Part shown: positions 1-53,661 of the stretch, one piece after another
Layout: every line of letters begins with the position of its first letter
Position numbering within the stretch: position 1 is the stretch's first letter
Assembly: GCA_937138675.1 (NCBI GenBank)
Contig: CAKZPG010000044.1
Span: forward strand, 1-53,661
Source: an uncultured archaeon
Lineage (GTDB): Archaea; Halobacteriota; Halobacteria; Halobacteriales; Haloferacaceae
Length of the DNA stretch: 53,661 nt
Reading direction: 5' to 3'
Notes under the pieces: model-generated
The model's database searches: none
The model's input: only the letters and a program-made list of their open reading frames with translations
Told to the model about the DNA's origin: nothing
Position numbers and translations under genes: made by a program

Positions 1-64
1 GTCAGAGAGGCAGGAAGCCCCACCCTCAGCGAGGCAGTCAAGCCGAGCAGGTGGGGTAGTTCAC
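1..64 (+). mobile_element. Right-end relic of an IS200/IS605 (IS1341-type, tnpB) element, truncated by the window edge
   Basis: Frame 1 reads VREAGSPTLSEAVKPSRWGSS; the GSPTLxE peptide and flanking ccccaccct...aggtggggtagttcac resemble the 3' end of haloarchaeal tnpB genes plus terminal hairpin, from memory. Only the tail is visible. Confidence 0.5.
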
Positions 65-193
65 ACATCCGTCGGTATCGCCTCGATCCGCGTGCCCTCG
101 GGACGACCCGGTTGAAGCCGCGGCTGCGGTGGTGCCAGACGACCCATCTCAACGAGTACCGCGACACGATTCGCGGGTGGCCTGCGAGAGGAC

Positions 194-1312
194 CTACCCC
201 GCGAACGCGCTCTTTATCACCCGATCGTCGTTACGGAGGAAGACCGTTCGGCCGACGAGGGTGACCCGGATCGGTCCGCCCGGACAGACCGTCCACTCGG
301 CGGTCAGACGCCGTTCGCCGTCAACGAAGACCGTGAGCGTCGTCTCTCCCGGCGGGACCCGGAGACTGATCGGTCGGCTCTCGCCCGGCCCGAGCGTCGC
401 CGTGCGCGCGACACCGGGGTCGTCGTCGCTCTGCAGGGCGACACCGACTGTTGTCTCCGTCTGCTTGCTGTTGCTCATCCGCGTGATCCGGGTGTCGGTG
501 GTGTCACACGCCGCCGCAGGGCCGGTCTCCCCGACGACGAAACGCGGGAACCGCTCTTCGGGGACGTACCACCGGTGCTCTACGGTCCGGCCTGCGGTCG
601 CGACAGTGAGGTCGTAGCCCCCGTCACTCCGCGCCACGGGGACAATAGCCTCCACCCCCGCCGGCAGGTCGTAGGTGTAGTCGATGATCTGGCCCTGGTC
701 GCCCGTAACCTGGAGTGAGACGGGAACAGTTCGGTCGCGGTCGTTCCGGAGTGTCACCGCGCCGGCAACCTCGCGGCCAGGGTCAGTTGGGTTCTCGCGG
801 GGCAGCGCGCGGCTCTCGCCGCGTGCTTGGAGCGGTGGGCAGTCGGGGGCGCAGATGCCGATCTGTCGCGTCTCGACCCCCGCGGGCGTCAGCGAGGCGA
901 CCAAGTCCCACTCACCCCACTGCTCGCCGACCACCCAGCCGTGGACGGCGCGTTCGCCCGTTTCGGCCTCGACGATGACGTTGTAGATACCCCGGCGGGA
1001 AACGATCCCTTCGATGTCCCACGACCTGCCTCGTTGGATTGTCTTGCTCTCGGTCATCACCGTCTCTCCCTCGTGTTCGACGACCACGGTGGCGTACGTT
1101 GGTGTGTCGCGCCGGTTCCGAAGCTCGATACCACGCGGCGAGTCGACGTTTGCGGCGGGGTCGGACGCGGTCAGCGGGAGCGAACTCGTGGGTGTCGTCG
1201 TCTGCGAGGGCGTTCCGGTCGCCGGCGTCCGCCCGTCGCCGCCGGTCAGCGCGGAACACCCAGCCAGTGGAGCGAGTGCGGCGAGGAGCGCGCGGCGGTA
1301 CACGGTAATCAC
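194..1312 (-). CDS. Haloarchaeal secreted lipoprotein of unknown function
   Basis: N-terminus MITVYRRALLAALAPLAGCSALTGGDG has a lipobox-like LAGC, followed by a T/P-rich linker. Confidence 0.75.
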   Translation of the reverse strand: MITVYRRALLAALAPLAGCSALTGGDGRTPATGTPSQTTTPTSSLPLTASDPAANVDSPRGIELRNRRDTPTYATVVVEHEGETVMTESKTIQRGRSWDIEGIVSRRGIYNVIVEAETGERAVHGWVVGEQWGEWDLVASLTPAGVETRQIGICAPDCPPLQARGESRALPRENPTDPGREVAGAVTLRNDRDRTVPVSLQVTGDQGQIIDYTYDLPAGVEAIVPVARSDGGYDLTVATAGRTVEHRWYVPEERFPRFVVGETGPAAACDTTDTRITRMSNSKQTETTVGVALQSDDDPGVARTATLGPGESRPISLRVPPGETTLTVFVDGERRLTAEWTVCPGGPIRVTLVGRTVFLRNDDRVIKSAFAG

Positions 1313-1389
1313 GCGTGGTGCCCGAGCTTCTTGAACCCCGTGTCCGGCTGGAACGACACCGCTTTGCCTGCCCGCTCACAGTGCTGTGT

Positions 1390-2460
1390 ATGAGTACACC
1401 GAGCCCTGAAGCAAACGAACGGGGTCGGGGAATGGACACCCACAACGCGGCCATGCGAGAGATCCGCGCCGAGAACGACGCCTCCTACGACCCTCACGAG
1501 CCGACGCGAGTCTGGATCGACGAGGACCGCACGCCAGACGGCGTGCGTGACTCACTCACGATTGTCCTCAACACCGGCGGATGTCGGTGGGCCCGCGCCG
1601 GTGGGTGTACGATGTGTGGCTACGTCGCCGAGTCGGTCGACGGCGGGACTGTCCCACACGAGGCGCTTTTGGACCAGCTGGACGCCGTTCTCACACACGA
1701 ACGCGAGTATCACGACGGCACCTGTGATCTCGTGAAGATCTACACCTCGGGGTCGTTCCTCGACGAGCGGGAGGTGCCCGCTCCCGCTCGCAAGGCCATC
1801 GCCGAGGCGTTTGCCGACCGGGAACGGATCGTTGTTGAGTCCCTACCGGACTTTGTCGCGACCGAGAAACTCGACGACTTTCTCGATCAGGGGCTGGCGA
1901 CGGACGTGGCGGTCGGGTTAGAGACCGCGACCGACCGGGTACGCCGGGACTGTGTGAACAAGTATTTCGACTACGCCGACTTTGAAGCCGCCGCCGAGTC
2001 GGCCCACGACGCCGGCGCCGGGATCAAGGCTTACCTGCTGATGAAGCCGCCATTTCTCACGGAACGAGAGGCCCTCTCCGACATGGTCTCCTCCATCCGC
2101 CGGTGTGCCGACCACGCCCACACCGTCTCGATGAACCCGTGTAACGTCCAGCGCTACACGATGGTCGACGAACTCCACTTCCGTGGGGGCTACCGGCCGC
2201 CGTGGCTCTGGTCGGTCGCGGCGGCACTGGAGCGGACCGCCGACGCCGACGCTCTTGTCGTCTCCGACCCCGTCGGCGCGGGCGGGGACCGCGGCGCGCA
2301 CAACTGCGGGGAGTGTGACGAGCGGGTCGAGACGGCGATAAAGGACTTCGACCTGCGGCAGGACCCGACGGTGTTCTCACAGGTGGAGTGTGACTGTCAC
2401 ACGACGTGGGAGACGGTCCTTGAGGAAGAGACTAGCTTCTGCCAGCCGCTCACCCGGTAA
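1390..2460 (+). CDS. Archaeosine biosynthesis radical SAM protein RaSEA (Elp3-like)
   Basis: NTGGCRWARAGGCTMCGY and GLETATDRVRRDCVNKYFDYADF motifs; ATG at 1390 preferred over upstream ORF start. Confidence 0.85.
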   Translation: MSTPSPEANERGRGMDTHNAAMREIRAENDASYDPHEPTRVWIDEDRTPDGVRDSLTIVLNTGGCRWARAGGCTMCGYVAESVDGGTVPHEALLDQLDAVLTHEREYHDGTCDLVKIYTSGSFLDEREVPAPARKAIAEAFADRERIVVESLPDFVATEKLDDFLDQGLATDVAVGLETATDRVRRDCVNKYFDYADFEAAAESAHDAGAGIKAYLLMKPPFLTEREALSDMVSSIRRCADHAHTVSMNPCNVQRYTMVDELHFRGGYRPPWLWSVAAALERTADADALVVSDPVGAGGDRGAHNCGECDERVETAIKDFDLRQDPTVFSQVECDCHTTWETVLEEETSFCQPLTR

Positions 2461-2619
2461 ATAGGCAGGTTCGTGCTCTCCCGGCGTGTGGTCCCCAGCG
2501 GGTAGCACACACCCACCTCCCGACGGCGCGTGAATTCTTATTCCCGGTCTGCGATGTGAGTCCCTCAGACTCGTGGCTGGCGACGGCCTGCCCGTGCCGG
2601 TGAGTGAGTCGCTGCCCGC

Positions 2620-3291
2620 TCAGGCAAATGCCTGCAGGATCCCGGCACCGTCCGTCGGTCCCAGCTGTGGCAGAGTCGCACGCTCTGGGTGGGGCATCAG
2701 CACTGCAACACTCTCCCGATCGCCGATGAGGCCAGCGACGGCGCCACGGGAGCCGTTGGGGTTCGCCGCGCCAACCGCGCCGTCGGCGTCACAGTAGCGA
2801 AAGAGAATCCGGTTCTCGCCGACGAGGCGGTCGTAAGTTGCGTCGTCCGCCTCGAAGCGCCCCTCACCGTGAGCGATGGGCAGTTTGAGCACCTGTCCCT
2901 CATCGAACGCCTGTGTGAACGGCGTGTCCGCGCGCTCGACTCGAACGTGGGCGCGTTCGCAGTGGAATCGCGCGTCCGCGTTCGTGGTGAACGCGCCAGG
3001 GACAAGGCCGGACTCACAGCCCACCTGTGCGCCGTTACAGACACCGAGTACCGGCACACCCCGGTCGGCGGCGGCACGCACCTCCTCCGTCACGGGTGCA
3101 CGCGCAGCCATCGCGCCGGCGCGGAGGTAGTCACCGTAGGAGAACCCGCCGGGGAGGATGACGCCCGCGACGTCGTCAGGGAGGCCGTCAGCGTGCCAGA
3201 CACGCTCCGCTTCGATACCGAGGTGATCGAGCGCACGCACCGCGTCGCGGTCGCAGTTCGACCCGCCAAACTGAACGACGGCGACGGTCAT
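2620..3291 (-). CDS. purQ: Phosphoribosylformylglycinamidine synthase subunit PurQ
   Basis: MTVAVVQFGGSNCDRDAV..GVCNGAQ class-I glutamine amidotransferase; ATG at 3291. Confidence 0.93.
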   Translation of the reverse strand: MTVAVVQFGGSNCDRDAVRALDHLGIEAERVWHADGLPDDVAGVILPGGFSYGDYLRAGAMAARAPVTEEVRAAADRGVPVLGVCNGAQVGCESGLVPGAFTTNADARFHCERAHVRVERADTPFTQAFDEGQVLKLPIAHGEGRFEADDATYDRLVGENRILFRYCDADGAVGAANPNGSRGAVAGLIGDRESVAVLMPHPERATLPQLGPTDGAGILQAFA

Positions 3292-3307
3292 CGTGTCGAC
3301 CCCGCGC

Positions 3308-3559
3308 TCATCGCTCCGCGACCTCGACGTTGTAGTCGTGGATCGTCGGGTTCGCGAGCAGGCGTTCGGCCATCTCGTTAGCACGCTCGCGGGCCTCCAC
3401 CCTGTTCTCGGCCGAGAGGTCGACCTCGAAGCGGTCGGCGGAGCGAAGCCCCTCGAGTTCGAACCCGAGTCGCTCCAGCGCGTGGTGCGTGGTGTCGGCC
3501 TCGGGGTCGAGCACCCCATTCTTTAGCCGGACCGTCACCGTTGCGGTGTACGTCGTCAC
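3308..3559 (-). CDS. purS: Phosphoribosylformylglycinamidine synthase subunit PurS
   Basis: VRLKNGVLDPEADTTHHALERLGF..; directly upstream of purQ. Confidence 0.93.
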   Translation of the reverse strand: MTTYTATVTVRLKNGVLDPEADTTHHALERLGFELEGLRSADRFEVDLSAENRVEARERANEMAERLLANPTIHDYNVEVAER

Positions 3560-3698
3560 AGTCGGCGCTCCATCGCCGCGGAAGAAATCGGTTTCGACGC
3601 GGGCGCGTGAGAGTGTGGCTCCGGCCGCCTTCGAACGGAAGGCCCTTGAGCGCCGACTCCCGACCGCCTCCGATGACTATGCAGAGGTCTACGCCGAG

Positions 3699-4673
3699 AT
3701 GACACGGGAGTACGCAGAGATCACGGTGATCGGCGAGGACAAGACCGGAATCGTCGCTGGCGTGACGGGGGCGCTGTTCGAACGCGGCGTGAACGTTGAG
3801 GATATCGACCAGAACGTTCGCGAGGGAATCTTTCGAATGACACTCCACGCTGATCTCTCGGAGATGGTCTGCCGGCGCGAGACCCTCCGTGAGGCGCTTG
3901 CGGATGTAAGCGAGGAGCACGATGTCGAGGTGACGGTTCGGTTCTCCGAAGACCGCGACCGCGACCGGATCGCCGTCCTCGTCACGAAGGAGACCCACTG
4001 TCTCGAGAAGCTGTTTGCCGCCCGCGACGACGGGCAGTTGAACGCTGAGATAACCGTTGTCATCGGCAACCACGACGACCTCGAACCGCTCGCGGCCACT
4101 CACGACGTCCCGTTCTACGACGTCGGCGACGAGACGGGCGTTCCCGACGAGGACCGCATCCTTGAGCTTCTGGAGGAGTACCGGGCCGACCTCGTCGTGC
4201 TCGCGCGCTACATGCGCATCCTCTCACCGGACGTCGTCTTCCGGTACGAGGACCGAATCATCAACATTCATCCCTCACTTCTCCCGGCCTTTCCTGGCGC
4301 CGCTGCATACCGGCAGGCCAGGGAGGGCGGCGTTCGGATCGCAGGCGTCACTGCACATTACGTCACCACAGATCTCGACCAGGGGCCGATCATCACCCAG
4401 CGGGCATTCAACGTCCCCGACGGCGCGAGCGTCGAGGAGATGCGCATCCGAGGCCAGCCACTCGAGGCGGAAGCGCTTGTTGAGGCTGTCCGCCTCCATC
4501 TCGACGACACCGTCACTACACATTGGGGCCGAACGGAACTCCGCGACGCCGCCGACGAGGACGGCTATCAGCTCGGACTCCCGGATGACGTCGGCGATAT
4601 CCGCCCGGCGGAGCCGCGCAACCGGGATATTTCGGCCACCGGAACATCACCGCCGAACGACGGCGCCGGCTAG
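3699..4673 (+). CDS. purU: Formyltetrahydrofolate deformylase (ACT + formyltransferase domains)
   Basis: MTREYAEITVIGEDKTGIVAGVTGALFERGVNVEDIDQ.. and NIHPSLLPAFPGAAAYRQAREGGV..TAHYVTTDLDQGPII. Confidence 0.88.
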   Translation: MTREYAEITVIGEDKTGIVAGVTGALFERGVNVEDIDQNVREGIFRMTLHADLSEMVCRRETLREALADVSEEHDVEVTVRFSEDRDRDRIAVLVTKETHCLEKLFAARDDGQLNAEITVVIGNHDDLEPLAATHDVPFYDVGDETGVPDEDRILELLEEYRADLVVLARYMRILSPDVVFRYEDRIINIHPSLLPAFPGAAAYRQAREGGVRIAGVTAHYVTTDLDQGPIITQRAFNVPDGASVEEMRIRGQPLEAEALVEAVRLHLDDTVTTHWGRTELRDAADEDGYQLGLPDDVGDIRPAEPRNRDISATGTSPPNDGAG

Positions 4674-5686
4674 AGGCTCGCGGCCACGTCGACGGCCGTC
4701 TCGAGTGGTGGCCCGCCGAACCAGGTCTCCTCAGTGTAGGCATCGACACCGGCGGTATAGAGGTCACTCGCGGCCGCTATCACTTCGTCTGGAAGCGGGT
4801 CGGGCGAGCGGTCGCAGCGTGCGCGCCAGTCCGTCTCGCCCGCCGCCAGCGCCGCTTTCTTCGCCGCCTTCACTGCCGCCACCCACTCTGACTGGTGTCT
4901 GCGGTGGTACTGGCGTAGCAGCTCCTTCGAGATTGGCTGGCCGCGGTAGGTGTAGCGGTTCTCGTCGAACGTCCCGGCTACGTCGGCGACCCGGAGGGCG
5001 CCGTCGTCGTACAGCACTTCTATCTTCCCGTCGAGGTGGGTCAGGTTCGCATCCGCGGCCCGGTCGGTCAAGATGTAGTTGACTGCGCCCGCGAGCTGTT
5101 CGATCAGGTCGAGGTCGGCCTGCCCCGCTATCTTGCTCGCCTCCTCTCGGTCGAGATAGCGGTCCTGCGCCTCGAACTTCGTCGAGAATTCAACCAGCGG
5201 GTCGGGTAGGTCGGCGGTGCCCTCGGGCCACGACTCTCGGTCGAGGCCGGCCTCGCGCGGCGTGTAGCGGTCTCGAAGGCTCGACGTCGGCGGAACTGCG
5301 TTGCGAAAGACGACCTCGAGCGGGACAACGTAGCCGTCACCCGCCGCGGCGTGGTAGGCAGCATAGTCGTAGCCTGCCCCGTCGTGCGGGAGTTCCGGCC
5401 GCCGAGCGGCGGCGACGGCCATCTCCACCGGTGGCGTGTCTACCTCAACCAGCGACCGGGCCTCGCCGTCCACGACTACCCCGCGGTAGTGGGTCGGCAC
5501 TTCGTTGAGCTCGAGAAGGGTGAAATTGAACGCGCCCATCGTACAGAGCGCGGCGCCCTTGCTCGGCACCGTGTCGGGCATCTCGCCCCAGTCGAAGACG
5601 GAGTACGCGTCAGTGAACCGGAACCGGCCCCGCCCAAGCCCATCTTCCGGCTTCTCGTCGACGATGACTTCCTTGACGCTTGGCAT
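4670..5686 (-). CDS. purC: Phosphoribosylaminoimidazolesuccinocarboxamide synthase
   Basis: MPSVKEVIVDEKPEDGLGRGRFRFTDAYSVFDWGEMPD; SAICAR synthetase-like. Confidence 0.9.
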   Translation of the reverse strand: MPSVKEVIVDEKPEDGLGRGRFRFTDAYSVFDWGEMPDTVPSKGAALCTMGAFNFTLLELNEVPTHYRGVVVDGEARSLVEVDTPPVEMAVAAARRPELPHDGAGYDYAAYHAAAGDGYVVPLEVVFRNAVPPTSSLRDRYTPREAGLDRESWPEGTADLPDPLVEFSTKFEAQDRYLDREEASKIAGQADLDLIEQLAGAVNYILTDRAADANLTHLDGKIEVLYDDGALRVADVAGTFDENRYTYRGQPISKELLRQYHRRHQSEWVAAVKAAKKAALAAGETDWRARCDRSPDPLPDEVIAAASDLYTAGVDAYTEETWFGGPPLETAVDVAASL

Positions 5687-5747
5687 ATGAGGTACCCGCG
5701 TGCGCCCGATAAGAATCGTGCGGCTTGTGGGCGTGCGGCCGTTCGCC

Positions 5748-6422
5748 CTACCTCCCCGTATGGTCTCGTGCTGCGACCCGTGCCGGCGCAGCGTCTCCGT
5801 CGCCTACCGGCAAGGGGAGCGCCGCGACGTCAACTCGCGCGCCCGTGTCCGTCGCCACCCGCCCAACATTCGTCAGGTTCTCCGCGATCAGCACGTCGGC
5901 GCCCAGCAGCGCCGTGTGGACCGGAAACGCCTCAGGGTTGCCCGGATCCGGGTCGTCGGCCAGCGCCGCGGGGTTCTCCGGCGTCGGCGCGTCTAGTCCC
6001 AGCCACGACACCTCCGCGTCCGCCACCGCCTCCGCGGCGCCCGGCGTCAGGTACGGGTGGTCCTCGTACCTGCCTGACCCAACGTGTTCGTCCCAGCCAG
6101 TGTGGACAAGGAGGGCATCGCCCGGCGCGAGGTCGGCGAGGACAGCCTCCAGCTCGGTCGCCTCGATCGGGTCACGCGCGCCGACCGCTGGCGACCACGC
6201 GATCGCCTTCCCGAGAAAACGGTCTGGCGGGTAGATATCGATGCCTGCCCCGTCGGGGAAGCGGTGACGCGGCGCCTCGACGTGGGTGCCGGCGTGGGTA
6301 GCGATCACGAGTTCGGAGGCCGCGAGCAAGGGCTCTTCGAGGCTTGCAACTCGTGGGGCGTCGAGAAAGGGGAGCCGCGGCGTGTCTGCGTCGATTCGGT
6401 GGGTGAGATCGTGCCACTCCAT
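5748..6422 (-). CDS. Cyclase family protein (KynB/arylformamidase-like)
   Basis: MEWHDLTHRIDADTPRLP.. THAGTHVEAPRHRFPDG; ATG at 6422. Confidence 0.85.
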   Translation of the reverse strand: MEWHDLTHRIDADTPRLPFLDAPRVASLEEPLLAASELVIATHAGTHVEAPRHRFPDGAGIDIYPPDRFLGKAIAWSPAVGARDPIEATELEAVLADLAPGDALLVHTGWDEHVGSGRYEDHPYLTPGAAEAVADAEVSWLGLDAPTPENPAALADDPDPGNPEAFPVHTALLGADVLIAENLTNVGRVATDTGARVDVAALPLPVGDGDAAPARVAARDHTGR

Positions 6423-6512
6423 ACCACTCCGCGGAACCTCTGGCCGGGTAGCAGTTTCCCCTGCGTTCGCCGGGGGCGCGGGACTTTTTACTACCGGCGC
6501 CCGCGAGCGGGT

Positions 6513-7856
6513 ATGAGTGAGCCGGGTGCGCCGTCGTTCGACTGGGAACACGAGGTCGAGACCGACCAGTCGTTCGAGAATGCACTCTCAAAGGCCCGCG
6601 CGGGCGACCGTCTCGACGTCGACGACGCGACGGAACTCCTCGCGACCGGGACCGACCGCGCGGGACTCGACCGCGAGCGGACCGAGGCCGTCTTGCAGGC
6701 CGCCGACCAGCGCCGGCGTGAGGTCGTCGGCGACGAGGTGACGTTCATCGCGAACGTCAACAACAACGTCACGACTGCCTGTAACACCGGCTGCCTGTTC
6801 TGTAATTTCAAGGACGCCGCCTCGCGATTCGAGGGCGACGACCCCGAGGCCGGGTATACTCGCACGCCCGCGGAGTCCCGCGAGGTTGTCCGTGACGCCG
6901 TTCGACGCGGCGTCTACGAGGTTTGCTCGGTCTCCGGTCTCCATCCGGCTCTCGCACTCGACGCGGACCACCGCGAGGCGCTGGCGGGTCGTGAGGGTGT
7001 GAACTACCGTCCACCGGAAGTCTACGGCACCGACCCCGGCACCTATATCGAACAGCTTCGAGCGATGGCGGTCGACGGTGTTCACGTCCATTCGATGACG
7101 CCCGAGGAGGCCGAACACGCCCTGCGTGGTACAGACCGCACCTACCGCGAGACATACACGCGCCTTCGCGAGGCCGGCCTCGACAGTGCCCCTGGCACCG
7201 CTGCCGAGATCCTCGTCGACGAGGTGCGCGAAGCCATCTGCCCGGGCAAGATAGACTCCGCGGAGTGGGTCCAGGCGATGGAGGGCGCCGCAGCCGCAGG
7301 TCTCGACCTCACGGCGACGATCATGTACGGCCACGTCGAGAACATCCGTCACCGCGCGCTCCACCTCGATGTCGTGCGAGACCTGCAGGACCGGACGGGC
7401 GCTATCACCGAGTTCGTTCCCCTCTCATTTGTTCACCCGAACACGCCGCTGTACGAGCAGGGGTTGGTCGATGGCGGGCCGAGCCCCGCCGAGGACGCCC
7501 TGATGATCGCGGTCTCGCGACTTTTCCTCGACAACGTCGACCACCTCCAGTCGTCGTGGGTGAAGTTCGGCGACGAGCGCGCGCTCCAACTGCTCTCCTG
7601 TGGCGCCGACGACCTGATGGGCACTATCCTCTCCGAGGAGATAACCACCCGCGCGGGCGGCACGCACGGCGAGTTTCGCTCGTTTGACGACTACGCGCGG
7701 ATGATCCGGGCGATAGGCCGCGAGCCGGTCGAGCGCTCCACTGACTACCGTCAGCGCCGGCCGCTACCAGAGGACGGCCCGTACGGGCCACGGCTCGGCC
7801 CGCGGGCCGACGGGACGCCGATACTCGACGAACCCTCGCTGCCGGCGGACGACTGA
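6513..7856 (+). CDS. cofH: FO synthase subunit 2, radical SAM (CofH)
   Basis: TACNTGCLFCNFKD radical-SAM cluster, CSVSGLHPAL.. ; ATG at 6513. Confidence 0.92.
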   Translation: MSEPGAPSFDWEHEVETDQSFENALSKARAGDRLDVDDATELLATGTDRAGLDRERTEAVLQAADQRRREVVGDEVTFIANVNNNVTTACNTGCLFCNFKDAASRFEGDDPEAGYTRTPAESREVVRDAVRRGVYEVCSVSGLHPALALDADHREALAGREGVNYRPPEVYGTDPGTYIEQLRAMAVDGVHVHSMTPEEAEHALRGTDRTYRETYTRLREAGLDSAPGTAAEILVDEVREAICPGKIDSAEWVQAMEGAAAAGLDLTATIMYGHVENIRHRALHLDVVRDLQDRTGAITEFVPLSFVHPNTPLYEQGLVDGGPSPAEDALMIAVSRLFLDNVDHLQSSWVKFGDERALQLLSCGADDLMGTILSEEITTRAGGTHGEFRSFDDYARMIRAIGREPVERSTDYRQRRPLPEDGPYGPRLGPRADGTPILDEPSLPADD

Positions 7857-7863
7857 GCCGCCT

Positions 7864-8421
7864 ATGATGGTGTTCACCCACGTCGCCGCGGGGCTGGTTA
7901 TCGCCTCAGTCGTGGCGCTTTCTGCCCCCGGCTTCGCCGTCCCAGCGCTTGTGGGCGCCGTTGTCGGCGGTGTCGCCCCCGACCTCGACCTGTTCGCCGG
8001 CACCCACCGTCGGACACTCCACTTTCCCGACCTGTACTGGCTGCCCGCCGTCGGGTTCGGTGCCATAGCCGTCGGTCGGCCCACTCCGGTCGCCGTCGCG
8101 GCTGCCGTCGCAGCGCTCACGGCAGCGGTCCACTCCGTCTCGGACTGGTTCGGCGGCGGCACGGAGCTTCGACCGTGGGAGCGTACCTCACCCCACGGCG
8201 TCTACGTCCACCTGACCGGCCGGTGGCTTGCGCCGCGACACTGGGTGCGCTACGACGGCGCGCCGGAGGACCTACTGGTCGCGTCGGTCCTCTCGATTCC
8301 CGCGCTTGTCGTCTACGACCCACCGGTCTCTACGCTCGTCGTCCTGATGCTCATCGTCGCGGCGAGCTACGTGGCGATCCGCAGGCGACTCCCCGAGCTC
8401 AAGGAGCGATCCCGCCCTTAG
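7864..8421 (+). CDS. YdjM/DUF457-like membrane metal-dependent hydrolase family protein
   Basis: MMVFTHVAAGLVIASVVALSAPGFAVPALVGAVVGGVAPDLDLF.. HSVSDWFGGG. Confidence 0.75.
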   Translation: MMVFTHVAAGLVIASVVALSAPGFAVPALVGAVVGGVAPDLDLFAGTHRRTLHFPDLYWLPAVGFGAIAVGRPTPVAVAAAVAALTAAVHSVSDWFGGGTELRPWERTSPHGVYVHLTGRWLAPRHWVRYDGAPEDLLVASVLSIPALVVYDPPVSTLVVLMLIVAASYVAIRRRLPELKERSRP

Positions 8422-9587
8422 TCGCCGGCCTGTGCCGCGTCTGCCGTCGGGTCGAGTGGCGCATCTCGGCGCGCGACCGCGCGGAACCGCCGCCCGTGGA
8501 CGTCACCTGCGTCGAGCGCTACCAGCGCGCGGTCGCCGACCCACCCGTCGTTGACCGCGGGGTCGACCCCTCGGCGGCGGTGACGGGCAGGCAGGAACCG
8601 GTCGTAGACAGGCAGGCGCTCGTGGAGAGGGATGCCCGCGTCCGCGGCGAGGGCGACGAGGTCGTCGATGCCCGGCCACGCGTAGCCCGGGTTGACATGA
8701 TCGACAGTCACGGGCGAGACCCCCCCGAGGTCGTCTATCCCGCAGTCGAGCAGGTCGCGAGCCGGCGAGAGGTTCGGCGGAACCTGGACGGACACCTCCG
8801 ACGGGAGCGCCGCGCGCGCCATCGCCACCGTCTGGCGCATCGTCGCGAGGTCGGGCCGGGCGAAATCGGACCGCTCGTTCGGCGTGACGTTCTGGACGAT
8901 AACCTCTTGAATGTGGTTGTACTCGCGATGGAGCGCCGCGATCGCCAGCAGGCTCTCCGCGCGGTCCCGAGCTGTCTCGCCGATGCCAACGAGGATACCC
9001 GTTGTGAACGGGACGCCTACCTCGCCCGCGGTCCGGATTGTTGCGAGGCGTTCTGCGGGCTCTTTTTTCCGCCTGCCAGCGTGCGCGTCAACGTCGGCGG
9101 TTGTCTCCAGCATCGTCCCCATCGACGCCGAGACGGGCGCGAGTCGGTCGACCGTCTCACGGTCCATATCGCCTGCGTTGACGTGCGGGAGTAGGCCCTC
9201 GCTGAGCGCAGCCTCACAGGCCTGACGGAGATAGCCGTAGATCGAGTCGTGGCCGTGGTCGGCAAGCTCTCGGTTGATCCCGGTGTATCGCTCGTCCGGG
9301 TCGTCGCCGAGAGTAAACAGTGCCTCCGTACAGCCTGCGTCGGCGCCGCGCTGGACCGTTTCGCGCACCTCCGCAGGGCTCATCAGCGTGGCCTCCCCGG
9401 GGACGTCGTAGAACGTGCAGTAGGTACAGGTGTAGCGGCAGGCAGTCGTGAGCGGGAGAAAGACGTTTCGCGAGAACGTGAGACTCTCTGCGCTCGCGAC
9501 GTCTGCCGGCCCGACCCGTAGCAGTCGCTCGACGGCGTCGTCGTCGACCCTGACCGGATCTCGTCCGGCGACTGCGAACCGCGCCAT
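8418..9587 (-). CDS. cofG: FO synthase subunit 1, radical SAM (CofG)
   Basis: TTACRYTCTYCTFYD, EALFTLGDDPDERY; ATG at 9587. Confidence 0.92.
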   Translation of the reverse strand: MARFAVAGRDPVRVDDDAVERLLRVGPADVASAESLTFSRNVFLPLTTACRYTCTYCTFYDVPGEATLMSPAEVRETVQRGADAGCTEALFTLGDDPDERYTGINRELADHGHDSIYGYLRQACEAALSEGLLPHVNAGDMDRETVDRLAPVSASMGTMLETTADVDAHAGRRKKEPAERLATIRTAGEVGVPFTTGILVGIGETARDRAESLLAIAALHREYNHIQEVIVQNVTPNERSDFARPDLATMRQTVAMARAALPSEVSVQVPPNLSPARDLLDCGIDDLGGVSPVTVDHVNPGYAWPGIDDLVALAADAGIPLHERLPVYDRFLPARHRRRGVDPAVNDGWVGDRALVALDAGDVHGRRFRAVARRDAPLDPTADAAQAGD

Positions 9588-9628
9588 CGACGGGCGGAAG
9601 GGGGCCGGGGGTAAAAACGTCGCGTCCG

Positions 9629-10276
9629 CTACTCGTCGCGGACAACAGTCGCTCGCCCGTCGGTGATCTCGAGCGCGACTCCGGCGTCCGCGAGCCACCG
9701 GCCAGCGCGCGTCTGGTCGCCGTGAACGAGGATCTCCACGAGGTCTGCCGGCTCGTCGATGTCTGTCGCCAGCCGTCGGGTGTCCAGCTCGACCACCCCG
9801 GCGCCGACAGCCTGCGCGCCCTCCTGGTGATCGCGGTAGGAGACGCCGTGATAGTCGACCCTGAAGGCACCGTGGCGGGCGACAAAGGCGTTCGTCCCGC
9901 CGCCACGGCCCGCCGCGAGGACCACGTCGTCCGCACCGCCAGCGCCGAGCAGTCGCACTACCGTTGCAGGCGTGATGAGGGGGAGGTCGGCGGTCAGAAC
10001 CGCCACCGGTTCGTCGAAATCGGCGAGAACGGCGTTCACAGCGGGCGTGAGCGGCCGGTCGTCGACATCCACAGTCAGGTCAACGTCGACCCCCGCTAGC
10101 GCCGAGTCAATCGGTTCGGTCGCCAGCACGCTGATTTCGTGACTGTGGTCGGCGTTGTCGACCGCAGTAAGAACGTCCCGGAGCATCGCGGCCGCGAAGG
10201 CACCCCGTTCGCCTGGGCCAAGAACCGGGGCGAGCCGTGTTTTCGGCTCTGTCGCGTCGTACGGGACGAGGATCAC
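9629..10276 (-). CDS. cofC: 2-phospho-L-lactate guanylyltransferase
   Basis: MILVPYDATEPKTRLAPVLGPGERGAFAAAMLRDVL..; next to cofG. Confidence 0.9.
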   Translation of the reverse strand: MILVPYDATEPKTRLAPVLGPGERGAFAAAMLRDVLTAVDNADHSHEISVLATEPIDSALAGVDVDLTVDVDDRPLTPAVNAVLADFDEPVAVLTADLPLITPATVVRLLGAGGADDVVLAAGRGGGTNAFVARHGAFRVDYHGVSYRDHQEGAQAVGAGVVELDTRRLATDIDEPADLVEILVHGDQTRAGRWLADAGVALEITDGRATVVRDE

Positions 10277-10280
10277 AGAG

Positions 10281-11087
10281 TCAGGCCAGCTTGTCGTAGC
10301 TGTCCTGTTGAGAGCGCCAGTAATACGCGCCGCCGATCAAGATAGCGAGGCCGACGACTGCCGCACCGCCGTACAGCAGGAGGCGACGCTGCTCGGCGCC
10401 GGACTGCGCGCTTGTTGCATCGCGCTGGGCGCGGCTCGCGAGTTCGCTGGCGAGCCCGAAGTTTCCGTTCTCGTAGGCGTCGGTTGCGCTCGCGAGCGAC
10501 TCTCTCGCTTCCGTGGGGTTCGCGCCCGCGGACTCCGCGGAGTCGATTGCCGTACTCGCGTCGTTGAGCGCCGCCCGCGCGTCGTCGCTCGCGGTCGTAA
10601 AGTGGTGGCTTCGCCACGTCCCGACGGTGCCCGAGGCCCCACCTTGCTGGCCGCGAATGAGCTCCATCGTCAGGAACTCTTCGCGTGGCTCGTAGCTATA
10701 CTCCGTCACCGGCGGCACCGTCCCGGTGACCCGGACGATTACCTCGGCGGTGCCGTCGTCGGTCGCCACCTCCGCGCCGGAAAACTCCTGTCCGGTGAAC
10801 TCCTGCTGATCGGCCCGAGCGCCGGTCTGGTCGTAGTACTCAACGACCCAGGTCACGTTCTCGAGCGCCGTCTGCCCGGAGAGCTGCCAGCGTTTGAGCG
10901 TGGGGTTGCGGTACAGCTCTGTTATCGTCACCGATGCGGTCATCTGCTCGCCCACCTGCCCCTCATCGGGAACGGTCGTATCGCCCACGCTCACTGCCGT
11001 TGCAGGCGCGGCGAGCGCGAGGGCGAAGATGAGCAGGAGCCCGACAACGAGTTTAGAACAGCGACTCAATTTCGTCCTCGTCATCAC
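10281..11087 (-). CDS. Secreted/membrane-anchored protein with N-terminal signal and C-terminal TM helix
   Basis: Signal-like VVGLLLIFALALAAPATA and C-terminal LLLYGGAAVVGLAILIGGAYYW; start overlaps cetZ 3' end by 35 nt. Confidence 0.8.
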   Translation of the reverse strand: MMTRTKLSRCSKLVVGLLLIFALALAAPATAVSVGDTTVPDEGQVGEQMTASVTITELYRNPTLKRWQLSGQTALENVTWVVEYYDQTGARADQQEFTGQEFSGAEVATDDGTAEVIVRVTGTVPPVTEYSYEPREEFLTMELIRGQQGGASGTVGTWRSHHFTTASDDARAALNDASTAIDSAESAGANPTEARESLASATDAYENGNFGLASELASRAQRDATSAQSGAEQRRLLLYGGAAVVGLAILIGGAYYWRSQQDSYDKLA

Positions 11088-12243
11088 TCACTAGATCGTC
11101 GAACTTCTGTCCCGATTCCTCTCGAATCTCCTCAATGTTGTCCTGTGCCTCGACGGCCACTTGCTGGAGCTCCTTGATCCGGGGGATGTTTGTCACGCCT
11201 GAGAGCAGGACGGCGCCGGCGACGTGTCCGGAACCCGAGAGCGGATAGTCCCCGCCGCGGACCTCCATCGAGCCGGTCTGCTCCTCCAGCCACTTCCGCC
11301 CGCGCTCTATCCCCTTGCGGTTGAGGTAGGCGGGCGGCCCGGCTATCACCAGAAGCGCCCGTTCCGTACCCTCTAGTTCGCAGGGGAGCGTCAGACGGCC
11401 GAGCGCGGCCTTACGGACGAGGCTGGTGATACGGTTTGTCGTCTGTGCGGAGTCGAGTTTATTATCGAGGGAGTCGCTCCTGCCACCGGTCAGCTTCGAC
11501 AGGAACCCGCCCGACTCCACAGGGTCGACTGCGTCACGGGCGTAGCCAACGGTCGAGACACCGCCGCCCGAGAGCGTGTTTATGATCTCGGAGGAGTCGA
11601 CGACGGACTCCGCGACCTCGTCGCCAGAGGTGACCTCACCGGCGCCAAAGAGCGCACCGAATCGCTTCACGATCTTCGAGTTGATCTCGTCGTAGCCCGT
11701 CTGGACGGACTCGCCCGTCTGGCGCCACGCGTCGTTGTCAAACACGAGGAGATTGTCCACCTCATGAACGAACGTTTGGAACGACCGGGCGGCGTTAAGC
11801 GTGTAGATCCCACCCTCGTCGCTCCCTGGCAGGACACCGAGACCGTAGACTGGTTCGGTGTAGATTCGCTTCAGGTGTTTCGCGAGAACCGGTGCGCCGC
11901 CGCTCCCGGTGCCGCCGCCCAGGCCCGCGATGATCAGGAACGCATCCACCTCGTGGACGGGCACTTGGTCGATCGAGTTCTGAATTTCATCGACGTCTTC
12001 CTCTGCAACCTCGGCCCCGAGTTCGTTGTCGGCACCGACCCCGTGGCCTTTCACTCGTGACTGGCCGATCAGCACTCGGTTCTCGTTAGGTATCTCCTCC
12101 AGTCCCATCAGGTCCGCCTTGGCCGTATTGACGGCTATTCCGGCCCTGACGACATCGCTCCCCGACGTCCGCTGGTCGTACTCCAGGAACTTGTCGAGGA
12201 TTTTGCCGCCGGCCTGGCCGAACCCGACTATCGCGAGTTTCAT
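11053..12243 (-). CDS. cetZ: Tubulin-like protein CetZ
   Basis: MKLAIVGFGQAGGKILDKF and LGGGTGSGGAPVLAK FtsZ/tubulin signature; acidic DDEDEIESLF tail. Confidence 0.95.
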   Translation of the reverse strand: MKLAIVGFGQAGGKILDKFLEYDQRTSGSDVVRAGIAVNTAKADLMGLEEIPNENRVLIGQSRVKGHGVGADNELGAEVAEEDVDEIQNSIDQVPVHEVDAFLIIAGLGGGTGSGGAPVLAKHLKRIYTEPVYGLGVLPGSDEGGIYTLNAARSFQTFVHEVDNLLVFDNDAWRQTGESVQTGYDEINSKIVKRFGALFGAGEVTSGDEVAESVVDSSEIINTLSGGGVSTVGYARDAVDPVESGGFLSKLTGGRSDSLDNKLDSAQTTNRITSLVRKAALGRLTLPCELEGTERALLVIAGPPAYLNRKGIERGRKWLEEQTGSMEVRGGDYPLSGSGHVAGAVLLSGVTNIPRIKELQQVAVEAQDNIEEIREESGQKFDDLVSDDEDEIESLF

Positions 12244-12313
12244 CTGTTAACTCCCCACTCCATTGCTCACTAACTCACCCATGAGCGGAATAAGCCTTAT
12301 GCCATGACCGGCG

Positions 12314-13207
12314 TTAGACGCCCAGATACGCGTGAAACGCCGTCAGACGTCCGTCATCGGTATTAAAAGCGCCAACGTCGTTATCAGATGTGGTATTGTC
12401 AAAGCCCAAAGAGCGGTACTGATCCTTTCCCATCGGCATCCCTGGCACCGCGTCCATTACCGACAGGCCAACGCCGGCCAGCGCCATCGGGAGCCCGACG
12501 ACGCTCACCGACTTCCCTTCCGCCTCGTACACCAGTTCAACCACCTCACGAAGCGTCAGGGTGTCCGGACCGCCGATCTCGTAGGTCTGACCGACGTGGT
12601 CCTGCTCATCTAACGCGGCCATGATCATCGGTACGAGGTCTCCGACCCAGACCGGCTGGAATCGTGTCTTTCCGCCGCCCGGAAGCGGGTAGACTGGCAC
12701 GCCGGGTGCGAACAGGCGCTTCAGGCGCTTCGTGAATGAGACAAACTCGCCGCCTTCGCCGAACACGACCGAGGGCCGAAAGATAGTCCAGTCGAGCGCG
12801 GAGTCGCGGACTATCTCCTCTGCCCGACCTTTCGCCCGAATGTACGCCGTTGCGCCGTTCGGGTCGGCCCCGAGCGCGCTCAACTGGACGAACCGCTCGA
12901 CACCGTGTTCCTCAGCGGCTCGCACGCAGTTTTCGGTTCCTTGCCGGTGGACGACGTCGTGCATCTCGTCGCCGCCATCCGGCTTGAACAGTGGAGAAAG
13001 GGCGACGAGATTCACGACGCCAGTGCGCCCCTCGAATGCCCCCTGAATCGAGTCGAAGGCAGTCACATCGCCCGTGATCGTCTCAACGCCTGCCGGCGCG
13101 CCGTCGGGGGTCCGCGAGAGCGCCGTCACCTCGTGGCCGCGCTCTACCAGCTCTCGACAGAGATGCGTGCCGACGAATCCCGTTCCGCCGACAACGAGTA
13201 TATCCAT
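12314..13207 (-). CDS. NDUFA9-like NAD(P)-binding SDR family protein
   Basis: MDILVVGGTGFVGTHLCRELVERGHEVTALSR Rossmann motif. Confidence 0.85.
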   Translation of the reverse strand: MDILVVGGTGFVGTHLCRELVERGHEVTALSRTPDGAPAGVETITGDVTAFDSIQGAFEGRTGVVNLVALSPLFKPDGGDEMHDVVHRQGTENCVRAAEEHGVERFVQLSALGADPNGATAYIRAKGRAEEIVRDSALDWTIFRPSVVFGEGGEFVSFTKRLKRLFAPGVPVYPLPGGGKTRFQPVWVGDLVPMIMAALDEQDHVGQTYEIGGPDTLTLREVVELVYEAEGKSVSVVGLPMALAGVGLSVMDAVPGMPMGKDQYRSLGFDNTTSDNDVGAFNTDDGRLTAFHAYLGV

Positions 13208-13358
13208 ATGCGTATCTGCCGGGGGGCGCACCTAAAAGTAGCGAGCGGCGATAACCGCCGGACTGCGAGGGCCGTGCGGGCACTTTGTCCGCTGTGAGCG
13301 GCATGTTGCGCCTTGGTCGACCCACACGACTCTTCACCACCCCCGCCGCATACCTACC

Positions 13359-13946
13359 ATGCTCGTGACGCTTGAGGGCCCTGACGGCAGCGGGAAGTCG
13401 ACGCTCGCGGCTGGCCTCCGCGACCACTTTCCCGACGCGACGTTCACCCGCGAGCCTACCGACTCGTGGTACGGCGACGCCGTCTCCCGGTCGCTCGGCG
13501 ACGACGGCGCCGACCCGGTGGCAGAGCTGTTTCTTTACGCTGCCGACCATGCCGACCACCTCACGCGGGTCGTTCGGCCCGCGCTTTCCGCCGGTGATCT
13601 TGTCGTCTCCGACCGCTACTCCGACTCCCGAATCGCCTACCAGGGCGCGACACTCGCGGCCGTCGACGCCGTCACAGGCGACCCAGTTGAGTACGTCCGC
13701 GACCTCCACGAGCCGTTCTCCGTCGCCCCGGACCTGACGGTCCTGCTCGATCTTGACGCCGAGACGGCCGCCCGCCGATCGGCGGCTGCGAACAAGTTCG
13801 AGCGCGCGGACTATCTCAAGCGGGTTGTCGAGAACTACGATCGCCTTGCGCGGGCCGACCCAGAACGGTTCGTCCGCATCGATGCGACGACATCGCCCGA
13901 GACGGTCTGTGAGCGCGCTGTCGACGCGATAGAGTCGCGGCGCTAG
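13359..13946 (+). CDS. tmk: Thymidylate kinase
   Basis: [21 protein letters not shown]-loop, [23 protein letters not shown]. Confidence 0.93.
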
Positions 13947-14257
13947 CGCTGGGGCTCCGGCAGATCGTACTCCTCGGGGGAACGCATATACAGCACGTCG
14001 ACCGTCACGCCAACGGCCAGGGGCAGGCCGACCATCACGGCGAGCACCGTCGCGGGGCTCCCGAGGTTCGGACCGATGCCGAGGATACCGGTGAAAAGCT
14101 GTGTGAGGAGAAATAGGACAACAGGGACGAACAGCAGGGTATAGACGACCGTTCCCCAGTTTGTCGAGAGTTGGATACGGAAGAACCGCGTCATCACCGC
14201 CGCGACCAGCGCGTGGACGCCAAGGACGACAATGGTGAGGACCAGACTGAGGACCAT
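13943..14257 (-). CDS. Small multi-TM membrane protein, conserved haloarchaeal
   Basis: [52 protein letters not shown] at 14257. Confidence 0.75.
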
Positions 14258-14343
14258 AGCATACGTACGGGTGGGACAGACTTCACTCCCTCGGGCTGCC
14301 GTCGGTGACAAGAGGAAAGTACGCCCCGCCCTCAGGTCGCCCG

Positions 14344-15024
14344 GTGAGTCAGGACACGAGCGAGGGTGTGTCGTCGGAGCCAGAAGCCGCCTACACGGAG
14401 TGGCGTTGTACGAACTGTGGGCGCGGCGTCCCGAAGAACAACCCGCCCTGTAAGCGGTGTGGCAACATGCAGTTCGAGCAGTTCGAGGTACGCGCGAGCG
14501 ACGTCGATGTCGGGACAGCGAGTACCCGCGAACTACTCCGGGAGAACGCTCGGCCAATCGCCGCCGGCCTCGTCGTCGTCCTCGTCGTCGCCGCCGTATC
14601 CCTCGCGAACATCGGCATCTTCATCATTTCGGACCCGTTCGGCCTTGGCTACCGTTACGGTGCCGTCTCGCCGGTTACCCCCGACGGCGACTCACAGCTC
14701 ACGGCGGCGGAGTTCCACGGACAGGTCGCCACGGAGCATCGTGACACGGCACTCTCGTGGTCTGGCCAGACGCTCCAGCTCTCGTACGCCTCCGACGCGA
14801 CGTCGAACGATGCGCTCGCTACGGAACTGGTCGGTATCGCCGTCACGTACGCGATGTACGCCGACGACGGGGGCGACGCAACACGGTTACGGATCACAGC
14901 CTCTCTGGAGGGCCGCGGACAGGCGCGTGTCGTCGTCGACACCGACGATGCTGCCGCTTTCGCTGCCGGTGATATCTCCCGTTCGACCTACCGCGAACGA
15001 GCACTCACGCCGCCCGAGAACTGA
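14344..15024 (+). CDS. Zinc-ribbon membrane protein of unknown function
   Basis: WRCTNCGRGVPKNNPPCKRCGNMQFEQFEVR plus one TM segment; likely GTG start 14344. Confidence 0.75.
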   Translation: MSQDTSEGVSSEPEAAYTEWRCTNCGRGVPKNNPPCKRCGNMQFEQFEVRASDVDVGTASTRELLRENARPIAAGLVVVLVVAAVSLANIGIFIISDPFGLGYRYGAVSPVTPDGDSQLTAAEFHGQVATEHRDTALSWSGQTLQLSYASDATSNDALATELVGIAVTYAMYADDGGDATRLRITASLEGRGQARVVVDTDDAAAFAAGDISRSTYRERALTPPEN

Positions 15025-15025
15025 G

Positions 15026-15262
15026 TCACTCCATCGCGACGTAGGTTCGACTGTCAAGGACGCCCTCGATAGAGCGGAGGTCGGCGGCGGCCCCGACGAT
15101 TGTCTCCACCGTCTCACCCTCCACCTCCGCTATCACGTCGTACTCGCCGGCAACGACGTGGGCCTCAACGACGGCAGCGCGCGCCAGCGCTGTCTCGACT
15201 GCCGACCCGGCCGCGCCCGCTGCTGTCTCTATCATCACGAACGCGTGAACCACGCCGTCCAT
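15026..15262 (-). CDS. Stand-alone Lrp/AsnC RAM (ligand-binding) domain protein
   Basis: MDGVVHAFVMIETAAGAAGSAVETALA..GEYDVIAEVEGET.. Confidence 0.85.
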   Translation of the reverse strand: MDGVVHAFVMIETAAGAAGSAVETALARAAVVEAHVVAGEYDVIAEVEGETVETIVGAAADLRSIEGVLDSRTYVAME

Positions 15263-15358
15263 ACGCGAGCAAGTAATAAAGTCGTGAGGGAGGTTTTTGA
15301 TGCGGGCACCGTACAGAAGGACTATGACCGGTGAACTACCCCACGAGGGTGCCTGACC

Positions 15359-15592
15359 GTGGTTATAGCCTACGTCCTCGTCGAGGCGTCGACGGGCGAG
15401 GCAGACCGCATCGCTGCGGGGATTCGTGCTGTCGACAGTGTTGAGAGCGTCCACGTCGTCGCCGGCGACATCGACTTTGTTGTCCGGGTCGTGGTGGACT
15501 CGCCCGCCGCGGTCAGGGCCGCCGTCGTCTCAGCTATCACCGGTATCGACGGCGTCGAAAACACCCGCACCTACCTCGCGATGGACGCCTGA
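15359..15592 (+). CDS. Stand-alone Lrp/AsnC RAM domain protein (second copy, divergent)
   Basis: GTG start; VIAYVLVEASTGEADRIAAGIRAVDSVESVHVVAGDIDFVVRV. Confidence 0.85.
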   Translation: MVIAYVLVEASTGEADRIAAGIRAVDSVESVHVVAGDIDFVVRVVVDSPAAVRAAVVSAITGIDGVENTRTYLAMDA

Positions 15593-15600
15593 CCGGGACT

Positions 15601-16336
15601 ATCTCCCTCAAGGAGAGAATCCCACCCTTCAGGGCAGGCGTGAATCCGACGACAAGGACGCACCCGCCGTCGGTTGCCGGGCCGGAACCCAAACGCTTAG
15701 CAGCCGAGTAACGTACCTAAGATCCACCCACGTCTCAAGCCGTGGGGTACCCAACCACGGGCCGGGAAGTCCACGGCGGGAAGTTCCCCACTCGTACGCG
15801 GTGGGGGTGTGGGCCGTGCCAGTACGGCCCCCGACCGAGATAGCGGGCTTCATCTACCCCCCCGAGAGGCGCGTATCTTTACCTCGGACTCGGCATCACA
15901 ACTAACGAACGTCGACATAATCAACGGACCGTCGGCTGTCGGCTTCATCCCACGAGTAAAGGCGTGGGCGTTCGCCTCGGAACTCTGGTAATATCATGGT
16001 TTCGGCTACATCCCACTTGGTTGGGCGCTAAGGGTGTGGACCGCATCCCCCCATGTCTGCGGTGCTCCGCGAACTCGGTCAAAAGGTGTGACCGGAGCCG
16101 GCACGGAACTGCGAGGTTCGACCACTTGGGAGAGAGCCGCGTTGAGAACCCGCGTGGCGATGACTCGCTTGCGGATGGGAGCACACGTGACGGTGCCACA
16201 GGACGCTCCCGGCCGAGGGGTGAAACCCACCCTGCCGACGCTGGGAGAGGCGGGCCTGAAACCGAACCGAACCGAACCGGACCGGCCGGGTTCCCCGCTG
16301 TGAAAGGGAGGCCCCGCCGTTTTCGGCGGGCGAGGA
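15601..16336 (+). mobile_element. Decayed IS200/IS605-like (tnpB-type) remnant/end sequences
   Basis: Hairpins at 15727-15746 and 15949-15968 share a CCCACG/CGTGGG stem; frame 16034-16303 ends ..NRTEPDRPGSPL*, followed by a ccccgccgttttcggcggg hairpin and gaggatgtt, similar to haloarchaeal tnpB 3' ends. Confidence 0.45.
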
Positions 16337-16338
16337 TG

Positions 16339-16830
16339 TTACTCTGCGCCCGCTGCCCGCCGACCCTCCGCGAGCAGTCCCGCGACTGGGCCTGTGTACT
16401 CGTACCCCGGGATGACGCCCTGAACGTACGTTCCCTCGACGTAGTCAACGAACGCCTTTGCGTCCGCGACCCCCCGTGACGGGTCGATATCCGAGAACTC
16501 GACGCTCGCTACTGCCTCTCCGGCTTCCCGTTTGACAGTCGGGTTAAGATCGTGGTTGCCAACGGTCACGTCGCCGATATCTTTGACCCGAAGCGCGAAC
16601 GTCTCGTACCAGCCGTCTTCGACAACCGGCGCCACGTCGCTCTTGACGATATGCGAGAGCAGTGGGACCCGCGCCGTCACGAAGAACTGAGACTCGCCAT
16701 CCTCGCCGACCGACGGCTCCACCTCAGCATCAAACACCGTCGTCGTCTGTCGGTACGTCCCTTCCGGTGTCGGCTCAAAGGCGTTGGCGTCCCCGAACGC
16801 CCGTACTAGCCGTTGCGGCAGTTCGCTCAT
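16339..16830 (-). CDS. Conserved haloarchaeal protein (possibly DUF5813)
   Basis: 163-aa acidic ORF MSELPQRLVRAFGDANAFEPTPEGTYRQTTTVFDAEV.. Confidence 0.7.
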   Translation of the reverse strand: MSELPQRLVRAFGDANAFEPTPEGTYRQTTTVFDAEVEPSVGEDGESQFFVTARVPLLSHIVKSDVAPVVEDGWYETFALRVKDIGDVTVGNHDLNPTVKREAGEAVASVEFSDIDPSRGVADAKAFVDYVEGTYVQGVIPGYEYTGPVAGLLAEGRRAAGAE

Positions 16831-17032
16831 ACTAAATAACGGAGCGCGCGGCCCAAAAGCCCGCCGCTCGCGGGCGATGTTCGTGAGTCAAACTCGACCG
16901 GTCGGAGTGATGATTCCTTTATTTTCCTCCGCTGTAGCGACGCTTCGTTCGGGGGGCGACGCGTCACACTTCGGACGTCGACGGGGCAAGGATGCTGGCC
17001 AGGTGGCTACCCGCACCTTCTGCCCGCAGAAC

Positions 17033-17117
17033 TGCAGGGGCTGGGATTCGAACCCAGGATCTCCCTACGGAGAGCGGATCTTAAGTCCGCCGCCTTGGGC
17101 CGCTCGGCCACCCCCGC
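17033..17117 (-). tRNA. tRNA-Leu (anticodon TAA)
   Basis: Reverse complement GCGGGGGTGGCCGAGC..GGACTTAAGATCC..GGTTCGAATCCCAGCCCCTGCA; acceptor stem GCGGGGG/CCCCTGC, long variable arm, anticodon loop CTTAAGA. Confidence 0.95.
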
Positions 17118-17245
17118 GCAGACGACAATTTACGCGCGGCTCGCAAGTGGCTTGCGCTCGCGCGAACTCGGCCTGCCCGGCTCCCTCGCTTCTCTCACGA
17201 GTCACGGGACTCGGGATCCGCCGTCGAGCCTGCGGCTGCGTCACG

Positions 17246-17593
17246 CTACCAGTCGACACTCAGCGTCCCATCTCCGTGCGGGTCGGGCGCTATCTCTTCG
17301 TCGGTCCGCCGGTCCACGACGTGGATAACCCCGCGGCCCTTCTTTGCGGGACAGACCTCCGCCGCCCGGACGTTCTCCGCCAGTTCGTCCTCGGCGACGT
17401 AGAATGACTGCGGCCGCGCCAGCCCCGTCTCGATATCCATCTCCCAGTTCGCGGCGACCTGCGCGCAGCGCCCGGCACCGAAACAGCCGTTCGCCTCGAA
17501 GATTATCTTGTACGGTTTCTCCTCAACCGGCGGGCCATCGCCACCGACGTCGCTCGCCCGGACTACTTCGGAGTCGTCCGCGTCCGCGCTCAT
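17246..17593 (-). CDS. Ferredoxin-like protein
   Basis: YKIIFEANGCFGAGRCAQVAANW..AAEVCPAKKGRGVI; Fe-S cysteine pattern. Confidence 0.75.
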   Translation of the reverse strand: MSADADDSEVVRASDVGGDGPPVEEKPYKIIFEANGCFGAGRCAQVAANWEMDIETGLARPQSFYVAEDELAENVRAAEVCPAKKGRGVIHVVDRRTDEEIAPDPHGDGTLSVDW

Positions 17594-17644
17594 AATCCCG
17601 CTCGGAGCGCGACGGGTTTTCGTCTGTCGGTCAGTCCCGGCGGA

Positions 17645-18298
17645 CTACGTCCCATCGTTATCATCGCCCCGGATCCGGTCGCGGAGCGTCTCCAGTTCGG
17701 CCTCCACCTCACTCTGAATCTGTTCGCGTTCCATCTCGCCGGCGCCCGGCGCGTCGAAGAAGCTCTCCTCGCGCAACTCCTCCAGCGCGGCGGCGCGGGC
17801 CTCTACCTCGTCGACCTGCCCCGGGTCGGCGGTCGCCTCGTCAACCGTCGCCTCCGCCCGCGCGACGCGTTCCTCGGCCGCGCGTTCGGCGGCCGCCGCG
17901 CGCCGGCGCTCTGCACGCTCGTAGAGCGCGTCGCGTCGCGTCTTCAGTTCAGTCTCGGCCTCGCGGATCTCCGCGGCCCGGCGCTCTGCGTCGTCGCGCC
18001 GCTCTGCATCCTCGTGCTTGCGGATCAAAATCTCGCTGGCGAGGTCCTCTTGGCCGTCGGCGACGGCTTCACGGGCGCGGTCAGCGTGATCCTTGACCGC
18101 CTCGGACAGGCGCTCGGCGCGGCGCTCTAGTCGCACTCGCTCGGTCACGAGGTCGACGACGGCAGCGTCGACTTGTTCCAGTTCGTCGTACATACGTTGC
18201 TCGTCGTAGGCCGCAGTCTCGGTGGGATCCTCCACGTTGTCGAGCAATCGGTCGATCCGGCGGGTCGCGAGGTCGGCCGTGCGGTCGAACAGGCCCAT
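17645..18298 (-). CDS. PspA/IM30-like coiled-coil protein
   Basis: MGLFDRTADLATRRIDRLLDNVEDP.. followed by a long coiled coil. Confidence 0.75.
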   Translation of the reverse strand: MGLFDRTADLATRRIDRLLDNVEDPTETAAYDEQRMYDELEQVDAAVVDLVTERVRLERRAERLSEAVKDHADRAREAVADGQEDLASEILIRKHEDAERRDDAERRAAEIREAETELKTRRDALYERAERRRAAAAERAAEERVARAEATVDEATADPGQVDEVEARAAALEELREESFFDAPGAGEMEREQIQSEVEAELETLRDRIRGDDNDGT

Positions 18299-18366
18299 GT
18301 GTGTGAGCGGCAGGCCGCGGCCTTAGCCGTGGCGCCGCCCATGCTCTGATTGCTTATCTTGCCGCC

Positions 18367-18909
18367 CTACTCGTCCGGGCGCGTCATGTCGAGGTGGTCA
18401 TAGTCGTCATGAACCGTCACGGACTCGAACACTGCGTCCTGCATCGGCTCATCGTTCCGGTCGGTCGGCAGACCACCTATCTCCTCGACAACGTCCATCC
18501 CCTCTGTCACGCGGCCGAACACTGCGTGGCGCCCGTCGAGGTGGGGCGTCGCGTCGAGCGTGAGGAAAAACTGTGAGCCATTCGTGTCTGGCCCGGAGTT
18601 CGCCATCGACAGTATACCTGCGCCGTCGTGGGTCAGGTCGTCGTGGAACTCATCATCGAACTGGTATCCCGGGCCGCCGCGGCCTGTTTCCGCCGGGTCG
18701 CCGCCCTGGATCATGAAGTCGTCTATCACTCGGTGGAAGGCGACGTTGTCGTAGAGTGGGTCGGTCCGTCGGTCGCCCGACTCGGGGTCGTCCCACGGGC
18801 GCTCACCGGTGGCCAGACCGACAAAGTTCGCGACCGTCCGCGGCGCACGCTCGTCGTACAGTTCGACCGCCACATCACCGTGATTCGTATGCAGCGTCGC
18901 CTCAATCAT
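18367..18909 (-). CDS. Cyclophilin-type peptidyl-prolyl cis-trans isomerase
   Basis: TNHGDVAVELYDERAPRTVANFVGLATGE.. FHRVIDDFMIQGGDP.. NGSQFFLTLDATPHLDGRHAVFGRV. Confidence 0.93.
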   Translation of the reverse strand: MIEATLHTNHGDVAVELYDERAPRTVANFVGLATGERPWDDPESGDRRTDPLYDNVAFHRVIDDFMIQGGDPAETGRGGPGYQFDDEFHDDLTHDGAGILSMANSGPDTNGSQFFLTLDATPHLDGRHAVFGRVTEGMDVVEEIGGLPTDRNDEPMQDAVFESVTVHDDYDHLDMTRPDE

Positions 18910-18954
18910 ACCACATACTGCGACGTGCGGGGGGAAACCCGTTGTGATCGGCGC

Positions 18955-19640
18955 TCACGTAACACCGAATGTCGGATCGAGCAGATGGGTCGCTCGCAGC
19001 CGACCAGTGGTCAGCGGGCCCCCTCGGCCATTCACCGTCATTGAGGCGATACCCCTTGACGGCTGCCTCTCCGAGCTGGAGGCTGTGGCCGACGGTCGGG
19101 AGCGCCAGTTCGCGTGCCCGCCGGACCTACAGGCGCGGCGTTGCGGTCGTCGGGGTGCGCTCGGTCGAGAGCGACTATAGGGGTCCGCGAAGCCGGGAGT
19201 GAGGTCGCGCCGGCGCGTCGGCGGGGTCGTCCGGCGACAGTACAGGAGACCGACATTCTCGGTCTCGCGGAGTGTCTGCTTTAGAATCTTGAGTAGGTCA
19301 CGGTAGGCACCGCGCCCGCCCTGTTCGGTCTCGGTCACCGGGTCGACAACGAGCAGTGTGTCTTCTGCGAGCCCCGTGAGGTGTTCTGGGGCCCCGGAGA
19401 GCAGGTCGTCGACTGACACCGCCGCGACGGTCGCCCCTGCTACACCGTGGCCGGCCAGGCTGTCCCTGACCTCCGCCGGTGGGCGGAGCGTCGTCGGGTA
19501 GCAAGTGCGGTTTGTGGCGCCCGCGGCGTACAGTAGTCATTCTGCCGGCGATTCTGTGGTGGCGATCAGGGTGACCAGTCCGCCGGCGGGCACGCAACCA
19601 GAGAACAGGTTAAGGAGAATATCGACACCGGCAATCCGCC
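18955..19640 (-). pseudogene. Decayed RAD55/RecA-superfamily (HTR-like) ATPase gene
   Basis: Minus-strand frame reads IAGVDILLNLFSGCVPAGGLVTLIATTESPAE*LLYAAGATNRTCYPTTLRPPAEVRDSLAGHGVAGATVAAVSVDDLL..LVVDPVTETEQGGRGAYRDLLKILKQTL..; internal TGA, and the continuation (ELALPTVGHSLQLGEAAVKGYRLNDGEWPRGP) lies in other frames. Confidence 0.55.
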
Positions 19641-19695
19641 GTCGGTCACAGCCACCAGTCGTGGGCCGCGGCCCAGACCGGCTCGGGTCGGGGTG

Positions 19696-20778
19696 TCAGC
19701 GGTCGCGGCAGGCCGCCAGCACGTCGGCCGCGGCGCCGGACGCCAGCACGTCTCGCGCGGTTGCCAGCCCTTCATCAATCGTGTCGGCGTCGCCACCGGC
19801 GTAGATGCGGAACGCGGCGTTGAGTGCGATCGCGTCCGCGAACCCGTCGTCTTGCTCGCCCGCGAGAACCGTCTCCGTGATCTGTGCGGAGTCCCCCGCT
19901 ACGTCGGTCGGGTCGACCTCAAGATCCTCGCGGCCATACTCCATCCCGTACTCCTCGGTCTCTACCTCGTAGTCGTCAAACTCACCGCTCGCGCGCCACT
20001 CTGCGACCTTCGTGTAGCCCGGACGGATATCGTCGTACCCCTCCATCCCTTGGAACATGATCACCCGGTCGACGTCACTCGTCTCGGAGCGATCAAACGT
20101 GTCACAGACCTTCTTTGCGAACGCGAGATGATAGAACGAGCCGAGGTGGACGTCCGCGTCCGCGGGGTTCGCGAGCGTCTCGACGGTGTTGACGAACGTC
20201 CGCACGCCCATCTGGTCGCGACGGTCCCGCAGGTCGTGGATCCCGGGGTTGAACGCCGGCTGGGAGTAAAATCCGAAGCCCGTCTCGTCGGTCATCGCCG
20301 CCGACTCCGCGGGTCTCAGCTCCGTCTCAATGCCGAGCGCGTCGAGGACGTGTTTATATGCGTCCTGCTTCTGAGTCGGGACTCGGTCGCCCGAGTGGAC
20401 GACGACGGGCGTACCCGCCGCCGCCGCAACAAGGCCGGCACCGACGCCGAGAATCGCCGTCTCGCCCTTCCCGTCGTAGTTCGCGCCGCAGTCGACCGGG
20501 TCACAGTCGGGCGCGGCGCGCCTGACTCCCGCGTTCATAACGTCGAGATAGGCGGCAAGTTCCTCGGGGACGTTGTGTTTCCAGCGGTTCGCGAGCCAGA
20601 ATGCGCCCAGTGTTGTTGGGTCTGGCTCGCCCGCGAGGATGCGTTCGAACGCCTCCTGTGCCTGCGCGCGGGTCATGTCCGCGGCGGACTTCGTGCCCGA
20701 CCCGACCACTTCCGTCATCAGGCGCTTCAGCGGCCACTCACCGAACTCTTGGGCTTCGTCTTGCGTCGCACTCGCCAT
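19696..20778 (-). CDS. Anthranilate phosphoribosyltransferase-like family (TrpD2-type)
   Basis: PLKRLMTEVVGSGTKSAADMTRAQAQEAFERILAGEPDPTTLGAFWLANRWK; GANYDGKGETAILGVGAGLVAAAAGTPVVVHSGDR. Confidence 0.85.
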   Translation of the reverse strand: MASATQDEAQEFGEWPLKRLMTEVVGSGTKSAADMTRAQAQEAFERILAGEPDPTTLGAFWLANRWKHNVPEELAAYLDVMNAGVRRAAPDCDPVDCGANYDGKGETAILGVGAGLVAAAAGTPVVVHSGDRVPTQKQDAYKHVLDALGIETELRPAESAAMTDETGFGFYSQPAFNPGIHDLRDRRDQMGVRTFVNTVETLANPADADVHLGSFYHLAFAKKVCDTFDRSETSDVDRVIMFQGMEGYDDIRPGYTKVAEWRASGEFDDYEVETEEYGMEYGREDLEVDPTDVAGDSAQITETVLAGEQDDGFADAIALNAAFRIYAGGDADTIDEGLATARDVLASGAAADVLAACRDR

Positions 20779-20836
20779 ATTGCGAGTTCGTCCCGGCGAC
20801 ATAAGAACGGACCGCCGGCGCTCGACCGCCGCCCGC

Positions 20837-21859
20837 TCAGTCTACGTCGCCCGTGTATGCCGACGTAGCTGTTGTGACGTTTCCGTCTGGCGTCCCGTTC
20901 TCATCCTCCTCCTCGGACTCACTGCTTATCGACCGGTCTGGATCCCGTTCGCTGCTGGCGAGGAACTCCACGAGGTAGGTGAGGAACACCTCGTTGTCGG
21001 CCACCCGGAAGCGATCCTCCTGCATGAACGTCTTGTCACCCGTGACCACCACGTCATTGCGCCGCACTGCAACGGCGTGGCGTCCGCGTTCGTCGTCGGT
21101 ACTCGACTCGAGCGTTCCCGGCGCCGTCCGGAGGAGCGTTTCTCCGCCGCGCATTCGAACCGCACCGGCGGTGTACATCGTCGTCTCCTCGACGCCGCCC
21201 AACTCGGCCGCGTCAGTCGGCTGCGTGCGGATGAACTTGTAGTTCGCGTCGGCCGACTCCTGATTGGAGAGGTAGGCGGTGCCGATACTCACGCCATAGG
21301 CGCTACCCAGCGTCGTCAGCGCGCTGTCCTGCCTCTGGATCGACGTACCGAACAGCGAGGCACTGACGGAGACTCGATTGGGTTCGCCGGCGATCAGCAG
21401 GCGCCCCCCTTGTCCGGTGAACTGTCTCACGTCATCGACGTCACCCTGACGGTACTCTCGGGCCGGGTCAATAATGACGAACGCTTTCGCGTCGTCCAGC
21501 GCGTCGGCGAGGTCGCCGCTACGGTAGAACTCGACGGTGTAGCCGACGCGGGTTAGTCCACGAACGAGCGGCTCGATCGTCGACCGGTCGAACCGATTGC
21601 CGTGGCCGTCGTCGATGACGACCGTGCCGCTCCCGGTTGTAACATCGTTGTCCGGTGAGATCTCGCCTTCGGCGCCCACATAGTCGACCGAGACGTTCTC
21701 CGGCTGGTACTCTGGGATCGCGAGCGGGTCGTCCGGCGGACTGTCGCCTTGTCCGGCGAGCACTGCGCCGCCCGCGGCCACCGCGACGACGACAGCCGCC
21801 GCGAGCCCTGTCGCGAGCAGCCGGGTTGCCCATCCGCTCGCCCCGAGTCGGTCGCTCAC
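20837..21859 (-). CDS. DUF4350 domain-containing membrane protein
   Basis: N-terminal TM, GTVVIDDGHGNRFDRSTIEPLVRGLTRVGYTVEFY, GGRLLIAGEPN. Confidence 0.75.
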   Translation of the reverse strand: MSDRLGASGWATRLLATGLAAAVVVAVAAGGAVLAGQGDSPPDDPLAIPEYQPENVSVDYVGAEGEISPDNDVTTGSGTVVIDDGHGNRFDRSTIEPLVRGLTRVGYTVEFYRSGDLADALDDAKAFVIIDPAREYRQGDVDDVRQFTGQGGRLLIAGEPNRVSVSASLFGTSIQRQDSALTTLGSAYGVSIGTAYLSNQESADANYKFIRTQPTDAAELGGVEETTMYTAGAVRMRGGETLLRTAPGTLESSTDDERGRHAVAVRRNDVVVTGDKTFMQEDRFRVADNEVFLTYLVEFLASSERDPDRSISSESEEEDENGTPDGNVTTATSAYTGDVD

Positions 21860-22830
21860 GGCCGCACCTCCGCTGTCGTAGCTGGCGGTGTCGTGGTCCG
21901 CGTCGCGTTCACCGACGTGGTCGGCTCCACAGCCTCACCGTCATTCCCGAGGTACGACGCGGGAAGCATCAGAAACGTCGGGCTGTTGTCGTCCGTGTTC
22001 ATGAAGTAGTCCGAGGAGACCATCTGGCCGTTCGGAGCGTCTGCCGCGAGGTAGTTGTTCCGCGAGAGGAAGACGGTCTCACCACGCGGCCGGAGCGTCC
22101 GGACCTCGTAGTTCTCGAGGCCCGCCTCCTCGGCGGCCGCCGTCACCGCGGCCTGTCGCCCGCCGATCCGGTCTGCCATCCCGTTCTCGACGGCCTGCGT
22201 ACCAGAGTAGATCTTCGCCTGTGCGAGTTCGCCCCGGCTGAGTTCAAGACGGTCACCACGCTGAGTCTCGACCGCGTTGTAGAAGCTGTTGCCGAGGTTC
22301 TCGAGCAGGTAATAGAATCCTCGGTCGTCGAACCCGGACAGCTTGTTCGACCCGGTGGTGCCGATGAACTCGTTTGGCTCTACCGACTGCGGCGCGTTGG
22401 CGAGAACACCGACGCTCCCGACCAGCGAGGCCGGCTTCGCGTAGATGACGTCGCTCGGTGCGATCGTGTAGTACGCGCCTGAGGCCGCCGAAGCGTCGAC
22501 GGAGGCGACAACGGGCATCTCCTGGGCCGTGCGCTTCGCCTGGAGATAGAGTTCTTCGCTCGCGGCTGCGCTCCCGCCGCCACTGTTGGCAACTATCACA
22601 ACCGCGTCGATATCGGGGTTCTCACGCGCCTGTTCGAGCATCGACCCAACCGACGAAGACGTACCACCCGTGATCCCGCCTGAGAGCGGGATCACGGCCA
22701 CCGTTCCGTCGGACTCGGTGGTCTGAAACGCGACGGGGGCTATCGCCAACCCAACCACGAGTCCAATAGCGATAAAGAGGACGTACGACCTCGACGCACG
22801 CCTCAGAACCGCTGCAAGCTTCGATAACAC
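21856..22830 (-). CDS. S49 family signal peptide peptidase (SppA-like)
   Basis: AVIPLSGGITGG, PDIDAVVIVANSGGGSAAASEELY, VASVDASAASGAYY; GTG start at 22830. Confidence 0.88.
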   Translation of the reverse strand: MLSKLAAVLRRASRSYVLFIAIGLVVGLAIAPVAFQTTESDGTVAVIPLSGGITGGTSSSVGSMLEQARENPDIDAVVIVANSGGGSAAASEELYLQAKRTAQEMPVVASVDASAASGAYYTIAPSDVIYAKPASLVGSVGVLANAPQSVEPNEFIGTTGSNKLSGFDDRGFYYLLENLGNSFYNAVETQRGDRLELSRGELAQAKIYSGTQAVENGMADRIGGRQAAVTAAAEEAGLENYEVRTLRPRGETVFLSRNNYLAADAPNGQMVSSDYFMNTDDNSPTFLMLPASYLGNDGEAVEPTTSVNATRTTTPPATTAEVRP

Positions 22831-22951
22831 GAAACACAGTACCGTCTCGGCGTACAAAAACCGACCGCCAGTGAACCGCCTCGTGGTCAGGCCCAGAGAC
22901 AGTTGGTCTGCTTCGAAAGGCGTTAAGCCGACGTAGACACAAGCCCAATAT

Positions 22952-24007
22952 ATGTCGCAGGACTGGCGCGCCGACTTAGATAAAGTCGACGCTGCGCTGA
23001 TAGACGGCTTCCAGTCCGGCGTTCCCGTCGCCGAGCGGCCCTTCCGCTCGATGGGAGCAGAGCTCGGGACCTCTGAGGATGAGGCACTCGCCCGCGTGGA
23101 AGCCCTGCGTGAACGTGGCGTTTTCCGCCGGTTCGGCGCCGTACTCAACCCACCCGTTATCGGGTCGTCGACGCTCGCGGCCGTGCGCGCACCAGCGAAC
23201 CGATTTGAAGAGACCGCCGCGGTAATAAACGGTTATCGGCAGGTCAACCACAACTACCGTCGCGACCACGAGTGGAACATGTGGTTCGTCGTCACCGCTG
23301 GCTCGCGAGCGCGCCGTGACGCGATCCTCACGGAAGTTGAGGAGCGTACCGGACTCGAGGTACTCTCGCTCCCTATGCTCACCGACTACTACATCGATCT
23401 TGAGTTCCCGGTGGTGAACGACGACCGGTTCGCCCGCGAGTCGGTGGAGTCGACCCGCGTCGACGCCACCCGCATCAGCGAGGACGCTGTCAGCGATCTC
23501 TCGTCGTTGGAAGCAGACGTCCTTCTCGCCGTTCAGGGCGGCCTTCCGCTCTCGCGCACCCCCTACGCCGACGTGGCCGAGACAGTCGGGGCGTCTACTG
23601 ACGAGGTGCTTGCCGCGGTCTCAGACCTCCTCGACCGCAACGCAATCAAGCGGATCGGCTGTGTGGTTAACCACGTCGTCACAGGGTTCGATGCGAACTG
23701 TATGGTCGTCTGGGATGTGCCGGAAAAAGATCTTGACGACCGTGGGCGCGTCGTCGGGTCACTCCCGTACGTCACGCTCTGTTACCACCGGCCGCGCCGG
23801 ACCGATCAAGACTGGACGTACAACCTGTTCACGATGATTCACGGCCGCGAACAGGCGGCCGTCGATACGGTGATAGACGAACTCGCGGATGACCACCTCC
23901 CATACCCCCACGAGCGGCTCTATTCCACCGAGACGTTGAAACAGACCGGCGCGCGCTACGACGACCTTGTCGAGACGGAGCGCTCGTCCGCGCGGGTCGG
24001 CGACTGA
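22952..24007 (+). CDS. Siroheme decarboxylase-type AsnC/Lrp-like protein (AhbA/AhbB/NirDL family, two fused units)
   Basis: VNHNYRRDHEWNMWFVV in first half and VTLCYHRPRRTDQDWTYNLFTMIHGR in second half; paralogous to 44806-45861. Confidence 0.8.
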   Translation: MSQDWRADLDKVDAALIDGFQSGVPVAERPFRSMGAELGTSEDEALARVEALRERGVFRRFGAVLNPPVIGSSTLAAVRAPANRFEETAAVINGYRQVNHNYRRDHEWNMWFVVTAGSRARRDAILTEVEERTGLEVLSLPMLTDYYIDLEFPVVNDDRFARESVESTRVDATRISEDAVSDLSSLEADVLLAVQGGLPLSRTPYADVAETVGASTDEVLAAVSDLLDRNAIKRIGCVVNHVVTGFDANCMVVWDVPEKDLDDRGRVVGSLPYVTLCYHRPRRTDQDWTYNLFTMIHGREQAAVDTVIDELADDHLPYPHERLYSTETLKQTGARYDDLVETERSSARVGD

Positions 24008-24179
24008 GCGTCTGCCCGCCGTGGGAGTATCCTCACCGGCCTCGCTGTCGGCCTCTGCGCAGTCTACTACTTCGTAGCGGCACGCTCAGACCGGTAGGCG
24101 GTTCCGGCCGGGTCGTTATTGACGATCCAGACGGCGTGACGAACGTGGCGAACAAGGCTGAGACTGAGGCAGAGATGAC

Positions 24180-24983
24180 TCAGGAGAGCGGCGAGATGTC
24201 ATAAAGTGACCGGGCAGTCCGCACGGCTCCCGCACGGGCGAGTGTCGCGCTCCGAAGCGCCCCCGTTCGTGCAAGCGTCGCGCTCTGGAGAGCGCCGGCG
24301 CGGGCGTAGTAGCCTGACTTCCGCGCGGCACCGGCCGCATAGTGGCGCGTTGAGACAGTGACAGGCGTGCGCTGGCCACGAACGCGTGTCGCGCCCGTCC
24401 GGAAGGCCTCAAGAACGCTCTCGGCGGTTTGCGCCTTCGTATCAATCTCGGTGTAGGCCCGGCCCACGTAGCCGACGCGATGTGCATCACTCGCGGCAAC
24501 CCCCGGGAGGCCGTGATGCTCTGCGAACCGCCGGGCCCGTCGGTTCTTGATACCCGTCACCAGCCACGAGTTGTACGTCTCGACGGCGTGGGGGGCGGGC
24601 GTGCAGTCGGCAAGGACCCGCCGGGGGACACCGTGGCGTAGGCGCTGGAACGGGTGGGGGACGACCGCAACGCCACCCTCCCCGTGGACCCACCGGACCG
24701 TCTCGCTTAGCGGCTGCCGGCGTGGCGGGAGCGCCCGCACCCCGAGCGCAAGCAGGTGGCCGTCGGCGGTCGATACTTCGACGCCGGGAATCCCGACCAG
24801 CCCGTAGTCTGGCGCGAGTTCCGCCGCTCGCAGCGAGGCCTCGATCCGGTCGTGGTCAGTCACGACGATACCGTCTAGTCCTACCTCGGCCGCCTGTTTG
24901 AGGAGGAGTTCCACCGGTTCGTGCCCGTCGTACGAGGCCTCGCTGTGGACGTGCGGGTCGATCCGAAGCCGATTCACACACAC
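24180..24983 (-). CDS. PHP-domain metal-dependent phosphoesterase
   Basis: LRIDPHVHSEASYDGHEPVELLLKQAAEVGLDGIVVTDHD.. ASDAHRVGYVGRAYTEI. Confidence 0.88.
   Translation of the reverse strand: MCVNRLRIDPHVHSEASYDGHEPVELLLKQAAEVGLDGIVVTDHDRIEASLRAAELAPDYGLVGIPGVEVSTADGHLLALGVRALPPRRQPLSETVRWVHGEGGVAVVPHPFQRLRHGVPRRVLADCTPAPHAVETYNSWLVTGIKNRRARRFAEHHGLPGVAASDAHRVGYVGRAYTEIDTKAQTAESVLEAFRTGATRVRGQRTPVTVSTRHYAAGAARKSGYYARAGALQSATLARTGALRSATLARAGAVRTARSLYDISPLS
24207..24305 (-). repeat. Three imperfect 33-bp tandem repeats encoding A-R-[AT]-G-A-[LV]-[QR]-[ST]-A-x-x
   Basis: ARAGALQSATL / ARTGALRSATL / ARAGAVRTARS at the C-terminus of the PHP protein. Confidence 0.8.
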
Positions 24984-25164
24984 TGTACGTCAAGCCGGTG
25001 GGTAAATCGCACGGCACGTGTGCATACGTTTCCCACAGTTGGAGACACGAGCGCCTCGTTACACAAAATTGAGGAGAATGCCAGGTCATTTCGGGTCAGA
25101 AAAGATCCAACACGTTCTTTTGAAGCGTCCAGCGCGTCTGGATGGGAAGGCCCCGTTGACAGGA

Positions 25165-26199
25165 CTATGGCCGGATTCGCTCGGCCACTTCTATTCCGCT
25201 CCGGATGGCCGCGTCGACCCGTCCTTCGCCGGCCACCCAGTCGCCCGCGAAATAAAGACCGTCATCCTCGCCCGCGTCAAGCGCTGCTGCGGGCGGCGGT
25301 GAGGCGGGCCGGGCGTACCGCCAGCGCTGGTCGTCTGTCCACGCCGGGTCCGCGAGCCACGGCTCGTTGAGGCGGTCGGCCACGAGAGCGGCCACCTCGT
25401 CGGCGATAGCCTCGCTTTCGCTCTCAAACTCGCCCTCGTGAGCGCGTGCCCAAGCGTCACCCATCTGGACGACGAGTATCTCACCGCTGTCGGGGATGTG
25501 GCCGGCCTTCACGGACTCGCGCCCGATCCACTGGAGCGACCCATCCTCTGTCGCGGCGCGCAGGCCGAACCACTCGCGGTCAAGCGGGCGGTCGTAGCCG
25601 AGGATCACGGAGTGGGCACCGTCGTATTCGACGCTTCCGACGGCCTCGCGCAGGCGGATCGCTCGCTCGCTCGCCCAACCTGTCGCGGCGAGCAGGCTCG
25701 CTGTCTGTGGCGCAGGTGGGGTCAGTAGGAGGACGTCGAATGGTCCGTGGCTCCCACCGTCGTCGTCGGTGAGGCGCCACCCACGTTCGTCGCGGTCCAT
25801 CGCCATTACGCGCGTCTCCCGCTCGACGGCCGCCTCCGTCGCCGCGAGCGCGCGTTTCGCTAGCTGGGTCATCCCCGACTCCCACGCCACCCGGCGGGTC
25901 GGGTCGGAGTCGGTCTCGTTGACTGCGCCCGTTTCGTCGACGGTCCACACCGGTGCCTCTATATCTATCAGGCCGTCGGCTCCGAACTCGTCAACGAACG
26001 CCGCTACCCGCTCGTCTGCAACGGGGAGGTGGCTCGCGCCGTGGTCGTACCGCCGACCGTCACGCCGGCGGGTTGCCGCGCGGCCACAGACGCCGCGGCT
26101 CTTCTCGAGCACTGTCACCTCGGCGCGGGCGTCACGCAGAGCGTATGTCGCCGCGACGCCAGCGGCCCCCGCGCCGACGACACAGACTGAGCGCGTCAT
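25165..26199 (-). CDS. FAD-dependent amine oxidase/renalase-like NAD(P)-binding protein
   Basis: MTRSVCVVGAGAAGVAATYALRDARAEVTVLEKSRGVCGRAATRR.. FAGDWVAGEGRVDAAIRSGIEVAERI. Confidence 0.85.
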   Translation of the reverse strand: MTRSVCVVGAGAAGVAATYALRDARAEVTVLEKSRGVCGRAATRRRDGRRYDHGASHLPVADERVAAFVDEFGADGLIDIEAPVWTVDETGAVNETDSDPTRRVAWESGMTQLAKRALAATEAAVERETRVMAMDRDERGWRLTDDDGGSHGPFDVLLLTPPAPQTASLLAATGWASERAIRLREAVGSVEYDGAHSVILGYDRPLDREWFGLRAATEDGSLQWIGRESVKAGHIPDSGEILVVQMGDAWARAHEGEFESESEAIADEVAALVADRLNEPWLADPAWTDDQRWRYARPASPPPAAALDAGEDDGLYFAGDWVAGEGRVDAAIRSGIEVAERIRP

Positions 26200-26341
26200 G
26201 TCGTTCGACTCCGCCGCTTGCCCCCGACTACATCCTTGCTGGCGCTCATGTTCAGTGCTAGGTCCGGCCCTGCAAAAGCGTGAGGTCGGGGGCAAAGCGG
26301 GGCGCGACAGGTCTTTGCTGCGGCGGTCCCTACACTGTTTC

Positions 26342-26758
26342 ATGAGCGAACCTGACACCGAGGCAGTCGACTGGGGTGCGCTGAGCGACGCGGAGTGGCG
26401 TGAGCGACTGACCGAAGAGGAGTACGAGATTCTGCGGGCGAGCGGGACGGAGCCGAAGTTTAGCGGCGACCTCTTAGACGCGAAAGGCGACGGCACATTC
26501 CGGTGCGCCGGCTGCGGGACGCCTCTCTTCGACGCCGAGACGAAGTTCGAGTCCGGCACCGGGTGGCCGAGCTTCCACGATGTGCTGGACGGAAACGTCG
26601 AGACAGAGGTTGACCGTAGCCACGGAATGCGCCGAATCGAGGTTATCTGTGCGACCTGTGGCGGCCACCTTGGCCACGTCTTCGACGACGGCCCGGAGCC
26701 GACGGGGAAGCGTTACTGTATCAACTCCGCGGCGCTTGAATTCGACTCCGAGGCGTAG
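26342..26758 (+). CDS. msrB: Peptide-methionine (R)-S-oxide reductase
   Basis: FRCAGCGTPLFDAETKFESGTGWPSF.. GHVFDDGPEPTGKRYCINSAAL. Confidence 0.95.
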   Translation: MSEPDTEAVDWGALSDAEWRERLTEEEYEILRASGTEPKFSGDLLDAKGDGTFRCAGCGTPLFDAETKFESGTGWPSFHDVLDGNVETEVDRSHGMRRIEVICATCGGHLGHVFDDGPEPTGKRYCINSAALEFDSEA

Positions 26759-27964
26759 TCAGAACAACAGCTGCCGGGCAAAGCCCGGTGCCTTCTGGAG
26801 GTCTCGCGGCTCAAACGGATAGAGCGTTAGCAGGTCGCGGACGGAGAGGTCGTACCGCTGGAGGCGGTCTGCACCACCGTCACTCAGACGCTCAATCGCG
26901 CGGACGAACCGGTCCTGCTGGCCCGGCGTGAAGTCGTAGAGCAGATCCGAGAGTATGCGCTGGAGCCGCCACCGGTCACCGTACTCGCGGTTCCAACGCT
27001 CCTCATAGGGGCACAGTCGGTCACGCGAGAGGTCACCGTCGGAGAACGCCCGCCCCACGGTCGCCGCAGCCATCGACGCCGAGGCCATCGCCGGGCGGAT
27101 GCCCTCCCCGAACAGTGGATTGATAGACGAGGCGGCATCGCCCACTGCGACGATACCGTCGCGCGCCCGGACGGTTATCGAGTCTGTCCAGACACCCTCA
27201 CCGGCGTGGACGGCACATATCTTGCCGCTGTCCCAACGGTCGTCAGCTGCCACCCATCGCTCAACGTGGTCACGGATCGACCCCTCAGGGTTGCGCGCCG
27301 CGGCGAACCCATTCACCCAGCAGATTCCGGCCTTGTACCGGGTTTTTCCTGCGGGGAACGTCCACGCATAGCCGCCCGGCGCGACGTCGTGGTCGAACGC
27401 AAAGAGGAGCTCGTTGCCCGTCTCGTAGTCGCCTGCTACCTCAAACTCCATTCCGATCCCGCGCTGAGCACTCTCGCGGTCGAACATTCCGAGCGGCCCC
27501 GCAAGCGTCGCGGCCGGGCCGGTCGCGTCGACAGTCAGAGCCGCCCGCACCGTCTCTTCCTCTCCGTCACGTGTAATCGTCACGCCGCGGACTACGTCGT
27601 CCTCCAGGACCGGCGACTGGACCCGAACACCCGTGTGGACGGTCCCGCCGGCGCGTTCCACCTCCGCGCCCAGCCACTCCTGGAGTTTGGGGAAATCGAG
27701 AACGTAGGCGGGGAGCGAGAGTACCGCGCGCTCGGCCGGCCCCTCGAACGATACCCGCTCACACTCGTCCATCACCACCCGGTCGGGCAGGCCGTAGTCG
27801 TCGACGACTTGGTGGAATGTGCCGCCGGTGGATTTGTCGTTGTCACCGAGAGCCTCGTCTGCCTCAAACACCACAACATCGCGGCCACTGCCCGCCAGCT
27901 CGCGGGCTGTCTGGAGCCCTGCCGGGCCGCCGCCGGCGACGACGACCTCGTAGCTGTGACGCAC
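26759..27964 (-). CDS. Geranylgeranyl reductase-family FAD-dependent oxidoreductase
   Basis: YEVVVAGGGPAGLQTARELAGSGRDVVVFEA.. GIVAVGDAASSINPLFGEGIRPAMASA. Confidence 0.85.
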   Translation of the reverse strand: MRHSYEVVVAGGGPAGLQTARELAGSGRDVVVFEADEALGDNDKSTGGTFHQVVDDYGLPDRVVMDECERVSFEGPAERAVLSLPAYVLDFPKLQEWLGAEVERAGGTVHTGVRVQSPVLEDDVVRGVTITRDGEEETVRAALTVDATGPAATLAGPLGMFDRESAQRGIGMEFEVAGDYETGNELLFAFDHDVAPGGYAWTFPAGKTRYKAGICWVNGFAAARNPEGSIRDHVERWVAADDRWDSGKICAVHAGEGVWTDSITVRARDGIVAVGDAASSINPLFGEGIRPAMASASMAAATVGRAFSDGDLSRDRLCPYEERWNREYGDRWRLQRILSDLLYDFTPGQQDRFVRAIERLSDGGADRLQRYDLSVRDLLTLYPFEPRDLQKAPGFARQLLF

Positions 27965-28072
27965 GAACTGTATACAGGCTGACCCTGACTAATTCGTATC
28001 GGTCCCGCGGGACGTGGGAGTCGCTACCGCGCGACGCGGACGACTTAACACCCGCCCGCTGCTATCATATGT

Positions 28073-28357
28073 ATGAGCGATGAGACCAGCCGGAAACCGT
28101 TGCGAATGCCGGACGATAATCAGGTGTTCGGGACCGTCACCGAACACCTCGGTGGGAACCACGTCCGTGTGCGCTGTGCGGATGGTGTGACGCGACTCGG
28201 CCGGATTCCCGGTCGAATGAAGTACCGGACCTGGATCTCCGAGGGCGACGTGATCCTTCTGGAGCCGTGGGAGTGGCAGGATGAGAAGGGCAACATCGAG
28301 TGGCGGTACACAGAGCAGGACGCCGAACAACTCCGGCAAGAAGGCCACATCAAGTAG
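28073..28357 (+). CDS. eif1A: Translation initiation factor aIF-1A
   Basis: [59 protein letters not shown]. Confidence 0.95.
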
Positions 28358-28454
28358 TCTGCGGGCTGGCGCGTCTCCCGAGAATACGTCTGTCGCTGGT
28401 TGTACGGTCTCTCTCGACTCACGATAGCTCGAATGACCGAGAGCGACGCGTGCG

Positions 28455-28551
28455 TTTGCCGAATCCGCGGCAAAGACAGTCTCTGTGCGTGACGAGCCAT
28501 GGGCTCGTCGGGTTGCTCCTGAGAGAATGTGTCTCGTCGCCTGCGGCGACG
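28455..28551. repeat. Cluster of three perfect inverted repeats between convergent genes
   Basis: TTTGCCG-AATCCG-CGGCAAA (28455-28474), GACGAGCC-ATG-GGCTCGTC (28491-28509), CGTCGCC-TGC-GGCGACG (28535-28551). Confidence 0.85.
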
Positions 28552-28562
28552 GACCTGTCAGT

Positions 28563-28757
28563 CTATGCGCGGACGACGTTCGTCGCGCGCGGGCCCTTCG
28601 GGGCCTGTTCAATGTCGAACTCGATCTCCGTCCCTTCGGTCAGGTCCTCGCCACCGACATCCTCCATGTGGAAGAATACGTCGTCGTCAGCGTCCTCGGT
28701 CGAGATGAAGCCGTAACCGCCAGTGTCGTTGAAGAAATCAACCTTGCCGTTTGCCAT
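28563..28757 (-). CDS. cspA: Cold-shock protein
   Basis: MANGKVDFFNDTGGYGFISTEDADDDVFFHMEDVGGEDLTEGTEIEFDIEQAPKGPRATNVVRA. Confidence 0.95.
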   Translation of the reverse strand: MANGKVDFFNDTGGYGFISTEDADDDVFFHMEDVGGEDLTEGTEIEFDIEQAPKGPRATNVVRA

Positions 28758-28956
28758 TGCAATTACACCCACGACCGTATCACGTGTAAGTCTTCCGTAT
28801 TTGTTTTTCATACGCCAGCGAATTTAAACGAGTGTATGGCTCAACGAACCGTGGTGGACGTTCGCACTGTTTTGACGAGAGAGAGCGGTCGCTCGCTGGT
28901 GCGTGAACGCATTTCGAAACGTCACGTGTCGCCGCGCGGCGACGACCAGTCCTCGT

Positions 28957-29238
28957 TCAGACGCGCGTGACGTTCATCGCACGCGGGCCCTTCGGGGCCT
29001 GCTCGTAGTAGAGGGGTATCCCTGCGTGGTCGTGTTCCCGGTGTAGCGGTTCGAAGTCGCTGGCGTTGTTCGTCACGAGCACGACACCGTTGTCTCCACA
29101 CCACTGTAGCAGCGCGTCGTCAGTCGTGTACTCGCCGAACCGATCTTTCGCCTGCTCGACTTCGTGTCCGCGTTCCCGGAGCAGTCGCTCGAAGACGCGA
29201 CCGACGTGTTCGTCGAGAAGGATTCGAGCGGTCGTCAC
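28957..29238 (-). CDS. DUF5615 PIN-like toxin candidate with a CspA-derived C-terminus (chimeric/truncated)
   Basis: ARILLDEHVGRVFERLLRERGHEVEQAKDRFGEYTTDDALLQWCGDNGVVLVTNNASDF is PIN-like; last residues YEQAPKGPRAMNVTRV match the CspA C-terminus. Confidence 0.8.
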   Translation of the reverse strand: MTTARILLDEHVGRVFERLLRERGHEVEQAKDRFGEYTTDDALLQWCGDNGVVLVTNNASDFEPLHREHDHAGIPLYYEQAPKGPRAMNVTRV

Positions 29239-29510
29239 TGAACCGTCTCTTTCGGCTTCAGCGACGACTCCCGAACGCGATCGAACGCCGCTTCGTTCTC
29301 TCGTTCGAGATCGCGCATCTCCTCGATGTGCGCGTAGTAGTGCGAGAGGGCCTCGTAGACGTCGGAAAGCGGGAGGTCGAACCGGTCTGCGACGTGTGCG
29401 GGTGACTGACCGCCGTCGATCACTCGGACAGCAACGTGGCGAACACCGACTCTCGTCCCGTCAATCCGGGGTTCGCCGCCGAGAACGTCGTCGTCGCTGA
29501 CAATTGCCAT
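29235..29510 (-). CDS. DUF433 family antitoxin-like protein
   Basis: DDVLGGEPRIDGTRVGVRHVAVRVIDGGQSPAHVADRFDLPLSDVYEALSHYYAH; 4-nt overlap with downstream PIN-like gene. Confidence 0.88.
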   Translation of the reverse strand: MAIVSDDDVLGGEPRIDGTRVGVRHVAVRVIDGGQSPAHVADRFDLPLSDVYEALSHYYAHIEEMRDLERENEAAFDRVRESSLKPKETVQ

Positions 29511-29643
29511 GCCTGTTTTTACGGTACCCTCGGTTATATTCTTTCGGCAGATGCCCTCACGACCCCCAATTCTGTCGATCGTCTATTGACCGGTGATTCG
29601 TTGGACCCGAACGAATATCGGCGTTCGACGCGTCCGTAGGCGC

Positions 29644-29784
29644 ATGGCCACCGGGGTGGGAGCGGAAACGACGTCACCGCTCGACGACGTGATGGAGGAC
29701 ATCCGGCAGGAGCTGGTTCGACGGGTCGCGGCGGACGACCGGGATTCGAATCGGGACGTCTACGACGCCCTCGAAGACGAATAA
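29644..29784 (+). CDS. Small hypothetical protein (46 aa)
   Basis: MATGVGAETTSPLDDVMEDIRQELVRRVAADDRDSNRDVYDALEDE; acidic haloarchaeal composition, upstream of the winged-HTH gene. Confidence 0.5.
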   Translation: MATGVGAETTSPLDDVMEDIRQELVRRVAADDRDSNRDVYDALEDE

Positions 29785-29855
29785 CACCGCTACTGGCCGT
29801 TGACGCTAGTGGGAGTAGTTCTTACACACAGGCGGACTCTCTCTACACGAGTAGT

Positions 29856-30185
29856 ATGGAGCACGCGGACGACCGCGGAGCGAAGAAGGAACTCCGGAAA
29901 GAGCACCCGAGCGGGTGGCTCTACCTCACGCAACACGACGCGATCCCGATTCTCGTAGACGCGTTGCTCGATCTCTCGCCGAACCGCGAGTTCAACAAGA
30001 CCGAACTCGCAGAGGACGCCGGCGTAACGCGTCAGACCGTCGGCAACTACACCGACCTCTTGTGTGAGGTCGAACTCATCGAGGAGGTTCCGGACACGTC
30101 ACCGCGTCGATACCGGGTCGCAGACAGTAACGTCGTCCGCGAGCTCTTCGAGCTAAACAGCGCGCTCAACAACGTCGGCGAGTAG
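29856..30185 (+). CDS. Winged helix-turn-helix regulator
   Basis: NKTELAEDAGVTRQTVGNYTDLLCEVELIEEVPDTSPRRYRV. Confidence 0.8.
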   Translation: MEHADDRGAKKELRKEHPSGWLYLTQHDAIPILVDALLDLSPNREFNKTELAEDAGVTRQTVGNYTDLLCEVELIEEVPDTSPRRYRVADSNVVRELFELNSALNNVGE

Positions 30186-30507
30186 CAACTGTCCGTGAGG
30201 ATTCGCCGGGTATCCCGAGGAGCCTGCTGGTCCATCTACAATGAAGTTCAAGCATCTGTTGGGATCCTCAGCTGGTGGTACCGTCAGACTCGGTCGCAGT
30301 CCGTACAGGGAGCTCACGAATCGCTCAGTACAGGTCGAAGACGCACCGCAGGAGACTACTGCTCATCGGCTAACTGTCAGAATACCCGCGCAAGATACAG
30401 AGGGTGTAATCAGCACGGGAACTACGTTATTTTCTCCACCGAAATCCTGAACCCACCGATAGAAAGTGCCTGCGAATTGACTGCTGGATTCTTGACACTT
30501 TGAGATT

Positions 30508-30639
30508 ATGTTTGAAGACTCGTGCGAGGTACAGAGCGCGTATTTTCCACGGAACTGCGACTGTCGGGACGCCGACGAGCTCCCCTGTTGGCCGTGCTAC
30601 AGGGATGTGTTCGACGTCCCGAACCTGAGCGCCGAGTAG
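30508..30639 (+). CDS. Candidate 43-aa Cys-rich microprotein (possible zinc-binding)
   Basis: ATG..TAG reads MFEDSCEVQSAYFPRNCDCRDADELPCWPCYRDVFDVPNLSAE; contains CDC and CWPC. Confidence 0.5.
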   Translation: MFEDSCEVQSAYFPRNCDCRDADELPCWPCYRDVFDVPNLSAE

Positions 30640-30855
30640 CACCTGTTCGACCTGAACTTACCACTGTCCTCTCTCAGAGGGTAGCAGACGCGATTCTCTG
30701 ACGTTCGGTCACTTCTTTTCCGAAATGTATGGATAGAAAGCTGGCCTCGGCACTCACAGGGCTCGTCGTTGCCGGTTGCCGAGACCGGCTCGGCCCGGTG
30801 TCATCGTCATCGGCCACTATCTTTCGGCCGCGGGCGTCAAAGAGCGTGCCGACCG

Positions 30856-31377
30856 CTACGTCTCCGCGCGTTCGGCGAGGCCAGAGAGCGTCTCGGCGGC
30901 CCGCAGGTCCGCAAGCGAGCAGTACCATGCCCCGCGGACGCCGTTGTGGTCGTTTCGCACTGGACGGTCAAGGGGAACGAGCGGACCGAACTCGAAGACG
31001 ACGACCTCGGGTTCGTCGGTGAACGGGTCGAGTAACGCCTCCCAGTCAGCCTCGGTGAGCGGGCCATCCTCCCCACGGCGCTGGCGGACCCGTCCCGTCA
31101 TCGCGGCATGATGGGTCACCGCCGAGACGGGCGCAGTGCGGTAGAACGCCAGCCGGTCGAACGCGGTGTGCGAACGCTCGTACGAAACCGGACTCGGGTA
31201 GAGCCCGTCGCGACACCGCGCGAACGTGTCGGGCCGAGTCGCGACCACACAGACTCTGTCGTCCGCGGGCGCGTCGTCCGCCGGTGTGTCGTCAGCGAAG
31301 CGGTCGAGATCCACGGGCAATAGGCGGACGCGGGCCACATAGCCCCTGCGGCTACGCCCGGACCCGTCAGCGATCAT
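30856..31377 (-). CDS. Conserved haloarchaeal hypothetical protein
   Basis: 173-aa ORF with acidic composition (VRLLPVDLDRFADDTPADD..); start uncertain. Confidence 0.6.
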   Translation of the reverse strand: MIADGSGRSRRGYVARVRLLPVDLDRFADDTPADDAPADDRVCVVATRPDTFARCRDGLYPSPVSYERSHTAFDRLAFYRTAPVSAVTHHAAMTGRVRQRRGEDGPLTEADWEALLDPFTDEPEVVVFEFGPLVPLDRPVRNDHNGVRGAWYCSLADLRAAETLSGLAERAET

Positions 31378-31750
31378 CGTCGTCGGCGACGGTTCGAGCG
31401 ATGTAGCCGGTGACGTTCCCGGCGTTCATCGCGACTGCGAGCGCGAGCGTCACCGCGAAGATGATGAGCGCGGAGAGAACGGTGAGTCCGAACGCGAGCC
31501 CGTACAACGAGTTTGTGAGTACGGCCGTCGTGACCCCCGGCAGGATGTCACGCAGGTTCTGGAAGTGTCCCCGGAGCGCCACTCTGAGGACGATACTGGA
31601 GACGAACTTGCGGGGATGCCGACGGTTCGAACCACCTCGCGGAGGCCGAACCGGTAGCTCGTGAGTGCGACGCTCGACAGGAGGCCGAGCGCCGTCGTGA
31701 TGTGTCCGCAACCCTCTCGGTCGCCGTTCTCGCTCCTTGCGGTTTCCCGC
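31367..31750 (-). pseudogene. Frameshifted membrane-protein remnant
   Basis: One frame reads CGHITTALGLLSSVALTSYRFGLREVVRTVGIP; the sequence continues in another frame as FVSSIVLRVALRGHFQNLRDILPGVTTAVLTNSLYGLAFGLTVLSALIIFAVTLALAVAMNAGNVTGYIARTVADDDDR*. No clear start upstream. Confidence 0.5.
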
Positions 31751-31888
31751 CACGACAGTTGGCCACGGCCCGGCGTGATCCTGTACGTCGTCTCTGACTC
31801 CGTCGTCTCCCCGCTGTTCGTCGAGCGGTGTGCCCGGCTGTTGAACGGACACGGGGAAACACTCGGACACGAACCTTGTCCCGACCCG

Positions 31889-32935
31889 TTAGTCCACGAC
31901 GGTCAGGCGTTCGCGCGCCGCGGCGACGAGGAAAGGCAGGGTGATGGTAGCGTCGCCGACGACGGTAACGTTCTCCGCGCCAGGGTCGAGTTTCCCCCAC
32001 GACCGCGCTTCGTCGAGCGTCGCGCCCGAGAGCCCGCCGGTGTGGTCCGGGTCGGTCGTCAACTGGACGCCGTAGTCGTACGCGCCTGGCACCGTCAGCA
32101 TCGTCTGAAGAACGTAATTCTTCGGGACGCCCCCGCCGACGACAAGTGCACCCGCGCGCTCCGCGCCGGCCGCGAGATCCGAGAGTTCGGTCATGTCCGC
32201 GAGCGCGTCGATGCCAAACTCGGAGGTCTGGGAGTAGACCCACGCCTGAATGCCCAGCACCGAGTCCTGAATCGCGGGCACGTACACCGGCACGCCCGCC
32301 TTCGCCGCGGCGGCGGTCACCCCGGGGTCTGCGTCGATGGCTCGCGCCTCGTTCTGCTCGGCGTTTGCCTCGCCGAGCGCCGTCGTGAACTCCCGAATCG
32401 ACACCTGTCGCTCGACCCGCGGGAAGACGTGACTGCGCAGGTGATCCTCGAAGAGCGCGAAATGCTCCTGCGGGAGATAGACGTTGTACACCCGATCGAC
32501 GCCCTCGGCACGCAACCGCTCGTCGTGGTCGCGTTCGGTTGCGCTGTCGGCGCCCGCGTCCTCGCCGGCCGGGTGGCGGTCATCCGGGTGCGCGCGGCCG
32601 TGGTGGTGGTGTCCCCCGACCGCCTCGATCGTGTCGTGGGTGAGGTTCGCGCCCGTCGTGACGAGGGCGTCGACGTAGCCGTCGCGGACGAGATCAGTCA
32701 CGACCCGTCGCATCCCCGTCGGCACCATCGCACCTGCGAGACCGAGAAACACTGTCGTGTCCTCGCGCCCAAGCATCTCTGAGGTGAGGTCGACAGCCTC
32801 GCTCAGGCAGCGCGCTCCGACTCCCGCGTTTGCGTACGCCTCGGCCAGTTCGCCGACCGTCATGCCCGCGTGGACTGTCGCGTGTCCGAGTGGGTCGTGC
32901 CCGAACTCCTCTCGCTCCCCATCGTCCTCGCTCAT
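31889..32935 (-). CDS. dys: Deoxyhypusine synthase
   Basis: VFLGLAGAMVPTGMRRVVTDLVRDGYVDALVTTGANLTHDTIEA.. EARSWGKLDPGA active-site lysine region; ATG at 32935. Confidence 0.93.
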   Translation of the reverse strand: MSEDDGEREEFGHDPLGHATVHAGMTVGELAEAYANAGVGARCLSEAVDLTSEMLGREDTTVFLGLAGAMVPTGMRRVVTDLVRDGYVDALVTTGANLTHDTIEAVGGHHHHGRAHPDDRHPAGEDAGADSATERDHDERLRAEGVDRVYNVYLPQEHFALFEDHLRSHVFPRVERQVSIREFTTALGEANAEQNEARAIDADPGVTAAAAKAGVPVYVPAIQDSVLGIQAWVYSQTSEFGIDALADMTELSDLAAGAERAGALVVGGGVPKNYVLQTMLTVPGAYDYGVQLTTDPDHTGGLSGATLDEARSWGKLDPGAENVTVVGDATITLPFLVAAARERLTVVD

Positions 32936-33058
32936 GCCCGCCGAGACGGCACGATGGGGTTTCAACGCCGCGGTCGGCACGAGTGTCGACCAGCGAGTGA
33001 CGCGACCGCGGTCACGGTGCACCCCCGACCCGCTGTGGTCCGTCCGGCCAGCTAGCCC

Positions 33059-33817
33059 TCACAGCCCCGTCGGGTGGTCTATCCACGTTGTCTCGACGCC
33101 CCACTCCGTGAGCAACGCTCCCACCGCGCGAACTCCGAACGTCTCCGTCGCGTAATGCCCCGCCAGCGCGACGTTTAGGCCCGCCTCGCGGGCCTCGTGG
33201 TACACCTGCTGTTTGCCTTCGCCTGTGACGAACAGGTCGACGTCGACCGTCGCCGCCTCGTCGAGAAAGTCGGCCCCGCTCCCGGTGATGACGGCCATGT
33301 CATCGACTTTCTCGGGCCCAAACGAAAGCAGGCGGACGCCGCGCCCGGGCGAGAGCACCGACTCCAGCTTGTCGACGGCGGCCCCGACCGGCTGACGGCT
33401 CACCTGCCCCCGAAGACCGACCGTCTCGGTTCCGAGCGTCCCGAACGGCTCGCGCTCCGTCACGCCGAGGACGTCACAGACCCCTGCGGCGTTCCCCAGC
33501 TCTTCGTGCCCGTCGAGCGGCAGGTGTGAGACGTAGAGGCCGCAGTTGCCGTCGAAGAGTGGTGCGAGCCGGTCGTAGGTCCGCCCGGTCACACGGTCCA
33601 GCCCACCCCACACGATGCCATGGTGGGTAAGGAGGAGATCCGCGTCCTGGTCGGCCGCCGCCTCGGCGGTGGCGCGGGCCGCGTCGACTGCGAGAGCGAC
33701 CCGTGTAACCTCCTCCGGTCCGTCGACCTGCAGACCATTTGCGGAAGCGTCGAGGTCAGCGTAGGCGTCGGTGCGGAGGCGGCCGTCGAGCCGCGTGACC
33801 AGTGTGTCGAGGTCCAT
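33059..33817 (-). CDS. Nif3-like dinuclear metal-center protein
   Basis: DASANGLQVDGPEEVTRVALAVDA.. LLLTHHGIVWGGLDRVTGRTYDRL.. GHYATETFGVRA. Confidence 0.9.
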   Translation of the reverse strand: MDLDTLVTRLDGRLRTDAYADLDASANGLQVDGPEEVTRVALAVDAARATAEAAADQDADLLLTHHGIVWGGLDRVTGRTYDRLAPLFDGNCGLYVSHLPLDGHEELGNAAGVCDVLGVTEREPFGTLGTETVGLRGQVSRQPVGAAVDKLESVLSPGRGVRLLSFGPEKVDDMAVITGSGADFLDEAATVDVDLFVTGEGKQQVYHEAREAGLNVALAGHYATETFGVRAVGALLTEWGVETTWIDHPTGL

Positions 33818-33855
33818 ATGCATCGGGAGAGCGCCCTGGCGCCTAAACTCCCGCC

Positions 33856-34671
33856 CTACAAGCGGCGGTGTTCGAAGACGAACCGGCGCAGGAGCGCTGC
33901 CGCGAGCGCCGCGGCCTGCCCATCGTCGCGGTCGTTCACCTCGACGACGTCGAAGCCGGCGGCGTGCGGCGCGACCCGGGCGACCGCGTCGCGCATCGTC
34001 CGCGAGTCCATCCCGAACGGCAGCGGCGTTCCCGTGCCCGGCGCGACGGCCGGGTCCGCGGCGTCGACGTCGACGCTCAGATAGACACGTCCCAGGTCTT
34101 CGAGATCTGTCTTTTCGAGCCACTGCGCGACGCCACCGGGCTGGACGGCGGTCACGGCGTCGTCTGTCTCGACGCGCTCCCAGCCCTTCTCACTCCCGGA
34201 GCGCCCCCCGAGGATGACCAGGCGGTCGACCGTCTCCAGCGCTCGGCGGGAGACACAGGCGTGGCTGTACCGTTCGCCGTCGTACGACTCGCGGAGGTCG
34301 AGGTGGGCGTCGAGTACGACCAGCGTCTCCGGGCTGACGGCGCGCACGCTCGCGACAGTGACAGTATGTTCGCCCCCGAGAAGGAGTGGGACAACGTCGT
34401 CGTCGACGATGGCACCCAGCTCGGCACGGAGGTAGTCGACGTAGCCCTCGGGGTCGGGCCACGCTCGCACGTCGCCGGCGTCGTGAACGGCGAGGTCGGA
34501 GAAGCGGACGTCTGCGTCGGCGTCGTAGTCCTCGAACGAGCAGGCGAACTCGCGGATCCGGTCGGGCCCGAACCGCGTTCCAGGCCGAAAGGAGGTGGTG
34601 AGATCGAGCGGCGCGCCGACAACGGCGTACTGGGCACGCTCGCGATCTGTCGTCGCGCCCGGGAACGGCAT
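33856..34671 (-). CDS. speB: Agmatinase / ureohydrolase
   Basis: LLLGGEHTVTVASVRAV.. VVLDAHLDLRESYDGERYSHACVSRRALE.. VYLSVDVDAADPAVAPGTGTPLPFG. Confidence 0.92.
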   Translation of the reverse strand: MPFPGATTDRERAQYAVVGAPLDLTTSFRPGTRFGPDRIREFACSFEDYDADADVRFSDLAVHDAGDVRAWPDPEGYVDYLRAELGAIVDDDVVPLLLGGEHTVTVASVRAVSPETLVVLDAHLDLRESYDGERYSHACVSRRALETVDRLVILGGRSGSEKGWERVETDDAVTAVQPGGVAQWLEKTDLEDLGRVYLSVDVDAADPAVAPGTGTPLPFGMDSRTMRDAVARVAPHAAGFDVVEVNDRDDGQAAALAAALLRRFVFEHRRL

Positions 34672-35045
34672 CAGACGATCTTCCGCTGGCCCTCGTACTC
34701 CAGGTATTCGATTGTCTCGTCAGGTGAGAACGACTCGTCTTCGGGGACCCGCATCGTGAACGTCTCGTACGTGTCCAGATCCATCACCTGCGCGTCGTCG
34801 CCAGAGACGGAGACGACCTGCCCCTGTTTTCGCTCGACGATCGGGACCCACACCTTCGCGTCGACTGGCTGGGAGAGCGAGCGCTTTCTATCGTCGAAGA
34901 CGCCACGGCCCTCGATGCGGGCCTTCGCGCTCCCGTGTTTGCCGGGCTTTGCCGTGCTGTAACCTCTGATCTTACACGGGGAATCGTCCATCATCACGTA
35001 CGACCCCTCCTGAAGTTCACGGACCTGCTTCTGTTCCCGCGGCAT
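34671..35045 (-). CDS. eif5A: Translation initiation factor aIF-5A
   Basis: [32 protein letters not shown]; hypusine-site lysine in PGKHGSAK. Confidence 0.95.
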
Positions 35046-35093
35046 ACACCTGTCTTCCCGTGACGTGGGTAAAAGCGGTGCGGAAGACGAGCG

Positions 35094-36878
35094 CTAGCGC
35101 TCGTCTCCGTCCGCGGACGTCGAGGCGTCTTCCTGCTGGACGTTATCGGCCGCGAGGACCATCCCGCCGCTCTCGCCTGCGGCGTCTTCGTCGCGCCGGC
35201 GGCGCATCTCCTGTCGCGTGAACTGTGGCTGTGCAGAGAGCCCTTTGTCGGGCCTGAGCGACCGATATAGCAGGATGCCGAACGGGATGGTGAGCACAGC
35301 CGCCGCGATGGCCGCCTCGGGCGTCTCGTTGAACGAGTAGAGAACGGCCGTCGAGAGAACACCCACCCCGAGAATGAGGCCGTAGACAATCCGGCGCGCC
35401 AGCCGGTCGAGTACGTTGTTTTGGTCCTCGATCCGGACGTTCACCGCGAGCGCCTCGCGCTGGACGGTCGACAGCACGTCGTCGAGCCGTGGTGGCACCG
35501 TGAACAGCGCCTCCGTGGTATCACGCACCTGTTGGCCGGCATTCGTCGCTATCTTTCGGGCCGTCTCTTCGCGGTAGCCCTCGTCTCCCAGATAGTCGGT
35601 CGCTACCTCGATGAAGTCGAAGTCTGGGTCGAGCGTGACACAGACCCCCTCGACGACCGTCGCAACTCGGAGGATGAGCGCGAAGTTCCGCGGCAGGCGC
35701 AGGGGGAACTCGTAGATAGTGTCCTCGACTTGTTGAATCACCTGCTGGACGCGGTACTGTTCGAGTTCCTCGCCGCGCACGTCCGCGATGGCGAGTTCCA
35801 TCACGTTCGCCATGACCTGCCGGTCGGCCTCGGGTGAGAGCGTCCCCATCTCCACCATCGCGTCGAGGATACCGTCGATATTCTGGTCAGCGACGGCGAT
35901 ATAGAACTCGACTATCTTCTCCTGAATGTACGGCTCAACCTCCCCATTCATTCCGAAGTCGTAGAAAATTATCGACCCATCGTCGGCAACAGCGAGGTTG
36001 CCCGGGTGGGGGTCGGCGTGGAAGACGCCGTCCTCCAGTATCATTTTGAGGTAGGCGCGCTGGAGCCGGGTTGCGAGTTCGGTCCGGTCGTGGCCCGCCG
36101 CAGCAAGTGCCTGTACGTCGTTTATTTTCGTCCCGCCGATATACTCCATCGTCAGGACCCGCGCGCCGGAGACTTCAGGGATAGACTGAGGGATGCGGAT
36201 CGTCTCGTCGCCCTCAAACCGCTCTCGAATCGTCTCCAGCACCCGGCGTTCGCGACGGTAGTTCATCTCTTCACGGATCGTCTTTGCAAACTCATCGGCT
36301 ACGTTCTCGAGCGAGAATGCACGGCCCTCGCCGACCAGCCGTTTGAGCAGCGGCACCGACCACCGGATCACCCGCAGGTCGGCATCGACGAGTTTCTCGA
36401 TCCCCGGCCGGCGGACCTTCACCGCGACGTGTTCGCCCTCGTAGGTCGCGCGATAGACCTGTCCAAGTGAGGCGCCGCTGATGGGCTCGCGGTCGAAGTC
36501 GTCGAATGTCTGGGTGATGGAGCCGACCTCATCCTTCAGCACGTCCTCCACCCCGTCCCAGTCCGCTGGCGGCACGTCGTCCTGAAGACTCGACAGCACA
36601 TCGATGTAGGCCGGCGGAAGGACGTCTGGTCGGGTCGAGAGCAACTGACCGAGCTTGATAAACGTCGGTCCGAGGGTAAGCAGCGAGTCCAGTAGGGAGT
36701 TGGCACGGCGACGCTGGGCCTCGCGGCTCGGGCGACGCGAGCGGCCGAACAGGAGGAACCGCCGCTTGTCGCGGCCGTACGCGACGATCAGCGGCCCAAA
36801 CTGGTACGCAACGACGAGAAAGCGCCAGTAGGCACGGAGAGAGACCAGCGTGAGTCCCCCCGCGTTACGCGTCCTCAA
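35094..36878 (-). CDS. ABC1/AarF/UbiB family kinase
   Basis: LGPTFIKLGQLLSTRPDVLPPAYIDVLSSLQDDVPP, GASLGQVYRA, HADPHPGNLAV; start uncertain (ORF begins at TTG). Confidence 0.9.
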   Translation of the reverse strand: MRTRNAGGLTLVSLRAYWRFLVVAYQFGPLIVAYGRDKRRFLLFGRSRRPSREAQRRRANSLLDSLLTLGPTFIKLGQLLSTRPDVLPPAYIDVLSSLQDDVPPADWDGVEDVLKDEVGSITQTFDDFDREPISGASLGQVYRATYEGEHVAVKVRRPGIEKLVDADLRVIRWSVPLLKRLVGEGRAFSLENVADEFAKTIREEMNYRRERRVLETIRERFEGDETIRIPQSIPEVSGARVLTMEYIGGTKINDVQALAAAGHDRTELATRLQRAYLKMILEDGVFHADPHPGNLAVADDGSIIFYDFGMNGEVEPYIQEKIVEFYIAVADQNIDGILDAMVEMGTLSPEADRQVMANVMELAIADVRGEELEQYRVQQVIQQVEDTIYEFPLRLPRNFALILRVATVVEGVCVTLDPDFDFIEVATDYLGDEGYREETARKIATNAGQQVRDTTEALFTVPPRLDDVLSTVQREALAVNVRIEDQNNVLDRLARRIVYGLILGVGVLSTAVLYSFNETPEAAIAAAVLTIPFGILLYRSLRPDKGLSAQPQFTRQEMRRRRDEDAAGESGGMVLAADNVQQEDASTSADGDER

Positions 36879-37221
36879 CCGGGACTGTCCGCCCGGTCGT
36901 GGACTCGCGTTTCGGGAGTTCGACCTTGAGAACGCCCCGCTTCACGCGGGCCGTCGCGTCCTCGCCGGTTGCGTCCGGCGGGAGCGGCACCTCTACGTCG
37001 AGAAAGAGCGGTCGGTCCTCATTGACGTAGCGGAACTCACCCGGAAGATCCTTCGCCCGCCGTGCTTCCACTGTCAGCCGCCCGCGACCGACAGATAGGT
37101 CGACGCCATCCGCGGTCACCCCGGGCAGGTCAAGTACGAGCAGATAGGCCTCGTCACTCTCCAGTAGGTCCGCGAACACCGCGTCGGGGAGTTCACGCAG
37201 CGCCTCGCGTAGCCCAGACAT
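36865..37221 (-). CDS. Hsp20/alpha-crystallin family protein
   Basis: AYLLVLDLPGVTADGVDLSVGRGRLTVEARRAKDLPGEFRYVNEDRPLFLDVEVPLP.. VKRGVLKVELPK. Confidence 0.88.
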   Translation of the reverse strand: MSGLREALRELPDAVFADLLESDEAYLLVLDLPGVTADGVDLSVGRGRLTVEARRAKDLPGEFRYVNEDRPLFLDVEVPLPPDATGEDATARVKRGVLKVELPKRESTTGRTVPVEDA

Positions 37222-37327
37222 AGACATCAGTAGGGAGCGGCGGTCGAAAAAGGCCGCGGTCCCGTCCTCTCCGTAGTCGTTCGCCGCGGGGGGCAGACAC
37301 TTCACCGCGGGCCGCTACAGACCAATC

Positions 37328-38569
37328 ATGCCAGACGACGCCCGCCGCGAGGCCGGCTTCCGCGACCGCACACGGGTCGTCGACGCTCGCACGGCGCTGC
37401 TCGAACGCGTCGCGGCCGAGGACCGGACTGACTTCCTCCCCGTTTTCCGGACCGATGGGCGCACCCTCGCGGATCCTGTCGACGCCGCCCGAGACGTGCC
37501 GGGCTACGACCGCGCCGCAGTCGACGGTTGGGCCGTCCACGCCGAGGACATCTTCGACGCGAGTTCCCGGGCACCCGAACCGCTTGACGTCCTTGTGGAC
37601 GGCACCCCCGAGGGTGCAGACCAGGTCCCGCCCGGCGCCACCACGCGGGTCCACACCGGGAGCCCACTTCCCGACGGTGCCGACGCTGTCGTGATGATCG
37701 AACACGCCGACCGGGTCGGCGACCGAGTCGAGGTGTCGACGGCACTCGCTCCCGGCGAGAACGTCGGTATCCGAGGCGAGGACGTTGAGGCCGGCCAGCG
37801 ATTGTTCGACGCCGGCCACCGCCTCCGACCCTCAGACCTCGGACTGCTGGCCAGCGCTGGCCATCGCACCGTCCGGGTGAGAGAGCGTCCGACCGTCGGG
37901 ATCGTGCCGACGGGCGAAGAACTGGTAGGAGCCGACCCGGACTTGGGCGAGGTAATAGAGACGAACGGCCTGACTGTCGCGACACTCGTCACCCGCTGGG
38001 GCGGGGTCCCGGCGCGGCGCGAACCGGTCCCGGACCAGCACTCGGCGCTCCGTGCGGCGCTCCAGCGCGACCTCCACCGTGATCTCATCGTCACGACCGG
38101 CGGCTCCTCGGTGGGCGAACGCGATCTCGTGCCCGAGGTGATAGCCGACCTCGGCGAGGTGCTGGTCCACGGCGTCGCCCTCCGCCCCGGCCACCCAGTG
38201 GCGCTCGGCGTGATTGAGGAGACGCCCGTTCTCGCGCTCCCGGGCTCCCCCGTCGCCTGCGTCGTCAACGCCGTCCAGTTCCTTCGCCCTGTGTTAAAAC
38301 GGGTCGGCGGACTCCCGTGTCCAGACCTCCCTTGCGTCCCCGCGACGCTTGACCGGAAGGCGCCGAGCGAGCCAGGTGTCCGAACGTTCGTCCGGGTGCG
38401 TCTGAAAGGCGAGGGCGACGGGCGACGCGCAATCCCGGTCCGCAGCGGCGGCGCGAGCGTTCTTTCGTCGGTCGCTCTCGCAGACGGCTGGCTCGTCATC
38501 CCCGAGAACAACGAGGGCCTCCCGGCGGGCGAGCGCGTCGACGTGGAACTGTGGGAGTTCCTGCCATGA
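37328..38569 (+). CDS. moeA: Molybdopterin molybdotransferase
   Basis: VPGYDRAAVDGWAVHAEDIF, VHTGSPLPDGADAVVMIE, TGGSSVGERD, LPGSPVACVVNAVQF. Confidence 0.92.
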   Translation: MPDDARREAGFRDRTRVVDARTALLERVAAEDRTDFLPVFRTDGRTLADPVDAARDVPGYDRAAVDGWAVHAEDIFDASSRAPEPLDVLVDGTPEGADQVPPGATTRVHTGSPLPDGADAVVMIEHADRVGDRVEVSTALAPGENVGIRGEDVEAGQRLFDAGHRLRPSDLGLLASAGHRTVRVRERPTVGIVPTGEELVGADPDLGEVIETNGLTVATLVTRWGGVPARREPVPDQHSALRAALQRDLHRDLIVTTGGSSVGERDLVPEVIADLGEVLVHGVALRPGHPVALGVIEETPVLALPGSPVACVVNAVQFLRPVLKRVGGLPCPDLPCVPATLDRKAPSEPGVRTFVRVRLKGEGDGRRAIPVRSGGASVLSSVALADGWLVIPENNEGLPAGERVDVELWEFLP

Positions 38570-38841
38570 CACTGCTTGGCGAGCAGTCCCAAGCCGTCAG
38601 GGCAGGGATCGCCGCTGTCCTCGCCGTCGTCGCCGGTGTGAGCATCTGGACCGCGAGCCAGCACCTCCCAGCCCTCACCGGGGTCGTTGGTGCCCTCGTT
38701 GGCGTCGGCGCGACCGGCCTGACACTGCTCTTTTTCATCGAACTGGTTGGCGAGCGCCAGCGAGAACGCGACACCGAGCGCAGGCGGGAGATGCGGGCAG
38801 CGCGCGCCGACAAGTCTGATGACGACGACGAACCCGACTGA
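38566..38841 (+). CDS. Small two-TM membrane protein
   Basis: ATG overlaps moeA stop (ATGA); two hydrophobic segments and a charged C-terminal tail. Confidence 0.75.
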   Translation: MTLLGEQSQAVRAGIAAVLAVVAGVSIWTASQHLPALTGVVGALVGVGATGLTLLFFIELVGERQRERDTERRREMRAARADKSDDDDEPD

Positions 38842-38883
38842 GCAACCCCGTCTCGTTTTGTCTCGCCGCATCGTCGACCGAAT

Positions 38884-40797
38884 ATGGAGCGCAAGGAGTT
38901 TCGCGATCTCGTCTCGCCAGAGCGCGCCCACGAGGCCGTCGGCAGCCTCGAACTGTCGCCCGGAACAGAGCGTGTCTCACTTGCGGACGCCAGCGGCCGC
39001 GTGCTCGCCGAACGGATCGACGCCAGAATCGATGTTCCTGGGTTCGACCGCGCGAGTCTCGATGGCTACGCCGTCCGCGCCCGTGACACGTTCGACGCGG
39101 ACGAGGCGTCGCCGGCCGAACTCGACCTCTGCGGGACGGTCCACGCCGGCGAGACGCCAGACGTCGCCGTCGACCCCGGGGACTGCGTGGCCGTGTCGAC
39201 CGGGTCGGTGCTGCCTCCCGGCGCCGACGCCGTGGTGATGGTGGAGGAGACGGAGGAGCGCGGGTCGACGGTTGCCGTCCGGACTCGCGTCGCGCCTGGC
39301 GAGGCGGTGATGTTCGCCGGAACGGACGTGGCCGCAGGCGATCGGGCGCTCGGTCCCGGCACACGACTGACGAGCCGCGAGGTGGGTCTGCTGTCGGCGC
39401 TCGGCGCCGACACGGTGCCTGTTCACGCAAAGCCGCGGGTCGCTATCGTTTCTACCGGCGACGAACTCGTCCGACCGGGCAAGGAACTGGACCCCGCTCG
39501 CGGCGAGATACACGACGTGAACTCCTACAGCGTTGCGGCGGGCGTGGAGGAGGCGGGCGGCGAGGCCGTTCTCTACCCACATGTCGGCGACGACTACGAG
39601 GAGATGGAGCACCTGCTCCGAGAGGCCGCCGCCGACTGTGATCTCGTACTCTCCTCCGGGTCGACGAGCGCGAGCGCCGTTGACGTTATCTACCGGGTAG
39701 TGGACGACGGGGGTGACCTCCTCCTCCACGGTGTCGCGATCAAGCCGGGCAAGCCGATGCTCGTCGGCAGACTAGACGATGCCGCATACGTCGGCCTCCC
39801 GGGCTATCCTGTCTCTGCGCTCACCATCTTCCGGACTTTCGTCGCGCCCGCTATCCGTCGAGCTGCAGGCCTCCCCGACCCGCAGACGGCGACCGTCTCC
39901 GGCCGGATGGCGGTCCGCGAACGCTACGCCGAGGGCCGTCTACGTCTGATGCCTGTTGGCCTTGTCGACCCCGGGTCCGACGACCGAGAGGGGCCGGACG
40001 ACCTGCTCGTCTATCCCGTCGACAAGGGGAGTGGCGCGACCACTAGCCTCGTTGAGGCAGACGGCGTTGTGGAGATGCCGGCAGATGTCGAGTATCTCGA
40101 CCGGGGCGAGACGGTGGAGGTCGCTCTGTTCTCGCCGGACCTCCGGCCGCCCACTCTCCTCCTCGCGGGCGAGGATGACCCCGCGCTCTCGCGACTGCTC
40201 GACCAGGTGACCCGTCCGCGACACCTCCCTGTCGGGTCGCGCGAGGGTCTGCGGCGCCTGCGCAAGGGGGCAATCGACGCCGCCGTCGTCGCCGGCCCGA
40301 CTGACCAAGCCACTCCGTCGACGCCCGTCGCCGAGTGGGACCGGGAGTGGGGGCTGGCCGTCACCGAGGGCTCGGAGATCGAGGCGCTCTCCGATCTTGT
40401 CGACCGCGACATCCGGTTCGTCAACCGGACGACTGCGTCGGGCCTCCGGACAAGCTTAGACGACGCGATGGGCGAACTCGCCGTCAAGCGCGGCGTCGAC
40501 CGACACGAACTGGAAGCACGCGTTGCCGGCTACGACGCCGGTGTGCGCGCACATGAGAGCCCCGTCCGGGCGGTCGTGTGCGGGGACGCCGACGCTGGGC
40601 TGGGGCTCCGGGCGACCGCCGAGCGACTCGGTCTGCCTTTCCAATCGCTCGGAACGCAGACGGTGCGGGTGCTTGCCGCGCCAGCGCGCGCCCAGAAGCC
40701 GGGGGTGCGGGCGCTCACCGATGCCGTCGCCGGGGGAGCGGCGTTCGCGGACCTGACCGGCTACCCGGCGAGTTCGGCGAACGACGAGACGCGGTAG
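38884..40797 (+). CDS. MoeA-like protein fused to C-terminal periplasmic-binding-like domain
   Basis: MoeA motifs VPGFDRASLDGYAVRARDTFD, VSTGSVLPPGADAVVMVEE, LPGYPVSALTIFR plus ~220-aa C-terminal domain. Confidence 0.9.
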   Translation: MERKEFRDLVSPERAHEAVGSLELSPGTERVSLADASGRVLAERIDARIDVPGFDRASLDGYAVRARDTFDADEASPAELDLCGTVHAGETPDVAVDPGDCVAVSTGSVLPPGADAVVMVEETEERGSTVAVRTRVAPGEAVMFAGTDVAAGDRALGPGTRLTSREVGLLSALGADTVPVHAKPRVAIVSTGDELVRPGKELDPARGEIHDVNSYSVAAGVEEAGGEAVLYPHVGDDYEEMEHLLREAAADCDLVLSSGSTSASAVDVIYRVVDDGGDLLLHGVAIKPGKPMLVGRLDDAAYVGLPGYPVSALTIFRTFVAPAIRRAAGLPDPQTATVSGRMAVRERYAEGRLRLMPVGLVDPGSDDREGPDDLLVYPVDKGSGATTSLVEADGVVEMPADVEYLDRGETVEVALFSPDLRPPTLLLAGEDDPALSRLLDQVTRPRHLPVGSREGLRRLRKGAIDAAVVAGPTDQATPSTPVAEWDREWGLAVTEGSEIEALSDLVDRDIRFVNRTTASGLRTSLDDAMGELAVKRGVDRHELEARVAGYDAGVRAHESPVRAVVCGDADAGLGLRATAERLGLPFQSLGTQTVRVLAAPARAQKPGVRALTDAVAGGAAFADLTGYPASSANDETR

Positions 40798-41411
40798 TCG
40801 GCGCGGACGCAGTAGCCCCGCCGCTCGTGGCCGTGTCGCTCGACGTGAACGGCATCAAGGCCGGCGGCCCACGCCGCACCGACGTCCGAGGGCATATCCC
40901 CGGCGAAGACCCCGCGAGCGCGGTCTGTCACGCCCAGTGCAGCCCGTGCGCGTTCGACCGGCCGGGGGTCTGGCTTCCAGCCCACCTCGTCGGTACAACA
41001 GACTACCACGTCGAACTGGCGACGGAGGTCGAGGGCCTCGAGTACTGGGTCGGTGAGGAATGACTGGCAGTGAGTGACCACCCCGGTCGGCGCGTTGAGG
41101 TCCCGGACGAACGCGGCGTCGGGGTGGAGACGGGTCGCGGCAGCGCGCTCGGCGGGTCGTTCGGCGGCGTGGAACGCCTGCCAGAACGCCCGGACGTCGA
41201 CGCCCCACTTTTGGAGAAGTGCGTTGCGCTCGCCCGCGAGGCCGTGCCAGAGGAGGCTCGCCTCCCGATCCGAGAACCGACGGTCCAGCTGGTCGCCTGC
41301 ACGGTCGAAGGTCGTCCGAACGTACGACCAGTCGGCGTCGACCAACGTGCCGTCAAGATCGAACAGCCAGTAGTCGTAGCCCGGCAGCGCGGCCGGGTCT
41401 GGTGCAGTCAT
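40761..41411 (-). CDS. HAD-superfamily hydrolase
   Basis: YDYWLFDLDGTLVDADW.. VTHCQSFLTDPVLEAL.. GWKPDPRPVERA.. VFAGDMPSDVGAAWAAGLD. Confidence 0.88.
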   Translation of the reverse strand: MTAPDPAALPGYDYWLFDLDGTLVDADWSYVRTTFDRAGDQLDRRFSDREASLLWHGLAGERNALLQKWGVDVRAFWQAFHAAERPAERAAATRLHPDAAFVRDLNAPTGVVTHCQSFLTDPVLEALDLRRQFDVVVCCTDEVGWKPDPRPVERARAALGVTDRARGVFAGDMPSDVGAAWAAGLDAVHVERHGHERRGYCVRADYRVSSFAELAG

Positions 41412-41454
41412 CGCCGGACTCGAAGCCGTGTGCGGGCAAATCCCTTCCGCTGAG

Positions 41455-42261
41455 TCACGACGTCGCACGCTCTATCGGGTCGGCCTTCGGGTGGTCCCGG
41501 GTCACACGGATTGGCGGTCGGTCCGGCGCGCGCTTCTCGTCTGCGGGAAGCAGGTACTGGTGCCACTCGCGGTCGCCCTTGATGCCCCAGTCGCCGAGCA
41601 GGGGGTGTGGCGGGAGGTCGTCGTAGTCTTCGATACGGCGCTGAATTATCTCACGTGCCTCTTGCCCGGTCGGGTGGTCGGCGGTGACGTTCAGCGCCTC
41701 GAACAGCGCCCGGGGCTGGAAGGTTATCTCTAAACCGACGGGGCAGTATCGGCTCCGACGCTCGTCGTAGAACGGCGCGCGACAGGTCGGAAAGAAGGGC
41801 TCGCCGGCGAAGCAGAACTCCCACTTGCAGGTGTCAGGGTCCGTCGGGATGTCAGCGGGCCACGGCTCCGGGTCATGGACGTGGAGAAACTGTAGGACAT
41901 TCCATAGTCGCTCGTGGTACTCGCGCTCTCCCAGTTCGCGGGCGGGCGGGCGAAAGAACGCGACGAGTGAGGCACGGTCGCTGTGGTCGCGCCAGACGTC
42001 GAGATACTCGACGAGGACGCGTCCGAGTCCAAAGAGCGCCTCGGGGTCGGTCATCGAGTCGACGACGGTGTAGAGCGGGTCACCCTGTCGTAATGACTCC
42101 GCAGCGAAGAAACACGGGAACGGCGAGCCGTCGCGCTCACCGGTCAGGCTAGCCTCGAACGATTCCCAGTGGGCAGCTAGCCAGTCCGGCGTCGACGGGT
42201 CGGACGCACGCGATGCCAATGTCGACTGGTCAAGGAGCCGTGTGAGCCCCGGCTCGTTCAT
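41455..42261 (-). CDS. YqcI/YcgG family protein
   Basis: FPCFFAAESLRQGDPLYTVVDS.. KWEFCFAGEPFFPTCRAPFYDERRSRYCPVGLEITFQPRALF. Confidence 0.8.
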   Translation of the reverse strand: MNEPGLTRLLDQSTLASRASDPSTPDWLAAHWESFEASLTGERDGSPFPCFFAAESLRQGDPLYTVVDSMTDPEALFGLGRVLVEYLDVWRDHSDRASLVAFFRPPARELGEREYHERLWNVLQFLHVHDPEPWPADIPTDPDTCKWEFCFAGEPFFPTCRAPFYDERRSRYCPVGLEITFQPRALFEALNVTADHPTGQEAREIIQRRIEDYDDLPPHPLLGDWGIKGDREWHQYLLPADEKRAPDRPPIRVTRDHPKADPIERATS

Positions 42262-42514
42262 ACACTGCATCTGAACTGGGGCGGTATGACGGTTCCGGGA
42301 ACACATGCAGACCGCACCGTGCGTGGTATGCAGAATGAGTCTACCACTCTTGAGTATCTCCTGCCAGGCGGCAATCACATCTCGTTTGCGGCCCGACCTA
42401 CGACCCACACGGAGACCGCGCAGCCGCGGTCAGAATGCGTTCGGGATCGTCCCGGTTGCATGGCTGTTCCACGGCAGAGCCCTCGCTCCAGCGCGGGGGG
42501 CTGTCAGCTTCTCG

Positions 42515-42790
42515 TCAGCGCTGTTCATCGAACAGTCCCGCGAGGCGGGTGTCCTTCTCGGTGATCCCGCCCTCCTCGTGACTGGTCAGGCGGACCTCCA
42601 CCTCACCGTACCGGATCTCGATTGTGGGGTGGTGGAACTCCTCTTGGGCTACCTCGCCTACGCGCGCGGCGAAGGCAACGCCGTTGAGATAGTCAGAAAA
42701 CTCGTAGACGCGAACGATCTCGTCGCCGTCGCGCGACCATTCGTCGGAAAGTTCGCTCGCTATCTCGTCGTCGTTGAGCAGACGGGCCAT
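42515..42790 (-). CDS. 4a-hydroxytetrahydrobiopterin dehydratase
   Basis: MARLLNDDEIASELSDEWSRDGDEIVRVYEFSDYLNGVAFAARVGEVAQEEFHHPTIEIRYGEVEVRLTSHEEGGITEKD. Confidence 0.9.
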   Translation of the reverse strand: MARLLNDDEIASELSDEWSRDGDEIVRVYEFSDYLNGVAFAARVGEVAQEEFHHPTIEIRYGEVEVRLTSHEEGGITEKDTRLAGLFDEQR

Positions 42791-42833
42791 AGTCTTAGTT
42801 CGGCGGGTGGCCGCAAAATGCTTGGCCCGAGTT

Positions 42834-44150
42834 TCAGTCTTCGGCGCTTGTCTCCACGCCCGCGTCGGGCCGGTCCGGCGCGGCGTCGACCTGCGGCGTG
42901 TCGACTGTGGGGTCAAACAGCCCCATCGCGGTCTGGATCGTCGTCAAGTCGTCGGCCTCGGCGGCGGCCTTCAGACTCTGGGTTGGTGGCGCGAGCAGCT
43001 GGTTGACGAGTGAGTCCGCGAACGCCTCGATCGCTTCGTGCTGGTCCTCGGTCAACTCCTCGCCATCACACTCTGTCAACCGGGAGCGCAGGCGCGCGAG
43101 TTCGGCCTGCTTCATTCGGTCTGCGCCCTCGTACATCGCGCCGATGGCCTCGTCGGCACGTTCGCGCTTGTAGCTCCGGAGTAGGCGCTCGAACTCGTCG
43201 TCGACCATCGCAGCGACGGCCTCGGCAGCGGCCTTGCGTCGCTCTCGCGTCCGGTCGGTTATCTCGTGCAGCGCCGTCACGTCGCGCAGTGTGACGCCCG
43301 CGACTGTTTTCACCGTCGGGTCGACGTCCCGTGGCACTGCAAGGTCAATGATGACCGTCTCGCCCGCGTCCGCGAGCGCACTGCTGTCGAACACCGGTTC
43401 GGCGCTCGCCGTCGCCGTCACCATGATGTCGGCGTGGGCAACACGCGTCGTCGCTTCGTCGAGGGGGATGGCTGTCGCCGGAAGGTCGAACTCCGCGGCG
43501 AGCGCACTGGCGCGCTCGACGGTCCGGTTCGCGACGACAAGGTTGCCTACCCCGGCGTCGACGAGCGCCCGTGCCGCTTTCTGGCCCGTTTCGCCGGCAC
43601 CGACGACCAGCCCGGTGGCGCCCGCAAGCGTCGACTTCTCGCCGGCTGCCTCGACTGCAGCGCGGGCGAGCGAGGTGGTCCCCTCGTTTATCGAGGTTTC
43701 CGTGCGCGCTCGCTCACCAACGTGGAGTGCCTTCCGAACCGCGGATCCGAGCGTCGGGCCGAGCGCGCCAACTCCCTCCGCGGCCTCAAGAGCGTTGCGC
43801 ACCTGACCGAGAATTTCGTCCTCGCCTAACACCTGCGACTCTAGCCCCGCGGCGACCCGCAGGAGATGCCGGAGGCTGTCCTCGTGGTCCAGTCGTCTGA
43901 TGGCGCCGTCGCGCACCTCGGGCGCGAACGACTCGAGCGCCGCCCGTCCGTCTGTGGGGCTCTCGGTGACGACGTACGCCTCCGCCCGGTTACAGGTGTG
44001 AAGCGCGAACGCCTCGCGCACGCCGTTGTGGCGGGTGACTTCGTCGAGCGTCGTCCGGGCGTCGCCGCCGCCGGCAGCGCCTATCTCGTCCAGCGTTGCG
44101 CGCCGATGGGTGACGGCCACGCCCGTCACGATGCCGTCATCGCGCGTCAC
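42834..44150 (-). CDS. hemA: Glutamyl-tRNA reductase
   Basis: EAFALHTCNRAEAYVV, GLESQVLGEDEILGQVRNALEAAE, VVGAGETGQKAARALVDAGV. Confidence 0.95.
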   Translation of the reverse strand: MTRDDGIVTGVAVTHRRATLDEIGAAGGGDARTTLDEVTRHNGVREAFALHTCNRAEAYVVTESPTDGRAALESFAPEVRDGAIRRLDHEDSLRHLLRVAAGLESQVLGEDEILGQVRNALEAAEGVGALGPTLGSAVRKALHVGERARTETSINEGTTSLARAAVEAAGEKSTLAGATGLVVGAGETGQKAARALVDAGVGNLVVANRTVERASALAAEFDLPATAIPLDEATTRVAHADIMVTATASAEPVFDSSALADAGETVIIDLAVPRDVDPTVKTVAGVTLRDVTALHEITDRTRERRKAAAEAVAAMVDDEFERLLRSYKRERADEAIGAMYEGADRMKQAELARLRSRLTECDGEELTEDQHEAIEAFADSLVNQLLAPPTQSLKAAAEADDLTTIQTAMGLFDPTVDTPQVDAAPDRPDAGVETSAED

Positions 44151-44809
44151 CGGTCCCCTCCTACGGGCGCAGAGAGCGCCGTGTCTGCGGCTCGGTCGAC
44201 GGCTGCGTCAACTCGCTCACGGTCGTCCGCCCGCGCGGCGGCCCAGACCTCGTCGTCGCGCGCGGCGGCCCGGACCGCGTCGCGCCGGCGGCCGGCGTCG
44301 ACGCCCTCGGCCGCGAGCTCGGTCCGCAGACAGCCGGTCGCGTCGGCGACTAGCCCCGCCCCCGCGAGTTCCGACTCGAGTCGCTCGCGGAGGACGCGTG
44401 CGAGCGCCGGACTCGCGCCGCCCGTCGAGAGCGCGGCCCGTACATCGCCGTCGGCGACAGTCGCGGGCACAGTCACCTCACCGACCGCACGGCCGCCAGA
44501 CTCGTCGGCGCGGTTGACTAACGCTCCACAATCGCGCGCGGCGTCGGCGACGGCCACGTTCACCTCATCGTCGGTAGTCGCACAGACAACGAGCGCAGGG
44601 TCGTACCGGCCGATGAGTGCGGGCGCCTCGTCGGGCGTCACCGCCAGCCGGACGCGCGTCGCGCCGCCGTAGTTCTCGTTCGGGAACGCTGACGAGACGA
44701 CCACCACGTCCGCTTCGGCCGCGAATGTGCGGGCCCGTCTGCTCCCAACGGCGCCGCCGCCGACGACTAGCACCGTCTCGTCCGAGAGATCGTGTGCGAG
44801 TGGGATCAT
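44147..44809 (-). CDS. Precorrin-2 dehydrogenase / sirohydrochlorin ferrochelatase (SirC/Met8-type)
   Basis: MIPLAHDLSDETVLVVGGGAVGSRRARTFAAEADVVVVS.. ALSTGGASPALARVLRERLE. Confidence 0.9.
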   Translation of the reverse strand: MIPLAHDLSDETVLVVGGGAVGSRRARTFAAEADVVVVSSAFPNENYGGATRVRLAVTPDEAPALIGRYDPALVVCATTDDEVNVAVADAARDCGALVNRADESGGRAVGEVTVPATVADGDVRAALSTGGASPALARVLRERLESELAGAGLVADATGCLRTELAAEGVDAGRRRDAVRAAARDDEVWAAARADDRERVDAAVDRAADTALSAPVGGDR

Positions 44810-45861
44810 TCCGTGTTCGCCTCGGCGCGTTCGGCCAGCCTGATGCCCGTCTTCTTCAGGATTCGGGTCGAGAACAGCGTGTCCCAGTCGTCCTCACCGA
44901 CGTCCCAGAACCGCTCCATCTCCTCGCGCACCCGCTCGACCCGTTCGTTGCTCTCTGCCTCTGTCCGACCGTGTGTCATCGCAAAGACGTTGTACGGCCA
45001 CACGCCCTCGTGTCGAGGGCGCTCGTAGCAGTGGGTGACGAAGTCGAGGCTCGCGACCGCCGGGCCCACCTCGCCAACGAGGCCGTCGGGCACGTCCCAC
45101 ACGGTCATTCCGTTCTCTGTGTAGCCCAGGGCGTAGTGGTTGGGGACGACACCAACCCGTCGGACCTTCCCCTCCAGCCGGAAGCGCTCTATCGTCTCAA
45201 CAACCCACCCGACGTCCGTATCGAGCGAGTCGGCGACGTCGCAGAACGGCGTCTCTGTCGTCGGCAGACCGCCTTGTATCTCGACGATCAGATCGCGCTC
45301 CGCCGGAGTGAGCGTCTCGCGGTCTGTTGGCTTGACGTCTTGGGCCAGGACAGACAGGTCGAGGTCGCCATCGGCGACCGGGCCGTCGACGAGGAACTTC
45401 GCCTTGACACGGAACTCGCGCTGCTTCGGCAGGTTGTACGTCGGTTGGCCCGTCTCGGCTTCTATCTCCGCGAGTACCTCCTCGACGGACTCCTCGGCCA
45501 CGCTCAGGACGAACCAGACGTTTAGCTGGTCGTGTTCGCGCTCGTAGTTGTGCGCCACCTCGCGCCGGGCGTTGATCAGATCGGTGACCTCCTCGAACCG
45601 GTTCTCTGGTGCGTGTGTCGCGACGAGTGTCGCTGTCCCGCCGATAGCCTCAGCGTTGACGAGGGCGCCAAACCGCGAGATCGTGCCCCCTTCGTCGAGG
45701 TCGTGTACGCGCGCCGCGAGGTCGGCAGCACTCACTTCGACGCCACGCTCTCGGAGAGCTGCCGCCGCCGGTTCGAACGGCCGTTCGACGACCGGAAATC
45801 CCCCCTGAAAGGCGTTGACGACAGCCCGGTCAAGGCGGTCGAGCGTCGCGGCCTCACTCAT
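44806..45861 (-). CDS. Siroheme decarboxylase-type AsnC/Lrp-like protein (AhbA/AhbB/NirDL family, two fused units)
   Basis: VAHNYEREHDQLNVWFVL and VTHCYERPRHEGVWPYNVFAMTHGR; 4-nt overlap with the precorrin-2 dehydrogenase gene. Confidence 0.85.
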   Translation of the reverse strand: MSEAATLDRLDRAVVNAFQGGFPVVERPFEPAAAALRERGVEVSAADLAARVHDLDEGGTISRFGALVNAEAIGGTATLVATHAPENRFEEVTDLINARREVAHNYEREHDQLNVWFVLSVAEESVEEVLAEIEAETGQPTYNLPKQREFRVKAKFLVDGPVADGDLDLSVLAQDVKPTDRETLTPAERDLIVEIQGGLPTTETPFCDVADSLDTDVGWVVETIERFRLEGKVRRVGVVPNHYALGYTENGMTVWDVPDGLVGEVGPAVASLDFVTHCYERPRHEGVWPYNVFAMTHGRTEAESNERVERVREEMERFWDVGEDDWDTLFSTRILKKTGIRLAERAEANTE

Positions 45862-45940
45862 TACTCGCCGGTCGGGACCCTCCCGGGATAAGCGTCTCGC
45901 TCGCGGCTCGCTGGCCTGCGGTCGTCGGGCCGGAGCCGCG

Positions 45941-46381
45941 TCACGACGACGGTACGTCGTCCCGTTCGGACTCGCCGTCGGTCCTGACGCCGGTCACGCG
46001 CGGCCCGAGCGCCTCTACCCCCTCAACGATGCCGACGTGGTCGGCCTCGGCCGGGTAGTAAAAGACGAGGTCGAAGCTCCCCTCACGTAGCAGCTGCTGG
46101 CACTCCCAGACGAAGCTGTCGTCGTCGAGGCGTCGGCCCTGAAACTGGTTCGAGGCGAACTCCGGGTCGTCGTTCCCGGCGTGGATGTACGAGTCGCCGG
46201 CTTCGAGGCCGGGCGTATGCCCAGCGACAACATCGTTCAGTTCGACGGTCAGCTCGTGCATTTCGAGGTCATCGCGCCCTTCGAGCTCTGTGTGGACGAT
46301 GGCGCCGTTCAATTCAACCTCGCCCGGTTCGAGCATCGCCTGCGTCCGCTGGTACAGGTCTGCGTCGACCGTTCCGGTCAT
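45941..46381 (-). CDS. Conserved haloarchaeal protein (possibly DUF5778)
   Basis: MTGTVDADLYQRTQAMLEPGEVELNGAIVHTELEGRDDLEMHELTVELNDVV.. Confidence 0.7.
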   Translation of the reverse strand: MTGTVDADLYQRTQAMLEPGEVELNGAIVHTELEGRDDLEMHELTVELNDVVAGHTPGLEAGDSYIHAGNDDPEFASNQFQGRRLDDDSFVWECQQLLREGSFDLVFYYPAEADHVGIVEGVEALGPRVTGVRTDGESERDDVPSS

Positions 46382-46463
46382 ACTCTTTTTCTGGCCCCAG
46401 AGCGTTTACCCGTGACGGTCCCCCAGCAAAAGACACATATCGGGTGACTGCGACGCGACGGAC

Positions 46464-47432
46464 GTGATCGGAACCCGGGCACGCGCGCTGGTACGTGACG
46501 CCCTCGAAGGGGTTCACGAGCAGTTCCTGTGGAACGAGATAGATCTGGGAGACGTGCCCGCCCATGTTGCTATCATTCAGGACGGCAACCGCCGTTACGC
46601 ACAGTGCCGGGGCGAGGCCGCGCCGGAGGGCTATCACGCCGGCGCGGACACCACGGAGCAGGTGCTATCGTGGTGTGCAGACCTCGGTGTCGAGGAACTC
46701 ACGCTCTACGCGTTCTCGACCGAGAACTTCGACCGCCCCGAAAACCAGTTGAACACGCTCTTCGACCTCATCGAGTCGAAGCTCCGCGAGTTCGCCGACG
46801 CCGAGAAGATTCACGAGCGCCACGTCCGCGTCCGGGCCATCGGCGACGTCGACCGCCTCCCTGCCCGGGTGCGTGACGCTGTTGCCTACGCCGAGGACCG
46901 GACCCGGGACCACGACCAATTCACGCTCAATGTGGCGCTCGCGTATGGCGGCCGCGCCGAACTGCTTGAGGCCGCCCGCACCGTCGCTCGCGACGTGGCC
47001 GCCGGCGAACTCGACCCGATGGACGTCGATGCTGACGAGGTGGAACGGCGACTCGCCGGCCCGACCGTCCGCGACGTGGACCTCATCGTTCGCACCGGTG
47101 GCGACGAACGCACCTCGAACTTCCTTCCGTGGCATGCGGCCGGCAACGAGGCTGCAGTCTATTTTTGTGCGCCGTACTGGCCCGCGTTCTCGAAGGTCGA
47201 CCTCCTCCGGGGCGTCCGCACCTATCAGGCCCGCGAGGAGTCGTGGCGCGCCAGCCGTGCTGACCGGGCGGCCGCCCTCGTCGGCGCCGTCGGTGAGACG
47301 AGCGCTGTGGAGGCCGGCGCCGTCGTGAGCCGTCTGCGAGAGCGCCTTTCCGGGCGCGCGGCGCGGGCCGCGGAGGATGCACTCCCGGAGGGTGGAGGGG
47401 GAGCAGATCCGGTGGGCGACGGGACTGGATGA
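46464..47432 (+). CDS. uppS: Polyprenyl diphosphate synthase (cis-prenyltransferase), DGNRR-containing
   Basis: VPAHVAIIQDGNRRYAQ, LYAFSTENFDRP, VDLIVRTGGDERTSNFLPW. Confidence 0.92.
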   Translation: MIGTRARALVRDALEGVHEQFLWNEIDLGDVPAHVAIIQDGNRRYAQCRGEAAPEGYHAGADTTEQVLSWCADLGVEELTLYAFSTENFDRPENQLNTLFDLIESKLREFADAEKIHERHVRVRAIGDVDRLPARVRDAVAYAEDRTRDHDQFTLNVALAYGGRAELLEAARTVARDVAAGELDPMDVDADEVERRLAGPTVRDVDLIVRTGGDERTSNFLPWHAAGNEAAVYFCAPYWPAFSKVDLLRGVRTYQAREESWRASRADRAAALVGAVGETSAVEAGAVVSRLRERLSGRAARAAEDALPEGGGGADPVGDGTG

Positions 47433-47463
47433 GGGTGCGACGGTTCGACTGCGAAGAGTTGTT

Positions 47464-48081
47464 CTACCGGCCAAACCGTCGCTGCCGACTTTGGTAGTCA
47501 AGCAGCGCCCGCAGGTAGTCTCGCCTTCGGAAGTCCCGCCAGTTCACGTCGGTGAAGTAGAGTTCCGAGTAGACCGACTGCCAGATCATGAAATCGGAGA
47601 GACGCTCGGCACCGGTCTTGATCAGGAGATCCGGTTCTTCCGGAAAGACCAGCCGTAGCTCAATGGCGTCGGCGTCGACGTCCGCCGGGTCGAGGTCGCC
47701 GGTCGCGACCTCCTGTGCGAGCGCCCGGGTCGCGGCCGCGAACTCCCGCTTGCCGCCGAGGCCGACGTTGACGTGGATCGGCGCCTCCACGGGGTCGGTG
47801 TCGCCGGGGCCGCGCACCGCGAGCGGTCGTGGAGAGTCGACGTCCCGGAGCGCACGCTCGATCGTCGGGACGACCGCCTCGTCGAGGACCGAGACACTCA
47901 CAGAGACCCGCTCTGTGCCGTAGTCGAACGCCCACCGGAGGAAGCGCTCGAGCGTGTCGTACGCCCCCTGTTCTAAGAGGTCGCGTTCGGTGATGACGAC
48001 CGCGACGCTCTCGGGGAGCCATCCGCCCCGACGACGGCGCGCGCGGACCCGGAGGGCGAGCCACCGGTCGTACGGATTCAC
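47464..48081 (-). CDS. Cis-prenyltransferase paralog lacking the N-terminal DGNxR motif
   Basis: PDLLIKTGAERLSDFMIWQSVYSELYFTDVNWRDFRRRDYLRALLDYQSRQRRFGR matches the cis-PT C-terminus; N-terminus VAVVITERDLLEQ lacks DGN. Confidence 0.85.
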   Translation of the reverse strand: MNPYDRWLALRVRARRRRGGWLPESVAVVITERDLLEQGAYDTLERFLRWAFDYGTERVSVSVSVLDEAVVPTIERALRDVDSPRPLAVRGPGDTDPVEAPIHVNVGLGGKREFAAATRALAQEVATGDLDPADVDADAIELRLVFPEEPDLLIKTGAERLSDFMIWQSVYSELYFTDVNWRDFRRRDYLRALLDYQSRQRRFGR

Positions 48082-48172
48082 GGGCGGCCTTCGGGGGCTG
48101 CTACGCCTGAGTCTTCCGTTCGTGGCGCGAATGTCGGGAGCGTTAAGTGTGCGTCAGAGCTACCCACGACCC

Positions 48173-49510
48173 GTGACAGACCCCCTGTGGCGGGCCGGCG
48201 GGTTCGCCGCCGTTGCGACGCTGGCGCTCGCCGCGCCGGCACTGGGTCGAGCCGTAGCGCTCCCGTTCGCCCTCGTCGCCGCCGCAGCCGCGTTCGTCGT
48301 CGATGACGGTCCTCTGTTCGACCTGTTTGCCCGCCCGGGCGACCAGCAAGAGGGCCGACTCTCGGGGCTGGCCGGGTTCGCCCTCGCCGCTACTGGCCTC
48401 GGGGTCCTAACAGCGTTTCCCGGCGCGACGGCGACGATGCCCGTCGCCGTCTTCGTTGTGAGCGTTCTCGTTCTCGCGTACGGCAACCTCGGCGAGCGAC
48501 TCGTCGAGCGCGGGTCGTCGGACCCGTTCCTCGCGACAGCCGGGTTCGTCGCCGCCGGCTTCGCCGCCGGTGTCGCCGGCCAGGCCGCCGTTGCTACTGT
48601 GGCCAACCTCCCACTTTCGTACCCGCGCTTTGCCTTTCTCGCCGCCGCCGCGGCACTCGCGGCCGCGCTCTTTCGGACGATGCTCTACGTCCGCGACGAC
48701 CCGCTGGTGATGGTGAGTGTCGGTGTACTCTGCTGGCTCTTCGACGCCGTCGCGGCCGACGTCGCACCTGTGGAGGTTGGGGTCGCCCTCGCGCTTACTG
48801 CCGTCCTCGGTGTCCTCGCGTACGTCCTTGGCACCGCAAGTGCCACCGGGATGCTGACCGGCGTCCTTCTGGGACTGCTCGCTGTCGTCCTCGGCGGCCT
48901 CGGCTGGCTCGTCGTGCTCCTCACCTTTTTTGCCGTCGGCGGACTCTCCACTAAATTCCGGTACGACCGCAAACTCCAACGTGGTGTCGCCGAGGACGAC
49001 GGTGGCGCGCGCGGAACGGAGAACGTCCTTGGAAACGCCGCCGTTGCCCTCGTCGCCGTCGTCGCCTTCGCCGCTGCCGACCTCGTGCCTGGACGACCGG
49101 TCGACCCGGCAATGTTTCGTTACCTGTTCGCTGGGTCGCTCGCGGCCGCGATGGCCGACACCCTCTCCTCGGAGGTGGGCGGCCTGTTCGACGGGCCGCG
49201 CCTCGTCACGACGTTTGAAGCCGTCCCGCCCGGCACCGACGGTGGTGTGACGTGGCAGGGGACGATCGCCGGTCTGGTCGGCGCCGCTGCAGTGGGCAGC
49301 GTCTCCCTGCTCCTCCTCGGAACGCGCCTCCCCGGCGACGCAGCGGCCGTCGTTGTCGTTGGCGGCGTAGTTGGGATGTTCACTGACAGTCTCCTCGGCG
49401 CAACCATCGAGGGCGACCGGGTCGGCAACGAGGCGGTGAACCTGGCCGCTACTGCCGCCGGCGGTGCCGCAACGGCGGCGCTGGCCGTTGGCCTCGGCCT
49501 CGTCGCCTGA
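48173..49510 (+). CDS. DUF92 family multi-TM membrane protein
   Basis: GGLSTKFRYDRKLQRGVAEDDGGARGTENVLGN.. LAAAMADTLSSEVGGLF.. GTIAGLVGAAAV.. GATIEGD; GTG start 48173 (ATG 48131 possible). Confidence 0.85.
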   Translation: MTDPLWRAGGFAAVATLALAAPALGRAVALPFALVAAAAAFVVDDGPLFDLFARPGDQQEGRLSGLAGFALAATGLGVLTAFPGATATMPVAVFVVSVLVLAYGNLGERLVERGSSDPFLATAGFVAAGFAAGVAGQAAVATVANLPLSYPRFAFLAAAAALAAALFRTMLYVRDDPLVMVSVGVLCWLFDAVAADVAPVEVGVALALTAVLGVLAYVLGTASATGMLTGVLLGLLAVVLGGLGWLVVLLTFFAVGGLSTKFRYDRKLQRGVAEDDGGARGTENVLGNAAVALVAVVAFAAADLVPGRPVDPAMFRYLFAGSLAAAMADTLSSEVGGLFDGPRLVTTFEAVPPGTDGGVTWQGTIAGLVGAAAVGSVSLLLLGTRLPGDAAAVVVVGGVVGMFTDSLLGATIEGDRVGNEAVNLAATAAGGAATAALAVGLGLVA

Positions 49511-49511
49511 C

Positions 49512-49961
49512 GTGCCCCCACCCCGTCCGCGTCTCGCGACCGACGCCGACCGACCGGCCTGTCGCGCACTTCAGTCGCTCTTGCCGGCGCGCGCACCGAC
49601 GCTTCTCTCCGCCGACCTTGACGCTCTTCTCGTTGCTGGCCCGCGGGGCGCACCAGTGGGCTACCTGCTCGCTGTCGGCGTGCGGTTCGGAGATACGACA
49701 CGCGGGTCGGGCGACGACTCGCCGGCGGCCCATCTCGTTGAACTCGTCGTCGCGCCCGACGCCCGGCGCCGCGGGGTGGGCAGTGCGCTCCTCGACGCCT
49801 GCCTTGTGCAGGCTGGCGCTGTCACGACGCTCGTCGCAAGAGAGAACAGGCCGGCAATCTCGCTCTACCGGTCACGCGGGTTCGAACGAGTCGGTGAGCG
49901 CCCGGACGCGTTCGACTCTGGAGCGCTGCTACTCAGGCGTCCATCTGCGCCGCGGTCCTGA
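49512..49961 (+). CDS. GNAT family N-acetyltransferase (RimI-like)
   Basis: LVELVVAPDARRRGVGSALLDACL.. ENRPAISLYRSRGFERVGER; GTG start. Confidence 0.88.
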   Translation: MPPPRPRLATDADRPACRALQSLLPARAPTLLSADLDALLVAGPRGAPVGYLLAVGVRFGDTTRGSGDDSPAAHLVELVVAPDARRRGVGSALLDACLVQAGAVTTLVARENRPAISLYRSRGFERVGERPDAFDSGALLLRRPSAPRS

Positions 49962-51300
49962 CCCGGACCTCGACCGGCCGCTTGACGAACGGCCCAGCCT
50001 CGCGCGCGACCGCCTGTGAGACACCGCGTTCGGCGAAGACGTCGAGTAGCTGCTGGCTCAGTCTCCCGTCAACTACGACCGCGTGAGGCGGGTCGACTGC
50101 GTCGGAGACCGCGCCCCCGACGTCCGCGACCGGTACCTCGTCAAGGATGGCAAAGCCGTCGTCGAGGAGACGCGCCCGTCCCATCTCGCCGCCGACGACC
50201 GCGCGGACGTGCCCCGCGAGGGAGTCAGGCGGGAGGTCGTCCTCGTGCCCGGCCTCGTCGCTCGCCTCACCGGCGTCTGCTGCCTCCGGCGTCTCCCTCG
50301 TGTCCATGCCGTCGCGCTCCTCAGTGTCGTTCGCGTCCCCGGTATCCGTGTCGACTCGCTCGGAGTCGAACGACGGCTCCTCAACCGGCGCTGCCCCCTC
50401 CGTCCCGGCGCCGGGCGTGACCCTGATTCTGCCGCCGTCTGTGCCGGCGGCGGCCTCTGTTTTGTTTGCCACCTCGTCCCGGAGGCCGTGGCCGTTCTCC
50501 GGCAGCTCATCGATCTGCACCTTCTCGCGCAGGGCGCGCACGGCCTCGTGGCGTACGAGGTCCTCGACGGAGCGGCCCTCGGGCGCGAACGCGACGTAGT
50601 CCACGTCGCCGACCTGACGGAGTTCTCTGAGGATCAATTCGCCACCGCGGTCACCGTCGAGAAACGCTGTCACGGTCCGGCCGTCAGTCAGGTCCGCTAC
50701 CGCGTCAGGGACGTTCGTCCCCTCAACGGCGATAGCGTTTTTGACACCGTATCGTAAGAGCGTTAGCACGTCCGCCCGCCCCTCCACGACGATGACAGCG
50801 TCGGCGTCAGGGATCCGTGGCCCGGCGGGTAGGCCGTCGTACTCGGTGATGTTGGCAACTCGAACGGCCTCGCGGACCTCCGCCTGTATCTCCTCGCTCG
50901 AGGTGATCGACTCGTTGAACGCCTCACCGAGCAGTTCCTTCGCCCGCTCTACCACCTTGCGACGCTTTGCCTCGCGGACATCCTCTATCTCGGTTACTTC
51001 GACTCGGGCGCGACACGGCCCGACGCGTGTGATCGTCTCTAACGACGCCGCGAGAATTGCGGTGTCGACCCGATCAAGGCTGGAGGCAATCGTCACCTCG
51101 CCGAACGACTGCCCTCCCTCGCTCGACACCGTGACGTCGATACGGCCCACCTTCGAGGACTGCTGGAGGTCTCGGAGGTCCAGTTCGTCTCCCAGAAGCC
51201 CCTCTGTCTGCCCGAATATCGCCCCGACGACGTCACTACGCTCCACCACGCCGTTCGCCGCGACGTCCGCGTGTATCAGGTATTTAGATGTGTCGTCCAC
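49933..51300 (-). CDS. dnaG: Archaeal DnaG-type primase/exosome subunit
   Basis: VDDTSKYLIHADVAANGVVERSDVVGAIFGQTEGLLGDELDLRDLQQSSKVGRIDV; TOPRIM VVEGRADVLTLLRYG.. FLDGDRGG; GTG start. Confidence 0.95.
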   Translation of the reverse strand: MDDTSKYLIHADVAANGVVERSDVVGAIFGQTEGLLGDELDLRDLQQSSKVGRIDVTVSSEGGQSFGEVTIASSLDRVDTAILAASLETITRVGPCRARVEVTEIEDVREAKRRKVVERAKELLGEAFNESITSSEEIQAEVREAVRVANITEYDGLPAGPRIPDADAVIVVEGRADVLTLLRYGVKNAIAVEGTNVPDAVADLTDGRTVTAFLDGDRGGELILRELRQVGDVDYVAFAPEGRSVEDLVRHEAVRALREKVQIDELPENGHGLRDEVANKTEAAAGTDGGRIRVTPGAGTEGAAPVEEPSFDSERVDTDTGDANDTEERDGMDTRETPEAADAGEASDEAGHEDDLPPDSLAGHVRAVVGGEMGRARLLDDGFAILDEVPVADVGGAVSDAVDPPHAVVVDGRLSQQLLDVFAERGVSQAVAREAGPFVKRPVEVRVRTAAQMDA

Positions 51301-51451
51301 GTGAATCGGCCTCTTTGAGCCCGACAGCTTCTCTCTAACGTACGACGTCGACCCCGGATATAAGTGTCGTAGACGGGAGCGCGGATCGCACGAACACGTC
51401 AGCCAGCGTGTCCGGTGCGGGGCCGCCCGGTACATGGATGCGCTGCGCCGC

Positions 51452-52864
51452 TTAGAACAGCGGCTCACCCCGCGTTTCCGTGCCGAACGCGAGGACGACG
51501 ATACCGCCGAGAGCGAACGCTAACGCCAGCGGTGCGAGCGCCGCGAGGTAGCTCGTCTCGACGAGCGCACCGGCCGCGATCGGTCCAATCACGGCCGCGA
51601 CCTTCCCAACCCCGCCTGCGAAGCCGTTGCCGGTCGCACGCGCCTCCGTCGGGAACAGTTCGGGCGTGTAGGCGTAGATGGCCCCCCACGCACCGAGCGT
51701 GAAGAAGGAGGCTGCAAGCAGGCCACCGAGGAATGGGAGCACGCCCGATATCCGGATTCCGAACGGCGCGACACCAGGCATCGCGGCCGCGAAGACGAAG
51801 GTGAACAGGCCGGACGCGAGCAGGTAGCTCCCAAGCGTCGGCTTCCGGCCCACCTTCTCGACGAGGTAGGCCGCCGAGAAGTAGCCCGGAATCTGGACGA
51901 GGGCGACCGCCACGAAGTAGAGGTAGACGTTCCCGACGACGCCGGCTGCGCCGACAGTGCCGGGAAGCCAAATAAACACGCCGTAGTAGCCGAAGTTGAT
52001 CGCGAACCACGCGGCGGCGATCATCAGCGTCTGTTTGCGGATGTCGGCTTCGAACAGGCGTGAGAAGCCAGGCGAAGGCCCTGTCTCTATCGCGTCGGCG
52101 TCGATCTGCTCGTACGGTCGGTCGTTCGTCTCTGCGATCTTTCTGATCCGGTCGTTCGCGGCCTCCACGTCACCCTGTTGGGCGAGGAAGTACGGGGTCT
52201 CCTCTAGCCGAGAGCGGATAACGAAGACAAGAAGCGCTGGGGACGCCGCGGCGACAAACAGTAGCCGCCAGCCTGCAACGGCGCCAACGACCGGGAGCGT
52301 AACCATCCCGCCCGTGGTCAGCCCCTCAAGGAAGATCCACGCCAGTCCCACGGCGAGGAGGTTTCCGAGCGGCCAGAACGCGTCGAGATAGACCAGATAT
52401 CGGCCGCGTCGGTCGGTCGGCAGGTGTTCGGAGAGATAAGAGGTGTCGACCGCGAGCGCACCGCCGAGGCCGACGCCGGTCAGAAAGCGCAGGGCGAACC
52501 CGGAGTAGAATCCGACCGCGAGCGCTGTCAGTCCAGCGAACACCGAGTACGAGAGCACCGTCCACTGGAACGCGGCCTTCCGCCCGTATCGGTCGGCGTA
52601 CCAGCCCCAGCCCCAGTTGCCGATGATCATCCCCATCAGCGACGCGGCGCCGAGCAGTCCCGCGGAGAGCCCGGTGAGTCCCCACGTCCCGATGAGGACG
52701 GGGAGCGTGAAGCTGATCAGGATCACTTCCATCCCGTCGAACGCCCACGCGCTCCCGCAGACTGCGAGGAGCCGGTGGTGGAACTTGCCGACCGGGATCC
52801 GGTCGAGTACCTGTGAGACGGTTACCGTTGTGTCACCGCTAACTGTCGATCGCTTCTCTTCCAT
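51452..52864 (-). CDS. MFS transporter (sugar/SV2-like)
   Basis: 12-TM; YADRYGRKAAFQWTVLSYSVFAGLTAL.. LGGALAVDTSYLSEHLPTDRRGRYLVYLDAFWPLG. Confidence 0.9.
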   Translation of the reverse strand: MEEKRSTVSGDTTVTVSQVLDRIPVGKFHHRLLAVCGSAWAFDGMEVILISFTLPVLIGTWGLTGLSAGLLGAASLMGMIIGNWGWGWYADRYGRKAAFQWTVLSYSVFAGLTALAVGFYSGFALRFLTGVGLGGALAVDTSYLSEHLPTDRRGRYLVYLDAFWPLGNLLAVGLAWIFLEGLTTGGMVTLPVVGAVAGWRLLFVAAASPALLVFVIRSRLEETPYFLAQQGDVEAANDRIRKIAETNDRPYEQIDADAIETGPSPGFSRLFEADIRKQTLMIAAAWFAINFGYYGVFIWLPGTVGAAGVVGNVYLYFVAVALVQIPGYFSAAYLVEKVGRKPTLGSYLLASGLFTFVFAAAMPGVAPFGIRISGVLPFLGGLLAASFFTLGAWGAIYAYTPELFPTEARATGNGFAGGVGKVAAVIGPIAAGALVETSYLAALAPLALAFALGGIVVLAFGTETRGEPLF

Positions 52865-52934
52865 CGTGAGTACTGTAGGTGATACGTCCCTAGGAACTTA
52901 AATTAAATCATTAGAAGTAATTATTTGACGCTAT

Positions 52935-52953
52935 CGAAGAGAAATACTCTTCG
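52935..52953. promoter_or_regulatory. Inverted repeat in AT-rich divergent promoter region (candidate operator/terminator)
   Basis: CGAAGAG-AAATA-CTCTTCG perfect 7-bp arms between the divergent MFS and isochorismatase genes. Confidence 0.5.
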
Positions 52954-53003
52954 TCAGATCGGTCGACCAAGCAGTTCATGCCCGCCCGCGCCCGATTCGG
53001 CCC

Positions 53004-53561
53004 GTGACGCTTGAGTTCGACGCTGCCGCCCTCGTCCTCGTTGATCTTCAGACCGGCTTCGACGCCGCACGCTGGGGCGAGCGCAACAACCCTGGAGCGG
53101 AGGCGGCCGCGGCGCGCCTGCTGACGGCATGGCGCGAGACGGACCGTCCCGTCATCCACGTCCGGCACGACTCGACCGAACCCGACTCCCCGCTCAGGCG
53201 GGACACCCCGGGATTCGCGTGGAAGCCCGAGACGGCGCCCAATGAAGACGAGATGGTCGTGACGAAGCGGGTGAACGCTGCGTTCGTCGGAACGGAGCTC
53301 GAGTCCTTGCTTCGCGAACGCGGCGTCGAGACCGTCGTTCTCGCCGGCCTGACGACCGACCACTGCGTCTCCACGACAGCGCGTCTCGCGGAGAACCTCG
53401 GCTTCGCCGCCGTCGTCGTTCGGGACGCGACGGCAGCGTTCGACCGCGAACTCGACGGCGAGCGGTTCGACGCCCAGACAGTCCACCGGACGGCCCTCGC
53501 CCATCTCGCTGGCGAGTTCGCCGTGGTGACGACCGTCGACGAACTCGTCGCGGACCCGTGA
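53004..53561 (+). CDS. Isochorismatase-family cysteine hydrolase
   Basis: [25 protein letters not shown].. VIHVRHDS.. [27 protein letters not shown] start. Confidence 0.9.
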
Positions 53562-53661
53562 CCGTCCGTAACGCACGCTTTTGTCGCTCTGTCGTCACCT
53601 CGAACCACCGACAGCCCCTCTCAGGACTCGTGCCGCCGGGGCCGGCACCGCCGGGCCGCGA

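Follow-up and report, generated by a model that had tools for sequence, protein, structure and literature searches.

Two genes lying tail to tail in a 53,661-nucleotide stretch of haloarchaeal DNA (the window) raise the question of whether a pair of cis-prenyltransferase homologues, each lacking a different part of the family's motif set, works as a single enzyme. An earlier note on this DNA had described them as convergent homologues with complementary motif losses and had proposed that they form a heteromer. Both open reading frames were confirmed, and both match the family profile PF01255 and gave AlphaFold2 models. The + strand gene, referred to here as A (46464..47432), has a GTG start and encodes a catalytic-type cis-prenyltransferase homologue of 322 residues. 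The − strand gene, B (47464..48081), likewise starts with GTG and encodes a non-catalytic, NgBR-like homologue of 205 residues. The two stop codons are separated by a 31 bp spacer (47433..47463), in which no terminator-like signal was found. The evidence presented below makes it very probable that A and B constitute a heteromeric cis-prenyltransferase, in which A performs the catalysis and B lends it a C-terminal RxG motif.

Complementary motifs in A and B

A spans positions 1–216 of the 219 positions in the PF01255 profile (E=3e-67) and carries the motifs HVAIIQDGNRRYA, FSTENFDRP and RTGGDERTSNFLPW. The catalytic DGNRR motif occupies residues 40–44 (46581..46595, + strand), FSTENFDRP occupies residues 84–92 (46713..46739, + strand), and RTGGDERTSNFLPW, a substrate-binding motif, occupies residues 210–223 (47091..47132, + strand). 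The domain ends without RxG; in its place stands a C-terminal extension (residues 259–322; 47238..47429, + strand) that is predicted to be helical, the model containing helices at residues 244–277, 281–292 and 297–305. An R-x-G triplet is present near the domain end in a few A proteins, out of register by one residue where aligned by eye. Every motif quoted in the earlier note for A, which it had described as retaining its catalytic motifs without an RxG ending, was located in the sequence. A has the composition of a catalytic subunit, with all active-site motifs present and RxG absent.

B covers only profile positions 117–219 (E=9.6e-25). VAVVITERD stands at the position of the DGN motif, the degenerate site itself being T31-E32-R33 (47983..47991, − strand), and the FSxEN/RP region is lost. 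The protein ends in RRFGR, which contains the RxG motif R202-F203-G204 and the terminal R205 (47467..47478, − strand). The description of B as lacking DGNxR while keeping an intact RxG C-terminus was therefore accurate. B has the composition of a second subunit, being homologous, devoid of the catalytic Asp and the tunnel motifs, and RxG-terminated. A homodimeric UppS, with DGNxR and RxG on one chain, was considered and rejected for both proteins, since A lacks RxG and B lacks DGNxR.

The AlphaFold2 models (pLDDT 90.5 for A and 91.5 for B) both adopt the cis-prenyltransferase fold, with Foldseek matches to PDB entries at E=9.6e-22 for A and 1.1e-11 for B. Of the top 50 fold matches of A in the PDB, only human DHDDS chains align through the C-terminal helices, over ~305 columns as compared with ~230 for the others. 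A and DHDDS superimpose with an rmsd of ~10 Å, their C-terminal helices being placed differently. DHDDS is also the best PDB profile match of A (8e-74), and NUS1 (NgBR) chains align with the B profile right up to their own C-terminal residue.

Conservation, distribution and gene order

Residue conservation was surveyed in 160 non-redundant A–B pairs (95% filter). In A, D40, G41, N42, R43 and R44 were invariant in the 153 pairs that could be read at these positions, S85, N88 and R91 were found in 157 of 157 readable pairs, and R210, R216, S218 and W223 were present in all 160. In B, E173, R199, R201 and G204 were invariant across the 160 pairs and R202 was retained in 158; DGN was not found in any surveyed B protein. 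Termination exactly one residue past RxG was observed for 153 of 164 B proteins. Column entropy over the same 160 pairs was 2.32 bits in the N-terminal half of B and 1.38 bits in its C-terminal half, a contrast that is not seen between the halves of A (1.52 vs. 1.33 bits). A variable N-terminal half combined with a conserved C-terminal half suggests that the part of B serving a partner was kept and the part serving B itself was let go, and B appears to retain only those features that the active site of a partner would require. Chance or local decay as the origin of the split was ruled out by the identical pattern in 160 non-redundant pairs and throughout the phylum. Very short and diverged B proteins (164–168 residues) were noted in two genomes of one family, G302 (L116) and G311 (L118), in which A is also altered near its C-terminus.

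The source genome (80.6% complete) contains only two PF01255 genes, one of each type. PF01255 was present in all 294 genomes of the class, with exactly two copies in 283 of them (counted from the table of matches), and the co-occurrence of the two forms in haloarchaeal genomes, which the earlier note had put forward as a check on the pairing, was borne out. Searches with B as the query also matched 294 of 294 genomes, although the same search can detect A. The one-gene exceptions are G072, which has a B match and no A match, and a few assemblies of lower completeness. Across the phylum, PF01255 matches were obtained in 194 of 197 genomes, mostly two per genome; G300, G309 and G318, which belong to one family and are 86–91% complete, gave none. 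In 55 chosen genomes, most of them from the phylum's other families, we found at least one full-domain gene ending near profile position 216 together with one C-half gene reaching position 219, the exceptions being G072, with B alone, and G395, in which A is split into two stretches. The complementary split is thus phylum-wide in Halobacteriota, occurring in nearly every genome searched.

A separate, complete UppS had been named in advance as an observation that would speak against a heteromer. Ten genomes of the class contain three or four PF01255 matches, the extra ones being mostly A-type (profile positions 1–216). Neither the 80.6% complete source genome nor the genomes examined for additional copies yielded a complete single-chain UppS beside the pair; the additional genes that were read were A-type or of the MM_0014 type described below, and G002 has one further match, an odd and weak one. 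A second or third A-type gene, mostly without a second B, occurs in G061, G068, G099, G149, G150, G196, G228 and G262; these genes are perhaps alternative catalytic subunits that use one common B.

A and B are convergent in 139 of the 140 pairs that lie on one retrieved locus and, in an overlapping listing based on coordinates only, in all 51 pairs that lie within 6 kb. Stop-to-stop gaps in 61 named haloarchaeal loci ranged from 1 bp to 3.4 kb, with no overlaps; the haloarchaeal loci were picked partly for gene closeness, and the share of adjacent pairs is no estimate for all genomes. Convergence is due in part to common ancestry. The absence of a common operon for the convergent genes counts against a heteromer. 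In a minority of genomes A and B are widely separated, which indicates that adjacency is not required. The subunits of what is presumed to be an obligate complex are thus coded tail to tail, often with less than 50 bp from stop to stop, and share no operon.

The neighbor of B, divergent from it on the + strand (48173..49510), encodes a DUF92 membrane protein (PF01940, E=1.2e-52). Its likely start is the GTG at 48173, the mechanical open reading frame beginning at 47954. In 104 of 116 haloarchaeal pairs, B has a DUF92 gene divergently upstream of it. uppS has been reported as the single conserved gene context of the DUF92 family, for which a role in isoprenoid metabolism, at a kinase step, has been proposed (PMC5898192). 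The DUF92 protein is a candidate isoprenoid or dolichol kinase-like enzyme, probably acting in the same pathway and outside the prenyltransferase itself.

A probable heteromeric enzyme and competing explanations

The proposal that A and B form a heteromer is supported by a complementary loss seen in every genome read and by the lack of any complete single-chain enzyme beside the pair in the genomes checked. For haloarchaea, we infer the interaction, the catalysis, the product and the role of the pair. The binding of both substrates (isopentenyl diphosphate and the allylic primer) would fall to A, which would also supply the product tunnel and the catalytic Asp/Mg2+ site. B, having lost its own active site, would use the conserved dimer surface to dimerize with A, and its terminal R-F-G-R would reach into the active site of A and complete it. 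In the human complex, the RxG C-terminus of NgBR passes over the interface to enter the active site of DHDDS, and the terminal carboxylate following RxG contacts DHDDS R37 and R85 (PMC7573591). The counterparts of these residues in A, R43 and R91, were invariant in readable pairs.

The predicted complex would produce C55/C60 polyprenyl diphosphate, leading to dolichyl phosphate as the N-glycan carrier. Haloarchaeal N-glycans are built on C55/C60 dolichyl phosphate (PMC8674786), and a polyprenol-carrier role for A and B would be in keeping with this, the links of both the DUF92 protein and the C55/C60 carrier to the A/B pathway being circumstantial. AglB/STT3 (PF02516) was not found in the 80.6% complete source genome; since it is present in all 14 relatives that are at least 90% complete, its absence probably reflects sequence missing from the source assembly.

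Co-evolution was analyzed by a mean-field method in 160 A–B pairs (effective depth 98), with shuffles made within clades. At the low power of this sample, no enrichment of couplings was detected at the expected A–B interface. The top couplings overall reached 1.33 as compared with 1.07 in the shuffles (sd 0.04), an excess that finer phylogeny could produce.

It is improbable, in our estimation, that A is an active homodimer and B a dispensable or regulatory paralogue. The model for such an arrangement is MM_0014, which lacks RxG and yet is an active homodimer (PMC8131916); loss of RxG from A therefore does not in itself preclude activity of A alone. Every catalytic residue is retained in A, and human DHDDS by itself is weakly active (PMC7573591). 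This explanation does not account for why B, devoid of its own active site but invariant at its RxG end, has been maintained throughout the phylum; moreover, A lies outside the MM_0014 clade, and the A/B-type pair of Methanosarcina mazei is a heteromeric enzyme.

We consider it very unlikely that B is instead a homodimer with some other function, such as isoprenoid binding, its likeness to cis-prenyltransferases reflecting ancestry only. The divergence of its N-terminal half and the ability of yeast Nus1 to homodimerize alone (PMC7573591) would be compatible with this, but the residues conserved in B are those that build the active site of the partner in homodimeric enzymes and in NgBR, and a B acting in isolation would have no obvious need of a conserved RxG and last residue. 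That B is a decaying duplicate heading for loss is scarcely credible: it evolves faster than A, and the shortest copies, in G302 and G311, are reduced to 164–168 residues, but an intact reading frame with invariant residues across the phylum strongly contradicts decay.

Ancestry of the pair and its known relatives

A quick tree built from 90 sequences placed the A proteins in one group (support 88) and the B proteins in another (support 100). Each of the two clades includes all families sampled, which places the duplication before the diversification of the phylum. DHDDS grouped with A in a more careful tree (support 98/85); its placement with bacterial enzymes was not rejected (p 0.15) in this sample, which comprised three bacterial sequences and, among archaea, those of Halobacteriota alone. 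That the split in Halobacteriota and DHDDS/NgBR descend from one archaeal duplication, such that the eukaryotic two-subunit dolichol synthase was inherited and not invented, is a possibility we entertain with considerable doubt.

What is new here is the phylum-wide and apparently ancestral generality of the split. No published statement that it is general in Halobacteriota was found in a literature search whose reach excluded most subscription literature. Heteromeric cis-prenyltransferase, usually called eukaryotic with one archaeal example, appears to be the rule across an archaeal phylum, and a putative function is given to a family otherwise annotated merely as a second undecaprenyl diphosphate synthase. 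Genetically tractable haloarchaea could serve as model systems in which to study how DHDDS/NgBR assembles, and the question of where the eukaryotic enzyme came from becomes testable.

The heteromeric archaeal enzyme that the earlier note had mentioned from Methanosarcina mazei is real: MM_0618/MM_1083 is a heteromeric cis-prenyltransferase with C45-50 products, and it probably synthesizes the glycosyl carrier lipid (PMC8131916). On this precedent, the haloarchaeal pair belongs to an already known kind of enzyme. Of the three PF01255 genes in the Methanosarcina-like genome G415, the third is an MM_0014-type gene (E=6.5e-132 to 7CAQ); the other two group in clades A and B and, by elimination, are presumed to be orthologous to MM_0618 and MM_1083. 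The M. mazei pair comes from the same phylum as the haloarchaeal one. The two differ in gene arrangement, A and B being far apart in the Methanosarcinales-like genomes surveyed and adjoining and convergent on the source contig, and in carrier length, which is C55/C60 in haloarchaea and C45-50 for the M. mazei pair.

MM_0014-type enzymes, which occur in some Methanosarcina-like genomes and some others in the phylum and are absent from the source genome, share with A the lack of RxG, but they are active as homodimers and form a separate clade. The homodimeric UppS of bacteria (E. coli, B. subtilis) has the same fold and motifs with both halves on one chain, whereas A and B each lack one half of the set; where E. 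coli UppS has G directly after DGN (DGNGR), A has R.

The counterparts in eukaryotes are DHDDS/NgBR and, in yeast, Rer2 or Srt1 with Nus1. Like A, the catalytic subunit of these enzymes lacks RxG and has a helical C-terminal extension, which in DHDDS is a helix-turn-helix that forms the tetramer of the human complex (PMC7573591). Like B, the non-catalytic subunit stops one residue after RxG. NgBR has an N-terminal transmembrane anchor that B lacks, and the products of human DHDDS/NgBR are longer, at C85-100 (PMC7573591).
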